From positions 5,478,501 to 5,542,500 of the forward strand of contig NZ_AP024452.1 of the NCBI RefSeq assembly GCF_016865485.1: a DNA stretch of 64,000 nucleotides, read 5' to 3'. Position numbers and translations under genes: made by a program. The notes under the pieces were generated by a model. That model worked only from the letters and a program-made list of their open reading frames with translations, was not told the origin of the DNA and did no database searches. Origin of the DNA: Luteitalea sp. TBR-22. GTDB lineage: Bacteria; Acidobacteriota; Vicinamibacteria; Vicinamibacterales; Vicinamibacteraceae. Shown piece by piece: positions 1-64,000 of the stretch (positions within the stretch are counted from its first letter, which is position 1; every line of letters begins with the position of its first letter).

Positions 1-1854
1 ATCAAGTCGACGACCTCGGGGCGCGTGAACAACCTCGGACCGGTGCCCGACAGCGAGACGACGACGACCGAGTTCTTCGGCAAGCTCACGTTCGCGCCGG
101 TGCAGTCGCAGTTCTTCAACGTCGGCTACCGGGTGCGGCCGAACAAGGCCGAGTTCGCCGGTGTCGGCGTGAACGACTCGCCCGAGGTCGCCACCGACAA
201 CGAGGGTACCAACCGCGTCGCCACGGCCGCCTGGAACTGGTTCTTCGGGCAGCGCAACTACGTCGAGGCGAAGTACCTGCGACTCGACGAGGAGAACGAG
301 TCGGTGGCGCGCACCGACCTCGGGTACCGGCCGACGTTCGACCTCAACAACCTGCGTCGCATGGGCTATTTCGTCGACCCGGCGACGGGCTTCCGGTATG
401 GCGGCGCTCCCCTGCTGCTGAACCAGCAGAACTACGTCCGCAACGAGTTCCGCGCCAACACGGGGACCTACTTCGGGCTCGGCAAGACCTCGCACGACCT
501 GCGGGCCGGCTTCATGTTCGAGACCACCGAGGAGGACCTGACGCGCACGGCCAACGGGTGGGGCACGATCACGCTCGTCGAGGCCGGCCGCCGGTACCAG
601 GGCCAGTACTACCCGACGCAGAACCCGCAGCTGTCCAAGTCGCGCACCTACAGCTTCTTCGTCCAGGACAACATCCAGGTCGGCAGCCGCCTGGTGTTCA
701 ACGCCGGCCTGCTGATCAACCGCGACGAGTTCGCGCAGCAGATCGGCGACGCGCGCAACACCTTCCTCACCTTCGACTATGGCGACCAGGTGCAGCCGCG
801 CCTCGGCGTCAACTACCAGCTGCGCAAGGGCGCCGGCGACAAGGTGTACGCCAACTACGGGCGCTACTACGGCAGCGACCAGAAGAGCAGCGCCCGCGCC
901 CACGCGCCGCTGCGCCTGGTGCAGAACACGCCGTTCTTCGACGCATTCACCGGCGCGCTGATCAGCGACACCACCAGCCCGAACACGACGGGGCGCGTGA
1001 TCCTGCCCGGCCTGCAGCCGACCTACACCGACGAGTGGCTCGTCGGCTACGCCACGCCGCTCGGCGGCAACTGGGGCCTCGACGTGTTCTACATGGACCG
1101 CACGGCGAAGGACTTCATCGAGGACCAGCCGAGCGTGCTTCCGGCGTCGACCTTCGTGGTGGACAACCTCGCCAACGCGCGGCGCGACTACAGGGCCCTC
1201 ACGGTGGAACTGACGCGGCGCATGGCCGATCGGTGGAGCACCACCGTCAGCTACGCGTGGAGCGAACTGAAGGGCAACTTCGACCTCGACTACGCCGCCG
1301 GCGCCGTGTTCAACACGTCGTCGATCCTGCAGGACGGGCCCGGCGTGTTCGTGGAGGACGACTACCGGTACGGTCCGCTCAGCGAGGATCGCCCGCACGT
1401 GCTGAAGATCTTCGGCACCTACATGGTCACCGACGCGTTCTCGCTCGGCGGCTACGTGCGCGCGCAGAGCGGCACGCCGTGGGAGCGCCGCGTGCAGGAC
1501 TGGTACTCGGGCTACCGGCTGCTGCTCGAGCCGCTCGGCACCAACCGCAACGACGTGTGGACCAACGTGGACCTGCTGGCCGCGTACAACCTGCGCATCG
1601 GCGGCCGCGTGGTGACGCGCCTCGAGGCGCGCATCCTGAACCTGTTCAACACGCAGACGGCGCTGAGCCGCGACAACCGCGCGTTCCTCGATCCGCGCAC
1701 CCGCCAGTTCAACGGCACGCAGGTCGCCGGCGACCCGGCCAGCTACACGCGGGCCCTCATCATCAACACGAACCAGCCCAACCCGCTGCTCGGCACGGCC
1801 ACCAGCTACGCGCCGCCGCGGCGACTGCTGCTGATGGCGCGGGTCGATTTCTGA
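1..1854 (+). CDS. TonB-dependent receptor (Oar-like), C-terminal part
   Basis: The reading frame is open at the left edge, so only the last 617 residues are present and the start lies outside the window. The sequence alternates short aromatic-rich beta strands and Gly/Asn/Asp-rich turns, as in the 22-strand barrel of Oar-like TonB-dependent receptors of Acidobacteriota. It ends in the motif RVDF with a terminal Phe, the usual outer-membrane assembly signal. Such proteins import or sense large ligands across the outer membrane, driven by TonB; the substrate cannot be read from this part. A GTAG-headed palindrome begins 11 nt after the stop codon and a heptamer array follows. The family is well supported, the ligand unknown. 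Confidence 0.85.
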   Translation: MKSTTSGRVNNLGPVPDSETTTTEFFGKLTFAPVQSQFFNVGYRVRPNKAEFAGVGVNDSPEVATDNEGTNRVATAAWNWFFGQRNYVEAKYLRLDEENESVARTDLGYRPTFDLNNLRRMGYFVDPATGFRYGGAPLLLNQQNYVRNEFRANTGTYFGLGKTSHDLRAGFMFETTEEDLTRTANGWGTITLVEAGRRYQGQYYPTQNPQLSKSRTYSFFVQDNIQVGSRLVFNAGLLINRDEFAQQIGDARNTFLTFDYGDQVQPRLGVNYQLRKGAGDKVYANYGRYYGSDQKSSARAHAPLRLVQNTPFFDAFTGALISDTTSPNTTGRVILPGLQPTYTDEWLVGYATPLGGNWGLDVFYMDRTAKDFIEDQPSVLPASTFVVDNLANARRDYRALTVELTRRMADRWSTTVSYAWSELKGNFDLDYAAGAVFNTSSILQDGPGVFVEDDYRYGPLSEDRPHVLKIFGTYMVTDAFSLGGYVRAQSGTPWERRVQDWYSGYRLLLEPLGTNRNDVWTNVDLLAAYNLRIGGRVVTRLEARILNLFNTQTALSRDNRAFLDPRTRQFNGTQVAGDPASYTRALIINTNQPNPLLGTATSYAPPRRLLLMARVDF

Positions 1855-1865
1855 TCCTCACCGGG

Positions 1866-1890
1866 GTAGGGCGCGGTCTCCGACCGCGCC
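1866..1890 (+). repeat. REP-like palindrome a (GTAG head)
   Basis: GTAG is followed by a perfect 9-bp stem with arms GGCGCGGTC and GACCGCGCC around a TCC loop. It is nearly identical to the element at 31709-31734. It lies just downstream of the receptor stop codon and may also act in transcription termination, but no U-run follows. Confidence 0.65.
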
Positions 1891-1910
1891 GTTTTCGAGG
1901 CTGCGGCGTC

Positions 1911-2011
1911 GACAGGGACAAAAGACAAGGGACAAGGGACACGTACGCGAGTCACAAGGGAGTCACGGGACGAGGGACGAGGAAGCCACGGAGAGGGACA
2001 AGGGACGAGGT
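1911..2011. repeat. Degenerate heptamer array, GGGACRA type
   Basis: Copies of GGGACAA and GGGACGA recur with a 7-nt period, interrupted by unrelated stretches. A 17-nt segment, GTACGCGAGTCACAAGG at 1943-1959, is identical to 32952-32968 some 31 kb away. The array fills the gap between two convergent genes and has no coding potential that I would defend. Confidence 0.8.
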
Positions 2012-2056
2012 GGCGTCACCGCTCGCGTCGAATCGGCGCGGTTCGGGTTTGGAGCC

Positions 2057-2707
2057 TCAGCGCTCGGCAATCACCAGCCCCTTGCGACCCGAGCCTCGCA
2101 TGGTGAAGGCCTCGTCGACGGAGAGCATCCGAAACCCGGCACGCTCCAACTCCTCCGCAATCAGGCGCGGGGCGATGCCGTGCCACTTCACCTGTTCATC
2201 CCGCGTGGGTAGCCGCGAGGCGTTGTCGCAGATCACCAGGCGACCGCCGCGGCGCAGCGCACGTCGGAAGGCGTCGAGCATCGCCGCGTGCTCCGTGAAC
2301 TCGTGGTAGGCGTCGACGACGATGATGGCGTCGAGCCTGCCTGCTGGCAGGCCCGGATCCGTGGCCGACCCTCGAAGCACCTCGACGTTGGCCAGGCCCT
2401 CGTCCTGCATGTGCTGCTGCAGCCGCTCCGCGATCCGCGCGTCAATCTCCACGGCATACACGCGTCCCGTCGGGCCGACCGCCGCCGACAGCTTCCGTGT
2501 GATGAAGCCGCCGCCGGCACCCACGTCCGCGACATGCGCGCCTTCGCGCATCCGCATCGCTGCGAGCAGGTCTGGCACCCGCTGCCACGTGTCTCGCCCA
2601 GCATCGGAATCCTGACCACGAGCCAGCAGTGAGTTCGGCCATGCGCTGGCGAGCGCGAACACCGCGCGCAGCATCGCCCGGCGAGAATGGCGGTTCGTCC
2701 AGTACAT
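2057..2707 (-). CDS. Class I SAM-dependent methyltransferase with Tat-like signal
   Basis: This 216-residue protein has a Rossmann methyltransferase fold. The SAM-binding motif I is VADVGAGGGF near residue 60, followed by an acidic motif II (AVEID) and VVDAYHEF in the motif IV region. The N-terminus reads SRRAMLR followed by a hydrophobic stretch and an Ala-rich end, which fits a twin-arginine export signal, with the catalytic domain starting near residue 40. Export of a SAM-dependent enzyme would be odd because SAM is cytoplasmic; the segment could instead be a membrane anchor. Its start lies 9 nt after the stop of the VWFA-domain gene, so the two are probably co-transcribed. The methyl acceptor is unknown. 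Confidence 0.8.
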   Translation of the reverse strand: MYWTNRHSRRAMLRAVFALASAWPNSLLARGQDSDAGRDTWQRVPDLLAAMRMREGAHVADVGAGGGFITRKLSAAVGPTGRVYAVEIDARIAERLQQHMQDEGLANVEVLRGSATDPGLPAGRLDAIIVVDAYHEFTEHAAMLDAFRRALRRGGRLVICDNASRLPTRDEQVKWHGIAPRLIAEELERAGFRMLSVDEAFTMRGSGRKGLVIAER

Positions 2708-2716
2708 GACGGTGAC

Positions 2717-4789
2717 TCAGCGATTGTCCTCGGGCAGCGTGGGCGCAACGATGCCGACGGGGACGTGGTGGGTACCGCTGCTCGTCGTCACCACCAGCGA
2801 TCCCGTGCCCTCTGCGCCGTCCAGGGCGAGCGTGAACCGTACCGTGCTCGTCCCCTCGATGGGCACTCCGGTGCCCTCCCACGCAATCGTGCCGTCAGAC
2901 AGGACGAGTCGGGCCTGAGCCGGCCCCTTCGCGCCGTCATGCGCAGCGGTCACGGCGAGCACGTCCCCTTTCGGGAACGCGCGCGCCGTCGTCGGGGCGA
3001 TATCGGTCCAGCGAGACAGGCGCGGATCGATGAACGGCGTGGGCATCATGGCGAGGAAGCGGGAGGCCACGAGCACGCCTGTTGGCCACTGCGGCTCCTT
3101 CGGCACCGTCACATCGAGGTAGACGGCCCCACCACGACCGGTACCTGCGTGTACCGCGCCGACCCGCAACTGATGGCGTCCCGGGGGCAGGTCGAGCGCC
3201 CAGATGGTGCGCAGGCTCGAGGCCGCCAGGACCGACCACTGCGTCGGGGTGGGCTTGAGCGTCAGCACGCGCCGTGTGCCATTGGCCGCCTTGCCCGATT
3301 CGTTCACGGTCAGGAGTCCCTGTTCCAGGTCCAGCACGCCATCGGGCGGGCGCTGGCCGATGCGCGTGCCGTCGATCTCCACGATCACCGCGATGGTCGC
3401 GTCGCGTCCGGTCCGCGCGACCGGCACGGCCTCCACGCTCATCGGCAGGCCGTCCTCGGGCAACACGCCGGCCAGGAGACGGCGTAGAGGCGCCGAGAGG
3501 CTGCCAGGCACCTTGAGCGGCGGCGTGGGTCGTGCACCTGCGGCCCTGTACCCTCGACGCGCGAGCACGCGAAGGCCGGGGCGCTTCACCTTGACGTCGA
3601 TCCTTCTGAACTCGTTCGACCTGAGGGGACGCTCGGGCTCGTACGCGAGCACGTAGTGCATGCTGGCGTCCTGCACGGCTCGATCGACGGCCTTCAGCGG
3701 GTCGTTGGTGTCGACGAGCGACACGCCACCCGTGAGCACCGCCAGGTCTCGCGTCATCTCTCGCGACTGGCGAGCCTCCATGAGGATGTCGCTGTACTGC
3801 TGAGGGGAAAGACCTCCCTGCAACCCTGGGACCGAGATGAGTTCGGCATCGGGCACGTCCAGGCCATTGGGATTGATCGGATAAATGGCGACGTTGCCGA
3901 CGGCGGTCGCGGCCAGCACGTCGTTCATGAGTCGCAAGGAACCGCTGCCGGCATTCACACGCTCGGTGCCCCTGGCGCTCGGGATCCGGACCTCCATGTC
4001 CGACATGCCGGCACCGTAGGACGAGCCTTCGCTGAGCAGGACGACGGTCTTGCGGCGCCCCGAGATGTCGCGCAAGGCCAGGGACACGTCGCGGAGCCGC
4101 TCACAGAGGCGCTGATAGTGGTCCAGGCGCTCGTTCTCGGAGTCGTCGCCCCTGAACCGCTTCGACTGGAGGGTCTTGTCGAGCAGACGCCGGCCAGTGA
4201 ACGTGTCGATCATCCGCGTGGCGTGGGAGCGGTCCCGGGTGAAGTACCCGGTCGAGTCCGTCGAACTGGTGGTCGCCACCAGCAGCAGGTCGCTGGGATC
4301 GAGTTGCGCCAGGAGTCGCCTGGCAGCAGACCGCGCCACCTCCGTTCGGCGCACGTCCACGTGGAGGTCGTCCAGGATCAGGACGAAGACGCGCGACTCT
4401 GCCGCGAAGTGATTGGTCGCCGGAGGTGTCACCGGAACGACGGACGCCGCTCCTGTGGTTATGGGCACGACCGGTGCGGGCACGGCCGTGCGGCCAGGGG
4501 TGAAGACGAACGACGTGAAGGACCGGACCTTCTGCCGCACGCCTTCCTCGAGCACCTCGAAGTCCTCGGCGGCCAGGCCGGGCACGGGCTGCCCCTGGTC
4601 GTCGACGACGAGCACGCTCACCTCGACGCGTGTCACCGTAACGCTGAACGTGGGCTCGTCAGGGAACTGCCGCTCCTGGGGCACATCCGGGATCGCGAGC
4701 CGCGGGATGCCTCGCGGCGCCTGGGCCGCCGCCGAGGCCGGCAAGACGGCACACAAAGCCAGTGAGCAGATCACGAAGGCGACACGCAT
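2717..4789 (-). CDS. VWFA-related Acidobacterial domain protein
   Basis: The 690-residue product starts at the Met of MRVAF, which begins a clean signal peptide ending near ASAAAQA; a Met five codons upstream is less likely. Residues about 50-100 hold the region typical of this family (VTRVEVSVLVVDDQGQPVPG, then an EDFEV segment). A von Willebrand A-like domain follows, with FVLILDDLHVD as the MIDAS-like strand near residue 135 and a nucleotide-binding-like strand KTVVLLSEGSSYG. The C-terminal half looks like beta-sandwich domains. The family is almost diagnostic for Acidobacteriota and is secreted or envelope-bound; its role is unknown, with protein-protein contacts inferred from the VWA fold. 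It is first in a likely two-gene operon with the methyltransferase. Confidence 0.85.
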   Translation of the reverse strand: MRVAFVICSLALCAVLPASAAAQAPRGIPRLAIPDVPQERQFPDEPTFSVTVTRVEVSVLVVDDQGQPVPGLAAEDFEVLEEGVRQKVRSFTSFVFTPGRTAVPAPVVPITTGAASVVPVTPPATNHFAAESRVFVLILDDLHVDVRRTEVARSAARRLLAQLDPSDLLLVATTSSTDSTGYFTRDRSHATRMIDTFTGRRLLDKTLQSKRFRGDDSENERLDHYQRLCERLRDVSLALRDISGRRKTVVLLSEGSSYGAGMSDMEVRIPSARGTERVNAGSGSLRLMNDVLAATAVGNVAIYPINPNGLDVPDAELISVPGLQGGLSPQQYSDILMEARQSREMTRDLAVLTGGVSLVDTNDPLKAVDRAVQDASMHYVLAYEPERPLRSNEFRRIDVKVKRPGLRVLARRGYRAAGARPTPPLKVPGSLSAPLRRLLAGVLPEDGLPMSVEAVPVARTGRDATIAVIVEIDGTRIGQRPPDGVLDLEQGLLTVNESGKAANGTRRVLTLKPTPTQWSVLAASSLRTIWALDLPPGRHQLRVGAVHAGTGRGGAVYLDVTVPKEPQWPTGVLVASRFLAMMPTPFIDPRLSRWTDIAPTTARAFPKGDVLAVTAAHDGAKGPAQARLVLSDGTIAWEGTGVPIEGTSTVRFTLALDGAEGTGSLVVTTSSGTHHVPVGIVAPTLPEDNR

Positions 4790-4922
4790 CTCACACTCCG
4801 GCACTCAAGAAGCGGCGGGGAGGCACCTCCAGCAGGGCACTGGCACACACGGGACTGGCGGTAGCACTTGGACGACGACGGCATGCTGGTGGCCTGCGGA
4901 CCACTCAACTGGCTGTCTCTCG

Positions 4923-5801
4923 TCACCTGTCCGGCGCTGCCACCTGCGCGTCGGGCAGCACCTCGGCGAACACCTTCACGTCGGCCACCCACTTGCCGAG
5001 CGGCACGGGTGTCGCGAGCGTGAACGGCAACGATGCGTCGTTCTCGAGCAACCCGGTTGGCAACGCCGCGCCCTCGACGTCCGGCGTGCCGGTGAGCACC
5101 TCGAGCACCTGCTGGTCCTTGTCGAGCAGCAGCGCGGTGATCGTGAGGCCTTCCGGGCGGAGTGGACCGCCGGCCCTGAGGCGCAACGTGCCCGAGACCC
5201 GAAACGACTGCCAGGAGGCCCTGGCCTTCCCCATCGACACGTCGAACGCGTAGGGACGCGAGGGACACGCTTCTCGTGCGGGCGCCTTCCCCGCCTCCAC
5301 CCAGCGCAGCCCGGTCGTGACGGCTCGTCCGGCCTCGGCCACCTGCACGACGTAGCCGGCCGGTACGCGCGGCAGGTCGGCCTTCTTCTTCAAGCGGAAG
5401 CGATACGGCAGCAGACCCTCGGGCTCGACCAGCGTGACGCGAGCCTCGTTCTCGATGGCATCACCGATGGGCGCGCCCTGCTCGTCGGTGTACTGCAGGC
5501 GCACCGACGCGTCGCGAAGACAGGTGCCGGTGTTGCGGAACGCGCCGACCAGCATCCCGAGCGCCGCGTTCTCGTAGCTCACCGACGCGTTCTGCAGCGG
5601 CGCGAGGTCCACGCCGTCGCTGGTCGCCAGGCGCCCCTCGGCAGGAATGGCCAGCCACTCGGGCGGCGACGTCGTCAGGCGCACGTCGCGTTCCACCATG
5701 CGCCCACGCACGCCGCCCTGCCCCTGCGCAGGCGCGGCCCACGCCGCCAGCACGAGCATTGCCACGCCACCGACTCCGAGAACCTTCGAGCGTGTGTCCA
5801 T
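4923..5801 (-). CDS. Secreted protein of unknown function, FxLYD-like
   Basis: The start is placed at the Met of MDTRSKVLG, which directly precedes a signal peptide; an upstream in-frame Met would add 16 polar residues. The mature part, about 265 residues, seems to hold two beta-sandwich units. The first (about 60-150) speaks of change with context, with motifs such as GAFRNTGTCLRDASVRLQYTD, resembling FxLYD domains. The second ends in a strand KWVADVKVFAEVL. No catalytic motif is visible. The gap upstream (5802-5992) is almost filled by repeat arrays, so its promoter must lie within or next to them. Function not recognised. Confidence 0.6.
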   Translation of the reverse strand: MDTRSKVLGVGGVAMLVLAAWAAPAQGQGGVRGRMVERDVRLTTSPPEWLAIPAEGRLATSDGVDLAPLQNASVSYENAALGMLVGAFRNTGTCLRDASVRLQYTDEQGAPIGDAIENEARVTLVEPEGLLPYRFRLKKKADLPRVPAGYVVQVAEAGRAVTTGLRWVEAGKAPAREACPSRPYAFDVSMGKARASWQSFRVSGTLRLRAGGPLRPEGLTITALLLDKDQQVLEVLTGTPDVEGAALPTGLLENDASLPFTLATPVPLGKWVADVKVFAEVLPDAQVAAPDR

Positions 5802-5855
5802 CGCGCTCCCCTGCTCGACGCCATTCTGCCACCGAGCCCGACTCGCCACGCGGCC

Positions 5856-5904
5856 CTCTTCGTTCTTCCCTCTTCGTCCTTCCTCCTTGGTCCTTCGCCC
5901 TTCC
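5856..5904. repeat. Heptamer array, YYCTTCS type (7 units)
   Basis: Seven consecutive 7-mers share the core CTTC: CTCTTCG, TTCTTCC, CTCTTCG, TCCTTCC, TCCTTGG, TCCTTCG, CCCTTCC. The array stands between two divergent genes and is followed 2 nt later by a second array with a different word. Confidence 0.85.
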
Positions 5905-5906
5905 CG

Positions 5907-5941
5907 TGAGCCCTGAGCCGTGAGCCGTGAGCCGTGAGCCC
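5907..5941. repeat. Heptamer array, TGAGCCS (5 units)
   Basis: Five perfect-length 7-mers, TGAGCCC, TGAGCCG three times, then TGAGCCC, follow each other without interruption. The same word family recurs at 9534-9659 and 19191-19218. Confidence 0.9.
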
Positions 5942-5944
5942 TTC

Positions 5945-5979
5945 GTCATTCCCGGCATCGCAGCATTCCCGGCATTTCT
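5945..5979. repeat. Nonamer-type repeat, ATTCCCGGC family
   Basis: Degenerate 9-mers (GTCATTCCC, GGCATCGCA, GCATTCCC, GGCATTTCT) lie 14 nt upstream of the flavin oxidoreductase start. A cleaner copy of this family abuts the start codon at 53833, and an inverted copy lies at 54351-54375. Confidence 0.7.
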
Positions 5980-5992
5980 GTACCCTGTCCTC

Positions 5993-7021
5993 ATGGAACT
6001 CGGCATCACCACCTTCGGCGATCGCTTCCCGGATCCGGCGACGGGGCACCTGGTGAGCGAGACCCAGCGCATGCAGGACTTGATCGAAGAGGCGGTGCTG
6101 GCCGATCAGGTCGGCCTCGACGCCTACCTCGTGGGTGAGCATCACCGGCCGGACTTCGTCGTGTCGGCGCCGGCCGTGGTGCTGGCGGCCATGGCGGCGC
6201 GCACGAAGCGCCTCCGGCTCGGCAGCGCCGTGACGGTGCTGAGTTCCGAGGACCCCGTACGCGTGTACCAGCAGTACGCCACAGTCGACCTGATCTCCAA
6301 CGGCCGGGCCGAGATCATCGCGGGGCGCGGGTCCTTCATCGAGTCGTACCCGCTGTTCGGGCAGGACCTGCACGACTACGACGCGTTGTTTGCCGAGAAG
6401 CTGGGCCTGCTGCTGCGGGTGCGCGAGCAGGAGCACGTGACCTGGCAGGGTCGCTTCCGCGCGCCGATCGACGGCCGCGGCGTGTACCCGCGCTCCGTGC
6501 AGTCACCGCTGCCGGTGTGGGTGGGCGTCGGCGGCACACCCGCGTCGGCCGACCGCGCCGGGCGACTGGGACTGCCGATGGCGCTGGCGATCATCGGCGG
6601 CATGCCGGCGCGGTTCCGGCCCTTCGTCGACCTGCACCAGGACGCGGCACGCCGCGCCGGCCACGGCCACGTCCCGGTCGCGGTGCACTCGCACGGCTAC
6701 GTGGCTGCGGAGTCGCGGCAGGCGGCCGACGAGTTCTTCCCGTCGTACGAGGTCGCGATGACCGGCATCGGCAAGGAACGCGGCTGGCCCCCCATGACGC
6801 GGCAGGCCTTCGAGGCGATGCGCGAGCCGCACGGCGCGCTGTTTGTCGGCAGCCCGACCCAGGTCGCCGACAAGATTCTCCGCCAGCACGAGATCCTCGG
6901 CTTCGACCGGTTCCTGCTGCACGTGAGCGTCGGGACGATGCCACACGCGCAGGTGATGAAGGCCATCGAGCTGTTCGGCACCGAGGTGGCGCCGCAGGTG
7001 AGGAAGGCGCTGGCGGCGTAG
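5993..7021 (+). CDS. LLM-class flavin-dependent oxidoreductase
   Basis: The 342-residue protein starts at the Met of [12 protein letters not shown], the normal start for this family; upstream in-frame Mets are encoded by repeat DNA. The fold is the bacterial-luciferase TIM barrel, recognised from GEHHRPDF near residue 48, the [11 protein letters not shown] strand, the [15 protein letters not shown] strand, and the C-terminal [11 protein letters not shown] segment followed by a FLLHVSVG strand. Members use FMN (or F420) to oxidise diverse substrates. This one resembles the group annotated only as LLM-class oxidoreductase, so the substrate is open. It is a single gene, divergent from the secreted protein upstream and convergent with the glycosyltransferase downstream. 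Confidence 0.85.
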
Positions 7022-7024
7022 AAC

Positions 7025-7110
7025 AGGCTCAGGGCTCAGGGCTCAGGGCTCAGAAAGCATGCGCATGGCTCATCGGGGCTCAGGGCTCGACGCTCAGAGA
7101 GCACGCTGAC
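7025..7110. repeat. Heptamer array, GGGCTCA type
   Basis: Four near-perfect GGGCTCA units (7025-7052) are followed by AGAAAGCATGC and then by a second, degenerate run (7065-7098) ending in AGAGAGCACGCTGA. The same tail follows the arrays at 9483-9503 and, more loosely, 43374-43408, so the array and its tail seem to travel together. It sits between convergent genes. Confidence 0.85.
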
Positions 7111-7139
7111 GGGTGACGGCCTGGGAGCGACACCCGGGT

Positions 7140-7163
7140 GTAGGCGTCGCCATTGGGCGACGC
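7140..7163 (+). repeat. REP-like palindrome b (GTAG head)
   Basis: GTAG precedes a perfect 8-bp stem, GCGTCGCC and GGCGACGC, with an ATTG loop. It lies between the GGGCTCA array and a CAAGGCC array. Confidence 0.65.
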
Positions 7164-7167
7164 GCAC

Positions 7168-7195
7168 CAAGGCCCAAGGCCCAGCCTCCAAGGCC
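7168..7195. repeat. Heptamer array, CAAGGCC (4 units)
   Basis: The units are CAAGGCC, CAAGGCC, CAGCCTC and CAAGGCC. The array ends 3 nt before the complement of the glycosyltransferase stop codon. Confidence 0.75.
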
Positions 7196-7198
7196 CTG

Positions 7199-9409
7199 TC
7201 AGCGCACCTCGCCGCGCAGTTCCCGTAGCGCGCCGGCGGCTTGCGCATACGACGGGTCGATGCGCAGCGCCTCCTGCAGCAGCGCGATGGCCTCGTCGCG
7301 TCGTCCCTGCTGCGCGCGGAGCACGGCGAGGTTGAAGCGGGCGGTGGCGCGCGCTGGGTCCAGCCGCGCGGCCTCCTCGAACAACGACGCGGCGCCGGCG
7401 GCATCGCCCGTCCTGGCGCGCATGAGCCCCAGCTTCTCGACGACCTCCGCATCTCCTGGCGCGTGGCGGCGATACACCGAGAGCAGCCACTCCGCGAGCG
7501 TGACGTGCCGAGCCTCCACGGCCGCGAGGGCGCGCGCACGGAGCAGGGGCAGGCCCTCGGGCGTGACACCGGCCGCCAGTACGTTGCGGGCGAGAGCCTC
7601 GTCGCCGTTCTGCCAGTGCGCCAGCGCGATGTCGAGACGATAACGCTCGCTGCGTGCCGTTGGCGCCCCGCCATCGCCTGTCGCCTGCAACTGCTCCAGG
7701 AGCGGCAAGGCGTCGCGGCCCTTGCCTTGCGACAACAACACGCCGGCCAGGGCGAACGTGACGTCGGACACCTCGGGATCGAGACGGTGGGCTTCGCGCA
7801 GGGCCTTCTCCGCTCGCGGGATGTCGCTTCTCGCCTGCCAGGCCAGGCCGGCCCGGAACCACGCGATGCCCGGCGCGGGATGCCGCGCCACGGCACTGGC
7901 GAGCCACTGCTCACCCTCGGCATCACGACCGGCGTCGATCGCGATCACTGCCATCTGCGTGTCGGCGTCGGCCTCGCCGCGCTGGAACGGCAGCGGCACG
8001 AGTCCCGCGACGAACACCACCGCGCCGACCACCAGCGCGACGAACCCGCTTCGACCTGCACGCTCGCGGTGCTCGCGCGTCGTCGAGGCCAGCAGGCCCA
8101 CATGGATGGCGCCGAGCACGAGCGCTGGCATGCGATAGCGATCGACCACGAAGAAGATCGCGACACTCAGCAGGTACACGGGCAGCAACCAGCGGAACCA
8201 GCGCCATGCCGCGCGCCGCTCGTCGTCGACCAGCACGCCCCCGCCGATCGACACCGCAAGGCCGAGTGGCACGAGCAGCCACGCGCCGAACGGCATCGCC
8301 CACAGCAGCGGCGTGTGCTCGCGGAACCATGCGTGGCTGAGGTTGACGGGTAGTTCCCACGAGTGCGTGGTCAGCCACACCTTCCACGCAAGCAAGCGAG
8401 TAGCCTGCAGCGGCGAATCGCGCCACCAGTCCAGGGCCAGCCCGATGAAGTACCAGGACACCTCACCGTCTGGCGGCCTTCCCAGCGCCTTCGTCACGAC
8501 GTTGTACATGTCGAGCCGCTGGCCCTCGATCGAGGGACGGATGCCATCGATCACGCTGTACGTGCCGTTGGCACCGGCGTGGTTGCCGATGTAGAAGTTC
8601 AGCCCGCCGTGCGTCGGCAGCGGCGACCACTCGAAGCCAGCCAGACGCGACCGCAGCGCGAAGGGCGCCAGCACCACGAGCACGCCGAGCAGGAGGCTCA
8701 TCGCCGCCCAGGCAGGGCGCGGTGTCCCCACCGCGCCGCTGTCGTGGCGAGAAGAACGAAGCATGGCTGCGGCGAGCACCACGACGCCGAGCAGCCAGGC
8801 GTTCGGCCGATTGGTCGCCAGCAGCGCCAGCCCCACGCCGCTCCACGCCCACCGACGAGTGGACGGCTCCTGCAATGCCCGCGTCGTCGTCCAGGCGAAC
8901 AGTGCCATCAGCAGTGGGTCGAGCGCCGACTGCAGGATCACCGCCTCCTGCAGGGCCACGATGCTCGTGAGCGCGAGCACGCCGCCAGCCACGAGGCCCG
9001 CGCGCCACGCCCGTGCAGGCGCGGCCCACCGCATCGTCGTTGCGGCGACCAGCCACACGGCGCCCGTACCGAGCACGGCCTGCAACGCGAGCACGCCGGC
9101 GACCGACGCGCCGGTGAGCACCTGCGCGAGCGCCAGCCAGTAGATGTAGAGCGGTGACACGTCGAGCGCCTGTTGCTGCATCAGGATGTCGCCCGACGCG
9201 ACACGCTCCGCGAACCGCCAGTACGCGCCGGTGTCGAGGTCGCCGACCGGCTGCAGCAACGGGTGATCGGCCAGCGTGAACGCGAGCGCGAGCTTGAGGC
9301 CCAGCGTCAGCAGCAGCGCCGCGATGGCGAGGGCCGGACGAGTGGGTAGGCCCGGGTCTCCGACCCGGCCGTCCGCGGCCGCACGCCGCGATCGCGAAGC
9401 TCGTGACAC
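7199..9409 (-). CDS. Polytopic GT-C-type glycosyltransferase with C-terminal TPRs
   Basis: The 736-residue product begins with a GTG codon. About ten membrane segments occupy residues 28-440. The first long loop holds GDLDTGAYWRFAERVASGD, an acidic motif typical of GT-C enzymes of the family-39 type that use polyprenyl-linked sugars, followed by SPLYIYWLA. The last 250 residues are tetratricopeptide repeats, recognisable from repeated A-x-x-P-G-x-A-x-A-x-x-x-L patterns and EALRIDPSYAQAAGALREL. Similar fusions are common in this phylum and probably glycosylate exported proteins or cell-surface polymers. The first codons contain a REP-like palindrome (9346-9370) that encodes residues 14-21, so the true start may be uncertain, though no better start exists before the first membrane segment. 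Confidence 0.75.
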   Translation of the reverse strand: MSRASRSRRAAADGRVGDPGLPTRPALAIAALLLTLGLKLALAFTLADHPLLQPVGDLDTGAYWRFAERVASGDILMQQQALDVSPLYIYWLALAQVLTGASVAGVLALQAVLGTGAVWLVAATTMRWAAPARAWRAGLVAGGVLALTSIVALQEAVILQSALDPLLMALFAWTTTRALQEPSTRRWAWSGVGLALLATNRPNAWLLGVVVLAAAMLRSSRHDSGAVGTPRPAWAAMSLLLGVLVVLAPFALRSRLAGFEWSPLPTHGGLNFYIGNHAGANGTYSVIDGIRPSIEGQRLDMYNVVTKALGRPPDGEVSWYFIGLALDWWRDSPLQATRLLAWKVWLTTHSWELPVNLSHAWFREHTPLLWAMPFGAWLLVPLGLAVSIGGGVLVDDERRAAWRWFRWLLPVYLLSVAIFFVVDRYRMPALVLGAIHVGLLASTTREHRERAGRSGFVALVVGAVVFVAGLVPLPFQRGEADADTQMAVIAIDAGRDAEGEQWLASAVARHPAPGIAWFRAGLAWQARSDIPRAEKALREAHRLDPEVSDVTFALAGVLLSQGKGRDALPLLEQLQATGDGGAPTARSERYRLDIALAHWQNGDEALARNVLAAGVTPEGLPLLRARALAAVEARHVTLAEWLLSVYRRHAPGDAEVVEKLGLMRARTGDAAGAASLFEEAARLDPARATARFNLAVLRAQQGRRDEAIALLQEALRIDPSYAQAAGALRELRGEVR
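9346..9370 (+). repeat. REP-like palindrome c inside a coding region
   Basis: GTAG is followed by arms GGCCCGGGTC and GACCCGGCC around a TCC loop, one position short of perfect. It falls in the 5' end of the glycosyltransferase gene on the opposite strand. Confidence 0.55.
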
Positions 9410-9424
9410 GTCGGAGAGGGTAAC

Positions 9425-9515
9425 AGGCTCAGCTCGGGCTCAGCTCGGGCTCAGCTCGGGCTCAGCTCGGGCTCGGGGCTCCGGGCTCAGGGCTCAGGGC
9501 CCAGAGAGCATGCTG
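9425..9515. repeat. 11-mer and heptamer array, GGGCTC type
   Basis: Four 11-mers (GGGCTCAGCTC, the first with A at position 1) run from 9425 to 9468. Five 7-mers follow (GGGCTCG, GGGCTCC, GGGCTCA twice, GGGCCCA), then the tail GAGAGCATGC. The array lies upstream of the glycosyltransferase start. Confidence 0.9.
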
Positions 9516-9533
9516 AACGGGGAGAATGGTTTC

Positions 9534-9666
9534 TGAGCCTTGAGTCTTGAGCCTTGAGTCTTGAGTCTTGAGCCTTGAGTCTTGAGTCTTGAGCCTTGAG
9601 CCTTGAGCCATGAGCCATGAGCCATGAGCCATGAGTCATGAGCCATGAGTCATGAGTCATGAGACC
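9534..9666. repeat. Heptamer array, TGAGYCW (18 full units)
   Basis: This is the longest clean array: 18 consecutive 7-mers from 9534 to 9659, all TGAGCCT, TGAGTCT, TGAGCCA or TGAGTCA, followed by a degenerate unit. The last base of the unit switches from T to A at 9610, as if two subfamilies expanded in turn. It ends 10 nt before the kinase stop codon complement. Confidence 0.95.
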
Positions 9667-9676
9667 TCAGCCAGAT

Positions 9677-11389
9677 TCACGGCAGCATCAGCCCCAGGGC
9701 GCGCGCATCGGCAGGGCGCTCGGCAGGCACGGGCGAGAGGGTCTTCATGATCGCCGTCGCGAAGGCCTCAGGCACGTCGGCGCGAACCGTGGCGAGCGGC
9801 TCCGGTCGTTCCCGCAACATCGCGCCGAGCAACTGCGGCAGCGACGGCTCCACGAACGGCGGCGATCCGGTCGCCATCGTGTAGGCGAGCGCGCCGATGG
9901 TGAACAGGTCGCCGGCTATCGACAGGGGTTCGCCCATGAGCACTTCCGGCGCGACGAACGGCAGCTCTGACTCTCGCAACTCCGTGCCGCGCAGCGCGCC
10001 GACGCTGACCGTGTCGAGCAGATCCTGCACCTGACTCACGCCGCCCGACGACACCAGCAGGCGCTCCTCCCCGTCCTCGATCGTGAGCCGCGTCGTCAGC
10101 GGCGTGATCCCGCAGATGAACGCGCCGCGCCGGTGCAGTGCGGCGACACCGTCCACCAGTTGGTGCACGAACGACTGCAGCACGGGCCAGGCGAGCGGAC
10201 CGTCCTTCTCGAGGCGCTGCGCGAGGCTGTCGCCGAGCACGAGGTCGGTGACCACGTACACGTAGTCGGGCTCCTCGCCGAAGTCGCGCACGTGCATCAC
10301 GTTGGGGTGGTTCACCTGCATGGCGCGCGCCTCGCGGATGAACCGTTCCCGCGCGGCGTCCCAGTCGGCCACGTCCTCGCGACGGAGCACGCGGATGGCC
10401 ACCGACGTGCCGAGCGCCTGATGCGTGCCGAGGTAGATCTGGCTGCCGAGCCGGCCTTTCGACAAGGGCGCGCCCAGTTCGTAGCCGCGAATGCTCGGCG
10501 GTCCGGTCGGTGCGGGCCGCGGTGCCGCGCCGCCGGCCACCGTGCTCCCCGGCGACGACGATTCGCGCAACGCCCGCGCCAGCACCTCCATCGACCCGGG
10601 GCGCTTCGCGCGGTCCTTGGCCAGTCCTTGCAGGATCACCGCTTCGAGGCCCGCGGGGACGCCGGGCACGAAGTCGCGCAACGGCTGCGGTTCGCGGGTG
10701 AGGTGGTGCGTGATGATCACGAACGGGTCGTCGTGCGAGAACGGCGGGCGACCGGTGAGCAGTTCGTACAACATCGCGCAGAAGCTGTAGATGTCGGCGC
10801 GCGCGTCGACCTCCTCGCCCCGCAGTTGCTCGGGCGACGCGTAGTGCACCGTGCCGAGGAACTGCCGGTCGAGGGTGAGCTTCAGGGCGCCGGCGATCTC
10901 GCGCACGTTCACCAGGCCGAAATCGACGACCTTGTGCACGTAGCGGCCCGGCATGTACTCGTGGCTGACGACGTTTGCCGGCTTCAGGTCGCGGTGGACG
11001 ACGCCGGCGTCGTGGGCGAGTTGGAGCGCGCTGCACAGCGGGGCGGCGATGTCGACCACCTCCTCGTGCGGCAGCACGCGGTCGACGGCCAGCCGCTGCA
11101 GCAGGCTCGGGCCGTTGAGGTACTCCATCACAAGGAAGGGACGGCCGGCCGCGTCGACGTCGTAGTCGAGCACGCCGACGATGTGCGGGTGGCGGAGCTG
11201 GGCAGCGGCCCGGCTCTCCCGCAGGAACCGCTCCCGGAGCGAGGCGTCGTCCGGGGTCGAGAGCATCTTCACGGCGACCTCGTCGCCGAGGACGACGCGG
11301 CGGGCGCGGTAGACGGCGCCCATGCCGCCGCGGGCGAGCAGTTCGAGGATCTCGTAACGACCGTCGAGGACCTCGCCGGGCGTGAGCAC
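9677..11389 (-). CDS. Serine/threonine kinase fused to a pseudokinase
   Basis: I start this 570-residue protein at a GTG preceded by AGGAG, just before LTPGEVLDGRYEIL; the open frame continues upstream but would run into the divergent peptidase gene. Residues 10-275 form a complete Hanks-type kinase: glycine loop ARGGMGAVY, catalytic Lys41 in VAVKML, HRDLKPAN near 132, DFG near 156, SPEQ after it. Residues about 303-570 repeat the fold (YELGAPLSKGRLGSQIYLG) but lack key residues: the lysine position reads AIRVL, there is no HRD, and DFG is replaced by SSGG, while APE survives as VAPE. No membrane segment is seen, so the protein is probably cytoplasmic. The second domain most likely has a regulatory or docking role (inference). 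Confidence 0.85.
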   Translation of the reverse strand: MLTPGEVLDGRYEILELLARGGMGAVYRARRVVLGDEVAVKMLSTPDDASLRERFLRESRAAAQLRHPHIVGVLDYDVDAAGRPFLVMEYLNGPSLLQRLAVDRVLPHEEVVDIAAPLCSALQLAHDAGVVHRDLKPANVVSHEYMPGRYVHKVVDFGLVNVREIAGALKLTLDRQFLGTVHYASPEQLRGEEVDARADIYSFCAMLYELLTGRPPFSHDDPFVIITHHLTREPQPLRDFVPGVPAGLEAVILQGLAKDRAKRPGSMEVLARALRESSSPGSTVAGGAAPRPAPTGPPSIRGYELGAPLSKGRLGSQIYLGTHQALGTSVAIRVLRREDVADWDAARERFIREARAMQVNHPNVMHVRDFGEEPDYVYVVTDLVLGDSLAQRLEKDGPLAWPVLQSFVHQLVDGVAALHRRGAFICGITPLTTRLTIEDGEERLLVSSGGVSQVQDLLDTVSVGALRGTELRESELPFVAPEVLMGEPLSIAGDLFTIGALAYTMATGSPPFVEPSLPQLLGAMLRERPEPLATVRADVPEAFATAIMKTLSPVPAERPADARALGLMLP

Positions 11390-11462
11390 GCGGTCGGAAT
11401 CTCCTATGATTTCAGGTGCCGCTGCCCATTCCCGGCAGCGCCGCCATGGTACCAGAGCCCCG

Positions 11463-13280
11463 ATGCCACGCCCGTTCCTTGCGCTCGTCCTGTTCCTCTC
11501 CTGCCTGTCGCCCATGACCACCGACGCCCAGCCCGCCGGCGCCCGTCCCGTGCGCCCCGACGCCGACGCCGCCATCAGCTACACACTCCGCTTCCCTGAC
11601 GCCGCGCGGCACTACGTGGACGTCGAGGCCACCTACCCGACGGCGGGACAGGCGCGCATCGAGTTGATGATGCCGGTCTGGACGCCGGGCTCCTACCTGG
11701 TCCGCGAGTACGCGCGCCATGTCGAGGCGGTCGAGGTGACCGAGCCTGCCGGGGCGAAGGCACCCGTCAAGGTCCGCAAGAACCGCTGGGCCATCGAAAC
11801 GGGCGGCGCGGCACGCGTGACCGTCCGCTATCGGGTGTACGGCCGCGAGATGAGTGTCCGCACCAACTGGGTCGAGTCGCGCTATGCGCTGCTCAACGGC
11901 GCGGCCACCTACCTCACGCTGGTCGGCGGCCTGCAGCGGCCGCACCACGTGTCGCTGGTCCTGCCGCAGGGCTGGACGCGGGCCATGTCCGGGCTCCCGG
12001 AGGCGGGCGGGCGGTTCACCGCGGCCGACTTCGACACGCTCGTGGACAGCCCGATCGTGGCGGGCGACCTGAAGGTGTACGAGTTCACGCAGTCGGGCAA
12101 GCCGCACTACCTCGTCAACGTCAACGAGGGCGGCAACTGGGACGGCGCGCGGGCCGTCGGCGACGTGCAGAAGATCGTCGCCGAGCAGGAGAAGCTCTGG
12201 GGCTCGCTTCCTTACGACAAGTACGTGTTCATCAACATGATCACCGAGGCGGGAGGCGGCCTCGAGCACAAGAACTCCACCGTGCTCATGACCAGCCGTT
12301 GGGCGATGGGCACGCGCCAGTCGTACCTCGGCTGGCTGGGTCTGGTCAGCCACGAGTTCTTCCACGTGTGGAACGTCAAGCGGATGCGCCCGGCGGCGCT
12401 CGGGCCGTTCGACTACGAGACGGAGAACTACTCGCCGTCGCTGTGGGTTTCTGAAGGCTTCACGTCGTACTACGGCGACCTGCTGGTGCGTCGCGCCGGC
12501 CTGTCGACCGACGCCGAGTACGCCAACGGGCTCTCCAACCAGATCCGCGCGCTCGAGTCCACGGCCGGGCGCCTCGTCCAGCCGGTGACGCAGTCGTCCT
12601 ACGACGCGTGGATCAAGCAGTACCGGCCCGACGAGAACTCGGGCAACACCGGCATCAGCTATTACACCAAGGGCGCGGTGATCGCGGCGTTGCTCGACGC
12701 CCGCATCCGCTTCGGCACCAACAGCCAGAAGTCCCTCGACGACGTGATGCGGCTCGCCTACCAGCGCTATTCGGGGGCGAAGGGCTTCACCGAGGCCGAG
12801 TTCCGGGCCGTCGTGGTGGAGGTCGGCGGCGAGTCGCTGCGCGACGTCCTCGTGCGCGCACTCGACACCACCCAGCCGCTCGACTACCAGCCGCTGCTCG
12901 ACGCCTACGGCCTGCAGTTCGCGCCCAGCGACAGCCGGGCGACCAGGGGCTGGCTCGGCATCCGCACGCGGGTGGACGCCGGACGACTCGTGATCAGCGA
13001 GGTGCAGCGCGGCACGCCAGCGGCGCAGGCGGGCCTCAACGTCGACGACGAGATCATCGCGATCGGTGACTACCGGGTGCGCGCCGAGCAGTGGGATGCG
13101 CGCCTCGACCAGTACCCGCCGACCACGAAGGCCTCGATCCTGGTGGCGCGCCGCGACGAGCTGGTGAGGCTCGACGTCACGTTCGGCCAGGAGCCGGGCA
13201 ACGCGTGGCGCCTGCAGGCGCGGCCCAACGCCAGCACCGCGCAGATCGCCACGCGTACCGCGTGGCTGACTGGAAGGTAA
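11463..13280 (+). CDS. M61 family metallopeptidase with PDZ domain
   Basis: The 605-residue product starts at the Met of MPRPFLALVLF, which opens a signal peptide. Residues about 35-200 are the N-terminal beta domain of the M61 (glycyl aminopeptidase) family. The zinc site is HEFFH in SHEFFHVWNVKRMRP near residue 300, with the third ligand expected in WVSEGFTSYYGD. A PDZ domain (RGWLGIRTRV to DEIIAIGDYRV) lies near residues 500-570. It should act in the periplasm or outside, trimming peptides from the N-terminus. It is divergent from the kinase with only 73 nt between starts, and convergent with pcs across a long inverted heptamer array. Confidence 0.9.
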   Translation: MPRPFLALVLFLSCLSPMTTDAQPAGARPVRPDADAAISYTLRFPDAARHYVDVEATYPTAGQARIELMMPVWTPGSYLVREYARHVEAVEVTEPAGAKAPVKVRKNRWAIETGGAARVTVRYRVYGREMSVRTNWVESRYALLNGAATYLTLVGGLQRPHHVSLVLPQGWTRAMSGLPEAGGRFTAADFDTLVDSPIVAGDLKVYEFTQSGKPHYLVNVNEGGNWDGARAVGDVQKIVAEQEKLWGSLPYDKYVFINMITEAGGGLEHKNSTVLMTSRWAMGTRQSYLGWLGLVSHEFFHVWNVKRMRPAALGPFDYETENYSPSLWVSEGFTSYYGDLLVRRAGLSTDAEYANGLSNQIRALESTAGRLVQPVTQSSYDAWIKQYRPDENSGNTGISYYTKGAVIAALLDARIRFGTNSQKSLDDVMRLAYQRYSGAKGFTEAEFRAVVVEVGGESLRDVLVRALDTTQPLDYQPLLDAYGLQFAPSDSRATRGWLGIRTRVDAGRLVISEVQRGTPAAQAGLNVDDEIIAIGDYRVRAEQWDARLDQYPPTTKASILVARRDELVRLDVTFGQEPGNAWRLQARPNASTAQIATRTAWLTGR

Positions 13281-13459
13281 GAAGAGCAGAAGAGTAGAAG
13301 GAAAGAAGGCAGAGCGGGAAGGCGGAAGGCAGAGCAAGGACGAAGAAGGCAAAGGAGTCGTCCTTCTTTTATCGGCTTCTTCAGGGTCGTCGACCTTCTG
13401 GCGTCCTTCGTCCTTCCCGCTCTGCCTTCTACTCTTCTGCCCTTCTACTCTTCTGCCCT
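13281..13459. repeat. Inverted heptamer array, GAAGGCR type
   Basis: A purine-rich half (13281-13360) and a pyrimidine-rich half (13366-13459) form a large imperfect inverted repeat. The core is a perfect 18-bp inverted repeat, GAAGGCAGAGCGGGAAGG at 13305-13322 with its complement at 13412-13429. The right half runs into pcs and encodes its last ten residues. Confidence 0.9.
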
Positions 13460-14142
13460 TCCACGTTGAGCCAAAGGCTCAACGTGAAGTAGTACGCCGG
13501 GTACGCGACGCTGCTCCACATCAGCCACGCCGGAGGGGCGGGCAGCCACCAGATGATCAGCAGGACCTGGACGGCCCAGATGGCGCCGAAGACCAGCGTC
13601 GGCGCCATCAATGTGGCGGTTCGCGAGGGATAGACGTACTTGATGGGCACGAATACGAGGGCTGCCAGCCCCATCAGGAAGATCGCGGTGCCCGTCGCGT
13701 TCCACTGCCAGGCCACCGCGTACACGGCGATGAGGTTCCAGTACGACGGCCACCCCGTGAAGAAGTGGTCCTCGGTCTTGGCGTGCAGGTTCGAGAACCC
13801 GAGGCCGCTGGCGATGAGTACGGCCCCCACGGCCATCAGGCCCAGCGGGCCCGCCAGCAGTTGCTGGTCCCACAGCACGGCCAGCGGCACGAACACGTAG
13901 GTCAGGAAATCGACGATGTCGTCGAGGCGGGCGCCGTCGATCCACGAGGCGTGGCGACGGACCTCCACGGCCCGCGCCGCGAAGCCATCGGTGGCATCGA
14001 CGAAGCAGGCGAGGCACAGCCACAGCAGGGCCGTGCGCGGATCGTGGTCCCAGGCACTCCGGAGCGCCAGCCAGCCGATCAGGGCGCCCGACGCCGTGTA
14101 GGCGTGGACGGCGAGGGCGGCAGCGCTCCGGGCCAGGGACAT
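13429..14142 (-). CDS. pcs: Phosphatidylcholine synthase
   Basis: The 237-residue membrane protein belongs to the CDP-alcohol phosphotransferases. Its active-site motif is not the usual DGx2ARx8Gx3Dx3D but DGx2ARx12Gx3Dx3D (Asp52, Gly53, Ala56, Arg57, Gly70, Asp74, Asp78), the spacing described for bacterial phosphatidylcholine synthases. Other Pcs-like features are HAYTASGA near the start and GWPSYWN near residue 130; length also fits. Pcs condenses choline with CDP-diacylglycerol in the inner membrane to make phosphatidylcholine in one step. The last ten residues (GQKSRRAEE preceded by E) are read from repeat DNA and are unlikely to matter. The upstream 83-residue gene ends 13 nt before the start, suggesting one transcript. 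Confidence 0.9.
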   Translation of the reverse strand: MSLARSAAALAVHAYTASGALIGWLALRSAWDHDPRTALLWLCLACFVDATDGFAARAVEVRRHASWIDGARLDDIVDFLTYVFVPLAVLWDQQLLAGPLGLMAVGAVLIASGLGFSNLHAKTEDHFFTGWPSYWNLIAVYAVAWQWNATGTAIFLMGLAALVFVPIKYVYPSRTATLMAPTLVFGAIWAVQVLLIIWWLPAPPAWLMWSSVAYPAYYFTLSLWLNVEGQKSRRAEE

Positions 14143-14155
14143 GGGTCCCGCGGGG

Positions 14156-14407
14156 TTACAGCGCCGCGAGGCGCCGATCGAGCTCGGCCACCGCCGCCTC
14201 GATCTGCTGCTTGCGGATCGGGTGCGTCGTGGTGTCGAGCTGACGAGTCAGCTCCGCCTTGGCCAGGCGCAGCGACTCCTTGGCCCGCAGCTTCTCGGGG
14301 TCGACCCCGGCAGCCAGGCCACGACGGCGCTTTTCGTGCTCACGGGCGTCGAGTTGTTCCTGCAGTCGGGCTTCTGCGTCGACGAGCCCTTCACCAGCGT
14401 CACTCAT
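14156..14407 (-). CDS. Small coiled-coil protein upstream of pcs
   Basis: The 83-residue product is highly charged and helical, with heptad-like spacing over most of its length (for example EKLRAKESLRLAKAELTRQL, then IEAAVAELDRRLAAL). It has no signal peptide or membrane segment. It ends 13 nt before pcs on the same strand and is divergent from lhr with 81 nt between starts. I do not recognise a family. Its coding status rests on position, spacing and codon pattern. Confidence 0.6.
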   Translation of the reverse strand: MSDAGEGLVDAEARLQEQLDAREHEKRRRGLAAGVDPEKLRAKESLRLAKAELTRQLDTTTHPIRKQQIEAAVAELDRRLAAL

Positions 14408-14488
14408 TCAGTCGTGTCCTCCCCGTGCCGCCTCCGGGCGCACGGTCAACGTGAGAGCATACCAAATCGGCCGGCCGCCATCCGGCGC

Positions 14489-19186
<4,698 letters not shown>

Positions 19187-19190
19187 TCGG

Positions 19191-19218
19191 TGAGCCATGA
19201 GCCGTGAGCCCTGAGCCT
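19191..19218. repeat. Heptamer array, TGAGCCN (4 units)
   Basis: The four units are TGAGCCA, TGAGCCG, TGAGCCC and TGAGCCT. They take up nearly the whole gap between the lhr stop and the glycosylase start at 19224, including the place where a ribosome binding site would be. Confidence 0.9.
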
Positions 19219-19223
19219 GTCTG

Positions 19224-20195
19224 ATGCCCGAAGGCGACACCATCTTCCGCGCGGCGCGGACGCTGCAGACGGCCCTCGCGGGGCACGTGGTCACCCGCTT
19301 CGAGACGCAGTACGCGCAGCTGGCGCGCGTCCATCACGACGCGCCGATCACCGGCCGTACGGTGGAGCGCGTCGAGGCACGCGGGAAGCACCTGCTGATG
19401 CACTTCTCGGGGATCGCGAATCTCGGATCGCCGATCGGGACGGCGCGTGACGCCGGGGATCACGGGACGTCGGTCGCGGGTCGGGCGGCGGGGAGCACGA
19501 AACGCTTGCGGGTGGATGGCCCGATGGTGCTGCGGACGCACATGCTCATGTCCGGCTCGTGGCACATCTACCGCGTCGGCGAGCCGTGGCAGCGCTCCCC
19601 CGCCTCCGCCCGCATCGTCGTCGGCACGGAGCAGTTCGTGGCGGTGGCCTTCACCGTGCCGGTGGCGGAGTTCGTGGAGGGCGCGGCGCTCGAGCAGCAC
19701 ACGCCGATCGCGCGGCTCGGCCCCGACGTGCTCGCGCCGGATTTCGACGCCGTGGAGGCGATCGCCCGTCTTTCGGCCGATACGCGGCCGACGGTAGCCG
19801 AGGCGCTGCTCGACCAGTCCGCCGTCGCCGGCATCGGTAACGTGTACAAGAGCGAGCTGCTGTTCCTCGCGAAGCTGTGGCCGTTCACGCCGCCCGCCGA
19901 CGTGCCCCTGGCGTCGTGGCGGCGACTGGTCAGAGATGCGCGAGCCCTGCTGCGCGCCAACGTGGTCGATCCGCGAGAGGCCGGCGTGCTCTCCTATCGA
20001 GGCATGCGTCGCACCACCGGCCGCTCCAATCCTGCCGAGCGCCTGTACGTGTACGGACGCCAGGGCGAGCCCTGTCGCACCTGCGGCACCGCCATCCTGC
20101 TGCGCCACCACGGCGAGCACAACCGATCGACATACTGGTGTCCGCACTGCCAGCCGGAGACGAGCGCGCCTGCGCCCGAGCCGGGCCGGGGCTGA
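19224..20195 (+). CDS. Fpg/Nei-family DNA glycosylase
   Basis: The 323-residue protein begins MPEGDTIFRAA, so the catalytic Pro2 and Glu3 of the family are present once Met is removed. A conserved lysine follows in RGKHLLMHF (near 58), a helix-two-turn-helix region includes AGIGNVYKSELLF, and the C-terminus has a zinc finger with CRTCG and CPHC pairs near 290-313. The start and finger resemble endonuclease VIII-like (Nei) enzymes rather than MutM; it should excise oxidised bases and nick the strand. Between the lysine loop and the next strand (LRTHMLMSGSWHIY) it carries about 35 extra residues encoded by heptamer-like DNA (19412-19497). The gene follows lhr directly. Confidence 0.88.
   Translation: MPEGDTIFRAARTLQTALAGHVVTRFETQYAQLARVHHDAPITGRTVERVEARGKHLLMHFSGIANLGSPIGTARDAGDHGTSVAGRAAGSTKRLRVDGPMVLRTHMLMSGSWHIYRVGEPWQRSPASARIVVGTEQFVAVAFTVPVAEFVEGAALEQHTPIARLGPDVLAPDFDAVEAIARLSADTRPTVAEALLDQSAVAGIGNVYKSELLFLAKLWPFTPPADVPLASWRRLVRDARALLRANVVDPREAGVLSYRGMRRTTGRSNPAERLYVYGRQGEPCRTCGTAILLRHHGEHNRSTYWCPHCQPETSAPAPEPGRG
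19412..19497 (+). repeat. Degenerate heptamer tract inside the nei-like gene
   Basis: The tract shows 7-nt periodicity: GATCGCG, AATCTCG, GATCGCC, GATCGGG at 19412-19439 and GGGATCA, CGGGACG, TCGGTCG, CGGGTCG, GGCGGCG, GGGAGCA at 19456-19497. It coincides with an insertion relative to usual Nei proteins. Confidence 0.6.
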
Positions 20196-20206
20196 CGCCC
20201 CTGGCC
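20184..20206 (+). terminator. Possible terminator hairpin at the glycosylase stop
   Basis: GGCCGGGGC and GCCCC-T-GGCC pair around a TGAC loop with one bulged T, overlapping the stop codon. No U-run follows, so the assignment is weak. Confidence 0.35.
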
Positions 20207-20246
20207 GCGACGGCCCGGTCGATCGCCATCGGCGGGCGAGGGCCGC

Positions 20247-20490
20247 TCAGCCCAGCACCTGTGGGAAGGCCTCGATGGCGCGCGTGAGTTCGTCCGGCGT
20301 GCCGAACGAGATGCGCTGGTGCGTGAGGAGCCGCGGGAACGCACGGCCCGGAGCACGCCGCGACTGCGACAGGCCTCCTGGAAGCCGCCGAGGTCACGCC
20401 GCACGTCCACCAGCGCCCCGGTGACCGTGCCTGCCGACGCGGCCGCACGCCGCACGAACCCTGGCCTGGTGACCATCATCACGTCGTGCT
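20247..20490 (-). pseudogene. Frameshifted C-terminal remnant of a HisC-like aminotransferase
   Basis: On the minus strand one frame reads GALVDVRRDLGGFQEACRSRGV and, after a frame change near 20360, another reads GRAFPRLLTHQRISFGTPDE and ends with IEAFPQVLG and a stop at 20247. Joined, this is the C-terminal end of a fold-type I PLP aminotransferase of the histidinol-phosphate type (compare the usual VGRPFP...RISIGT pattern). The PLP-lysine region and all upstream parts are missing, since the next gene begins at about 20479. It is a decayed fragment with a frameshift, not a working gene. Confidence 0.7.
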
Positions 20491-21411
20491 CCTGTCCCTT
20501 CGCCACCCCTCGCGCATCGCGACGCCCCACGCCAGGACCGCGAGCACGGACAACACGCCGAGCATCGTACCGGTACGATTGACCGGACGCCCCGCTTCGG
20601 CCTGCAGCCAGGCCAGCACGGTGAGCACGAGACACGCGACGCCTGCCCCCGTCACGAGGCGCTGCCTGGCTCGCGGCGCCATCGCCGACACGGGCAGCAG
20701 CGCCAGCGGCACGACCTGCATCGCGTGCAGGCCGACGAAGTGCGGTACGCGCCGGTCGCCCGCCTCGGTGCTCCAGCCCACGAACGGCAGCCCCGGCCCG
20801 CCGTCCGCACGGCCCACGGTGTGCGCGCCCCGCGTCACCTCACGCGTGCCGGCGCGCAGCGCCTCGCGCTGGGCCGGGGTCGGCACGACCATCAGCGCCC
20901 CGACGAGCAAGCCGGCGAGCGACACGCCCGCACCCCAGCGACAGGCCGAGAGCGTGGCGCGATCGTCCCAGCGGGCCCGCAGCAGCAGGCCCCACAGCGC
21001 CGCGTGCGCGACCGCGAGCGTCAGGATCGCCAGTCCCATCGCATTGAAGATCGCCCGGTCGATCGGCGTGCCCACGTTGAAGTGACTGCCGACACCACGA
21101 GCGGCCTGCATGGCGATCAGCAGGAGCTCGAGCGCCAGCATCGCGGCGACCACGTCGCCGAGAATCGCGCGGAGACGCGCGCCCCTGCCGCCGGGCGGCC
21201 ACATGGCCAGGTACCACGCGAACGTGACCGCGTAGACCCCGGCCGACAGGAAGAACTTCAGCGGCTTGTTCCACGCCGGGGCGCCGGTGATCGTCCTGGC
21301 GTCGACGGCGCCGATCATCAGCACGGCAAGCGCGCACGGCACGCACGCGGCCGCCAGCGTGACCAGCCCGCGGTGACCGCGCCACGCCTCACGCAGGATC
21401 GGCAGCGACAT
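20479..21411 (-). CDS. Polytopic membrane protein of unknown function
   Basis: The 310-residue protein has about eight predicted membrane helices (for example at 17-37, 50-70, 85-103, 122-146, 155-176, 240-300). A conserved-looking loop reads GWSTEAGDRRVPHFVGLHAMQ, followed by a helix; the two histidines near a membrane face could bind a metal or haem, but this is a guess. The gene overlaps the end of the ABA4-like gene by 23 nt, so the two are co-transcribed. I do not recognise a named family. Confidence 0.7.
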   Translation of the reverse strand: MSLPILREAWRGHRGLVTLAAACVPCALAVLMIGAVDARTITGAPAWNKPLKFFLSAGVYAVTFAWYLAMWPPGGRGARLRAILGDVVAAMLALELLLIAMQAARGVGSHFNVGTPIDRAIFNAMGLAILTLAVAHAALWGLLLRARWDDRATLSACRWGAGVSLAGLLVGALMVVPTPAQREALRAGTREVTRGAHTVGRADGGPGLPFVGWSTEAGDRRVPHFVGLHAMQVVPLALLPVSAMAPRARQRLVTGAGVACLVLTVLAWLQAEAGRPVNRTGTMLGVLSVLAVLAWGVAMREGWRRDRSTT

Positions 21412-21823
21412 TCCCGCCCCCGACGATGCTGCGGACTGACAGGTACAGCAGCAGCCCGACAGGCCCCACGAGGAGCGTCAGCACGAGCACCGGGGAGACC
21501 CACCACGGCGAGTACAGCCGGCTGCGGCTGTCGCAATAGATCCAGCGACCCACGAACAGGTCGAAGGCGACGAAATGGGCCCAGGCCAGCGCGGTGCCCG
21601 TCGGGGTGCCGAGCAGGGCGGCGATCTCGGCCGGCACCGGGTTGACCACGGCGGGCAGGACGATCGAGGCCACCGGCACGAGCGTCGCGAGATAGATGAG
21701 TGCCGGCGGCGCGACGATCCATGGCGACCCGATGAGCCGCCGGGTGACCGACCACAGCGGCGCCAGGATCATCAGCGCCCAGAACGGAAGGACGACGACA
21801 TTGCTCAGCTCGAACGGCGTCAT
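21389..21823 (-). CDS. ABA4-like family membrane protein
   Basis: The 144-residue protein starts at the Met of MTPFELSNVV and has four membrane helices. The stretch WAHFVAFDLFVGRWIYCDSR near residue 81 matches the signature of the ABA4-like family (DUF4281), named after the plant neoxanthin-related protein. Bacterial members have no settled function. The gene is divergent from the Ada-like gene (45 nt between starts) and its 3' end overlaps the next membrane protein gene. Confidence 0.75.
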   Translation of the reverse strand: MTPFELSNVVVLPFWALMILAPLWSVTRRLIGSPWIVAPPALIYLATLVPVASIVLPAVVNPVPAEIAALLGTPTGTALAWAHFVAFDLFVGRWIYCDSRSRLYSPWWVSPVLVLTLLVGPVGLLLYLSVRSIVGGGNVAADPA

Positions 21824-21868
21824 GCGCAGCTCCGACAAACCGGATGGTGGCCCTGGGTGGCGGTTAGT

Positions 21869-22756
21869 ATGCTCCGGTTCATGACCGGACTGGCACCCGC
21901 CGACAGGCCCGCCCCTGCCCGTATCGCCGCCGACGACCTCCGCCGGCTGGCCGCGCACATCGACCAGGTCCTCGCCGAGGGCGGGCGCCCGTCGGTGGCA
22001 TCGCTGGCCGCCGCCATCGGCCTGCCGGCCGGCGAGTTCCGTCGTCGGCTCGAGGCGACCATCGGCATCGGCCCGCGGGCGTTGCTCACGGGCCGCCAGA
22101 TCGCGCACCTGCGCGAGCGACTGCTCGCTGGCGACGAGGTGACCGATGCCCTCTACGCCGCTGGCTACGGCTCCTCGTCGCGCCTCTACGAGCGCGGCCA
22201 GGCGGCGCTCGGCATGACGCCGGGGGCGTACCGACGGGGCGGGGCCGGCGTGGCCATCGGGTGGACGACCGTGGCCTCGCCGCTCGGACTCCTGCTGGTG
22301 GCGACGACGGCGCATGGCGTGTGCGCGGTGTACCTGGGCGACGACGAGGCAACGCTGCGCGACGCGCTCGAGGCCGAGTTCCCGCGCGCGACGCTGTCGC
22401 GCGGCGTGGCGCGGCAGGAATGGGTAGAGGCCGCCGTGGCGGTCGCGAGCGGGCAGGCGGGCGAGGACGTGCCGCTCGACCTGCAGGGCACCGCGTTCCA
22501 GCAACGGGTGTGGCGCGCCCTGCGCAGCATCCCGCGCGGACAGACCCGCACCTACGCGGAACTGGCCACGATGATCGGGCAGCCGACGGCCATCCGCGCC
22601 GCGGCCCGCGCCTGCGCCACCAACAAGGTGTCGCTCCTGGTCCCCTGCCACCGCGTGGTCGGCAGCAACGCTTCGTTGACGGGTTACCGGTGGGGCATGG
22701 AGCGGAAGCGGCGGCTGATCGAGATGGAACGGCAGTCGTCAGGCGGCTTGCCCTGA
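21869..22756 (+). CDS. AraC-type regulator fused to O6-alkylguanine-DNA alkyltransferase
   Basis: The 295-residue protein has an AraC helix-turn-helix domain (residues about 20-120, including VASLAAAIGL and VTDALYAAGYGSSSRLYE) followed by an alkyltransferase domain. The acceptor cysteine is in PCHRVVGSN, with the arginine-finger helix RAAARACATN before it. It lacks the N-terminal zinc-binding methylphosphotriester domain of full Ada, so it cannot sense damage in the classical way. The start is one of two ATGs four codons apart. The stop codon TGA lies within a palindrome-like motif, CCCTGAGCGACGTCGAAGGG, which resembles a repeat seen in many unrelated genomes. Confidence 0.85.
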   Translation: MLRFMTGLAPADRPAPARIAADDLRRLAAHIDQVLAEGGRPSVASLAAAIGLPAGEFRRRLEATIGIGPRALLTGRQIAHLRERLLAGDEVTDALYAAGYGSSSRLYERGQAALGMTPGAYRRGGAGVAIGWTTVASPLGLLLVATTAHGVCAVYLGDDEATLRDALEAEFPRATLSRGVARQEWVEAAVAVASGQAGEDVPLDLQGTAFQQRVWRALRSIPRGQTRTYAELATMIGQPTAIRAAARACATNKVSLLVPCHRVVGSNASLTGYRWGMERKRRLIEMERQSSGGLP

Positions 22757-22770
22757 GCGACGTCGAAGGG
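22751..22770 (+). repeat. CCCTGAGCG..GTCGAAGGG motif over the Ada-like stop
   Basis: The 20-nt imperfect palindrome supplies the stop codon of the alkyltransferase gene. Variants of this motif are known as dispersed intergenic repeats in several phyla. Only one copy is seen here. Confidence 0.45.
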
Positions 22771-22808
22771 CGGTCGGCAGCCGAGGCCCACCCTCCGAGG
22801 CAGGCGCT

Positions 22809-23696
22809 TCACGGCGCCTTCACCAGCGCCTGCGCCTCGGGATCGGCCTCGGCCCACAGCGCCCGGGCTTGCGCGAGCGTCTCGTCGGCTTGCGCGGTGT
22901 AACCGAGGCGACGATAGGCGGCGGCCAGGCCGACCCTGGCCTGGACGCGGCGGGGCCACTCCACGAGCAGGTCGCGGTAACGGTCGCTGGCGGCGGCGTA
23001 GCGATCGGTGATCCGGAGCAGGTCGGCTTCCACCTCCCACGCCAGCAGCACCGGGGTGCGCGGGTCGTCGGGGGTGTAGAGCCGCTGCTCGAGGTCGTGC
23101 GCCGCGTCGAGCAGCATCTGCATCTCGTCGCGCTCGTACTGGGCGCCGGCCATCGCGCCCTGCACGACAAGTCGCGCCCGCTCGGCCTCGCTGACCGGAC
23201 CCGATTGCCTGGCCAGCGCCTCGAGCTGGCGGAGTTCGGCGCGCGCCCGCGCCTGCAGCGCGCCGTCCTGCCGCGCCCACGATGTCCGCGCCGCCGCAAC
23301 CCCACGCACCAATGGGCCGAGCCAGGCCAGGCCTTCCTCATCGGGCAGCCGGAGTTGGACGAGCGCCGGCCAGTCGGCCGCGTCGACACGCCGCAGCGCC
23401 TCGAGGCGCGCGACCTCCCCGAGCCAGGCGGCCCGCGCCGGACCCGCGAGGAGCGCAGCCGCCCTCCGCGACGCCGCGAGACGCGTGTCGGCAGCGCGCC
23501 AACGCCCCGCCTCGATGTCGAGCCGCGTGCAGCGGGCGAGCATCAGCGCCGACGCGTCGCGCGCCGACCCGGCGACGACCTCCAGCACGGCGCCGGGATC
23601 CGCGCAACCGGTGGCCACCGGCTGCAGGCTCGCGGCGCCGCCGACGACCCACGCCGAGGCCAGCCACGCAGCGATCGCCAGGTGTCCGCTCGTCAC
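22809..23696 (-). CDS. TPR-like secreted protein
   Basis: The 295-residue protein starts with GTG overlapping the stop of the RidA gene (GTGA), a typical coupled start; residues 1-25 are hydrophobic with a probable signal cleavage. The rest is alpha-helical with TPR-like helices, clearest in DRYAAASDRYRDLLVEWPRRVQARVGLAAAYRRLG and the following ADETLAQARALW. It probably mediates protein contacts in the periplasm. Translation is coupled to the triple RidA gene. No named family. Confidence 0.7.
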   Translation of the reverse strand: MTSGHLAIAAWLASAWVVGGAASLQPVATGCADPGAVLEVVAGSARDASALMLARCTRLDIEAGRWRAADTRLAASRRAAALLAGPARAAWLGEVARLEALRRVDAADWPALVQLRLPDEEGLAWLGPLVRGVAAARTSWARQDGALQARARAELRQLEALARQSGPVSEAERARLVVQGAMAGAQYERDEMQMLLDAAHDLEQRLYTPDDPRTPVLLAWEVEADLLRITDRYAAASDRYRDLLVEWPRRVQARVGLAAAYRRLGYTAQADETLAQARALWAEADPEAQALVKAP

Positions 23697-24763
23697 GGCC
23701 TCACGGCGGTCGCCTGGATCTCCACGGACGCGTCCGGCACCACCAGGCCGCACACCAGCGTCGCGCCTGCCGGAAGCGGCCTCCCCATCACCTCGCGCAT
23801 CACCCGGCGCGCCGGGGCGGCGTCGCACGCCTCGGTCACGTACAGGGTCATGTCGACGACATGCGACCAGTCCAGGCCACTCAGCGCCAACACGTTGCCG
23901 AGTCGCGCCATGGTGCTGCGCGTCTGTGCCTCGAGGCTCGCGCGCGGATCCTCACCCAGTGCGCCCGAGAGGCACACGCGCGGCGGCGCCTCGATGGCCG
24001 GCACCAGCAGCGCGTCGGCGGCCACCGGCGTCGCCACGCCGGTCACCGACCGGCCGGCCTGTGCCACCAGCGTCATCTCGACGCGGTAAGCGGGATTCAT
24101 CAGCCCGGTCACCACCGTGGCGCGCGCCGGACGCGGCACCGGCATCCGCGCCCGATAGCGCGCGTTCATCGCCGCGAAGTCGGAGACGTCGGTGATGAAC
24201 AGCCGCGCCAGCACGACGTCGGCCAGGCTCAGTCCCGCCGCGCCGAGCAGTTCGGTGGCGTTGTCGGCAATCACGTCGAACTGCGCCTCGACGGTCCCCT
24301 CGACGGGCACGCCGGTGCGGACGTCGCGGGGCACCAGGCCCGACAGGAACAGGGTGTCGCCGCATCTGATGGCGTGACTGTAGGGGTTGGGCGACGCAGG
24401 CCAGCCGGCCGGGTGGACCACCTCGCGGGCCGTGCCCGGCGCCGCCGCCACCGCCGTGACCTCGACCAGGGCGTCCGCGACCTCGGGTGGCGCGACCACT
24501 GTCGTCCGGGCCGGCGGCGCGTCGCCGAACCGGTCGGCACAGGCGCGGTTCATCGCGGCGAAATCGGCGGCATCGCGCAGTTGCACGTGCAGCGATGCCG
24601 TCCGGGCGAGCGCGCTGCCGGCGCCGCGCAGCACCTCGTCGAGCCTGTCGAGCGCGTCGGCGACCTGTCGTCCGGCGTCGGCGCCCGGCCCGCGATCACG
24701 AGCGATCACTCCCGAGACGTGCACGAGGCCGGCGGCGGAGACGACCGAGGCGAAGGGTTCCAT
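23693..24763 (-). CDS. Triple-domain RidA/YjgF family protein
   Basis: The 356-residue protein holds three RidA-like domains in tandem, about 1-108, 115-236 and 245-356, each ending in the family's VE-x-x-A strand (VEVTAVAA, VEMTLVAQ, VEIQATAV). RidA proteins are usually single domains of about 130 residues that form trimers and hydrolyse reactive enamines/imines. The catalytic arginine is present in domain 1 (Arg86 in ARTTVV) and domain 2 (Arg214 in ARATVV), but the third has Gly333 in GATLV. The chain could fold as an intramolecular trimer with unequal sites (inference). The downstream TPR gene overlaps by 4 nt; a cyclophilin gene is divergent. Confidence 0.85.
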   Translation of the reverse strand: MEPFASVVSAAGLVHVSGVIARDRGPGADAGRQVADALDRLDEVLRGAGSALARTASLHVQLRDAADFAAMNRACADRFGDAPPARTTVVAPPEVADALVEVTAVAAAPGTAREVVHPAGWPASPNPYSHAIRCGDTLFLSGLVPRDVRTGVPVEGTVEAQFDVIADNATELLGAAGLSLADVVLARLFITDVSDFAAMNARYRARMPVPRPARATVVTGLMNPAYRVEMTLVAQAGRSVTGVATPVAADALLVPAIEAPPRVCLSGALGEDPRASLEAQTRSTMARLGNVLALSGLDWSHVVDMTLYVTEACDAAPARRVMREVMGRPLPAGATLVCGLVVPDASVEIQATAVRP

Positions 24764-24802
24764 GCGGGCGATTATGCCCGGAGGGGATGGTAAGGTGTGG
24801 CC

Positions 24803-25327
<525 letters not shown>

Positions 25328-25340
25328 GGGACTGACGCGT

Positions 25341-25369
25341 GTAATGCCGCGATGTCGGGCATCGCGGCA

Positions 25370-25373
<4 letters not shown>
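25341..25373. terminator. Bidirectional hairpin between convergent genes
   Basis: A perfect 14-bp stem, GTAATGCCGCGATG and its complement, closes a TCGGG loop. It overlaps the kinase stop codon and serves two convergent genes. Part of it, GGCATCGCGGCAT, also occurs exactly at 54351-54363 in complement. Confidence 0.7.
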
Positions 25374-26896
<1,523 letters not shown>

Positions 26897-26901
26897 GGCG
26901 A

Positions 26902-28503
26902 TCAGCTCGCGCAGGCCCAGAGGCGCGACAGGCGCGCGACCCTGGTGAGCAGGGTTTCGTGCAGCAGCACGTTGATCACGACCAGCACGGCGATGCCGCC
27001 GACGGTGCGCCCGGCGTGGGCGTACAGCCACGGACGCCAGAACGGCACCGTGCTGATGATCACCATCGTCGGCGCCATGAGCAACAGGAGCGCGAACGAC
27101 CGCGCGCCCTGCCGGGTCGGCTGCGAGAACGGCAGCGACGGATTCACCAGCAGGTCGGCGGCCAGCAGCGCGTGCGAGATCAGACCGACCACCAGCCCGT
27201 GCATCAGGAGCTCGAGCGGCGGGCGCGGATAGAGCCATCCGAGCAAGGCGATCACCAGCAGGAGATAGGGCACGAGGAACCGCGCGACGACGACGTTCTT
27301 GAGCCCCACGACCAGGTCCTCGAAGGGCATCGGCGCCGCGTGGAACACCCAGGCGCCGCGCCAGGCCTCGCTGTAGACCAGGAACTGCCGCAGCATCACC
27401 GGGAAGAACAGCACGGCGTAGTACACCAGGAGCGGCTCGCGCTTCATCAGCGCCGGCCCCTCGGCCTCGGTGAAGCCGGCGAGCAGGTAGATCACGGTGA
27501 GCGGCAGGATGCCGAGCACGCCGAGCCGGAACTTCTGGTCGGTGCGGAACTGCGCGCCCGCCAGCAGCCCCACCGCGTGGTGGGCGGGCCCGAAGATCAG
27601 GACGGGCACCGGCCGGCGCGTCGCCGTGGCGCCTGGCCGGTCCACGAACATGGTCGCCAGCCTGTCGGCGTAGGCGAGCGAGAGCCGGCTCCGGACCAGC
27701 GCGCCGGCGACGACGAGCAGGGCCAGCGGCGCCGCCGCCGCGATCCAGTCCAGCGACGTCGCCCGACGCTCCGCGATCTCGATCCACGCGGCGAACCACG
27801 CCGCGGGGTTGAGGTACGCAGCGGCGGTCTTCTCGAGGCGCAGGCTGTCGAGCGCACGCGTCGAGCGCGACAACAGGAAGAACGCGCCGATGAAGAGGAA
27901 CGACAGCGAGAACTGCAGGTAGCCCAGGGCACGATGCAGCCGGGCTGCGGGGATCAGCTGCACCAGAGCCAGGAACAGGAGGATCACCAGCAGCGGCACG
28001 AGCACCGCACACATGGCCGCCCCGACCACGCTGGTGACTGCGGCCGCGATCGAGCCGCCGCCGTCGCGGAACAGGTACGCCAGGGCCGGCAGCAGCGAGA
28101 ACGGCGCGGCCAGCATCAGCGAGAACCCGACCACCGACGTGAGCCGCGCGACGAAGAAGGTGCGACCGTCCACCGGCCGCGGCGCGAGCTGGACGTGATC
28201 GTCGGGCGACAGCACGACGCTGGTGAAGTCGACCAGCAGGGCCAGCCCGATCGTGGTCAGCAGCAGCGTGTAGTAGATCGTGCTCGTCGCGAAGACGTTG
28301 GGCAGCACCGTGATCAGCGCGGCGCAGAACCCGCCGTACAGCAGCTGCGACAGCAGGGCGCCGCCCAGGCTTCCCGCCGCCGCCCGCGCCAGTCGGATGC
28401 CCGTCCCCTTGATGTTGCGGACGTCGGTCGTGAACGACACCCACACCAGGGCACGCCACTGCACCGCGTCGATCCCGAGCAGGCGCGCCAGGCCGGCGAT
28501 CAC
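26902..28503 (-). CDS. ABC-2-type exporter permease
   Basis: The 533-residue protein has 12 or so hydrophobic helices. It overlaps the ATPase gene by 4 nt (ATGA), so the two form one transporter. Its length suggests two six-helix units fused in one chain. The loop SPDDHVQLAPRPVDGRTFFVARL resembles the coupling region of this exporter family. The exported substrate is unknown. Confidence 0.75.
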   Translation of the reverse strand: MIAGLARLLGIDAVQWRALVWVSFTTDVRNIKGTGIRLARAAAGSLGGALLSQLLYGGFCAALITVLPNVFATSTIYYTLLLTTIGLALLVDFTSVVLSPDDHVQLAPRPVDGRTFFVARLTSVVGFSLMLAAPFSLLPALAYLFRDGGGSIAAAVTSVVGAAMCAVLVPLLVILLFLALVQLIPAARLHRALGYLQFSLSFLFIGAFFLLSRSTRALDSLRLEKTAAAYLNPAAWFAAWIEIAERRATSLDWIAAAAPLALLVVAGALVRSRLSLAYADRLATMFVDRPGATATRRPVPVLIFGPAHHAVGLLAGAQFRTDQKFRLGVLGILPLTVIYLLAGFTEAEGPALMKREPLLVYYAVLFFPVMLRQFLVYSEAWRGAWVFHAAPMPFEDLVVGLKNVVVARFLVPYLLLVIALLGWLYPRPPLELLMHGLVVGLISHALLAADLLVNPSLPFSQPTRQGARSFALLLLMAPTMVIISTVPFWRPWLYAHAGRTVGGIAVLVVINVLLHETLLTRVARLSRLWACAS

Positions 28504-29270
28504 GGCCGTCCCTCGAGCGACGAGAGCACGCCGGCCGTCGCGTCCACGGCGCTGCGGGCGCCGGTGAGCGACGCGAACGCCTGCTCCAGGGTCGTGGCGC
28601 CCGTGGCGGCGGCGATGTCGGCCGGGGTGCCGCCGGCGATGGCCCGCCCCTTGTCGATGATCACGATGCGCGGGCAGAGGCGCTCGACGATGTCGAGCAG
28701 GTGCGAGCAGAAGAGGATGGTGCGGCCCTGCAGCGCCAGTCCTCGCAGCAGTTCCTTGAACACGAGCATGGCGTTGGCGTCGAGGCCGTTGAGCGGCTCG
28801 TCGAAGATGACCACGTCGGGCGCGTGCAGCAGCGCAGCCGCGATCAGCACCTTCTGCCGCATGCCCTTCGAGAAGGTCACCATGCGCGCGCTGCGGACCG
28901 GCACCAGGTCGAACATCCGCAGCAGCTCCTCGATCCGCGGCTGCACGACGTCGGGCTCGAGGTGGTAGAGCAGCGAGATGAAGCGGAAGTACTCGTCGGG
29001 CGTCAGGGCGTCGTAGATGGCGCCGGTCTCGGGCACGTAGCCGACGCGTCGCTTGACCTCGAGCGGGTGGGTGGCGATGTCGAAGCCCGCGACTTCGACC
29101 GTGCCGCGCTGCAGCGGCAGCAACCCGGTCAGGATCTTGACGGTCGTCGACTTGCCCGCGCCGTTGGGGCCCAGCAGGCCGAGCACCTCGCCCACGCCCG
29201 CCTCGAACGAGAGCCCCTGGACCGCCGGTGTGTCGCCGTAGGCGTGATGAAGGTCGGCGACGCGAATCAC
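28500..29270 (-). CDS. ABC exporter ATP-binding protein
   Basis: The 256-residue ATPase starts at GTG before IRVADLHHAYG. Walker A is GPNGAGKST near residue 35, the signature is FSKGMRQK, and Walker B reads VVIFDEPLNGLD with HLLDIVERL after it as the switch region. SKGMRQ signatures are usual in ABC-2 drug, antibiotic or bacteriocin exporters. It is the first gene of the exporter-kinase operon; the upstream gap holds a heptamer array and pilT lies 80 nt before it on the same strand. Confidence 0.88.
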   Translation of the reverse strand: MIRVADLHHAYGDTPAVQGLSFEAGVGEVLGLLGPNGAGKSTTVKILTGLLPLQRGTVEVAGFDIATHPLEVKRRVGYVPETGAIYDALTPDEYFRFISLLYHLEPDVVQPRIEELLRMFDLVPVRSARMVTFSKGMRQKVLIAAALLHAPDVVIFDEPLNGLDANAMLVFKELLRGLALQGRTILFCSHLLDIVERLCPRIVIIDKGRAIAGGTPADIAAATGATTLEQAFASLTGARSAVDATAGVLSSLEGRP

Positions 29271-29286
29271 GTCACAGAGTTTATGC

Positions 29287-29321
29287 GGGAGTCGGGAATC
29301 GGGAGTCGGGAATCGGCAATC
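29287..29321. repeat. Heptamer array, GGGARTC (5 units)
   Basis: The units are GGGAGTC, GGGAATC, GGGAGTC, GGGAATC and GGCAATC. This is the complement of the GACTCCC word found at 15178 and 43440. It lies between pilT and the ABC operon. Confidence 0.9.
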
Positions 29322-29350
29322 CGGAAGGTCGGGCCGGCGTTCGACGTTCC

Positions 29351-30499
29351 CTACGCCGGCTTGCCTGGCAGCGGCTGTGGCCCGAGGAACTTCGTGTCGA
29401 TGGCCATGCGCTTGAGGAGCGCCTCGAACCCGGCCTTGTCGACGGCCTTCACGTACGCTTCCTCGGGGGCCACCAGCTTGTTCTTCACCAGGTCGGCCAG
29501 CGCGTCGTTGAGCGTCTGCATCCCCTGCGCCTTGCCCACCTGCATCATCGAGGCGATCTGGAAGGTCTTGCCCTCGCGAATCAGGTTGCTGATCGCGGTG
29601 TTGACGATCAGGACCTCGAGCGCCGCCACGCGACCGCCGCCGACCTTGCGGCACAGCGTCTGCGCGATGACGCCCTTGAGCGACTCGCTGAGCATCACGC
29701 GGATCTGGCTCTGGCGATCGGCAGGGAACTGGTCGATGATGCGGTCGACGGTCGACGCCGCCGTGCTCGTGTGCAGCGTGCCGAACACCAGGTGGCCGGT
29801 CTCGGCCGTCTCGATCGCGATGGCCACGGTCTCGAGGTCGCGCATCTCGCCCACCAGCACGATGTCGGGGTCCTCGCGGAGGGCCGCCCGCAGCGCGTCC
29901 TTGAACGACTCGGTGTGCGTGTGCACCTCCCGCTGGTTGATCAGGCAGCTCTTGTTGTCGTGCACGAACTCGATCGGGTCCTCGATCGTGATCACGTGGT
30001 CGTGACGGGTGCGGTTGATGTAGTCCACCATCGCGCACAGCGTCGTCGACTTGCCGGATCCGGTCGGCCCCGTGACCAGCACGAGGCCCTTGCTGAGGTG
30101 GCAGAGCTGCAGCAGTTGCGGCGACAGCCCGAGCTGCTCCGCCGTGAGGATCTGGCTGGGGATGACGCGGAACACCGCGCCCATGCCCTTCCGGTCCATG
30201 AAGATGTTGGCGCGGAAGCGCGCCAGCCCTGGGATCTCGTAGGCGAAGTCGGTGTCGTGGCGCCGCTCGAACTCGTTGCGGTTCTTCTCGGGCGTGATCG
30301 GCCCGAGCAGGCGGCGGATGTCCTCGGCGGTCAGCCGGGGCGCGGTCTCCTCCACCGGCAGCATGCGCCCGTCCTTGCGGACCATGGGCGGCACGCTCAC
30401 GCTCAGGTGGAGGTCCGACGCACCCGTCTGCACCATCAGCCGGAACAGGCGGTTGATCGGGGGTTCCTGGACGACGGGAGGGGCGGCGGGGGTGGCCAT
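29351..30499 (-). CDS. pilT: Twitching-motility retraction ATPase
   Basis: The 382-residue protein has the full PilT pattern: Walker A GPTGSGKST at 144-152, Asp box TIEDPIEF near 171, Walker B DPDIVLVGEMRD near 211, His box GHLVFGTLHT at 235-244, and the PilT hallmark AISNLIREGK at 302-311. It is a hexameric cytoplasmic motor that depolymerises type IV pili. No other pilus gene is in the window. The start is the ATG before ATPAAPPVVQ; the frame is open upstream but that part is repeat DNA. Confidence 0.93.
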   Translation of the reverse strand: MATPAAPPVVQEPPINRLFRLMVQTGASDLHLSVSVPPMVRKDGRMLPVEETAPRLTAEDIRRLLGPITPEKNRNEFERRHDTDFAYEIPGLARFRANIFMDRKGMGAVFRVIPSQILTAEQLGLSPQLLQLCHLSKGLVLVTGPTGSGKSTTLCAMVDYINRTRHDHVITIEDPIEFVHDNKSCLINQREVHTHTESFKDALRAALREDPDIVLVGEMRDLETVAIAIETAETGHLVFGTLHTSTAASTVDRIIDQFPADRQSQIRVMLSESLKGVIAQTLCRKVGGGRVAALEVLIVNTAISNLIREGKTFQIASMMQVGKAQGMQTLNDALADLVKNKLVAPEEAYVKAVDKAGFEALLKRMAIDTKFLGPQPLPGKPA

Positions 30500-30551
30500 C
30501 CCTGTCTCTATCGGCCGCGGCGGGCGGTCGGTTGAGCTCTGCGGCTCCGCT

Positions 30552-30683
30552 GGCAATTTGAAGTTTGAAATTTGAAATTCTCGCGGGCGACGGCCTTCGG
30601 CCTGTCGCCCCCGGGATCCGGCGCGCGAGCGAAGGCTGGAAGCCGAGCCGCCGAGCATTTCGAATTTCGAATTTCAAATTGCC
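30552..30683. repeat. AT-rich inverted heptamer array with inner hairpin
   Basis: The left arm has TTTGAAG, TTTGAAA, TTTGAAA and the right arm ATTTCGA, ATTTCGA, ATTTCAA; the ends form an exact 11-bp inverted repeat, GGCAATTTGAA and TTCAAATTGCC. Between them a GC-rich hairpin (30585-30610) has arms GGGCGACGGCC and GGCC-T-GTCGCCC. It lies between two divergent genes and is the most AT-rich intergenic stretch noticed. Confidence 0.85.
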
Positions 30684-30707
30684 ACCACGGACCGTACACT
30701 CCGGCCC

Positions 30708-31712
30708 ATGCGTCCCCGCGTCGCCCTCACCGCCGTGCTCCTGTCGTCGCTGGCGGGGCTCCTGCTCGCCCAGGCGCCCGCATTCGGTCCGGGCAGCCGC
30801 GTGTTGCTCGACGCGCACAACGCCTACCCGTACGAGGGCAAGTACGCCGACCGCGTGCCGCGGGCGCTGGCCACGGGCCTGCCGGTCGCCATCGAGCAGG
30901 ACCTGATCTGGCGGCCCGGCGCGGGCGCCGCGGGTGGTGAAACGGTGGTCGGCCACGACGTCGACAAGGTCGCCGACGCGCCCAGCTTCGAAGCCTACTT
31001 CTTCACGCAGCTGGCGCCGACCATGGTGCGGGCCCTTCGCGAGAACCGCCGCGACCGATGGCCGCTGGTGGTGCTGAACCTGGACCTCAAGACCAACGAG
31101 CCCGAGCACCACCGGCGCATCCTCGAGGTGCTCGCGCGGCACGACGCGTGGCTGACGACGGCGCCGCGGACGTCGACGCCGGACGTCCCGGCGCCGCTGA
31201 CCGTCGGTCCGATGCTCGTGCTCACGGGCGCCGACCCCGCGCAGCCGCGCACCTTCCACGACGCCGTCCCGGTCGGCGACAAGGTGCGCCTGTTCGGCGC
31301 CATCCCGGTGCCCCAGCCGGAGGGCGACGACAACCGCGCCAGGGCGTTGTCGCTCATGCGGATGACGCCGGAGCAACTGATCGCCACCCGCGCCACCAAC
31401 TACCGTCGCTGGGTCAACTTCCCGTGGGCGGTCGTCGAGGCCGGTGGACAGAACCACGCGGGCGAGTGGACGGCCGCCGATCGCGCGCGACTCGACGCGC
31501 TGGTCGGGCGGGCCCACGCCAATGGGCTGTGGATCCGCTTCTACACGCTGAACGGGCACCCGGCGCCGGACGCCGACGCCCAGGGGTGGACGAAGAGTTA
31601 CAACTTCGGCAGCCTGGCCGCCGCCCAGGCCCGCTGGCGCGCCGCGCGGGAGGCCAAGGTCGACTTCGTGGCCACCGACCAGTACGAGGCGTTCAGCGCC
31701 GCACTCAGGTAG
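30708..31712 (+). CDS. Secreted PLC-like phosphodiesterase
   Basis: The 334-residue protein has a signal peptide (about 1-21). Residues 30-330 fit a PLC-like TIM barrel: DAHNAYPYEGKYADRV and then AIEQDLIW near the start, VVGHD as an inner strand, VVLNLDLK near 125, and WIRFYTLNGHP near the end. The histidines in DAHN and GHD and the acidic ED pair are candidate active-site residues. Relatives are annotated as phosphatidylinositol-specific phospholipase C domain proteins of unknown substrate. The stop codon TAG is the TAG of a REP-like element. Confidence 0.75.
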   Translation: MRPRVALTAVLLSSLAGLLLAQAPAFGPGSRVLLDAHNAYPYEGKYADRVPRALATGLPVAIEQDLIWRPGAGAAGGETVVGHDVDKVADAPSFEAYFFTQLAPTMVRALRENRRDRWPLVVLNLDLKTNEPEHHRRILEVLARHDAWLTTAPRTSTPDVPAPLTVGPMLVLTGADPAQPRTFHDAVPVGDKVRLFGAIPVPQPEGDDNRARALSLMRMTPEQLIATRATNYRRWVNFPWAVVEAGGQNHAGEWTAADRARLDALVGRAHANGLWIRFYTLNGHPAPDADAQGWTKSYNFGSLAAAQARWRAAREAKVDFVATDQYEAFSAALR

Positions 31713-31734
31713 GGCGCGGTCTTCCGACCGCGCC
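31709..31734 (+). repeat. REP-like palindrome d (GTAG head)
   Basis: GTAG precedes a perfect 9-bp stem, GGCGCGGTC and GACCGCGCC, with a TTCC loop. The stem equals that of 1866-1890. Its TAG is the stop codon of the phosphodiesterase gene. Confidence 0.7.
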
Positions 31735-31746
31735 GCTGTTGGCAGC

Positions 31747-31772
31747 GGCGGCGTGGGGACACGCCGCCCTAC
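31747..31772 (-). repeat. REP-like palindrome e (GTAG head, inverted)
   Basis: On the minus strand GTAG precedes arms GGCGGCGTG and CACGCCGCC with a TCCC loop. It faces element d across 12 nt, which gives a BIME-like pair between convergent genes. Confidence 0.7.
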
Positions 31773-31789
31773 CGGTGTGCTGCGGTACC

Positions 31790-32365
31790 TCACGGATACA
31801 AGCGCTTCACGGCCCAGGTCTCGCCGACGCGCTCGAACAACTCGCGATCGTGCAGGCGGAACTCGCCGGCCTTCCAGAACTCGATGCGCAGCGGCGTGAG
31901 GCGATAGCCGCCCCAGTTCTCCGGGCGCGGCACGTCGCCGCCGGCGAACTTCTCCTCGAACTGCTGGACGCGCGCCACGAGCGTCTCGCGCGAGTCGAGC
32001 GGCTGGCTCTGGAGCGATGCCCACGCCCCGACCTGGCTACCGCGGGGCCGCACCGCGAAGTACCCGTCCGACTCCTCCGACGACACCCGCGCCACGCTCC
32101 CTTCGAGCCGCACCTGCTCGTCGGTCCACGGCCAGTACGCGGTGATGGCGGCGTAGGGATTGGCCTCGAGTTCCTGGGCCTTGCGGCCGCCGTAGTTGGT
32201 GTGGAACACGATGCCGCGCGTGTCGATCTCGTGGACCAGGACGATGCGGCACGACGGGCGACCGTCGGGGGTACTGGTGGCGAGCGAGACGGCGATGGGA
32301 TCGAAGGGCGCGTTCTGCGCCGCCCGGGTCATCGCGTCGCGGAAGCGGGCAATCGGGTCGGACAT
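31790..32365 (-). CDS. pdxH: Pyridoxamine/pyridoxine 5'-phosphate oxidase
   Basis: The 191-residue length is normal. FMN-binding segments PSCRIVLVHEIDTRGIVFHTN and the following GGRKAQEL are present, as are RPRGSQVGAWAS and the PLP-binding C-terminus FRLHDRELFER ending in RLYP. The enzyme uses FMN and oxygen to form pyridoxal phosphate, the final step of the salvage and DXP-dependent routes. It is cytoplasmic and monocistronic, convergent with the phosphodiesterase. Confidence 0.93.
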   Translation of the reverse strand: MSDPIARFRDAMTRAAQNAPFDPIAVSLATSTPDGRPSCRIVLVHEIDTRGIVFHTNYGGRKAQELEANPYAAITAYWPWTDEQVRLEGSVARVSSEESDGYFAVRPRGSQVGAWASLQSQPLDSRETLVARVQQFEEKFAGGDVPRPENWGGYRLTPLRIEFWKAGEFRLHDRELFERVGETWAVKRLYP

Positions 32366-32453
32366 GTCCGGATCTTACCGTTCGCCCCGCCGCGCGGCGG
32401 CGTTGTCACAGTCGAGCGCGCAGGAACCGGCCTGCCACGTTACCTTTTCGACC

Positions 32454-32930
32454 ATGACCTCGTTCATTCGTCTTCCCGCCGCGCGAGCCTGCGCTCGCGT
32501 CGTCCTCGCCACGACCGCCATCCTCCTTGCCGGTCCTGCCGCTCACGCCGACACCGTCTCGAAGAAGGTGCGGTTCGACCCCGGCGACCCCGTGGCGGTC
32601 AAGCTCGTGGCAGATGGACTCGAGGTGAGCACCGTCCGCTTCAGCGTGGAAGGTGGCGTCAACCTCAACCCGTTCACGTTCAAGGCCGGCAAGGGCCCCC
32701 AGGCCTTCCTGAAGGTGCGCAACACCGGCGACCGGTCGCTCGACTTCGGCATCGCCATCGCGCTCTACGACGAGCGGGGCGCGCTGATCGCCGCCACCGA
32801 GAGCAGCCACCTCGGGGAAGTCGATCCCGGCGAGGACACCGACGTCTCGGTGATGTTCCGTTTCGTCAAGCGGAAGGTCTATTCGGCCAAGACCGTCGAG
32901 ATCGTGCTGGAGACGCTGCCGCCGAGCTGA
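32454..32930 (+). CDS. Small secreted beta-sandwich protein, unknown function
   Basis: The 158-residue product has a signal peptide ending near AAHADT. The mature part reads as an immunoglobulin-like beta sandwich with the strand FLKVRNTGDRSLDFGIAIALYD and a tail VMFRFVKRKVYSAKTVEIVLE, as in FxLYD or DUF-type periplasmic proteins. No catalytic residues are visible. It is followed by the largest repeat array of the window. Confidence 0.65.
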   Translation: MTSFIRLPAARACARVVLATTAILLAGPAAHADTVSKKVRFDPGDPVAVKLVADGLEVSTVRFSVEGGVNLNPFTFKAGKGPQAFLKVRNTGDRSLDFGIAIALYDERGALIAATESSHLGEVDPGEDTDVSVMFRFVKRKVYSAKTVEIVLETLPPS

Positions 32931-32935
32931 AGCGC

Positions 32936-33219
32936 AAGGGACCAGCGACGAGTACGCGAGTCACAAGGACTGCAAGGGACCGGGGACCAGGCCGCGAGGG
33001 ACGAGGGACAAGGTCTCGAGTCACAAGGACTGCAAGGGACCGGGGAACGGGACCGGCAAGCGACACGGGACGCGCCCCACGGACGACACGAGGCCGGCAC
33101 CCTGCCCCGTGCCTCGTTCCTTGTCCCTGTCGGATCTTCTTGTCCCTCGTCCCTGTCTGACCTCCTTGTCCCTCGTCCCTTGTCTCCCTTGTGACTCGTC
33201 CCCTTGTCCCCTGTCCCTT
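32936..33219. repeat. Large inverted heptamer array, GGGACRA type
   Basis: The left half (32936-33070) has GGGAC-type words, the right half (33110-33219) the complementary TGTCCCT and CGTCCCT words, so a transcript could fold into a long imperfect hairpin. Within the left half a 30-nt segment is directly repeated at 32957-32986 and 33017-33046. It shares an exact 17-mer with 1943-1959. It sits between convergent genes. Confidence 0.92.
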
Positions 33220-33228
33220 GAACGACAA

Positions 33229-33261
33229 CGGGCGAGTCCGGACATCTGCCGGACTCGCCCG
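33229..33261. terminator. Hairpin after the TonB receptor gene
   Basis: A perfect 12-bp stem, CGGGCGAGTCCG with its complement, closes a 9-nt loop (GACATCTGC). It lies 52 nt past the receptor stop on the minus strand, and on that strand is followed by GTTGTCGTT, a weak T-rich run. Confidence 0.6.
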
Positions 33262-33312
33262 CTGTACTCCGACGAACCAGGGAAGGGGAAGGGGCCCGTC
33301 GAGAGGTCGTGC

Positions 33313-35955
33313 CTAGAAGCCCAGGCGCATGCCCATCTCGAAGCGTCGTGCCTGAGCGGCCGCCGTGGCCAGGCCGAACGAGCGCGACGTGAGGACGGCG
33401 CCGTAGTTGGTGTAGTTCACCTGGTTGAACAGGTTGAACGTCTGCAGGTAGACCTCGAGGCGCACGGCGCGGTTGTCGCCGCCCATCGGGCCACCCATCA
33501 TGCCGCCGCCACCAGGGCCGCCGCGCATCACCACCGGACCGCCGCCCATGCCGCCGGGACCGCTGGGCTGCCGCGCGGGACCGAACCCGCGGCTCCAGCT
33601 CAGGCGCAGATCCGTGAAGCTCTGGAAGGGCAGGCGCGCGCTGTTGCGGGAACCGGGCCGTTCGTTGATCACGCCGTCCTGGTTGGTGTCCAGGCCGGTC
33701 GTGATGTTGTAGGGGCGCCCGGTGTTGCCGCGCCAGTTCAGGCCCACCCGCAGGCCCCACGCCACCTCGGTATTGAAGAAGCTGAAGAAGCGGTGGCGGA
33801 TGTCGTCTGAGGCCGGTCCCCACTCCGCGTCCAGATTCGACGAGTCCACCGGCAGGCTCAGCGGGTTGTCGGTGAAGTTCTCCCGCTTGGCGAGCGTGTA
33901 ACCGAAGACCCCGAACAGGCGCTTGGGCTGGTAGTTGAAGTTGAAGTTGACGTCCAGCCCGCGGCTGTCGGCCTCGCCGGTCGTCTCGAGCAGCGTGATG
34001 TTGCCGAGGGTCGGATCGGGGCGCACGCCGTTGATCGGCGCGTTGAGGTTGCGCGAGCGGAACTGGTTCCAGCCGTGCTGGTCGAAGTAGTTGGTGCGGA
34101 GGCGCAGCCACGAGAACACCGACTGCTCGACGCCCACCGAGTAGCGCCGGACGGTCGGCATCGACAGCTCGTCGGCCATGCGCACGATCGACGCCGGGGT
34201 GACGACCACGGAGCCGCCGGCGTACGGGTCGGGATAGCCCGGGTTGCGGATGATCGTGTCGAACTGGCGCGTGCCGTCCTGGCGCAGCGCGTTCTCGTAG
34301 GTGCTGGTCTCGTACCAGTCGTAGAAGATGCCGACGCCGGCGCGAACGGTCGTCCGGTTGCTCTTGAAGGGCGACCACGTGAGCCCGGCGCGCGGCGCGA
34401 CGTTGTTCTTGTCGTCGACCAGCGACTGCGCCTCGTAGCGGGCGCCGAACGAGAGCAGCAGGTTCTTCTTGAAGCGGTAGTCGTCCTGCACGAACACGCC
34501 GAGCTCGGTGTTGTCGTACTCCACGTACGGGTTGCCCTGCCGGATCGTGTAGTTGTTGGGCCGCCCCTGCTCGAACGACAGCATCGTCGGGAAGGTGAAC
34601 GTGCCGTTCCAGTTGCGCAGCTCGTCGCCGATGTAGTTGCCCGTCTCCAGCTCGATGCCGGTGCGCACGCTGTGCTTCTTGCCGACCGGGATGTCGAGGT
34701 TGTCGGCCACGCGCATCTGCCAGAACTTCCGGCCACCCGAGATCTGGGCGCCGCCATCGGTGAAGGCGTCCTGCACGCGGATGGTGGTGGCGTCGCTCAC
34801 CGAGATCGAGTCGGATTCCTGCCACGAGTACTGCACGCGGATCTCGTTGAGGTACTTCTTGCGGAACGAACCGACGTCCGACACCCGGATGGTGTTGGTG
34901 AAGCCCTCGCGGGCGTAGCCGCGCGTCTCGAGGTCGAAGTTGCCGATCCCGAGGTTCTCCGCGCTGTTGGTGTCGCGGTCGAAGGAGAACCGCAGCGTGT
35001 GCGTCTTGGTGAGCACGTGCTCGACGTTGAAGTCGATGTTGAGGCGATCGGAGGGCTGGTTGACCAGGCCGTTGAACGTCCCGGACGGCGTCGCCGCGAC
35101 GATCGTCTGGACGTCGTACTCGTTGTTGCTGCGCACGTTCAGCGAGAACCCGGTGCGGCCCTTGACGAGCGGGCCGTCCATCGACCAGCCGTACCGGTAC
35201 GTCTGCCCCTGGCCCTTGACGGGGGTGCAGTCAGGCGAGGCGAAGCGATCGCAGGAGAAGTAGTTGGCCGAGTCCAGCTGGTTGTCGCGGAAGCCGAACG
35301 TCATGTTGTTGCGGATCGGCCCGTTGCCCGGCCTGGTGATGATGTCGACGCGCGGGAAGCCGGCGTTGTGGTTCTCGGCGGCGAACGGATCGAAGCGGAA
35401 GCGGATCTCGCGGATCTGCGACTTGGGCGGCAGCTGCCCGCCCTCGAAGCCGTTGACGCGGATGCGCGCGCCCGGGCCCGCCAGCTGCTCGAGCTGCTGC
35501 TGCATCTCGTCGGGGTCGTCGGCCAGCGCCTCGATCTGCGACGCGCTGAGCGCCGTCGAGAACGACTCGGTCACCGCCCGATCGGACGTGTCCTGCTCGA
35601 CGTCGACCTGCTCGACGAAGCCGGCGATCTCGAGGGTGATGTCCTGCTTCGTGTTGCGGCCGGCACGCACCTGCAGCTCGAGCGGCGCATTGGCCTCGAA
35701 CCCGGGGAACTCGGCGACGACCAGGTACTTCCCCGGCACGAGGGCCTGGAACGTGTACGTGCCCTTGTCGTCGGCCAGCTGCTGCTCCACCGTCCCATCG
35801 GGCCGGGTGAGGCTCACGTTGGCCGCGGCGATGGCCGCGCCCGTCGTGTCGTAGACGGTGACCGTCATCGAGCCCGGGCGCTCCTGAGCGACGGCCGCAG
35901 ACGTGAACCCGGCGGCGAGCAGCAGCGCCGCCAGGATCGAACGGAGGGTGGTCAT
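33313..35955 (-). CDS. TonB-dependent receptor with carboxypeptidase-regulatory domain
   Basis: The 880-residue protein has a signal peptide (to about 24), a carboxypeptidase-regulatory-like domain (about 27-105, with TVYDTTGAAIAAANVSLTRPDG), a plug with an extended glutamine-rich DEMQQQLEQL segment, and a barrel ending RFEMGMRLGF with terminal Phe. This is the Oar-like receptor layout of Acidobacteriota. Near the C-terminus a Gly/Met-rich loop contains GGGP, MRGG and GGMMGG repeats, like the neighbouring LolA-like protein. The start lies 1 nt after that gene's stop, so both are coupled. Ligand unknown. Confidence 0.88.
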   Translation of the reverse strand: MTTLRSILAALLLAAGFTSAAVAQERPGSMTVTVYDTTGAAIAAANVSLTRPDGTVEQQLADDKGTYTFQALVPGKYLVVAEFPGFEANAPLELQVRAGRNTKQDITLEIAGFVEQVDVEQDTSDRAVTESFSTALSASQIEALADDPDEMQQQLEQLAGPGARIRVNGFEGGQLPPKSQIREIRFRFDPFAAENHNAGFPRVDIITRPGNGPIRNNMTFGFRDNQLDSANYFSCDRFASPDCTPVKGQGQTYRYGWSMDGPLVKGRTGFSLNVRSNNEYDVQTIVAATPSGTFNGLVNQPSDRLNIDFNVEHVLTKTHTLRFSFDRDTNSAENLGIGNFDLETRGYAREGFTNTIRVSDVGSFRKKYLNEIRVQYSWQESDSISVSDATTIRVQDAFTDGGAQISGGRKFWQMRVADNLDIPVGKKHSVRTGIELETGNYIGDELRNWNGTFTFPTMLSFEQGRPNNYTIRQGNPYVEYDNTELGVFVQDDYRFKKNLLLSFGARYEAQSLVDDKNNVAPRAGLTWSPFKSNRTTVRAGVGIFYDWYETSTYENALRQDGTRQFDTIIRNPGYPDPYAGGSVVVTPASIVRMADELSMPTVRRYSVGVEQSVFSWLRLRTNYFDQHGWNQFRSRNLNAPINGVRPDPTLGNITLLETTGEADSRGLDVNFNFNYQPKRLFGVFGYTLAKRENFTDNPLSLPVDSSNLDAEWGPASDDIRHRFFSFFNTEVAWGLRVGLNWRGNTGRPYNITTGLDTNQDGVINERPGSRNSARLPFQSFTDLRLSWSRGFGPARQPSGPGGMGGGPVVMRGGPGGGGMMGGPMGGDNRAVRLEVYLQTFNLFNQVNYTNYGAVLTSRSFGLATAAAQARRFEMGMRLGF

Positions 35956-35956
35956 G

Positions 35957-37003
35957 TCAGTTGCTCGACTTCTTCTGGAACTGCTCCGCCTTCAGCGGGA
36001 CGTTCAGCTTGTATTTCTCGATGGTCCACTCCTCCTGCACCTTCCCCTCGAGCTGACGGGTGATCTTGTGCGGGAGCATGACCCCATCGACCTTCTTGTA
36101 GTCGCTGTAGAAGACGTTGGCCTCGACGAGGGGCGGCGGCGGCTCGGCCTCGAACTTCTTCCGCATCTCCTCGAAGTAGGCGCGACGCTCCTCGTCGTTC
36201 TTGAACTGGGGCGGCTGCGTCATCTGCCGCATGCGGGGCTGCCGCATCATGTAGCTCAGCATCAGAGGGCGATGCTCGGCCTGATCGATGAACAGGCGAG
36301 CCCGGAAGTTGTCGGGCCCCGTGACGTCGATCACGTCGGCCACGCCATTGGGGGCCTCGGCCTCCGCCACGTGCGTGAAGGTGAGCCCCGACAGCATCGG
36401 CGACGTCGGCATGATGCCGAGCAGCGTCCGGTACAGTTCCGCCTTGATCGGCACCGCCGGGTCCTGCCGCTGGCCGCCGGGCCCGCCAGGACCACCAGCC
36501 GCGGGCGCGCCCGGTGCCCCACCGGGGCCACCCGGGCCACCGGGGCCACCCGGGCCACCGGGGCCGCCGGGACCACCCATGCGCATCATGAAACCGCCGC
36601 CCCCGCCCATGCCGGTCATGTCGCGGAAGGCCTCGGTCCCCTTGATCGTCTGGCTCATGCTCGGGCCGGCCATGCCGTCAGGGCGCATGAACTGCTGGGT
36701 GACCTGGAACGCGTCCGGGAGCATCCCCGCGATCTCGAGGCCGCCGGTCATCTCGCGCTCGCCCATCACGCGCCGGTATTCCCCCTCGGCCGTGAACGTC
36801 GTCAGCTTGGCCAGCTTGTCGCCGCCCTGCGCCTTGCCGACTGCCTTGAGCACTTCCTGGGCCTTGGCCGGGTCGCCCTTGCCGGCCGGAGCCGGCTGCG
36901 CCTCGGCGGCCGGGGCCGCCGGGGCCTGCGCCAGGCCCACGCTCGCCATGCCCAGGCTCACCAGCGCGGCCATCGCCGTCGTCGTGATGAATTTCGTCTG
37001 CAT
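35957..37003 (-). CDS. LolA-like secreted protein with GGP collagen-like tract
   Basis: The 348-residue product starts at the Met of MQTKFITTTAM with a signal peptide. The core resembles LolA/LppX-type lipid- or lipoprotein-binding proteins: an early LTTFTAEGEYRRVMGEREMTG strand pair and the late FYSDYKKVDGVMLPHKITRQ with EEWTIEKYKLNVPL. In the middle (about 140-180) a long loop is made of GGP triplets, followed by GAPGAP. The 5' gene of a coupled pair with the TonB receptor, it may bring or bind the receptor's hydrophobic ligand (inference). The GGP tract is encoded by a GC-rich repeat at 36515-36580 and could vary in length. Confidence 0.7.
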   Translation of the reverse strand: MQTKFITTTAMAALVSLGMASVGLAQAPAAPAAEAQPAPAGKGDPAKAQEVLKAVGKAQGGDKLAKLTTFTAEGEYRRVMGEREMTGGLEIAGMLPDAFQVTQQFMRPDGMAGPSMSQTIKGTEAFRDMTGMGGGGGFMMRMGGPGGPGGPGGPGGPGGPGGAPGAPAAGGPGGPGGQRQDPAVPIKAELYRTLLGIMPTSPMLSGLTFTHVAEAEAPNGVADVIDVTGPDNFRARLFIDQAEHRPLMLSYMMRQPRMRQMTQPPQFKNDEERRAYFEEMRKKFEAEPPPPLVEANVFYSDYKKVDGVMLPHKITRQLEGKVQEEWTIEKYKLNVPLKAEQFQKKSSN

Positions 37004-37156
37004 CTCTGTGCCCTCGTCCTCTCGGACTCCTGCGTCCCTGACAGCCGCGGGGAGCGCAGGCGCCACCGCGAACCAGCCCCTTCCCTTGGGCTCGCTTCCA
37101 TTGGACGATCCCGGGAGGCCCGGAGTGGTTAAGGGCCAGCTAAAAGATTGTTAAGG

Positions 37157-38437
37157 ATGAAAAATGTCGAAATCGCGGTGGTCGGCGCCGGCGCGGCAGG
37201 CCTGATGGCGGCGATCGCGGCGGCCCGGGTGGCCCCGGGGGCGCGCGTCTGTGCCCTCGACGGCGCGGCGCGCCTCGGCGCCAAGATCCTGATCGCCGGC
37301 GGCGGGCGCTGCAACGTCACGCACCGGCAGGTCGAGGCGCGTGACTTCAACGGGTCCACGCCGGCCGCCATCCGTCGCATCCTGCGCGGCTTCGACGTCG
37401 GCGCCACGCGCGCCTTCTTCGAGGCCGAGGGCGTGATGCTGAAGGAAGAGCCGACGGGCAAGCTCTTCCCCGTGTCCGACAGGGCGCGTGACGTGCTCGA
37501 CGCCCTGCTCGCCGCGGCCCGGCGGGCCGGCGTCGCGCTCGCGCATCCCTGCCGCGTCGCCGCCATCACCCCCGACGACGAGGGCTTCGTCGTGCGCCAC
37601 TCGGGCGCGTCCGGCGGCGCAGCCGCCGAGGGCGCGATGCGTGCCGCGACCGTCATCCTGGCCACCGGCGGCCGCAGCGTGCCGAAGACCGGCTCGGACG
37701 GCAGCGGCTACGCCCTGGCGACCAGCCTGGGGCTGCCCCTCACGCCGCGCCTCTTCCCGGCGCTCGTGCCGCTCCTGCTCCCGGACGGCCATCTCATCCG
37801 CAGCCTTTCGGGTCTGACCACCGACGCGCGGCTGACGGTGGTGTCGGGCACCGGCCGCCACCTGCGAGTGGTCGAGGGCAGCGTGCTCTGCACACACACC
37901 GGCCTGTCGGGGCCGGCCGTGCTGGACGTGAGCCGGCACTGGCAGGCCGCCGTCCAGGACGACCCCGGGGCCGGCCTCCTCCTCGGCTGGATCCCGGGCG
38001 TTGGACCGGAAGCCTTCGATCGCCGATTACGCGACCATGGCCCGAAGCCGGTGCGTCGGGCACTCGCCCCGCTCCCCGAGCGGTTGGCCGAGGCGGTCTG
38101 TCACCTCGCCGAGGTCTCGCCCGATCAATCCGGGGCGACGCTCGACCGGGAATCGCGACGACGGTTGGTCGCCGCCGCGACCGCGTGGCGCGTGCCGGTG
38201 ACGGGCACGCGGGGGTTCGAAGTGGCCGAGGTGACGGCCGGCGGCGTGCCCCTGGCGGCCCTCACGCCAGGACTCGAAGCACGAATGCGCCCCGGCGTGT
38301 TCGTGTGTGGGGAACTCTGCGACGTGGACGGACGTATCGGCGGATTCAACTTCCAGTGGGCATGGGCCAGCGGGACGGCGGCGGGTGTGGCAGCGGCGAG
38401 CCGGATCGTGCCCGCGAGCACACCTGTGTCAGGATGA
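37157..38437 (+). CDS. BaiN/HI0933-like FAD-dependent oxidoreductase
   Basis: The 426-residue flavoprotein has the dinucleotide motif VVGAGAAGL near residue 6-14, GGGRCNVTH near 50, ATGG in the second FAD segment near 175, and a C-terminal CDVDGRIGGFNFQWAWASG. The family includes YhiN/HI0933 and BaiN, with mostly unproven substrates. ATG at 37157 is chosen; a TTG three codons upstream is possible. The stop overlaps the start of the TraB/GumN gene (ATGA). It starts a four-gene operon. Confidence 0.88.
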   Translation: MKNVEIAVVGAGAAGLMAAIAAARVAPGARVCALDGAARLGAKILIAGGGRCNVTHRQVEARDFNGSTPAAIRRILRGFDVGATRAFFEAEGVMLKEEPTGKLFPVSDRARDVLDALLAAARRAGVALAHPCRVAAITPDDEGFVVRHSGASGGAAAEGAMRAATVILATGGRSVPKTGSDGSGYALATSLGLPLTPRLFPALVPLLLPDGHLIRSLSGLTTDARLTVVSGTGRHLRVVEGSVLCTHTGLSGPAVLDVSRHWQAAVQDDPGAGLLLGWIPGVGPEAFDRRLRDHGPKPVRRALAPLPERLAEAVCHLAEVSPDQSGATLDRESRRRLVAAATAWRVPVTGTRGFEVAEVTAGGVPLAALTPGLEARMRPGVFVCGELCDVDGRIGGFNFQWAWASGTAAGVAAASRIVPASTPVSG

Positions 38438-39381
38438 GCGCACCAATGCCGAGGATCACCGCGACGGGAGGCGTGCTGGCGGCCATCCTGGCGCTGGTGC
38501 TGGCCTTGCCGGCTCGGCCGGCGGCCCGGGCGCAAGCGGCGCCGCTTCTCTGGCTCGGCCAGCAGGGCACCCATCGTGTGGCGCTGTTCGGGACCATCCA
38601 TGTGCCCGACGCGCGGGTGCTGGCCCTGCCCCCGGCGGTCAAGGCCGCGTTCGACCGCGCCGACCGGGTCGTGACCGAGATCCCCTTGAGTGCGCAGTCG
38701 CAGGCCCAGATGGCGACCGCGCTGCTGCTGCCTCCGGATCAACGATTGCGTGCGATCATCGGTGAGGCGCGCTTTGCCCGACTGCATGCGCGCGTGCGCG
38801 CGGTCCTGGCATCGAAGGCCCCGGAGATCGCGCCCCTGGTCGGCGGCATGCTCGATCGCCTGAAGCCCTGGGCGGCGATGGCGCAGTTGGCGACCCTCGA
38901 CTACCTGCCGGACCTGCTCGCGGGACGGACGTCGCTGGATGCGACCCTGTACGCCGACGCGGAGAAGGCGGGCAAGGCGGTCGGCGGCCTGGAGACCGTG
39001 GCCGAGCAGGCCGGGACGTTCGACGCCTTCACGCCCGAGGAACAGGGGCGGCTGCTCGACGAGGCGCTGCACGAACTCGAGACGCCCGGGCAGTCGGCAA
39101 CGGGCGCACAGTTGGTGGAGTGGTACCTCGCCGGCGATGCGGAGAAGCTGGCGACGGCCCTGGCCGGGACGCCGGACGACGAAGCCCTCGCCAAGAAGTT
39201 CGAGACCGAGGTGCTGGTCAAGCGCAATCACCGCATGGCATCCCGGGTGGACGCCCTGCGGCGGGAGGCGCCCGCCGAGACGCTGTTCGTGGCGGTCGGC
39301 GCCCTTCACCTGGTCGGCCCCGAGAACCTGCCGCAGTTGCTGCAGGTCGGGGGGTACGCAATCAGCCGGGTCCAGCCGTGA
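38434..39381 (+). CDS. TraB/GumN family protein
   Basis: The 315-residue protein has a signal peptide (about 1-33) and the family's two GxxH motifs, GTIHVPD near 52 and GALHLVGPENLPQLL near 290. The family is related to the Tiki metalloproteases, so a metal-dependent peptidase role is conceivable; bacterial members remain uncharacterised. The start overlaps the flavoprotein stop by 4 nt, showing coupled translation. Confidence 0.85.
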   Translation: MSAPMPRITATGGVLAAILALVLALPARPAARAQAAPLLWLGQQGTHRVALFGTIHVPDARVLALPPAVKAAFDRADRVVTEIPLSAQSQAQMATALLLPPDQRLRAIIGEARFARLHARVRAVLASKAPEIAPLVGGMLDRLKPWAAMAQLATLDYLPDLLAGRTSLDATLYADAEKAGKAVGGLETVAEQAGTFDAFTPEEQGRLLDEALHELETPGQSATGAQLVEWYLAGDAEKLATALAGTPDDEALAKKFETEVLVKRNHRMASRVDALRREAPAETLFVAVGALHLVGPENLPQLLQVGGYAISRVQP

Positions 39382-39406
39382 GCGGGCCCGGGGAAACGAA
39401 GATGGC

Positions 39407-40453
39407 ATGCGTGTGAGTTCCCTGTTGTTGGCCGTGCTGGTGGCCGCTGGCTGCGCCGGTCCCTCCGCGTCGCGGGCCCAGAGCCCTGCGGCCGCGGCGC
39501 CGGCCGCCCCCGAGGTGCTGGCTCTCGTCAACGGCGCGCCGATCACCGAGGCCGACCTGCGCAAGGTCGCGGGCCTCGAGCTCGCGCGTCTCGAAGAGCA
39601 GCTCTACCAGATGCGGAAGGACCAGCTCGACGGCCTCATCGCGCTGCGGCTGTTCGAGGCCGAGGCCAGGCGGCGCGGCGTCACGCCGCAGCAGTTCGAG
39701 GAGACCGAGGTCGCCGCCAAGGCGGGCGTCGTCACCGAGCCCGAGATCGACGCGTTCATCGAGGCCAACCGGGCGCGCATCCGTGGCGACGTGGTGCAGT
39801 TGCGGCCGCAGATCCGCCAGTTCCTGCAGGACCAGAAACGCCAGCAGCGTCGCGCCGCGGTCGTCGAGGGCCTGCGGACCGCGGCCACCGTGGACGTGCG
39901 CCTCGCCCCGCCGGCGCCGTTCCGCGCCGAGGTCGACATCGCCGGCGCCCCGGTGCGCGGCGACGTCGCCGCGCCGGTGACGATCATCGAGTACTCCGAC
40001 TTCCACTGCCCGTTCTGCCGGCGCGTGCAGCCGACGCTCACGGCGCTGCTCGAGAAGTACAAGGGCAAGGTGCGCCTCGTGTACAAGCACCTGCCGCTCG
40101 ATCAACTGCACCCCAACGCGCGGCGGGTGTCGGAAGCCTCGTACTGCGCGGCCAGGCAGGAAAAGTTCTGGGCGTTCCACGACGCGGTCTACGCCGACGC
40201 CAGCAGCGACGCGAGCGAGGCCACCCTGGCGCGGTACGCCACCGCGGCCGGCCTCGACGCGGCAGCCTTCAACGCCTGCCTGGCCGGGCCCGAGGCGCGC
40301 GAGGCGGTGGCCCGCGACCTGGCGCAGGGCGAGGCACTGGGCCTGAGCAGCACGCCCGGATTCTTCGTGAACGGGCGTGAGGTGCGGGGCGCGCAGCCGA
40401 TCGAGGCGTTCACCGCGATCATCGACGAGGAACTGAGCGGCGCCCGCCGCTGA
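39407..40453 (+). CDS. SurA-like chaperone segment fused to DsbA-like thioredoxin domain
   Basis: The 348-residue product has an N-terminal signal with AAGC as a probable lipobox. Residues about 35-165 are helical and resemble the N-terminal chaperone part of SurA-type proteins (LALVNGAPITEADL, then a long charged helix). Residues 180-345 are a DsbA-like thioredoxin fold with active site CPFC in YSDFHCPFCRRVQ, STPGFFVNG with cis-Pro, and a helical insert. It should introduce or rearrange disulfides in folding periplasmic proteins. It lies 25 nt after the TraB-type gene and 8 nt before the kinase gene. Confidence 0.85.
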   Translation: MRVSSLLLAVLVAAGCAGPSASRAQSPAAAAPAAPEVLALVNGAPITEADLRKVAGLELARLEEQLYQMRKDQLDGLIALRLFEAEARRRGVTPQQFEETEVAAKAGVVTEPEIDAFIEANRARIRGDVVQLRPQIRQFLQDQKRQQRRAAVVEGLRTAATVDVRLAPPAPFRAEVDIAGAPVRGDVAAPVTIIEYSDFHCPFCRRVQPTLTALLEKYKGKVRLVYKHLPLDQLHPNARRVSEASYCAARQEKFWAFHDAVYADASSDASEATLARYATAAGLDAAAFNACLAGPEAREAVARDLAQGEALGLSSTPGFFVNGREVRGAQPIEAFTAIIDEELSGARR

Positions 40454-40461
40454 GACGGTCC

Positions 40462-43323
40462 GTGCCCCCAGCCCCCCTTCCCGAGAACGAGCAGGCGCGC
40501 CTCGAGGCGCTGCGCCGGTACGGCGTGCTGGACACGGCGCCAGAGGAGACCTTCGATCGCTTCACGCGGTTGGCCTCCTCGATCCTCGGCACGCCCATCG
40601 CGCTGATCTCGTTGATCGACGAGTCGCGCCAGTGGTTCAAGTCGGAACTGGGCCTCGGCGTTCGTCACACGCCGCGCGACCAGGCCTTCTGTGCCCACAC
40701 CATCCTCGGCGACGACGTGCTGGTAGTGCCCGACGCGACGGCCGACGAGCGGTTCGCGGCCAACCCCCTGGTCACCGGGTCGCCGGACATCCGCTTCTAC
40801 GCGGGGGCGCCGCTGACCACGCCCGACGGCTACCGGCTCGGCACGCTCTGCGTCATCGACCGCAAGGCCCACGTCGACGGCCTGACGCCCTACCAGCAGC
40901 AGCAACTGCGCGATCTCGCGGCCCTCGTCGTCGACCAGTTGGAGTTGCGTCGCAGTACCGCGGAACTCGAGGCGAACAGAAAGCAGCTCGAGCTCGCGTC
41001 GATGGCGACGCGGGCCAGCCTCGACGCGATCCTGATCACCAGGGCCGAGCCGATCGACGGCCCGGACGGCCCCGAGGTGATCTTCTGCAACGAGGCGTTC
41101 ACCAAGATCACCGGGTTCGCGCCCGAGGACATCCTGGGCAAGACGCCGCGTATCCTGCAGGGTCCGGGCAGCGACCGCGGGGCGCTCGATCGCATCAAGG
41201 CCAGCCTGCAGCGCTGGGAACCGGTGCGCGAGGAAGTGCTGAACTACCGGAAGGACGGCACGACGTTCTGGAGCGAGCTGAACATCGTGCCGGTCGCCGA
41301 CCCGACCGGCTGGTACACGCATTGGGTCTCGGTGCAGCGCGACACCAGCGAGCGGCACCGGCAGCTCGAGGAACTGCAGGAGAGCGAGCAGCGCTATCGC
41401 CTGCTGTTCCAGGACAACCCGCAGCCGATGTGGGTCTACGACCAGGAAACGCTGGCCTTCCTCGACGTCAACGCCGCGGCCGAGGTCATGTACGGCTACT
41501 CGCACGACGAGTTCCTGGCCAGGACCATCCTCGACATCCGCCCGAGCGAGGACGTCGAGAAGGTCCGCGCCTCGATCGCTTCGGCGCCGCAGGCGGTCTT
41601 CCGCAGCGGCCCGTGGCGACACCTCCGCAAGGACGGCTCGCTGCTCTTCGTGCGCCTGTCGTCGTACCCGACCATCTACCAGGGCCGCCACGCGCGCCTG
41701 GTGCTGGCCACCGACGTCAGCGCCGAGAAGCAGCTCGAGGAGCAGCTGGTGCAGGCGCAGAAGATGGAAGCCATCGGCCAGTTGGCCGGCGGCGTCGCGC
41801 ACGACTTCAACAACCTGCTGACCGTGATCAACGGCTACGCGCAGCTGCTCATGTCGCGCCTGCACGATGCCGACCCGCTGCGCGTCGACGCGGGGCACAT
41901 CCTGCAGGCCGGCGAGCGCGCCGCGACGCTCACGCAGCAGTTGCTGGCCTTCAGCCGCCGGCAGGTCCTGCAGCCGCGGGCGCTCGACGTCGGCGCGATC
42001 ATCGACAACCTGCGTCCCATGCTCGGCCGCCTCCTCCGCGAGGACATCGAGGTGCGCACGACACTGCCCTCCTCGCTGCCGCCGGTGATGGTCGACCCGG
42101 TCCAGCTCGAGCAGGTGCTCCTCAACCTCGCGATCAACGGCTCGGATGCGATGCCCGAAGGCGGCACGCTGGCCATCGAGGCCGGCGAGGCGTTCGTGGA
42201 CGCCGAGACCGCGGAACGCGACGGCATCCCCGAGGGGCTGTACGTCACCGTGTCGGTGGCCGACAGCGGCGTCGGCATGGATCCGGAGACCCGGGGGCGG
42301 ATCTTCGAGCCGTTCTTCACGACCAAGTCCAAGGGGCGCGGGTCGGGCCTCGGGCTTCCGGTCGCGTACGGGATCGTCAAGCAGAGCGGCGGCAACATCG
42401 TGGTGCACACCAGCGAAGGCCAGGGCTCCACCTTCACGGTGTACCTGCCATTGGCCGACGAACGGCCGGCCGAGGAGCGGGGGGCCCCGCCGGCCAGCGT
42501 CTCCGACCTGTCAGGGCACGAGACCGTGCTCGTCGTCGAGGATCACGAGGCGGTGCGCCGGCTGGCCGCCGACGTGCTGCGCGCGCACGGCTACCACGTG
42601 CTCGTGGCCGAGCACGGCATGGAGGCCATCGCGCTGGTCGAGGCGCGGGGCGGCCACATCGACCTGCTGCTGACCGACGTCATCATGCCGCGGATGAGCG
42701 GGCGCGACGTGGCGACGGCCCTGCAGAAGCTCGTGCCCGGGATCGGCGTGCTGTTCATGAGCGGCTACACGCAGACCGCCATCGTCCAGAACGGCGCGCT
42801 GGAGACAGGGCTGCAGTTCCTCGCCAAGCCCTTCACGCCGGGCGAACTGCTGGCGCGCGTCCGCGAGGTGCTGTCGGCACGCACGCCGTCACCGGCGGCA
42901 GTCGAGCGTCCGGCGCCCGCCCCGCCCGCCGTCGCGCCGGGCCCCCGGCGCATCGTCGTGGCCGACGACGAGCCCGGCCTGCGCCTGCTGCTGGCGGCGA
43001 CGCTGAACGGCGCCGGGTACGAGGTGCTGCAGGCCACCAACGGCCTCGAGGCGGTGCGTCTGTGCGCGGGCGGCCGCGTCGACCTGCTGCTGACCGACCT
43101 GGTGATGCCCGATCAGGAAGGACTCGAGACGATCCGCCGGATGCGGCAGGAACGCCCGGAGATCCCGGTCGTGGCGATGTCGGGGGCGTTCGACGGCGGG
43201 TTCCTCGAGGTGGCGCGCGCCATGGGCGCGGCGGCCGTGATCCAGAAGCCGTTCACGCCCGACCAGGTGATCAAGGTGGTCGGTCGGGTGCTCGACGAGC
43301 GCGGCGCAACGACCCCGCGCTGA
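40462..43323 (+). CDS. GAF-PAS-PAS hybrid histidine kinase with two receivers
   Basis: The 953-residue kinase starts at GTG. Order: GAF about 30-165, PAS 175-290, PAS 300-425, phosphoacceptor domain with His447 in GGVAHDFNN, ATPase domain with NGSDAMPEGG and DSGVGMD, receiver 1 with Asp739 (LLLTDVIMP), receiver 2 with Asp879 (LLLTDLVMP). The first PAS resembles LOV sequences but its helix reads GKTPRILQG and has no photoactive Cys. There are no membrane helices, so it senses an internal cue. It is the last gene of the flavoprotein operon, which suggests a redox or folding-stress signal (inference). Confidence 0.9.
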   Translation: MPPAPLPENEQARLEALRRYGVLDTAPEETFDRFTRLASSILGTPIALISLIDESRQWFKSELGLGVRHTPRDQAFCAHTILGDDVLVVPDATADERFAANPLVTGSPDIRFYAGAPLTTPDGYRLGTLCVIDRKAHVDGLTPYQQQQLRDLAALVVDQLELRRSTAELEANRKQLELASMATRASLDAILITRAEPIDGPDGPEVIFCNEAFTKITGFAPEDILGKTPRILQGPGSDRGALDRIKASLQRWEPVREEVLNYRKDGTTFWSELNIVPVADPTGWYTHWVSVQRDTSERHRQLEELQESEQRYRLLFQDNPQPMWVYDQETLAFLDVNAAAEVMYGYSHDEFLARTILDIRPSEDVEKVRASIASAPQAVFRSGPWRHLRKDGSLLFVRLSSYPTIYQGRHARLVLATDVSAEKQLEEQLVQAQKMEAIGQLAGGVAHDFNNLLTVINGYAQLLMSRLHDADPLRVDAGHILQAGERAATLTQQLLAFSRRQVLQPRALDVGAIIDNLRPMLGRLLREDIEVRTTLPSSLPPVMVDPVQLEQVLLNLAINGSDAMPEGGTLAIEAGEAFVDAETAERDGIPEGLYVTVSVADSGVGMDPETRGRIFEPFFTTKSKGRGSGLGLPVAYGIVKQSGGNIVVHTSEGQGSTFTVYLPLADERPAEERGAPPASVSDLSGHETVLVVEDHEAVRRLAADVLRAHGYHVLVAEHGMEAIALVEARGGHIDLLLTDVIMPRMSGRDVATALQKLVPGIGVLFMSGYTQTAIVQNGALETGLQFLAKPFTPGELLARVREVLSARTPSPAAVERPAPAPPAVAPGPRRIVVADDEPGLRLLLAATLNGAGYEVLQATNGLEAVRLCAGGRVDLLLTDLVMPDQEGLETIRRMRQERPEIPVVAMSGAFDGGFLEVARAMGAAAVIQKPFTPDQVIKVVGRVLDERGATTPR

Positions 43324-43373
43324 GCCGGCGGGCGGACGACGCCATCGGCTTGCGGCTTACGGCACAGAGCGCA

Positions 43374-43408
43374 GGGCTCAGGGCTCAGGGCTCAGGGCTC
43401 AGGGCTCA
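43374..43408. repeat. Heptamer array (GGGCTCA)5
   Basis: Five exact copies of GGGCTCA follow each other. They are followed by GACGGCGTGCC, a variant of the tail seen after the same word at 7052 and 9503. Confidence 0.95.
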
Positions 43409-43439
43409 GACGGCGTGCCAGTGCCGCGACCGGGCCGCC

Positions 43440-43474
43440 GACTCCCGACTCCCGACTCCCGACTCCCGACTCCC
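43440..43474. repeat. Heptamer array (GACTCCC)5
   Basis: Five exact copies of GACTCCC lie 31 nt after the GGGCTCA array, in the gap between two convergent genes. The same word is found inside lhr. Confidence 0.95.
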
Positions 43475-43486
43475 GACTGCGGACCT

Positions 43487-44638
43487 TCAGTCCCCGAGCA
43501 GTTCGCCGAGCCCGTGCAGGTCCTCGACACGGTCGGCGATCACCTTCATGGCCATCAGCAGCGGCACGCCGAGCACGACGCCCATCGTGCCCCAGAGCCA
43601 GCCCCAGAACAGCAGGCCGACGAACATCGCGACCGGGTTCATGCGCGCCGATCGGCTCATGAGCATCGGCGTGAGCAGGAAGCCCTCGAGCGAGGTGATC
43701 ACCAACTGGATGCCACCCACCAGCAGGGCCGAGCCGACGTTGCCGAAGTGCGCGAACGCCATGGCGCTGGCCCCGCCGGCCACCAGCGTCGGGCCGACGT
43801 AGGGCACGACGTTGGCCACCCCCGCGAGCAGCCCCCACACCGCCGCGTTCGGCATGCCCACCGCGAGGTAGGCCAGCCACGTCGCGGTGCCGACGATGAC
43901 GCTCACGAAGACCAGCGTGCGGAGGTAGACGCCGATCTGGTCCTTGATCTCGTCGAGGATCTGCACGGTGATCTTCTTGCGCGTCAGCGATGGCCCCGTG
44001 AGCTTGACGAACTTCCGCTTGTAGAGGTCGCCGGCCGACAGCAGGAAGAACACCAGGAACAGCACCAGCAGCACCTGCGCGGCGAGCGCCGTGCCCGTGA
44101 AGACGTAGTCCTGCACGCGCGCCGGCGGCTCGACGACGCGCACCGGTTGCGCACCGCTGCGATCGCGCGGCGTCGCCGTCGCGGCGGTGGTGAGCTCCTG
44201 CGCCGCCTCCTGGATGTTGGCCACGGCGCTGTCACGATCGACGGCGCTGCGCACCATCGCCTGCCGGACGCGACGCGCGACCTGCGGCAGCTCGTTGGCC
44301 AGGTCCGCGGCCGGCGCCGACAGCTGGTAGCCGATCCCGCCGATGGTGGCCAGGAGTAGACCGAGCACGATGGTCGCGCCGAGCGCGCGAGGCAGGCGTG
44401 CCCGCCGGAGCGCCTCGACCAGCGGGGAGAGCACCAGGCTGATCACCACCCCGACCAGCAACGGCACGAAGAGGGATTGCGCGGCGTACAGTCCCCACGT
44501 CGCCGCGATGACGGCGAGCACCGACAGCGCCACGCTCCGGCCACTGGCCGGGAACGACACGGTGGGGATGTGCTCTTCCCGCGCCACGTCCGCGCTGCCG
44601 GACGGAGGCTTCTCGACGACGGGTTCATCCAGGGCCAT
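43487..44638 (-). CDS. AI-2E family transporter (PerM-type)
   Basis: The 383-residue protein has about eight membrane helices, with a large extracytoplasmic loop between helices 3 and 4 (about 110-185). The region GVANVVPYVGPTLVAGGASAM and the late FLLTPMLMSRSARMNPVAMFVGLLFWGWLWG are typical of the AI-2E/PerM family. Some members export autoinducer-2, others act as sodium/proton exchangers, so the substrate is open. The start follows the APC permease gene by 74 nt on the same strand. Confidence 0.88.
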   Translation of the reverse strand: MALDEPVVEKPPSGSADVAREEHIPTVSFPASGRSVALSVLAVIAATWGLYAAQSLFVPLLVGVVISLVLSPLVEALRRARLPRALGATIVLGLLLATIGGIGYQLSAPAADLANELPQVARRVRQAMVRSAVDRDSAVANIQEAAQELTTAATATPRDRSGAQPVRVVEPPARVQDYVFTGTALAAQVLLVLFLVFFLLSAGDLYKRKFVKLTGPSLTRKKITVQILDEIKDQIGVYLRTLVFVSVIVGTATWLAYLAVGMPNAAVWGLLAGVANVVPYVGPTLVAGGASAMAFAHFGNVGSALLVGGIQLVITSLEGFLLTPMLMSRSARMNPVAMFVGLLFWGWLWGTMGVVLGVPLLMAMKVIADRVEDLHGLGELLGD

Positions 44639-44712
44639 GGCGCAGGGATGAGCAAGAGCAGGGCCAACCCGAGGTCGAGGATGCGGGGCTCGGGTCCCGA
44701 GGCTCGGGCGGA

Positions 44713-46041
44713 TCAGGAGGCCGGAGTGGACACGCGCCGCGCACGGGCGCGGACGGCGTACCAGGCGGTGGCAGCGGCCAGCAGACCGACTTCCACCAGC
44801 AGCTCGGCCCGCGTCGCCTGCGCCAACAGGGCGACGCAGAACGCTGCGCCGATCGCCAGCACGACCGTCGGCACGTGGAGCGGCCGCGACTCGCTGTCGA
44901 CCTCTTCGCCGGCATCGACGACGCGCACGCCGCGCCACTGCAGCGTGATCGCGGTGACGCAGGCCAGCAGGTAGCCCGATACCACGGCGACGCTGGCAAA
45001 GCCGGCGAGGGCGTCGAACGTACCCGACGAGGCGACGACGAAGAGCGCGATCGCCTGCGCGACGATGGCCGGGTGGGGCGTGCGGAACTGCGGGTGCACC
45101 CGCGCCAGCCACGCCGGCAGCAGGCCACGCTGCGCGACGGCATACAGGATGCGCGGGGTGGACATCACCGCCGCGCTCGCGAAGCCGGCCATCGAGACGA
45201 CCGTCCCGACCAGCAGCAGCCAGCGTCCGCGCGGTCCCATCAGCGCGCCGGCCGCCGCGGCCAGCGTCGCGTCGGGGGTCGTCGGCAGCGCCTCGCCCAG
45301 CCCGACGCGTGCCGCCAGGTGGACGGCCACGTAGAGGGACGTCACGAGCGCCAGCCCGAGGAGGAGGGCGATCGGGATCGTGCGCGTCGGGCGTCGGACC
45401 TCGCCGCAGAGGCCCATCACGCTCTCCGATCCGGAGAACGCGAAGATGAGGACCAGCGTCGCGCGGCCGATGGCGGTCGGTTCCGGCAGCGGCCCGAGAC
45501 GCCACATGCCCGTCCCGCCGACCCACGCCGCGGCGCCGACCAGGGCCAGCAGGGGCAGCAGCTTGGCCACGGTCATCATCTCGACGACGTGGGTGCCGTG
45601 CCGCACGCTCCGCACGTTCACCCACGCCAGCGTCCCGAGGATGGCGGCGAGCACCAGCGCCTGCGCGCCGCGCGAGGCCAGTGCCGGCGCCACCACGGCG
45701 ATGGCCGCCGTCAGCCCGGCGAGCACCGCCGCGCCGGCGAGGGTGTCGCTGAGCCAGTTGAGTGCGCCGCCGAGGAACCCCACCAGCGGGCCGAACGCCG
45801 CATCCGCGTAGGCGGCGACGCCGCCGGCGCGTGGCACGCGGCTGCCCGCCACGGCATAGGCCAGCAGGATGCAGAGCATGGCGAGCGCGCAGGCGAAATA
45901 GGCGTGCACGGCCGACGCACCGAGCATCTGCGCGACCAGCGCCGGCATCGCGAAGATGCCGCCGCCGACCGTCATGTTGAACAGGCTCGCGGTCAGCCCG
46001 CGGACGGTGATCGTGCGCGCCAGGGTGGTCACCGGGCGCAT
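44713..46041 (-). CDS. APC-superfamily amino-acid permease
   Basis: The 442-residue protein has 12 predicted helices. The first reads LTASLFNMTVGGGIFAMPALVA with the GGGIF signature, and helix 6 contains FAFSGSESVMGLCGEVRRPTR, both usual for APC amino-acid/polyamine transporters. The chosen ATG (MRPVTT) lies 7 nt after the AddA-like stop; a Met five codons upstream would overlap it. It may be co-transcribed with addB-addA, but no link in function is evident. Confidence 0.85.
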   Translation of the reverse strand: MRPVTTLARTITVRGLTASLFNMTVGGGIFAMPALVAQMLGASAVHAYFACALAMLCILLAYAVAGSRVPRAGGVAAYADAAFGPLVGFLGGALNWLSDTLAGAAVLAGLTAAIAVVAPALASRGAQALVLAAILGTLAWVNVRSVRHGTHVVEMMTVAKLLPLLALVGAAAWVGGTGMWRLGPLPEPTAIGRATLVLIFAFSGSESVMGLCGEVRRPTRTIPIALLLGLALVTSLYVAVHLAARVGLGEALPTTPDATLAAAAGALMGPRGRWLLLVGTVVSMAGFASAAVMSTPRILYAVAQRGLLPAWLARVHPQFRTPHPAIVAQAIALFVVASSGTFDALAGFASVAVVSGYLLACVTAITLQWRGVRVVDAGEEVDSESRPLHVPTVVLAIGAAFCVALLAQATRAELLVEVGLLAAATAWYAVRARARRVSTPAS

Positions 46042-46048
46042 GCCCCGG

Positions 46049-49000
46049 TCACACACGCAACAGGACGCCGGCCGCCGGTCGCCCCGTGGCCGTGGTCAGC
46101 GCCCGCGCGTACAGCGCCACCTGACGGCGATACGCGTCCAGACTCACCTCGTCGAGTTCGGCGTCGGTCTTGAAGTCCACCACGGTCCATCCGTCGGCAT
46201 CCTCGAACGCGAGATCGAGCTGGCCCTCGATCCACGTGCCATCCTGCAGGCGCAGCGTCACCGGCGCCTCGCGCCGGCACTGCCCGCGCGCCTCCGCCAG
46301 CGCCGCGGCGCGCAGCAACGGGTGCTGCAGGGTACCCCGGATCGCGGCCACCACCGCCGCCTGATCGACGTCGGTCGCGTCGAGGACGCGGGCCTTGAAG
46401 GCGACGTGCGCGGCGACCGCCTGCTCGGTCGCCTCGAGCGCCACCTCCGCGAGCACCTCGTGCACCAGGGCGCCGAAGGCCCGCCCGCCGGCGCGGCGGG
46501 CCGCGCCGTCCACCCGCTCCACCCGGACGTCGTCGGCCGCGACGACCGCCTCGCGCGCCGCGTCGGTGACGCGCTGGACGCGCAGGTGCGGCACCGCCCC
46601 CGACGCGAGGCGCGCCTCGTGGAGCTGCGTCCAGCGGGCGACCTCCTCGAGACCTTCCTGCACACGAGAGGCGGGGGCGCTCTTCTCGATGAGGAGACGC
46701 TGCCGCTCGCCGAACGAGAGCTCCACGCCGAGGCCGAGCACCGCCGGATCCCACCACGTGACGTCGAAGGGCGCGCTCGCGTCGCCAAGGGTGTAGCGGC
46801 CCGGGCGGATCGGCGTCGCGTACGCAGCGGCTTCCTCATCGGGGCGCTCGAGCACGGTGTCGCGGTCGAACGGCGGACACCCCACCGCCGCCTCCGGCGC
46901 CGGCCACGGACGATCCGGGTACAGGGCCGCGTTCATCACGCCGATCCACTTCTCGCCCTGCTTGGCGTTGGGGTACGGCTCGTCGCCGACGCCCGGCACC
47001 ACGAGCAGGTCGCGAGCCCGCGTGGCGGCGACGTAGGCCAGCCGGTGCCCCTCGGCGCGGTCGCGGGCGATCTCCTCGTCGCGCAGTTCCAGGAGTTCGA
47101 GCGGCGTGCACCCGGCCAGGACCTGCGCGCACAGGCCCCGGGCGGCAACGAGGGCCCGCGAGGGCCGGTCCGAGGCGAGCCGGCAGGTCGGGTCGGCGAG
47201 GATGACGACAGGAAACTCGAGGCCCTTGGCCTTGTGCACGGTCATCAGGCGCACGCCGTCGGTGCCTTCCTCGAGGATCGGGCTCTCGGCCGCCTCGGTG
47301 TGCGTCTCGTCGAGGAACCGCTGGACGAACCCGCGGAAGGACGCCCCGTCGGTCGCTTCGTACTGCCGCGCCAGTTCCACGACGTGCAGCACGTTGGCGA
47401 GGGCCTGCTCGCCACCGGGGCGCAACGCGAGTGCGGCGTGCGCGCGCGTCGCGCGCAGCAGGGCCTGCACCGTGTCCTGCACGGGAACGCGGTTGCGATG
47501 GCGGTGCAGGTCGCGCAGCAGGCGCAGCGCATCCTCGATGGCCTCGTCGTCGGCCGGGTCGCGCTCGCCACGCCCGGCAGCCTCGGGGACGCCGATGGGC
47601 CAGAGGCGGCCGCCGTGCGCCTCGCGGTACGCGAGCAGCAGGTGATCGGCGAAGGCGAAGAAGCCACCGCGCAGCGTCGCGTGCACCGAGAGCTCGTCGT
47701 CGGGCCACTCGATGGCACAGAGCGCGACGCGCAGGGCGTCGACCTCCTCGCGCGCATGGAAGCTGCGACCGCCGACCAGCAGGTGCGGCACGTGCCTGGC
47801 CTCGAGCGCGGCCACGTACGGCCGCGTCACGTCCTCGCCCCAGCTCGTGAAGCGCCGGAACAGGATCGCCACGTGCCTGGCCTGGATCGGCACCCGCGTC
47901 TCGCGCCCGCCGGGGGCGCGTTCCGACACGGTCCAGCCGCTCTCGTGCACCAGCCAGTGCACGAAGGCGCCGGTCGCGTCGGGCAGCGACGCCTCGATGG
48001 CCTCGTAGCTGACGAACCTCGACTTGTAGGGCCTCGGGACGGGCAGGGCCACGAGGGCAGGCTGCGTCGCGACGTCGGTGCGCACCGGTTCGAGCGCCAC
48101 GTACGATGCCTGCGCCGACGAGGCATCGCCGTCCATCACCGGCGCGAACACGTGGTTGATGGCGCGCTGCAGCGAGGGCACGCTCCGGAAGCACGTGCGC
48201 AGCTGGCACGACAACGCCCCGACGGCCTCGAGCTGACGCTTGACCTGCCAGTACGTCTCCACGTCGGCGCGACGGAACCGGTAGATCGCCTGCTTGGGAT
48301 CGCCGACGATGAACAGCTTGCCGGGCACCGGCCGCACCCGGGTCCACGAGGACTCGGCCGGGTCGTCGGCGGCGAGCAGCAGCAGGATCTCGGCCTGGAT
48401 CGGGTCGGTGTCCTGGAACTCGTCGACGAACAGCCGCCGATAGCGGGCCTGGAAGTCCTCGCGCACCGCGCGGTCGTCGCGCAGCAGGTCGCGCACCCGC
48501 ACCAGCAGGTCGGTGAAGTCGAGGGCGCCGCGCGCCTGCTTGGCCGCGTCGTAGCGCTCGAGGCACGGTTGCAGTTCCCGCTGCAGGCACGCCGCCAGGT
48601 CGGCCTCGAGTGTCGCCATGGTCTGCTGCAGGAGCGCCTTGAGGTCGGCGTGTCGGGCCCTGACCTCGGCGCGCGGAACACCGACGGCGTACGTGCTGCC
48701 GTACCCGGTGCGACACCTCGTGAACGCCTTGTCGCGCGACAGGGGGCCGAGCAGCGCCTCGAGGCCGTCGAGCACCTCCTCGCCGGCCGCTCCTGCCGGA
48801 ATGGGCCCCGGATGCAGGCGCGCGAAGCGTCGGATGGGCGCCGTGTCGGCGAACAGGTTGTCGGCGCCGCTGCCCCTGGCGCTGAGGGCGGCGAAGGCGT
48901 GGATCGCCTGCAGGGCATCGGTGAGGAGCGCGCGCCTGTCGATCGGGTCGCGACGCCACGGCGCGGCGAAGTCGCGCCACTCCGCGAGCGACTGCACGGC

Positions 49001-49552
49001 TCGGCGCAGCGCCGCACGCGGTCCGGCCTCGCCCTCGTCATCGTCGCGGTAGGCGCGCCGCAGCACCCGGCGGACGCCCTCCGGAGGCGCCTCGAGGATC
49101 TCGCGCAGCCACTCGTCCACCACTCCGTCGAGGATCTGGGCAGCGACCGGTTCGAGCAGCACCTCGAAGCGCGGATCGACGTCGGCCTCGACGGGGCGCT
49201 CGCGCAACAGGTCGGCGCAGAATCCGTGGATGGTGCTGACGTGCGCGTCCTCGAGGTGGGCCAGCGCGTCCTCGAGCCGCTGGCGCGCCTCGCCCTCGCG
49301 GATCGCGCGGGCGTGCTCGATTTCCTCCCGCAGGCGCAGCTTCAGCTCGCCGGCGGCCTTCTCGGTGAACGTCACGGCGACGATCTCGCCGATCCGCGCC
49401 CGCCCCTCGGCAAGCGTGTTGACCATGCGCGCCACCAGCTCGGTGGTCTTGCCGGTCCCGGCCGCCGCCTCCACGACCAGCGTGCTGTCGAGCGCCGTGC
49501 GGATGCAGTCGCGGTCGGCCTGGTCGACCAGCGGTGGACGCGTTCCGTTCAT
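46049..49552 (-). CDS. addA: AddA-like UvrD-family helicase/nuclease
   Basis: The 1167-residue protein has Walker A EAAAGTGKTT near 30, VDEFQDTDPIQAEIL (Walker B) near 390, GDPKQAIYRFR near 430, and VHKAKGLEFPVVILAD near 800. The C-terminal RecB-like nuclease domain has GQLDLAFEDADGWTVVDFKT and then YRRQVALYA. It should unwind and resect double-strand breaks with the AddB-like partner. Its ATG overlaps the stop of the partner gene (ATGA), which fixes the start. Confidence 0.9.
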   Translation of the reverse strand: MNGTRPPLVDQADRDCIRTALDSTLVVEAAAGTGKTTELVARMVNTLAEGRARIGEIVAVTFTEKAAGELKLRLREEIEHARAIREGEARQRLEDALAHLEDAHVSTIHGFCADLLRERPVEADVDPRFEVLLEPVAAQILDGVVDEWLREILEAPPEGVRRVLRRAYRDDDEGEAGPRAALRRAVQSLAEWRDFAAPWRRDPIDRRALLTDALQAIHAFAALSARGSGADNLFADTAPIRRFARLHPGPIPAGAAGEEVLDGLEALLGPLSRDKAFTRCRTGYGSTYAVGVPRAEVRARHADLKALLQQTMATLEADLAACLQRELQPCLERYDAAKQARGALDFTDLLVRVRDLLRDDRAVREDFQARYRRLFVDEFQDTDPIQAEILLLLAADDPAESSWTRVRPVPGKLFIVGDPKQAIYRFRRADVETYWQVKRQLEAVGALSCQLRTCFRSVPSLQRAINHVFAPVMDGDASSAQASYVALEPVRTDVATQPALVALPVPRPYKSRFVSYEAIEASLPDATGAFVHWLVHESGWTVSERAPGGRETRVPIQARHVAILFRRFTSWGEDVTRPYVAALEARHVPHLLVGGRSFHAREEVDALRVALCAIEWPDDELSVHATLRGGFFAFADHLLLAYREAHGGRLWPIGVPEAAGRGERDPADDEAIEDALRLLRDLHRHRNRVPVQDTVQALLRATRAHAALALRPGGEQALANVLHVVELARQYEATDGASFRGFVQRFLDETHTEAAESPILEEGTDGVRLMTVHKAKGLEFPVVILADPTCRLASDRPSRALVAARGLCAQVLAGCTPLELLELRDEEIARDRAEGHRLAYVAATRARDLLVVPGVGDEPYPNAKQGEKWIGVMNAALYPDRPWPAPEAAVGCPPFDRDTVLERPDEEAAAYATPIRPGRYTLGDASAPFDVTWWDPAVLGLGVELSFGERQRLLIEKSAPASRVQEGLEEVARWTQLHEARLASGAVPHLRVQRVTDAAREAVVAADDVRVERVDGAARRAGGRAFGALVHEVLAEVALEATEQAVAAHVAFKARVLDATDVDQAAVVAAIRGTLQHPLLRAAALAEARGQCRREAPVTLRLQDGTWIEGQLDLAFEDADGWTVVDFKTDAELDEVSLDAYRRQVALYARALTTATGRPAAGVLLRV

Positions 49553-52500
49553 TTCATCCTCCGGAGCAACGTGAGCTCCTCGAGGGCCCGGCGATCCTTC
49601 GTGCGGGGCACCTGCTGCGCGTCCGGCCCGCACACGGCGCGGAAGTCGCACCAGGTGCAGGCCTCCTCGGCAGGCGCGGCGGGCAGGCGACCGTCCTGGA
49701 TGGCGTGATCGATGATGGCGAGCACCTCGAGGCCGGCGCGGCGCGTCGCCTCGCCGGTGGCGCCGCCGATCGCCCACGGGTGCACCTCGAACCCGCCATC
49801 CTCGGTGCAGTAGTAGAGCCGCGAGTCGGTGACCCGCCCGCCGAACGCCGCCTCGACGGCCATCGCGTAGAGGACGGGCTGGAGCGTGCGCCCGCCGTTG
49901 ACGACCGCAGTGGCCGGCAGCCGATGGCGGCCGGTCTTGTAGTCGGTGATGCGCCAGGTGTCGTCAGGGCCGCGCTCGAGCAGGTCGACGACGCCGTGCA
50001 GGCGCGTCCCGTCGGGCAACCGGACGTCCTCTGCCCGGCTGGCCTCGTCGCGGCCGAAGCCGCCGGAGAACCCGACGCCGATCTCGACCCGTGCCGGCGT
50101 CCACGTCCCGGCATCATCGGGGAGCCGCGACACCCACACGTGGACGTCGCGCCGGATGCCGGCGACCGCGTCGTCCCAGACGCGCTGGATCGGCGGGCAC
50201 AGCCGATCGGCGTACTCGCCGGCCACCTGCGTGACGATGCGGTCGGCGATGGCGAGAGCCTCGGCGACGCGCGCCTCCGGCAGCGGCGCCAGGCCGCCGT
50301 CGATCAGGGCGCGCATGATGCCGGCGAGCATCTCGTGCACCATCGAGCCGCGGGTCAGCGGATCGAGCGTCGAGAGCGGCGCCGCCTCCTCCCGTGGCTG
50401 CAGGCGGAGGATCGTCGACAGGTAGAACTGGTACGGGCAGCTGGCGAAGCGCTGCAGTGCCGACGCCGAGTAGGCCCGCGCCGGCAGCCGATGGCGGTCG
50501 AGCAGCGCCGGCGGCGCCACCACGCCGTCGTGGGCACTCCAGGCCCTCGACATCCGGTGATGGCGGGCGAGCAGCGCGCGGCGCAGCGCCGGGTTCAGCT
50601 CGAACAGGTATCGCGCGCGACCGAGGATGTCGGCGTCGCTGCCGCGCAGGTGGCGCTGCAGCACGCTGAGGTCGTGTTCGGCGGCATCGATGGCGCCGGC
50701 CGGATCGACAGGCGCAGGCCAGGCCAGGCGCGCGCCACCACGCTGCTGGGCCTTGCGCATCAACGACTCGTACCCCGGCACCCGGCCGGTGACCGCCCGC
50801 TGCAGGTCGACGGCGTAGAAGGACGGCACGCGCGGGCGCGACTGCGCTGCCTCCATCGAGGCGTACGAGGCGACGAGCTGACGCGACGCCGCCCCGGCGG
50901 CGAGCCGGAGCTGCAGGCGCTCCTGCGCGACGCGGTCGTCGTCGGTGGCCAGGTCAGGCGATCGCCGAGCGCGCTCGGTGTCGAGCAGCAGCGGATCCTG
51001 CCGGCTGCGCTGCGGGAACACCCGCTCGGACAGGCCGATCACGCAGACCACGTCGAAGGCGCGCGCACGCACGTGGTCGGGAGTGCCGACGAACACGCGC
51101 CCGTAGCGGTGCAGCGGATGGGGCACCGGCAGGGCGGCCAGCCTGTCGCGCAGGACGTCGCGCACCTCCTCGATGCCGACGTGGGACACGCCGGCCAGCG
51201 CGTGCAGCTCGGCCAGCGTGGCGAGCACGCGCTGCGGCCGGACGAGCACCCGGGGGGCCAGGGCCTGCAGACGCGCCAGCCAGCCGCCCCAGTCGTCGAT
51301 CGCCGGCCACGACGCCATCTCGCCGATCACGTGGTCGGTGAAGGCGATCAGCTCGTCGGCCCACGCGACGTGGCGGCGGAGGCTCTCGTGCCGCGGCGAG
51401 CTCGGGTCGTCCTTGTAGGCGGCCTCGGCGCGCAGATGCAGCTGCTCGCGATGCCCGCGCAGCCGGCGCGCCCATCGATCGGCCCCGCCGATCACCTGCG
51501 CGTCGTCGAGGATCGCCTCCCATCGCCACGGCGACCGCCGACCCGACGCGGCATCGAGCGCGCCGGTCGCCGCATCGTCGGACTCGTCGTCGGCCTGGCC
51601 GGGCATCGCCGTCACGTTCGAGAGCCCCAGCGCCTCGGCTTCCTCATCGACGAGCGGGGCGCCGGGTCGTGGCAGCAGGGTGCCCGCCGGCGCGCCGACG
51701 GGCGGGACCTGCGCGAGCGACAGGTACTCGGCGAACCGTCGCGCCGACAGCCCCTCGGCGGCGCACGCGAGCAGCGCGAGCAGCGCCCGGCCGGCGGGGT
51801 CGGGCCGACGCGTGCCCCGACCGAAGTACGCGGGGATGTCGGCGCGACGGAGTGCCGTCTCGAGGTGGCTGGCGTACAGCTCGGGCGCCCGCATCACCAC
51901 GGCCATCCGGTCGAAGGGAATCCCCCGCTCGGCGTGCGTCAGGAGCGTGCGCGCCACCTCGATGCATTCGCGCCCTTCGCCGGGCGCCGAGAGCGTGTCG
52001 ACCGAATCGTCCTCGGGGGTCGCCTCGCGCGCGGCATCCGATGGTTCGAAGAGGCCGCCATGCACGCGCAGAAGCGCCGCGGGCACACCGGCCAGGTCGG
52101 CCGGGTCGATCGCGTCGAGTGCGGGCGGGCAGCCCTCGAGCAGGCGCATCACCCACGGATCGCCGGCAGGCGACGACACGAGCGCGTCGCGGCTGCGCGC
52201 GAGCAGCCCCTGCGCCAAGCGTACGTCCAGGCGGCTGGCCAGTGGCGGGTCCACGAGGGCGAGTGGGGTCTCGAGAGCTGCGCCGCCCGTCCCCTGCTCC
52301 ACCGCCTCTGCCGCCAGCGACAGCACCTGCGCGCGGTCGGCATGCCCGAGGTCGGCCATGGTGCGCTCCAGCCCCTCGAGCAGCCAGGCGAGGTCCCGCC
52401 CCTTCGGCGTCCCGTCGTCGAGCACCGAGGCGCCGAGGCCGGCGAGCCGGACATCGGCCAGCGTGCGGGCCAGGCAGGGAACGAAGCCGGGGTGGCGGCT

Positions 52501-52905
52501 GGCCTCGGCGAAGTACGTGAGCGCGCCGGCATCGCGGGCCTGCGACACGACGCGCGCCACCAACGCATGCACGCCGAGGCCGGTCACCGGCGTGAGGCCG
52601 CGCGCGACGAGCGCGGGCATGGCGAGGCGGACGCTGTAGCCGACCCACCCGCCGCGCTCGACGCCGAGCGACGCCGGGGCGTCGACCAGGGCATCCCGCA
52701 CCACGTCGTGGGCGTGCTCGTGGGTCGGCGCGATCACGCGGATGCGACCGACGCGATGGGTGAGGACGTGCCGCCGGACTGCGGCGAGGCGCGCCCGCGC
52801 GGTGCCGTGGATGGCGGCGCGCAGCACGCCGGATTCCGGGTCCCGGCTCCCGAGTTCCGGCTCTTCCGGGACCTCGTCGTCCCAGGGCAGACGTAGGGTG
52901 GACAT
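49549..52905 (-). CDS. addB: AddB-like exonuclease, no Walker A
   Basis: The 1118-residue protein is the partner of AddA. I see no GxGKT/S motif: the expected strand reads RIRVIAPTHEHAHDVV, so the motor part is degenerate. The C-terminal nuclease begins with SASALQRFASCPYQFYLS and continues with GVVDLLERGPDDTWRITDYKTG. Four cysteines, one in FASCPYQFY and three in CTWCDFRAVC, fit the iron-sulfur site of AddB-type nucleases. ATG at 52905 is used; another four codons upstream is possible. Divergent from the PPTase gene. Confidence 0.85.
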   Translation of the reverse strand: MSTLRLPWDDEVPEEPELGSRDPESGVLRAAIHGTARARLAAVRRHVLTHRVGRIRVIAPTHEHAHDVVRDALVDAPASLGVERGGWVGYSVRLAMPALVARGLTPVTGLGVHALVARVVSQARDAGALTYFAEASRHPGFVPCLARTLADVRLAGLGASVLDDGTPKGRDLAWLLEGLERTMADLGHADRAQVLSLAAEAVEQGTGGAALETPLALVDPPLASRLDVRLAQGLLARSRDALVSSPAGDPWVMRLLEGCPPALDAIDPADLAGVPAALLRVHGGLFEPSDAAREATPEDDSVDTLSAPGEGRECIEVARTLLTHAERGIPFDRMAVVMRAPELYASHLETALRRADIPAYFGRGTRRPDPAGRALLALLACAAEGLSARRFAEYLSLAQVPPVGAPAGTLLPRPGAPLVDEEAEALGLSNVTAMPGQADDESDDAATGALDAASGRRSPWRWEAILDDAQVIGGADRWARRLRGHREQLHLRAEAAYKDDPSSPRHESLRRHVAWADELIAFTDHVIGEMASWPAIDDWGGWLARLQALAPRVLVRPQRVLATLAELHALAGVSHVGIEEVRDVLRDRLAALPVPHPLHRYGRVFVGTPDHVRARAFDVVCVIGLSERVFPQRSRQDPLLLDTERARRSPDLATDDDRVAQERLQLRLAAGAASRQLVASYASMEAAQSRPRVPSFYAVDLQRAVTGRVPGYESLMRKAQQRGGARLAWPAPVDPAGAIDAAEHDLSVLQRHLRGSDADILGRARYLFELNPALRRALLARHHRMSRAWSAHDGVVAPPALLDRHRLPARAYSASALQRFASCPYQFYLSTILRLQPREEAAPLSTLDPLTRGSMVHEMLAGIMRALIDGGLAPLPEARVAEALAIADRIVTQVAGEYADRLCPPIQRVWDDAVAGIRRDVHVWVSRLPDDAGTWTPARVEIGVGFSGGFGRDEASRAEDVRLPDGTRLHGVVDLLERGPDDTWRITDYKTGRHRLPATAVVNGGRTLQPVLYAMAVEAAFGGRVTDSRLYYCTEDGGFEVHPWAIGGATGEATRRAGLEVLAIIDHAIQDGRLPAAPAEEACTWCDFRAVCGPDAQQVPRTKDRRALEELTLLRRMK

Positions 52906-53016
52906 CGCGCCTCGCATGCCCCGGATCGCAGTGCCGGGACTCTCTCAGTGGTGTCGACGACGAACGTGGCGGCGGTCTGACAAGTGTACCCTTGCGGGGT
53001 GCGCGCGCTGCCGCCC

Positions 53017-53742
53017 ATGATCCACGTCGCGTTCGTCCCCGCCATCCCGGGAACGCCGCCGTGGGCCGCGCACGTCCTAGACCAGGACGAGCTGGCGCGC
53101 TGGGGGCAGTTGCACGAGGCCGGCCGGCCGCTCTTCCTGGCCGCGCACGTCGGCGCGCGGATGCTGGCCGCCTATCGACTGGCGTGGGGTGACGGCACCT
53201 CGCCGCTGGCGGACACGCCGCCCGACCTCGAGGCCTTCGGCTGGCACACGCTGCCATCGGGAAAGCCGATGCTGACCTATCGGGACGGTCGGCCGCAGCC
53301 GCTGCACATCAGCGTGGCGCACGGCGGTGGCCACGCCGCCGTGGCGGTCTGCGACCACGGGCCGATCGGCATCGACCTCGAGCACGTCGATCCGCGCCGG
53401 CGCATCCTGCCGATCGCCAGGCGCTTCTACGCCGAGGACGAGCACGCGCGGCTCGAGGCGTGTGGCGAGGACGAGCGGACCGCGCTCTTCCACCAGTGGT
53501 GGACGCGCAAGGAAGCCGTTCTGAAGGCCACCGGCGTCGGCCTGCGCGGCGGGCTCACGGTGCGCGTCGACGCCACGCCGGACGCCGACGGCTGGCGCGA
53601 GGTGCACCTGGCCGGCCATCCGGCGCCGATCCACGTCAGGGACCTGCGCACGCCCGACCCGTCGTTGGTCGCCGCGGTCGCGATCGAGGGCCAGCCCGGT
53701 GCGGTGCAGCAACTGCACGTATCGCCGGCTGGCGAGACCTGA
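53017..53742 (+). CDS. 4'-phosphopantetheinyl transferase (Sfp-type)
   Basis: The 241-residue protein has HISVAHGGGHAAVAVC, GIDLEHV (magnesium-binding Asp/Glu pair) near 115, and the hallmark WWTRKEAVLKATGVGL near 163. It transfers phosphopantetheine from CoA to carrier proteins, here of unknown identity because no PKS/NRPS or carrier gene is nearby. An upstream GTG start (52984) would add 11 residues; the ATG is preferred. Confidence 0.9.
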   Translation: MIHVAFVPAIPGTPPWAAHVLDQDELARWGQLHEAGRPLFLAAHVGARMLAAYRLAWGDGTSPLADTPPDLEAFGWHTLPSGKPMLTYRDGRPQPLHISVAHGGGHAAVAVCDHGPIGIDLEHVDPRRRILPIARRFYAEDEHARLEACGEDERTALFHQWWTRKEAVLKATGVGLRGGLTVRVDATPDADGWREVHLAGHPAPIHVRDLRTPDPSLVAAVAIEGQPGAVQQLHVSPAGET

Positions 53743-53803
53743 TCGGGCCCTGAAACCTTCACCAGGCGGCCGTCGTCATTCGGCCGTCGGCCTTCGGACG
53801 CTT

Positions 53804-53830
53804 GGCATTCCCGGCATTCCCGGTATTCCC
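53804..53830. repeat. Nonamer array, GGCATTCCC (3 units)
   Basis: GGCATTCCC, GGCATTCCC and GGTATTCCC end 2 nt before the start codon at 53833, occupying the ribosome-binding position. No Shine-Dalgarno sequence is visible there. Confidence 0.9.
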
Positions 53831-53832
53831 CA

Positions 53833-54348
53833 ATGGACCCTACCGCGGCCCTCGGCGGCCCCAACCCCTTCGCGGCCCTCACCTTCATCGCGGCGCCGGC
53901 GCTGCTGACCAACGCGTCGAGCCTGCTGCTGCTCGGGACGACCAATCGCCTGGCGCGGGCGGTCGATCGCGTGCGTGCGCTGGCGAGCCAGATCGCCGAC
54001 GCCGACGAGCTCGAGACCGCGCTGGCCCGACGTGAACTCGATCTGATGACCAGGGCCGAGCAGCGCGTGCGGATCATCGTGCGCGCCATGACGGCCTTCT
54101 ATCTGGCGGTCGGCAGCTTCGCCTTCGGAACGATGCTCGCGCTGGTGGGCGCCGCCATCGTCACGCCCGAGCACGAGATGGCGCGGATCTGGGTGCTGCG
54201 GCTCACCATCGCGGCCTGCGTGATCGGCGTGCTCGCCATCATGTCGGGGTCATTGGCCCTCGTCTTCGAGAGCCGGATCACGTTCCGTATCCTCACCGAG
54301 GAAGCCGACCTGGTTCGGCACCGTCACTTGAGAAAGCCGGTGGCGTGA
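53833..54348 (+). CDS. DUF2721 membrane protein
   Basis: The 171-residue protein has three membrane helices and the DUF2721 signature PALLTNASSLLLLGTTNRLARAVDR near residue 22. The central charged part (about 45-80) is a coiled helix. Function unknown. The array of GGCATTCCC units directly abuts the ATG and an inverted copy of the same family follows the stop at 54351, so the gene is bracketed by this repeat. Confidence 0.8.
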   Translation: MDPTAALGGPNPFAALTFIAAPALLTNASSLLLLGTTNRLARAVDRVRALASQIADADELETALARRELDLMTRAEQRVRIIVRAMTAFYLAVGSFAFGTMLALVGAAIVTPEHEMARIWVLRLTIAACVIGVLAIMSGSLALVFESRITFRILTEEADLVRHRHLRKPVA

Positions 54349-54350
54349 GG

Positions 54351-54375
54351 ATGCCGCGATGCCGGGAACGCCGGG
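54351..54375 (-). repeat. Inverted nonamer repeat after DUF2721
   Basis: On the minus strand this reads as GGCGTTCCC, GGCATCGCG and GCAT after CCC. The 13-mer GGCATCGCGGCAT is identical to 25358-25370. Confidence 0.7.
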
Positions 54376-54416
54376 TGGTCGAGGCAGCGGCGTCCCCTCC
54401 CCTGACGTCTCCCGGA

Positions 54417-54440
54417 GCGTCGACCAGGGTCGACGCCTAC
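54417..54440 (-). repeat. REP-like palindrome h (GTAG head)
   Basis: On the minus strand GTAG precedes a perfect 9-bp stem with arms GCGTCGACC and GGTCGACGC and a CT loop. It lies between convergent genes. Confidence 0.7.
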
Positions 54441-54458
54441 GTCCGGAGCGCCGCCAAC

Positions 54459-54486
54459 GGTTCCCGGTGCCCGGTGCCCGGTGCCC
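54459..54486. repeat. Heptamer array, GGTGCCC (4 units)
   Basis: GGTTCCC is followed by three exact GGTGCCC copies, ending 15 nt before the anti-sigma stop codon complement. Confidence 0.9.
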
Positions 54487-54500
54487 GTTCGCGTCAGCCG

Positions 54501-54998
54501 TCACGCGTCATCCCGGGTCGCCACGTACCACGCCAGCGGCGTCGCGACCAGCAGCGCGCCGGCCACCAGCCACACCGCGAGGCGCAGCGCGGACGGGGCC
54601 GAGGCCAACCCCGTCCCGATGACCGCCGTGGTCTCGACGAGCCGGGCCGGTGCGGCCACCCACCCGCGCCCCCAGTAGGCCAGGATGCCGGCCAGCGACG
54701 CCAGGACGCCGATTGCGCTCGCCACGGCCAGCCCGGTGGCCACCGTGATGGGCCTGGCCGCCGCGGCCGCCGCTTCCGCCCGCGCGCGGCGCTCCGCCCG
54801 CCACCAGACGACGGCCGCCGAGGGCATGCGGGCCGACGCGAGCACCGCGTCGCGATCCTCGCGCAACACCGACACCAGCGCCTGCACCTCCCGGCACGAC
54901 TCGCACGTCGCCAGGTGTGACTGCAGGTCCGCCGTGAGGGACCGCCCCTCCACCGCCGCGGCGACGAGCGCCGCTTCGTGACTGCAGCAGGCCGTCAT
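54501..54998 (-). CDS. Zinc-binding anti-sigma factor
   Basis: The 165-residue protein starts MTACCSHEA; HLATCESC near residue 28 is an HxxxCxxC motif typical of zinc-containing anti-sigma domains. Two membrane helices follow (about 80-110 and 135-155). It would hold the neighbouring ECF sigma factor inactive at the inner membrane until a signal releases it. Its ATG overlaps the sigma gene stop by 4 nt. Confidence 0.85.
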   Translation of the reverse strand: MTACCSHEAALVAAAVEGRSLTADLQSHLATCESCREVQALVSVLREDRDAVLASARMPSAAVVWWRAERRARAEAAAAAARPITVATGLAVASAIGVLASLAGILAYWGRGWVAAPARLVETTAVIGTGLASAPSALRLAVWLVAGALLVATPLAWYVATRDDA

Positions 54999-55555
54999 CG
55001 CGCACCTCCCGGTCGCCCGGGCAACAAGGCGGCGAGGCGCTGGCGGGCGCGGAACAGCAGGGTCCGCACGCTGCTCGGGCGCAGCCCCAGCGACTGCGCG
55101 ATCTCCTGGTGCGTCGAGCCCTCCGCGTAGGCCAGCCAGAGCAGCTGCTGGTCGCGCTGCCGCAACTGCGTGAGCGCGCGTCGCAGGTCGTGCCCGGCCA
55201 TCGCCCCGCCCGTGTCTTCCGGCGCGACGAGCGCATCCGGGCCGGCGATGTCGTGCGGCACGGTGACCGGCAGTCCACGCCGACGGCGGTCGCGCACGAG
55301 GTTGGTCGCAATCCGGTAGAGCACGTTCTTCTCGTGCGCCGGCCCGTCGTACGTCCCCGGTGTGCGCAGGAAGCGGTAGTAGGTCTCCTGCAGGAGGTCG
55401 TCGGCCGCGTCCGTGTCGCGCGTCAGCCGGTACAGGTACACCCACAGCGGCCGCGCCGTCCGCTCGTACAGGAGGCGGAAGTCGTCCTCGCGCAGCACCA
55501 GGGCCTCGGTGGCGACGGTCGGCAGGGCAAGGGCGTCGAGGCGCGCGTCAGTCAT
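54995..55555 (-). CDS. ECF RNA polymerase sigma factor
   Basis: The 186-residue protein has region 2 (LYERTARPLWVYLYRLTRDTDAADDLLQETYYRFLR) and region 4 (QQLLWLAYAEGSTHQEIAQSLGLRPSSVRTLLFRARQRL). It is translationally coupled to the anti-sigma gene and begins 1 nt after the stop of the 303-residue membrane protein gene. The targets are unknown; ECF operons commonly regulate themselves, but I cannot identify a matching promoter. Confidence 0.9.
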   Translation of the reverse strand: MTDARLDALALPTVATEALVLREDDFRLLYERTARPLWVYLYRLTRDTDAADDLLQETYYRFLRTPGTYDGPAHEKNVLYRIATNLVRDRRRRGLPVTVPHDIAGPDALVAPEDTGGAMAGHDLRRALTQLRQRDQQLLWLAYAEGSTHQEIAQSLGLRPSSVRTLLFRARQRLAALLPGRPGGAR

Positions 55556-55556
55556 G

Positions 55557-56468
55557 TCAGGACCGGGTCGAGGCGGGCGACGAGGCACGGTCGCCCCCGA
55601 TGAGGCCGAGGTGGCGTGAGAGTCCGTACGCCAGTCCGGCCGACACGAGGAAGCCGACGCCGACGGCGGTGGCGAGGATGCCAAGCACCCGCAACGGCTG
55701 CGCCGCATCCTCGAGCACGCCGCGGCTCACGGCCTGCAGCGCGATGCCAAGGGCCAGGATCACCACGCCCACCTGCAGCGACCACAGGATACGACTGACC
55801 GGGGCGGCGATCGGCGAGGACTGCCCGTCGAGGGCGATCGGAGCCGATTCGAGGAACCGACGACCGGCCGGCGATTCCATGTACGTCCGCAACTCCTCGC
55901 TCGACGCCATTCGGTCGAGCAGCTTGGTGTGCGTATCGACCTGGATGCGCGACACGCGCTGCCAGCGCCGGTGGTCGAGGGCGGTGCGAATCAGCCACCC
56001 GATGCCGAGGGCGGCGCCGAGCAGCAGCGCGCCGACGCCCAGCATGCTGGTCATCTCGCGCCACATCCAGGTGGGATCGCCGCCGGGCGTCTGCCGGTCG
56101 GGCTCGCCGAGGAAGTAGGCCGGCGCGCGGCCGATCTCGGGGTGAGCCGCGACGAAGGCAGCCAGCCGCGGGTACGGCGCGAGGTAGTCGGCGTTGCCCA
56201 GGAGTGCCGGCTCGCGCTGCAGCACCTCGCGCACGATCGGCGGGTGCTCCCGGAGCAGTTCGTCGAGCTGGCGGCGGATCTCGTCGGCGCTCTGCTGACT
56301 GCCGACCGGTGGCACGACGGGCGGCGCGGGCTGGCCCGCGGCCGGGAGCGGTGCGGCCGCCGTGGCCCGCTGGGCGCACACCGGCGTCGGGGCGGCGAGG
56401 CAGAGGAGACCGACGACCGCGCGAATCGACAGCGACCGCAGGGCCCGGGGGAAGAACATCGTCGTCAT
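55557..56468 (-). CDS. Membrane protein upstream of the sigma factor
   Basis: The 303-residue protein has a signal-like N-terminus, a Pro/Ala-rich spacer, a helical periplasmic part (about 60-130), and three membrane helices at about 145-170, 232-255 and 265-290. Between the first two lies a cytoplasmic part with coiled character. ATG at 56468 is used; a second, three codons later, is possible. First gene of the sigma operon, it is a candidate sensor or effector. No named family recognised. Confidence 0.65.
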   Translation of the reverse strand: MTTMFFPRALRSLSIRAVVGLLCLAAPTPVCAQRATAAAPLPAAGQPAPPVVPPVGSQQSADEIRRQLDELLREHPPIVREVLQREPALLGNADYLAPYPRLAAFVAAHPEIGRAPAYFLGEPDRQTPGGDPTWMWREMTSMLGVGALLLGAALGIGWLIRTALDHRRWQRVSRIQVDTHTKLLDRMASSEELRTYMESPAGRRFLESAPIALDGQSSPIAAPVSRILWSLQVGVVILALGIALQAVSRGVLEDAAQPLRVLGILATAVGVGFLVSAGLAYGLSRHLGLIGGDRASSPASTRS

Positions 56469-56582
56469 GCCCGGTATTACGCGGGACACGGCCGTTGGTT
56501 GACGTGACGTCGGTCCGGGATGCACGCATCGCCTGGTCGAGCCGGAGTCACATGGCACCGGGTTTGCTCGGTGTGACTCGTG

Positions 56583-58091
56583 ATGCGCCTGCTCGCCCCC
56601 CGCTCACGTCGACGCGCGACCGTACTGGTCGTTGCACTCATCGCGCTGGTTCCGCACACGGTTGCGGCCCAGGCCGCCGCGCCGACCACCGCGACAGCAC
56701 CGGCCGGGTTCACGCTGTCGCTGCGGGACTGGACCCGCGCCGAGTCGTGGCAGTACTTCGAGCCCAACCCCGGTGGCGGCGATCCCGACTACGCGTTCGT
56801 CGCCAATCGCCTCCAGCTCGAACTGCGACGGGCGTGGCGCCGCGCCGAGGTCCAGCTGACGGCGCAGCACGTCGGCTTCGTCGGCCTGCCGTCGACGGCG
56901 TCAGGCCCTGGCCCGCTCGGCCTCGGCGCCCTCTACTACGACCAGGGTGGACGAACGACCCACCCGCAGCAGCTCTGGCTGCGCTACGCCAACGTCCGGT
57001 TCACGCAGGTCCTGCCGGGCCTCGACATTCGTGTCGGCCGCATGGGTTACACGTCGGGGGCCGAAGCGACCAGCGGCGACGCGCGGATCGAGGCCGTCAA
57101 GCGCTCGCGCCTCGACGCCCGCATCCTCGGGGAGTTCGAGTGGTCGATCTGGCAGCGCGGCTACGACGGCGTGCGCGCCGACTGGTCGCACGGGCCGGTC
57201 ACCGTCACCGGGGTCGGGGTTCGCCCCACGCAGGGCGGGTTCGCCAAGGTCGCCGGACCGACCATCGACGACATCGACGTCTACGGCGGCACGATCACGG
57301 TCAGGCCGACGTCGGCGCTGGAGCACACGCAGGTGCAGGGCTTCGTGCTCCGATACGACGACGACCGCCACGTGACACAGCGGCCCGACAACATGGGCCT
57401 CACGGCGCCACGTGTCGACGTCGGCATCACGAGCACGGGCGGCACGCTGGTCGGGGCCTATCCGGCCGGGCCGGGCGCGGTCGACGTGCTCGCCTGGGGC
57501 GTGCTGCAGCGGGGCGACTGGTACGGGCAGGACCATCGCGCCGGCACGCTCGCCCTCGAGGCCGGGTACCAGTGGACCAGCGCGCCGTGGACACCCTGGG
57601 TGCGCGCCGGCCTGCTGCGCGCCACCGGCGACGACGACCCCACCGACAACGAGCACGGCACCTACTTCCCGGTGCTGCCCACGGTGCGCCGCTTTTCGCA
57701 GACCACCGTGTTCTCGACGATGAACGTCCACGACACGTTCGTGCAGGTGCTGGCCCGCCCGTCGAAGAAGGTGGCCCTCAGGCTCGACGTGCACGATCTG
57801 CGGCTGGCCGAATCGCGCGACCTCTGGTACATCGGCAGCGGCGCGACCCTGGAGGAAGGCGCCGCGTTCGGCTATTCGGGTCGCCGCTCGAACGGCAGCA
57901 CGGCGCTCGGGACGTCGATCGAGGGCTCGGCCGACGTCACGCTGACGCCCGTGTGGTCGATCAACGGCTTCGTCGGCCACGTGGACGGCGGCCGCGTGGT
58001 GACGGGCACCTTCAAGGGCGACCGCTTCTGGTTCGCCTACGTCGAGCAGGTGCTGCGGCTCGACGACGTGATCAAGGCACTGCGGCGCTGA
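56583..58091 (+). CDS. Alginate-export-like outer-membrane beta-barrel
   Basis: The 502-residue protein has a signal peptide ending near AAQA and then regular amphipathic beta strands to the end. RDWTRAESWQYFEPNPGGGD near 47, the VRVGRMGYTSGAEATSGD-like turn near 155 and GDWYGQDHRAGTLALEAGYQW fit the alginate-export (Alginate_exp) family of specific porins. It is convergent with nrfHA across a REP pair; alginate_exp-like porins often accompany respiratory reductase genes, so nitrite or another small anion is a possible substrate (inference). Confidence 0.65.
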   Translation: MRLLAPRSRRRATVLVVALIALVPHTVAAQAAAPTTATAPAGFTLSLRDWTRAESWQYFEPNPGGGDPDYAFVANRLQLELRRAWRRAEVQLTAQHVGFVGLPSTASGPGPLGLGALYYDQGGRTTHPQQLWLRYANVRFTQVLPGLDIRVGRMGYTSGAEATSGDARIEAVKRSRLDARILGEFEWSIWQRGYDGVRADWSHGPVTVTGVGVRPTQGGFAKVAGPTIDDIDVYGGTITVRPTSALEHTQVQGFVLRYDDDRHVTQRPDNMGLTAPRVDVGITSTGGTLVGAYPAGPGAVDVLAWGVLQRGDWYGQDHRAGTLALEAGYQWTSAPWTPWVRAGLLRATGDDDPTDNEHGTYFPVLPTVRRFSQTTVFSTMNVHDTFVQVLARPSKKVALRLDVHDLRLAESRDLWYIGSGATLEEGAAFGYSGRRSNGSTALGTSIEGSADVTLTPVWSINGFVGHVDGGRVVTGTFKGDRFWFAYVEQVLRLDDVIKALRR

Positions 58092-58101
58092 CGACGTGGG
58101 A

Positions 58102-58126
58102 GTAGCCGTCGCCCTTGGGCGCCGGC
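58102..58126 (+). repeat. REP-like palindrome f (GTAG head)
   Basis: GTAG precedes arms CCGTCGCCC and GGGCGCCGG with a TT loop, one mismatch in the stem. Confidence 0.6.
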
Positions 58127-58151
58127 CGGTTTCGTCGCGGATCATCGCGGA

Positions 58152-58175
58152 CCGTCGGGCAAGCCCGACGGCTAC
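58152..58175 (-). repeat. REP-like palindrome g (GTAG head, inverted)
   Basis: On the minus strand GTAG precedes a perfect 9-bp stem, CCGTCGGGC and GCCCGACGG, with a TT loop. It forms a BIME-like pair with element f across 25 nt. Confidence 0.7.
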
Positions 58176-58205
58176 GCGCTCGGCATGTCGCGCCTCGCGG
58201 CATTC

Positions 58206-59717
58206 TCAGTGCTGCCCCGTCGTCGCCGGGGTGCCCACCTTGCTGCCCGCGGGCCCCGTCGTCGCGGGCGCCGCCGTCGTCATCCCTTGCGGGGCCTGCA
58301 CGGCCGGTGGCGCCGGCGCGCCGCCCCGCAGCAACGCAATCTGCCCCTGTCGCGAGTAGTCGATCGAGATCGCCAGCAGACGCTCGGCCTCTTCCGGCGC
58401 GTGGAAGCCGACGGAGTTCTCGGCTTCCACGAAGTCGAGCAGGAACTGCGCCTGGCGCTGGAACGAGCGCGACGCCGCGAGCTGCGCGTCGGTGGCGCCC
58501 TTGGCGAGCGAGGCCTTCTGGTCGGCGATGAGCGCCATCAGCGCGTCCATCGCCCGGTTGCGCAGCCCGAACACGCGCTCCTGGATCGTCTGCGCACGCG
58601 CCTGCAGTTCGGCTTCCGACCACTTGTGGCACGTCTGGCAGGCGCGGTTGATGTTGAGCAGCGGGCTGCGGACCCAGTGGTCGCTGACCTTCAGGCCACC
58701 TTCGCGCTGGTAGGGCATGTGGCAGTCCGCGCAGGCGACACCGGAGCGCGCGTGGATGCCCTGGTTGTACATCTCGAACTCGGGATGCTGCGCCTTGAGC
58801 GTCCTCGCGCCGGTTTCGGCGTGCGTCCAGTCGGCAAAGCCTTCCTTCTCGTAGTAGGCGAGGATCTCGTCGCCCTTGATGCCATCGCGCCAGGGGTACG
58901 TGAGCCGCTTCTCGGGCCCCTTGAAGTAGTACTCGACGTGGCACTGTCCGCACACGTACGTGCGCATCTCCTGCCGGGTCGCCATCGTGTTGACGTCGTA
59001 GTTCTCGATGCCGGCCTTGGCCTTCACGAGCTTGATGCCTTCGAGGAAGCCGGGCCGCGTGACGCGCAACTGCATCGTCTTCGGCTCGTGGCAGTCGATG
59101 CAGGCGACCGGGTGCTCGACGAGCTTGCGAGCCTCGCCGAAGGGCATCCTGTTCATCATCTCGAAGCCCTTGATGAGGTCGCCGCCGCCAAGCTTCCGGT
59201 ACGGCACGTAGACCGACCCGTGGCAGTGGATGCACGTGCCTGGCTGCTTGGTCACGTGCTGGCGCTCGGTGTACGTCTGGTCCTCGAGCATGTAGGCGTG
59301 CCCGCGCTCCTCGCGGAAGTCCTTCGAGAACGCGTAGCCGGCCCACATCGTCCGGAGGCGTGGATCCTCGTCGAGTCGCGACTGCGCCACCACCGAGCGA
59401 GGATCGGCCGAGGTCGGCTGGTGCGGCACCGCCTCGCTGCCGCCGTAGCGCGTGCGCTGCTGGTCCACCGTGCGCTTGTAGCTGTCGTACTGGAACGGGA
59501 AGTTCTTGCCCCAGATCGCCGGGTCGACGGTGTCGTCGGTCAACTCGACGACGCGGAAGAAGGTGTCGCGCCCCTCCTGCTTGCGTTCGAAGATGTTGAC
59601 CAGCAGCGCCGTCACGCCGACGGCGATCGCCGCCGTCAGCACCACCGTCAGCACCAGCCACCGCCACGCCGGCCGGCCAGCGCCCGCTCCCTTGGTCCCG
59701 TCTTGCGTCGTCGTCAT
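58206..59717 (-). CDS. nrfA: Ammonia-forming cytochrome c nitrite reductase, CxxCH type
   Basis: The 503-residue protein has an N-terminal membrane anchor or signal (about 20-42) and five haem motifs: CIHCH 162-166, CIDCH 206-210, CGQCH 256-260, CADCH 329-333 and CQTCH 360-364. VEYYF with the active-site Tyr follows haem 3, and LKAQHPE (Lys308, Gln310, His311) supplies calcium ligands and the active-site His. In most NrfA the first motif is CxxCK; here it is CxxCH, the other known clade. It reduces nitrite to ammonium in the periplasm with six electrons from NrfH. Its ATG overlaps the nrfH stop by 4 nt. Confidence 0.93.
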   Translation of the reverse strand: MTTTQDGTKGAGAGRPAWRWLVLTVVLTAAIAVGVTALLVNIFERKQEGRDTFFRVVELTDDTVDPAIWGKNFPFQYDSYKRTVDQQRTRYGGSEAVPHQPTSADPRSVVAQSRLDEDPRLRTMWAGYAFSKDFREERGHAYMLEDQTYTERQHVTKQPGTCIHCHGSVYVPYRKLGGGDLIKGFEMMNRMPFGEARKLVEHPVACIDCHEPKTMQLRVTRPGFLEGIKLVKAKAGIENYDVNTMATRQEMRTYVCGQCHVEYYFKGPEKRLTYPWRDGIKGDEILAYYEKEGFADWTHAETGARTLKAQHPEFEMYNQGIHARSGVACADCHMPYQREGGLKVSDHWVRSPLLNINRACQTCHKWSEAELQARAQTIQERVFGLRNRAMDALMALIADQKASLAKGATDAQLAASRSFQRQAQFLLDFVEAENSVGFHAPEEAERLLAISIDYSRQGQIALLRGGAPAPPAVQAPQGMTTAAPATTGPAGSKVGTPATTGQH

Positions 59718-60193
59718 CGCAGGTGTCCTACCGAGTCGTGGCAGCGCACGCAGGCGACTGCCGGGTCGCCCGGGTGGCCGGTCGTGATGGCCGAGGTGAT
59801 CGGCGCATGGCACTTCTGGCAGGAGGCCTCGGCGATGTCCTTGTTGCGGCGTCCTGCACGGATGTGGTCGGGATACCAACCGGTCGTGAAGTAGAAGGAG
59901 TGCCAGAAGCCGTTGGTGGCCTTGGTCACGTACTTGGCCACGTGGCCGGCCGGCGTGTGGCAGTCGTTGCAGACCGCGACGGCGCGATGGCTCGAGCGCG
60001 TCCACCCCGCGTACTGCTCGTTCATCACATGGCAGTTGGCGCAGGCCGCGGGATCGTTGGTGAGGTAGCTGTAGCCCTTCGCGTACACGAACGTGTAGCT
60101 GCCGATCCCCACGACCACGCCGACGAGCGCCGAGAGCAGGAGCGCCCATCGCCACTGGAACGCCCAGCGGGACCGTGCAACGTTGGTCGTCAT
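59714..60193 (-). CDS. nrfH: Tetrahaem quinol dehydrogenase NrfH
   Basis: The 159-residue NapC/NirT-type protein has one N-terminal membrane helix (about 14-37) and four haem motifs at 51-55, 75-79, 125-129 and 148-152. The first is CANCHVM; the Met two residues after the His is the haem ligand known from NrfH. It takes electrons from menaquinol and passes them to NrfA. The order nrfH-nrfA with overlapping genes is the standard one. Divergent from the helical protein gene with 110 nt between starts, which should hold the nrf promoter; no FNR or NrfR site is evident to me. Confidence 0.92.
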   Translation of the reverse strand: MTTNVARSRWAFQWRWALLLSALVGVVVGIGSYTFVYAKGYSYLTNDPAACANCHVMNEQYAGWTRSSHRAVAVCNDCHTPAGHVAKYVTKATNGFWHSFYFTTGWYPDHIRAGRRNKDIAEASCQKCHAPITSAITTGHPGDPAVACVRCHDSVGHLR

Positions 60194-60303
60194 CGGCGCG
60201 CTCTCGAGGTCACGGTGTGCGTCACCATGCCTCACGAGGAAGGTTCGTCGCAAGCTCTGCCTCGCCCATCGGCAGGAGGCAATGCTCTTGCAGCGCGATC
60301 GGC

Positions 60304-60771
60304 ATGACGAACCATCCACTCTTCCGCACATGCCTGCTGGGCGCGGTGCTCTGCGCGACGCCCTGCGCGCCGTCATTGGCTCACGGGCAGCCAGCACGCT
60401 TGAGCGACGCACAGGTCGAGCACCTGCTCGAACGCATCGAGAAGGGCGCCGACCGGTTCCGCTCGTCGCTCGACAAGGCGCTCGACAAGAGCCGCGTCGA
60501 CGATTCGAAGCTCGAGGATCAGCTCAACGACTACATCGAGCGCTTCGAGGACGCCACCGATCGCCTCGAGAAGCGCTTCGACGACGACAAGGCGGTGTCG
60601 TCGGACGTGGAGGAGGTCCTGACGCGTGCCGCCGAGATCAACGGCCTGATGACGCGCTTCGAGTTCACCGAGCGCGCGCAGGGCGACTGGCGCCTGCTGC
60701 GCAACGATCTCGACGAGCTCGCGCGGGCCTATGGCGTGGCGTGGGAGTGGCGGGTCGCCGTGCGTCGGTGA
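60304..60771 (+). CDS. Secreted helical protein, unknown function
   Basis: The 155-residue protein has a signal peptide ending near AHGQPA. The mature part is entirely charged and helical with coiled-coil character (HLLERIEKGADRFRSSLDKA, then LEDQLNDYIERFEDATDRLEKRFDDD), and ends in LARAYGVAWEW. Similar small proteins recur in Acidobacteriota without known function. It is divergent from nrfHA. Confidence 0.7.
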   Translation: MTNHPLFRTCLLGAVLCATPCAPSLAHGQPARLSDAQVEHLLERIEKGADRFRSSLDKALDKSRVDDSKLEDQLNDYIERFEDATDRLEKRFDDDKAVSSDVEEVLTRAAEINGLMTRFEFTERAQGDWRLLRNDLDELARAYGVAWEWRVAVRR

Positions 60772-60822
60772 GGCCGCTGGTGCTGCGGGAATCGGCGCGC
60801 CGGTCGACCTGACGATCGACGG

Positions 60823-61059
60823 TTACTCGGCTGCGCGCCGGGGCTGGTGTGGAGCATCGACGGGCGGCGGTGCGTCGGCGACCGGCCCGGCGTCGGCGGC
60901 GAACGCCTCCAGCCAGTCCTCGCCGAACAGTTCGCACGGGTGCGGGCACCTGATCGTGCCGTTGCCGCAGACCATGTCGTCGGCCGGACAATAGCGATCG
61001 CAGCCCCAGCAGACCCGCTCAGGGTTCCTGGGGTGCAGGGGGATCCTGGGCGCTCCCAT
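60823..61059 (-). CDS. DUF3079 small cysteine-rich protein
   Basis: The 78-residue protein starts at the Met of MGAPRIPLHP; an upstream in-frame Met would add 18 residues outside the family. The core PERVCWGCDRYCPADDMVCG followed by CPHPCELFGEDWLE matches DUF3079 closely. Six cysteines suggest metal binding. Function unknown. It lies just downstream of the hybrid kinase gene on the same strand, 124 nt apart. Confidence 0.82.
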   Translation of the reverse strand: MGAPRIPLHPRNPERVCWGCDRYCPADDMVCGNGTIRCPHPCELFGEDWLEAFAADAGPVADAPPPVDAPHQPRRAAE

Positions 61060-61182
61060 GAAGCGATCGTGCGCCTCGGTCGCGGCGGCGGCAACCGGAA
61101 AGACTTCGCGCACGCGCCGGAAAATCCTGCAGGCCGGCGCCGCGATGTCTCGCTGGCAGACACCCTGACGGCCCGCCCGTCA

Positions 61183-64000
61183 TCACCGGGCCGGCGGCGC
61201 CGACGGCCGCACCCAGCGGTCGAGCATGGCGCGCAGGTCCGGCATCTGCACCGGCTTGCGGAGGTAGTCGTCCATGCCGCAGGCCAGGCAGCGCTCGCGG
61301 TCGACTTCCGTCGCGGCGGCGGTCATGGCGAGGATCGGGGGACGGGCTTCCCCGGGCAGCGCCCGGCGGATCTGCCGCGTCGCCTCGAAGCCATCCACCT
61401 CGGGCATGTGGCAATCCATCAGGATGGCCGCGTAGCTGCCCGACCGCGCCATCTGCACCGCCTCGCGGCCGTCGACCGCCACGTCGACCGAGTACCCGAG
61501 CTTCTCCAGCATCCGGACCGCCACCCGCTGGTTGACGGGATTGTCCTCGGCCACCAGCACACGACGCTGCGGCGACGGCTGCGCGGAGGCCGCGGCCGCG
61601 CCGGTATCGATCGCGAATGGTTGGGCCTCGGGCACGGCGCCGGCCGCGACGGCCGCCTGGACCGTGAACCAGAACTGCGAGCCGCGGCCCACCGCGCTGG
61701 TCACGCCGATGCGCCCGCCCATGCTCTCGACCAGCCCCTTCGAGATCGCCAGCCCGAGGCCGGTCCCGCCGAACCGGCGAGTCGTCGAGGCGTCGGCCTG
61801 GGAGAACTTCTGGAAGAGCAGTCGCTGCTTCTCCTCGGGGATGCCGATCCCCGTGTCCGTGACCTCGACGCGCAGGGTCACGCGCCCGTCGACGAGGCTG
61901 TCGGCGCTGACGCCCACGGTCACGCCCCCCGCCTCGGTGAACTTGATGGCGTTGCCCACCAGGTTGAACAGGACCTGCCGCAGCCGACCCGGGTCGATCA
62001 CGACGACCGTCGGCGTGCCCGGGGCGATGGTGGCCTCGAGCTGCAGCCCCTTGGCCTGCGCCTGCACGCCGAGCAGCGTCACGACCTCCTGGGCCAGGGC
62101 GCCGACGTCGCTCGACATCTGCTCCAGCACCACCCGGCCGGCCTCGATCTTCGAGAAGTCCAGGATGTCGTCGATCAGCCGCAGGAGCGCATGGCCCGAC
62201 CGGCCGATCATCTCCAGGTACTCGCGCTGTTCCTCGGTGAGCGACGTGCTCGACAGCAGGTTGGTCATGCCGAGCACGCCGTTCATCGGGGTGCGCAGCT
62301 CGTGGCTCATCATCGCCAGGAAGTCGCTCTTGCTGCGCGCGGCCTGCTCGGCCTGCTCGCGCGCGAACCGCAGGGTCTCCTCCGCCTGGCGTCGCTCGGT
62401 GATGTCGGTGCAGGTGCCCACCATCCGCAGCGGCGCCCCGTCGGGGCTGCGCGAGATCACGCGGCCGCGGCCGAGCACCCAGCGGTACGAGCCGTCGGGC
62501 ATGCGCGTGCGGTACTCGGACACATACTGCGCACGCGCGCCCGACAGGTGATCGTGAAGGTCCGCTCGCGCCGCCGCGACGTCGTCGGGGTGGATCAACC
62601 CGTACCACTCGTCGTCGCGCATCGTCCCGTCGGCGGCCTCGTAGCCGAGCATCTCGAAGAGTCGCCGCGACCCGTGCAGCACGCCCGCCTCGATGTCCCG
62701 GTCCCACACGCCGTCGTCGGTGCTCTCGATCGCGACCTTCCAGCGCGCCTCGGCCTCGAGCGCCGCGACCTCGGCGCGCACGCGCTCGGAGAGGTCGACG
62801 ATGACGCCGGTGATGTACCGGGCGCCGGCGCTGTCGAACCACGAGAGCGCGACCTCGGCCGGGAACTCCTCACCCGAGGCGCGCAGGCCGGTGATCGGGG
62901 TGGGGGCGCCCGCGGCGATGCGCCCCTGGCCGGCAAGGAACTTCTCCAGCCCCTCGCGGAAACGCTCGCGATCGGCCTCGGCCACGTACTGCATGCTGCT
63001 CGAGCCGACCAGCCGGGCGCGGGGCACGCCGAACATGGCCTCGGCAGCGGCGTTGGCGTAAGTGAAGCGGCCGTGGCTGTCGGTGAGCACGATGGCGACA
63101 CGCGCCGACTCGGTCACGGCGAGGAACGCGCCCTCGGACCGTGTCAGCGCGTCGTCCTTCTGCGCCACGAGGGCCTCGGCCTCGGAGCGCACGCGCCGCT
63201 GGGCGAGCAGCAGGAGGATGAGGCCGCCGTTGACGACGGCGGCGCCGAGTGCCACCGCGACCGGCATGGCTCGTTCGGCCGGCCGGTACCATCCGGGACC
63301 AGCAACCAGTTCCAGCGCCCACGACTGCCCCGCGGGGGCCAGCAGGCGCGACTCGTGGAAGGCACCGAGCGCCTGTCGGTCACGAGCGGCGCCGGCACGA
63401 TGCAGCACGGCACCGTCGCGCCCACGGAGGACGACCCCGAGGCCCTCGCGGTTGGCCGGTTCGGCCGCTGCCGCGAACTCGGAGACGTGGAACAGCAGGT
63501 AGACGAAGCCGACCAGTGAGGCACGGCGTTGTGCCACGCTGCCGAGGCTCTGCCCCGGAGCGTAGACCGGGAGAAACTGCACGAACACCGGGTCCGCGGC
63601 GCCATCGCCAGCCAGCCGCGCCGCCTCGACGACCACCGACTGGCCAGCTTCTGCCGCGAGCGAAAGCGTGGCCGCACGCGTCGCGTCGGTGGCGATGTCG
63701 AATCCGAGTGCCCGTTGATAGGCCGCCGACTCCGGCGCGAAGTAGGTGACCGGCAGGTGCTGGGGCAGGTTCGACGCCGGCGTGATCGCGAAGCCGGCCA
63801 TGCCCTCGCTGCGCAGCCTGGCCTCGAACGTCGCGACCTCGGCATGCGCGACGCGAGGCACGAAGCCGATGCCGACCACGCCGGGGACCTTGTCCCCGTT
63901 GCCCAGCGCGCCGACGTACTCGCGCCAGCGCTCGCGCGTGAGCTCGGGCGTGGCACGCACGAAGGCCGCCGCGCCGCGCAGCTCCGCCTCGTGGTCGCGA
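61183..64000 (-). CDS. CHASE-domain hybrid histidine kinase, N-terminus cut off
   Basis: The frame is open to the right edge; upstream of a GTG at 63960 it continues with RDHEAELRGAAAF, typical CHASE sequence, so the start lies outside. Present are most of the CHASE sensor domain, a membrane helix (VAVALGAAVVNGGLILLLLA), PAS with TDSHGRFTYANAAAEAMFG, a second PAS-PAC ending in VGTCTDITERR, the phosphoacceptor MSHELRTPMNG, the ATPase domain with VTDTGIGIPEE, and a C-terminal receiver with LMDCHMPEVDG. It is a membrane sensor for an extracytoplasmic small molecule, BarA/EvgS-like in its kinase core. Confidence 0.9.
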   Translation of the reverse strand, partial: RDHEAELRGAAAFVRATPELTRERWREYVGALGNGDKVPGVVGIGFVPRVAHAEVATFEARLRSEGMAGFAITPASNLPQHLPVTYFAPESAAYQRALGFDIATDATRAATLSLAAEAGQSVVVEAARLAGDGAADPVFVQFLPVYAPGQSLGSVAQRRASLVGFVYLLFHVSEFAAAAEPANREGLGVVLRGRDGAVLHRAGAARDRQALGAFHESRLLAPAGQSWALELVAGPGWYRPAERAMPVAVALGAAVVNGGLILLLLAQRRVRSEAEALVAQKDDALTRSEGAFLAVTESARVAIVLTDSHGRFTYANAAAEAMFGVPRARLVGSSSMQYVAEADRERFREGLEKFLAGQGRIAAGAPTPITGLRASGEEFPAEVALSWFDSAGARYITGVIVDLSERVRAEVAALEAEARWKVAIESTDDGVWDRDIEAGVLHGSRRLFEMLGYEAADGTMRDDEWYGLIHPDDVAAARADLHDHLSGARAQYVSEYRTRMPDGSYRWVLGRGRVISRSPDGAPLRMVGTCTDITERRQAEETLRFAREQAEQAARSKSDFLAMMSHELRTPMNGVLGMTNLLSSTSLTEEQREYLEMIGRSGHALLRLIDDILDFSKIEAGRVVLEQMSSDVGALAQEVVTLLGVQAQAKGLQLEATIAPGTPTVVVIDPGRLRQVLFNLVGNAIKFTEAGGVTVGVSADSLVDGRVTLRVEVTDTGIGIPEEKQRLLFQKFSQADASTTRRFGGTGLGLAISKGLVESMGGRIGVTSAVGRGSQFWFTVQAAVAAGAVPEAQPFAIDTGAAAASAQPSPQRRVLVAEDNPVNQRVAVRMLEKLGYSVDVAVDGREAVQMARSGSYAAILMDCHMPEVDGFEATRQIRRALPGEARPPILAMTAAATEVDRERCLACGMDDYLRKPVQMPDLRAMLDRWVRPSAPPAR

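Follow-up and report, generated by a model that had tools for sequence, protein, structure and literature searches.

A gene of Luteitalea sp. TBR-22, a soil-type bacterium of the Acidobacteriota, encodes a 570-aa protein that is most likely a soluble two-domain signaling kinase, made up of a kinase (D1) and a second kinase fold, a predicted pseudokinase (D2). Many relatives of this bacterium also carry the kinase-pseudokinase protein. Because the catalytic residues of D2 have all been replaced, yet the domain has been kept by evolution, D2 is probably a built-in regulator and not an enzyme. We think it likely, with some reservation, that D2 serves D1 in cis as an allosteric or sensing partner.

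Gene, start codon and domain architecture

The gene occupies an open frame without a stop on the minus strand of the window, by which we mean the whole 64,000-nucleotide stretch of the Luteitalea genome that was analyzed. The features discussed below are the following.

9677..11389, minus strand: gene for the 570-aa kinase-pseudokinase, with its GTG start at 11389 and its stop at 9677
11401..11405, minus strand: AGGAG, probable ribosome-binding site by its sequence, 11 nt upstream of the GTG
10565..11368, minus strand: D1, canonical Hanks Ser/Thr kinase, residues 8-275
10496..10564, minus strand: Ser/Pro/Ala/Gly-rich linker, residues 276-298, with near-neutral evolution
9680..10495, minus strand: D2, predicted pseudokinase, residues 299-570
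10391..10393, minus strand: R333, replacing the beta3 ATP-binding Lys (VAIR for VAIK); R in 30/30
10331..10333, minus strand: E353, the alphaC Glu, kept; E in 30/30
10109..10117, minus strand: I425-C426-G427, replacing H-R-D, with loss of the catalytic base; Asp column G in 29/30, V in 1
10040..10048, minus strand: S448-G449-G450, replacing D-F-G, with the metal-binding Asp lost and the Gly kept; Asp column S 21, T 6, M 1, A 1
9944..9952, minus strand: A480-P481-E482, APE kept; E in 29/29

A sequence-only reading of this region had chosen the GTG start, and correctly so: most homologues begin at the position of this codon with the family start M/V-L-x-P-G. We discarded a longer frame opening with ATG at 11575 on the grounds that it lacks conservation and runs into the divergent M61 peptidase gene. 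No transmembrane segment was found in the 570-aa protein, the highest 19-residue mean hydropathy being 1.34, and regulation must therefore be cytosolic. The two domains are separated by a linker of which residues 279-295 have a pLDDT below 50 in the AF2 model.

D1 is a canonical kinase

The Pfam Pkinase profile matches D1 strongly over residues 12-271 (216.9 bits for the whole protein), and by sequence D1 is closest to PknB (E 4e-50). All features by which Hanks-type kinases are recognized (Lys, alphaC Glu, HRDxKxxN, DFG and APE) are present in D1, where the motif residues are K41, E58, H132-R133-D134, N139, D156-F157-G158, E187 and D199. The K, E, HRD, K, N, DFG and APE positions are retained in 29/29 homologues where the column is present. 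As far as can be read from its residues, D1 holds everything required for Ser/Thr kinase activity. All D1 domains also share a short conserved insert (SHxYxxGxxVxK) between HRDLKPAN and DFG, at residues 140-153 (about 10931-10972 in the window); this family signature is absent from PknB.

D2 keeps the kinase fold and has lost the catalytic motifs

Taken alone, D2 matches Pfam Pkinase at 76.9 bits (cut-off 31.7, E 2e-21). A profile built from 30 D2 domains matches Staphylococcus aureus PknB/Stk1 and Mycobacterium tuberculosis PknB across the entire domain (E about 1e-33), and the alignment to PknB equates R333 with the Lys, I-C-G (425-427) with HRD and S448-G449-G450 with DFG. The sequence-only reading had described D2 as lacking the catalytic lysine, HRD and DFG, and the profile alignment shows that all three losses are real. 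Its wording needs correction for the lysine, which has been replaced by a conservative Arg and is not simply missing; the alphaC Glu and the DFG Gly (G in 29/29) are retained. The same reading held that D2 keeps the APE region and the full length of a kinase, which agrees with the whole-domain match to PknB and with the presence of E482 and its partner, the alphaI Arg R558 (R in 29/29).

The losses are shared by the homologues: Lys has become Arg in 30/30, the HRD Asp is gone in 30/30 and the DFG Asp in 29/29. The kinase likeness of D2 is not due to chance, since these losses are found again in about 30 homologues. A pseudokinase is a kinase fold without the VAIK Lys, the HRD Asp or the DFG Asp, and in D2 all three are replaced, with the replacements nearly fixed. 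With neither the catalytic nor the metal-binding Asp present, and with Arg at the position of the ATP-binding Lys, D2 is predicted to be a kinase fold incapable of canonical phosphotransfer.

A kinase fold is carried by the sequence profile, to which structural models add weak support. Structure prediction had been proposed as a check, a second region without a kinase fold being the outcome that would overturn the reading. That outcome was not seen. The prediction gave AF2 models with strands and helices in kinase order, and the Foldseek matches listed were all kinases, with PknB at the top for the full model. These models were built from three sequences and have low confidence (pLDDT 63 for the full protein and 58.6 for D2), and no interface was read from them. 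The proposal of a kinase fused to a pseudokinase is supported by the sequence profile, the conserved motif losses, selection (see below) and the fold search.

The alphaC Glu, the APE Glu, the alphaF Asp and the alphaI Arg are invariant in the D2 family alignment, as are the glycine-loop motif GR[LF]GS and R434. One interpretation of this pattern is that D2 has a non-canonical activity, such as nucleotide binding or another type of transfer (compare AMPylation by SelO), that would depend on R333, E353 and the GR[LF]GS loop. The constancy of Arg at the Lys position, of the alphaC Glu, of R434 and of the GR-G-S loop exceeds the needs of the fold alone, and the top Foldseek match of the weak D2 model is ULK4, a nucleotide-binding pseudokinase. 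However, both acidic catalytic and metal-binding residues are lost in every homologue, whereas SelO and SidJ retain metal-binding residues, and we regard such an activity as improbable.

Distribution of the family

The family was found in 32/162 genomes of the order, representing 17 genera, with agreement between BLAST and profile searches. Across a sample of 396 genomes of the phylum, every member scored at least 235 bits against the D2 profile and no other kinase exceeded 182 bits; the score of 235 bits comes from a fragmentary member at the end of a contig, and complete members score above 380 bits. Both domains are present in 29 of the 32 carriers, two are truncated where their contigs end (G471 and G113), and one (G412) has a TIR domain instead of the kinase. 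A search with D1 alone returned the D2-carrying genomes and, at E 1e-58 or better, no free-standing D1 of the family type save one 45% relative (G434:C61), an ordinary kinase whose chain includes a hydrophobic segment and a C-terminal tail. The pairing of D1 with D2 is strict apart from the TIR swap.

The family is absent from two genomes of a sister genus and from one genome of the window's own genus. Beyond the phylum, coverage consisted of one scan of a genome collection, which gave two true same-genus homologues and one unrelated ordinary kinase. Three candidates for distant membership were rejected: the Actinocrispum protein (L068) matches through a single ordinary kinase domain, and two others (L047 and L048) are canonical kinases with HRD and DFG.

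Exchange of the kinase for a TIR domain

The exceptional gene of G412 (L083:1420-2814, minus strand) encodes a TIR_2 domain (81.3 bits) followed by D2, without the active kinase, and lies well inside a 57-kb contig. Because its D2 is nested within the D2 clade (SH-aLRT 98), the TIR form is derived. D2 behaves as a portable module, since one genome joins it to a TIR domain and not to a kinase, and the arrangement suggests that D2 is a regulatory module and the N-terminal domain an output. The TIR fusion is a single case from one metagenome-assembled genome (MAG) and should be weighted accordingly. In the same genome, an upstream neighbor on the same strand ends just before the TIR-D2 gene; by eye it resembles a short STAS-like protein.

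Selection and origin

Among four genomes of the same genus, dN/dS is 0.15-0.28 for D2 and 0.09-0.23 for D1, and the pN/pS of the linker is 0.66-1.02, near neutral. Both domains, unlike the linker, are maintained by selection, which for D2 is purifying. Over the order, mean pairwise identity is 0.57 for D1 and 0.53 for D2, and the divergences of the two domains are correlated over pairs (r = 0.91). The D1 domains form one monophyletic group (SH-aLRT 99) and the D2 domains another (SH-aLRT 100). It is possible that they arose by internal duplication, because a single clade of D1 and D2 is not rejected (p-AU 0.678).

This possible common origin, together with the loss of three catalytic motifs, could be taken to mean that D2 is a decaying duplicate without function. 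However, the low dN/dS of D2, the full domain with the same replacements in about 30 homologues across the order, and a D2 free of frameshifts and stops all argue against decay. We rejected it on the grounds of dN/dS and conservation, and consider it extremely improbable.

Gene neighborhood

In family f3, a 1190-aa PRK06567-like FAD/NAD oxidoreductase is encoded upstream on the same strand in 11/11 sampled members (L144:5067-8735 and its counterparts in 10 further genomes), and in several of them this gene nearly abuts the kinase-pseudokinase gene. In the genus of the window and in several other families, an M61 peptidase gene is adjacent or near, often accompanied by a phosphatidylcholine-synthase-like gene and a gene for an Lhr-like helicase. 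The kinase-pseudokinase gene is inherited together with its neighborhood. Because the neighbors differ between families of the order, gene context names no pathway. In the window, the phosphatidylcholine-synthase-like protein (13429-14142, minus strand) scores below curated cut-offs; its gene adjoins that of the Lhr-like helicase, and the two recur as conserved neighbors in several genera.

Gene context also bears on whether the protein could be part of anti-phage defense, like the PglW, MAD6 and PD-T4-6 kinases. The best-known bacterial examples of a pseudokinase paired with a kinase are those of PglW and DndF (PMC12839542), and the joining of one D2 to a TIR domain would fit such a role. Nonetheless, inheritance is vertical and syntenic beside genes of housekeeping type (either those for the M61 peptidase and the Lhr-like helicase or that for the PRK06567-like oxidoreductase), no defense genes were seen among the neighbors examined, D2 had no match on plasmids at E 1e-25, and the protein scores under the MAD6 and PglW cut-offs. 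The neighborhood gives no support to a defense-island setting, which we rejected, and a role in defense seems very unlikely.

A proposed mode of action

If D2 acts on D1 in cis, it would bind a partner protein or some cytosolic signal, and this binding would alter the packing of D2 on D1, thereby switching D1 on or off. The N-terminal domain would be the output, exchanged for a TIR domain in one homologue. The packing of D1 on D2 could take the form of the N-lobe "back-to-back" contact of PknB-type kinases, with D2 replacing the second protomer. We consider this contact doubtful, and it is the most concrete candidate because both domains keep the positions equivalent to L33 and D76, which, with R10, we take to be the residue numbers of the PknB N-lobe dimer. 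The L33 equivalent is L in 29/29 D1, 29/30 D2 and 53/71 other kinases of the phylum, and the D76 equivalent is D in 29/29, 29/30 and 40/71, respectively. These positions give a modest signal, as the L33 and D76 equivalents are retained by many PknB-like kinases in any case, and the R10 equivalent is unconserved in D2 (18/30 R, 4/30 K). N-lobe dimerization is known to activate PknB and PknD allosterically (PMC3601408).

Alternatively, D2 could be a scaffold or substrate-docking domain that recruits the targets of D1, or could itself be the main substrate of D1 and so become a phospho-dependent docking site, as MviN does for PknB and FhaA. This would agree with the known bacterial pseudokinases MviN and EssB/YukC, which act as scaffolds or, when phosphorylated, as docking sites (PMC12599244). 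In addition, D2 has been conserved without its catalytic residues, and a portable D2 on a TIR domain would also suit a recruitment module. On the other hand, no conserved FHA gene was recognized in the part of the neighborhood that was scanned, and the family has no conserved tail past the kinase fold. We view a docking role as rather unlikely, and favor D2 as a cis-acting allosteric or sensing partner. More broadly, D2 might, as a tentative idea, be a new lineage-specific, portable cytosolic sensor or switch for interchangeable outputs in cis (mostly a Ser/Thr kinase, once a TIR domain), which would make it a simple bacterial analogue of the control exerted by JAK-type pseudokinases.

Comparison with known systems

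The sequence-only reading had described pseudokinase fusions that control an active partner as well studied in eukaryotes (JAK) but rarely so in bacteria. This is only partly right, as PglW of type-2 BREX and some DndF proteins already are pseudokinase-kinase tandems (PMC12839542). PglW resembles the 570-aa protein in that a single bacterial polypeptide contains two Ser/Thr kinase domains, one active and one inactive (PMC12839542). It differs in its size of about 1400 aa, with a NERD nuclease first, the pseudokinase before the kinase, and DNA-binding and STAND-like parts, whereas the protein described here has the kinase first and two domains only. Against the PglW model NF033442 it scores 116.7 bits (cut-off 990), which places it outside PglW. 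The same genome encodes a full PglW (NERD, pseudokinase, kinase) of a type-2 BREX system at G000:C1:737380-741612 (L188:1381-5613, plus strand), with 1458.7 bits against the cut-off of 990, and a PglZ at about 757 kb, about 16 kb from PglW. This PglW is an independent pseudokinase-kinase tandem of opposite domain order. Another, single-domain pseudokinase lies around 3910311-3910742 of the same contig (G000:C1; L190, minus strand), with WHGAIHPRD replacing HRD and a C-terminal membrane/repeat tail.

The scores against MAD6, the MADS defense kinase (NF047741; 194.4 bits, cut-off 460), and against PknB/Stk1 PASTA kinases (NF033483; 386 bits, cut-off 450) likewise fall short. PknB/StkP-type Hanks kinases are similar to D1 in sequence and to D2 in fold, aligned over its full length, but the 570-aa protein has no PASTA domains and no transmembrane segment, and its second domain is a pseudokinase.

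Known bacterial pseudokinases include MviN, EssB/YukC and seven families (PMC12599244). Several of MviN (ActPs3), ActPs1-2, GLW, CP1, DYD and DLHK share with D2 the loss of all three catalytic motifs with the fold kept. The motifs of D2 (VAIR, xCGxxP, S-A/G-G) differ from those of MviN (VALT, Lsidhpsr, Y--) and from the printed motifs of ActPs3, CP1, DLHK and GLW (PMC12599244), a difference read from the printed motifs. In a text search, this review yielded no passage on a fusion with an active kinase (PMC12599244), and the open-access literature that we searched gave no account of a stand-alone bacterial kinase-pseudokinase of this type. What is new here is the stand-alone pseudokinase family with its kinase/TIR swap, whereas bacterial pseudokinase-kinase pairing was already known from PglW.

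JAK/TYK2 and the plant tandem kinase-pseudokinases (WTK) also combine a kinase and a pseudokinase in a single chain. The protein described here is bacterial, Ser/Thr-type and cytosolic, without FERM or SH2 domains, and its order is reversed relative to JAK, the active kinase being N-terminal. Its origin is presumably independent of JAK/TYK2 and WTK, and the resemblance is functional at most. Control of an active partner by D2 as in JAK, suggested earlier, is plausible. Bacterial pseudokinases are largely uncharacterized, and a minimal, soluble and strongly conserved 570-aa protein with an active-looking and a dead kinase and a natural TIR swap would be a convenient test system for pseudokinase control outside eukaryotes. 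Such a system could show whether control of a partner kinase evolved independently from the PknB-type dimer contact.

Follow-up and report, generated by a model that had tools for sequence, protein, structure and literature searches.

The 356-residue protein encoded at 23693-24763 in Luteitalea sp. TBR-22 is, by its sequence, a genuine representative of a known kind of protein, 3x-RidA, and appears to be a variant in which two sites are likely to work and one has failed. Sequence comparison and structure prediction together indicate that it is probably a pseudo-trimeric imine/enamine deaminase with two working sites, for which we infer the activity, the pairing of pocket residues and the location in the cell. 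All coordinates refer to the window, that is, the whole analyzed stretch of 64,000 nucleotides from contig NZ_AP024452.1, in forward-strand numbering:

23693..24763, minus strand: 3x-RidA gene, 356 aa, three PF01042 domains (open reading frame, Pfam, TIGR00004, relatives)
24440..24757, minus strand: domain 1, residues 3-108; R86 codon 24506-24508, E101 codon 24461-24463 (AlphaFold2 model and alignment)
24053..24427, minus strand: domain 2, residues 113-237; R214 codon 24122-24124, E229 codon 24077-24079 (model and alignment)
23699..24016, minus strand: domain 3, residues 250-355; G333 codon 23765-23767, E348 codon 23720-23722 (model and alignment)
22809..23696, minus strand: downstream gene, 295 aa, GTG start; probable exported protein with weak TPR-like matches only; same place in the same-genus genome G125
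24797..25327, plus strand: cyclophilin-type peptidyl-prolyl isomerase, transcribed divergently at a distance of 33 bases from the start of the 3x-RidA gene; gene order shared with G125

The reading frame comprises an ATG, 356 codons in all and a stop. Three stretches of the protein match PF01042 (E 2.4e-55 for the whole protein; 186.2 bits, cut-off 27.3), and three likewise match TIGR00004, 'Rid family detoxifying hydrolase' (138.4 bits, curated cut-off 106.25), which bears out the earlier note's reading of three RidA domains in one chain. The residues reported there are confirmed in the translation and the alignment: the catalytic Arg of the RidA subfamily is present in domains 1 and 2 (R86, R214) and absent from domain 3, which has Gly in its place (G333). 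All three domains carry, in the alignment, a Thr two positions (88, 216, 335) and a Glu fifteen positions (E101, E229, E348) after the Arg position, and domain 2 is the best conserved of the three. Given that the same-genus genome G125 encodes a stop-free full-length copy with 53% identity and that more relatives are found in the order, the gene is not a chance open reading frame.

RidA is a homotrimer with active sites located at the subunit interfaces. In Arabidopsis RidA, according to the part of PMC4960622 consulted, the carboxylate of pyruvate is held by R165 and T167, and E180, contributed by the neighbouring subunit, lies 3.26 A from the carbonyl. The name '3x-RidA', for which a literature search yielded this one paper only, comes from Niehaus et al. 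(2015; PMC4433059), who, in the part consulted, give EF_0115 as an example and presume covalently linked trimer units, so that the idea of a built-in trimer is already in print for these proteins. No enzymatic activity of any 3x-RidA was found in the literature searched, and no exported 3x-RidA is reported among the literature matches listed for tandem Rid trimers, RidA and Acidobacteria, and DgaE and RidA; what goes beyond the papers cited here is the pairing of the pocket residues and the occurrence of exported 3x-RidA proteins in association with PLP enzymes. The TBR-22 protein shares with the published 3x-RidA the three tandem fused domains but lacks the Arg of domain 3, a comparison made with the published description, which in the part consulted gives no per-domain residues, signals or context. 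With the RidA homotrimers (Arabidopsis RidA, E. coli YjgF/TdcF) it shares the predicted fold of each domain and, in domains 1 and 2, the Arg and the Thr and Glu that follow it; unlike these assemblies of three chains, it is a single chain whose sites are no longer equivalent.

AlphaFold2, run on the single chain alone with one alignment of 19 sequences, produced a confident whole-chain model (pLDDT 91.5, pTM 0.91), for which the top Foldseek match was chorismatase 4bps (E 1.5e-12). In VIA-align 2, a second pass over Foldseek's own match list, chorismatase 5a3k_C ranked first (Z 26.0, rmsd 3.1, 280 residues, model residues 11-354) and the chorismatase chains were whole-chain matches (Z 25.7-26.0), followed by FBXO22 (Z about 16) and then by single RidA-type chains aligned to the middle domain (Z about 12-13). 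Because a confident model of the whole chain superposes nearly end to end on a single-chain chorismatase, the prediction supports folding as a closed single-chain pseudo-trimer. This is the built-in trimer that the earlier note had proposed, with structure prediction as the check, and the model, confident over the whole chain, is the opposite of three separate, non-trimer-like domains. An association of several chains, for example domain-swapped trimers in which the tandem does not form one closed unit, is compatible with the use of only one alignment and of a chain modelled alone, but we consider it improbable given the pTM obtained for a single chain and the solved structure of a single chain with which the model aligns nearly from end to end.

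We know of no 3x-RidA structure that could compete with chorismatase as the best structural match. The chorismatases (5a3k, 5ag3, 4bps) are single chains that match nearly the whole predicted model at Z about 26, but they are only 16-17% identical to the TBR-22 protein and catalyze another reaction, and the latter has no chorismatase match in Pfam or NCBIfam. The active site of cyanuric acid hydrolases differs from the RidA type, Ser-Lys dyads being typical of that family. Chains related to cyanuric acid hydrolase AtzD, whose 'Toblerone' fold is described in PMC3758960 (in the part consulted), align weakly (4nq3 and 6dhj, Z 11.5-11.6, near the bottom among the matches listed in VIA-align 2), and their identity to the TBR-22 protein is 11-12%.

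When 297 genomes of the phylum were searched with the TBR-22 protein, the nearest full-length relative was the 53% identical G125 protein, with the others mostly at 38-45% and a few lower. With alignment A3 as the query, a match at E 1e-40 or better was found in 85 of the 162 genomes of the order, some of these matches being sister proteins. Among 45 loci from named genomes, 21 (L039-L059, including shorter matches in L055, L058 and L059) are from Acidobacteria or Vicinamibacterales MAGs and carry the family, and the other 24 are weaker matches with the length of one or two domains. A general bacterial distribution of the full-chain family is not supported, given that 349 genomes from the phylum of G518 (the genome of a Xenophilus-titled locus) yielded no match at E 1e-33 in a search run without a known-positive genome as control.

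Altogether 94 distinct full-length relatives were compared, including a few sister proteins and after exclusion of 16 partial or multi-hit frames. Of these, 79 have Arg in all three domains, 12 have lost the third (7 Gly, 3 Pro, 1 Trp and 1 Ala) and 3 the first; the second is never lost, in line with the earlier note's suggestion that the sites differ between domains. Because Gly occupies the third position also in G125, and the loss affects 12 of 94 relatives and requires 4 changes on the tree, we reject the explanation that the missing Arg in TBR-22 reflects a sequencing error or is an isolated case. On the tree, the TBR-22 protein joins G125 (support 100/98), then L156 (89/92) and then five more Gly proteins (90/90); neither of the last two joins is starred, and several proteins without the third Arg form long branches.

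By our own simple rule, a hydrophobic stretch ahead of domain 1 rather than the output of a trained predictor, 86 of the 94 distinct full-length relatives look exported. The eight that fail include L014 and L041, where an N-terminal haem domain lies behind a hydrophobic stretch, L091, with a hydrophobic stretch further upstream, and L052, which is cut by a contig end; by the same heuristic, no signal remains in four, namely the TBR-22 protein, G125, L156 and L137. In TBR-22, no start codon lies between the preceding stop and the ATG at 24763, and the divergent cyclophilin gene begins only 33 bases away, so an upstream extension to a signal peptide is impossible in this frame. Both a signal and the third Arg are thus missing from the TBR-22 protein and from the two relatives closest to it, in a family that mostly has signals and Arg in all three domains. 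The TBR-22 protein is probably a cytoplasmic branch of this acidobacterial family, whose members are mainly exported and have all three pockets intact. The haem domain of two of these loci (L014 829-2595 and L041 1568-3199) is Haem_bd (PF14376, CxxCH motif), fused N-terminally to a 3x-RidA of the same family.

In homotrimeric RidA, the three sites are identical in sequence, so natural variation cannot tell which subunit's residue builds a given site; in single-chain trimers each site is free to mutate alone. The pairing of Arg and Glu losses was analyzed in 199 three-domain frames (frames with one domain, 1 case, or two domains, 5 cases, being left out), of which 7 with short domains were dropped, the remaining 192 representing 107 distinct proteins that include degenerate or distant ones (for example L089 and L197); positions scored as a gap or X did not enter the counts. 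Losses of the Arg of one domain and the Glu of the next are associated (one-sided Fisher test, n=107: R1-E2, p 0.00096; R2-E3, p 0.0017; R3-E1, p 1.6e-06), whereas the six other pairings give p from 0.096 to 1. After clustering at 60% identity (40 state units in 31 clusters), the values are 0.0093, 0.018 and 0.016, respectively, against 0.31 to 1 for the rest; these p values are too small, as relatedness persists among the clusters. Joint losses number 11 for the next domain, 5 for the same and 3 for the previous one, and none of 20,000 shuffles reached 11. On the tree, independent pairs are about 0.9, 0.9 and 2.2 concordant versus 0.1, 0 and 0 discordant for R1-E2, R2-E3 and R3-E1, independent losses too few for a sign test to reach 0.05 for any pair; the same-domain pair R3-E3 has about 1.5 concordant, and L010 and L028 have lost E3 along with R3. 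Furthermore, the position of E101 is Gln in 7 of the 12 proteins without the third Arg compared to 1 of the 82 that retain it. Taken as a whole, the losses suggest that the Arg of domain i shares a pocket with the Glu of domain i+1.

Applied to TBR-22, this pairing would leave R86-E229 and R214-E348 intact and G333-E101 dead. Against this, the TBR-22 protein keeps E101 and E348, both of which are Gln in its G125 sister, and of the three named residues only the Arg is missing from its third pocket. Identity to the consensus of the relatives with all three Arg is 45% for domain 1 (63% among the relatives), 58% for domain 2 (63%) and 43% for domain 3 (66%); drift of domains 1 and 3 with conservation of domain 2 is the pattern expected if the pocket between domains 3 and 1 is dead and the two intact pockets are built on domain 2.

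We therefore propose the following mode of action for this protein, conditional on the predicted fold. The three domains of one chain would close into a pseudo-trimer with RidA-type pockets between two units, in each of which the Arg of one unit would hold the substrate carboxylate and the Glu of its neighbour would lie beside the imine carbon. The order of domains in the chain makes the pockets distinguishable: pocket 1 would consist of R86 (domain 1) and E229 (domain 2), pocket 2 of R214 (domain 2) and E348 (domain 3), and pocket 3 of G333 (domain 3) and E101 (domain 1), where the residue that would hold the carboxylate is absent, so that this pocket may be dead or used otherwise. Enamines or imines would be hydrolyzed in the cytoplasm, with keto acids and ammonia as products, by pockets 1 and 2, which share the conserved middle domain. 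Against this proposal, the TBR-22 genome also encodes a canonical single-domain RidA (TIGR00004, 167 bits), so the 3x-RidA is not needed for housekeeping.

The same drift of domains 1 and 3, the long branches of several proteins without the third Arg, and the rank of chorismatase (Z 26) and FBXO22 (Z about 16) as the best structural matches over the whole chain could also be read as signs that the pseudo-trimer has left imine chemistry and binds a metabolite or a partner protein, as chorismatase and FBXO22 employ a similar whole-chain fold in other roles. We regard this as rather unlikely, given that the TBR-22 protein keeps R86, R214, the Thr following each Arg position and all three Glu, that all 94 relatives retain the Arg equivalent to R214, although a mere binding scaffold would not need it, and that sequence models assign the protein to Rid. 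Decay of the gene, with no selected function in the genus, would account for the drifted domains and for the lack of a signal peptide and of the third Arg, but it appears highly improbable because the full-length frame is intact in G125 at 53% identity and in the same gene order, and R86, R214 and E229 are kept in both genomes. A deaminase with two working sites thus appears the best reading of the TBR-22 protein.

The neighbourhood of the gene was claimed in the earlier note to include translational coupling to an exported TPR protein. The overlap of stop and start is real (GTGA, 4 bases, in TBR-22; a one-base TGATG overlap in G125), but the TPR assignment is weak, as no Pfam model scores above its cut-off for the 295-aa protein (best DUF6584, E 0.0014; TPR_12, E 0.83), and its signal peptide was assessed only by visual inspection. 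The neighbours scanned, which further include an Fpg/Nei-type glycosylase, an Ada-like methyltransferase, an ABA4-like protein, a histidine kinase and two unmatched proteins, contain no PLP enzyme, a point against the proposed deaminase. Elsewhere in the family, in L051 and L052, the 3x-RidA gene lies directly upstream of a threonine ammonia-lyase gene (TIGR01127, 386.9 bits, cut-off 378.75), and the stop of the former overlaps the start of the latter (L051 2127-4264, L052 2-2049); threonine ammonia-lyase is a known partner of RidA (PMC4433059, part consulted).

The TBR-22 genome encodes four triple-Rid proteins, the one described here and those of loci L087, L088 and L089; signals at these sister loci were judged by eye. 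In L087, the order is an amidohydrolase (82.8% identical to that of L091, which was assigned by model match), a 3x-RidA and a PLP enzyme with a twin-arginine-like N-terminus (RRTFFERLS), which is DgaE-like only, the DgaE models scoring 196.6 against a curated cut-off of 385.3; beyond it lies a single Rid gene with a similar signal. The arrangement of amidohydrolase, 3x-RidA and DgaE-like gene is present in L087 and L091 and, among nine further loci (L231-L239), in L234, L235, L236 and L237. The order is changed in L233, the arrangement is missing or falls outside the range covered in L231, L232 and L238, and L239 lacks the DgaE-like gene. The conserved cluster of an amidohydrolase/deacetylase, an exported 3x-RidA and a DgaE-like enzyme (L087 2650-7206, L091 2264-7334, L234-L237) includes the single Rid gene in five of the six loci. 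A third type of 3x-RidA adjoins another DgaE-like PLP enzyme, about 550 aa long and also with a twin-arginine-like N-terminus (L088 4160-7200, L092 4483-7609). L089, from 4602 (C1:2131889-2132917), encodes a degenerate three-domain Rid that begins with a signal-like sequence and deviates at most of the Arg and Glu positions.

In a Pseudoalteromonas strain, the cytoplasmic pathway of chitin oxidation comprises, according to the part of PMC9537276 consulted, a deacetylase, a deaminase of the PLP type and a RidA protein of unknown role. By comparison with this pathway, amino-sugar acids are a candidate class of substrates, and the conserved cluster could possibly encode an extracytoplasmic amino-sugar-acid pathway. 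The apparently exported sister 3x-RidA proteins located beside putative PLP ammonia-lyases with twin-arginine-like signals hint at imine chemistry outside the cytoplasm.

For RidA proteins in general, the single-chain trimers offer a view of the site that the homotrimer conceals, and the losses found here point to the Arg of one domain and the Glu of the next. For the Vicinamibacterial Acidobacteriota, we tentatively envisage extracytoplasmic imine/enamine chemistry carried out by exported single-chain Rid trimers, some of them fused to a c-type haem domain, together with twin-arginine-exported PLP ammonia-lyases and exported amidohydrolases; pockets would be shed singly, as Arg(i)-Glu(i+1) units, and the TBR-22 protein would represent a branch that is back in the cytoplasm with two sites left. 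The wider family thus poses the question of why an imine deaminase should be exported at all.
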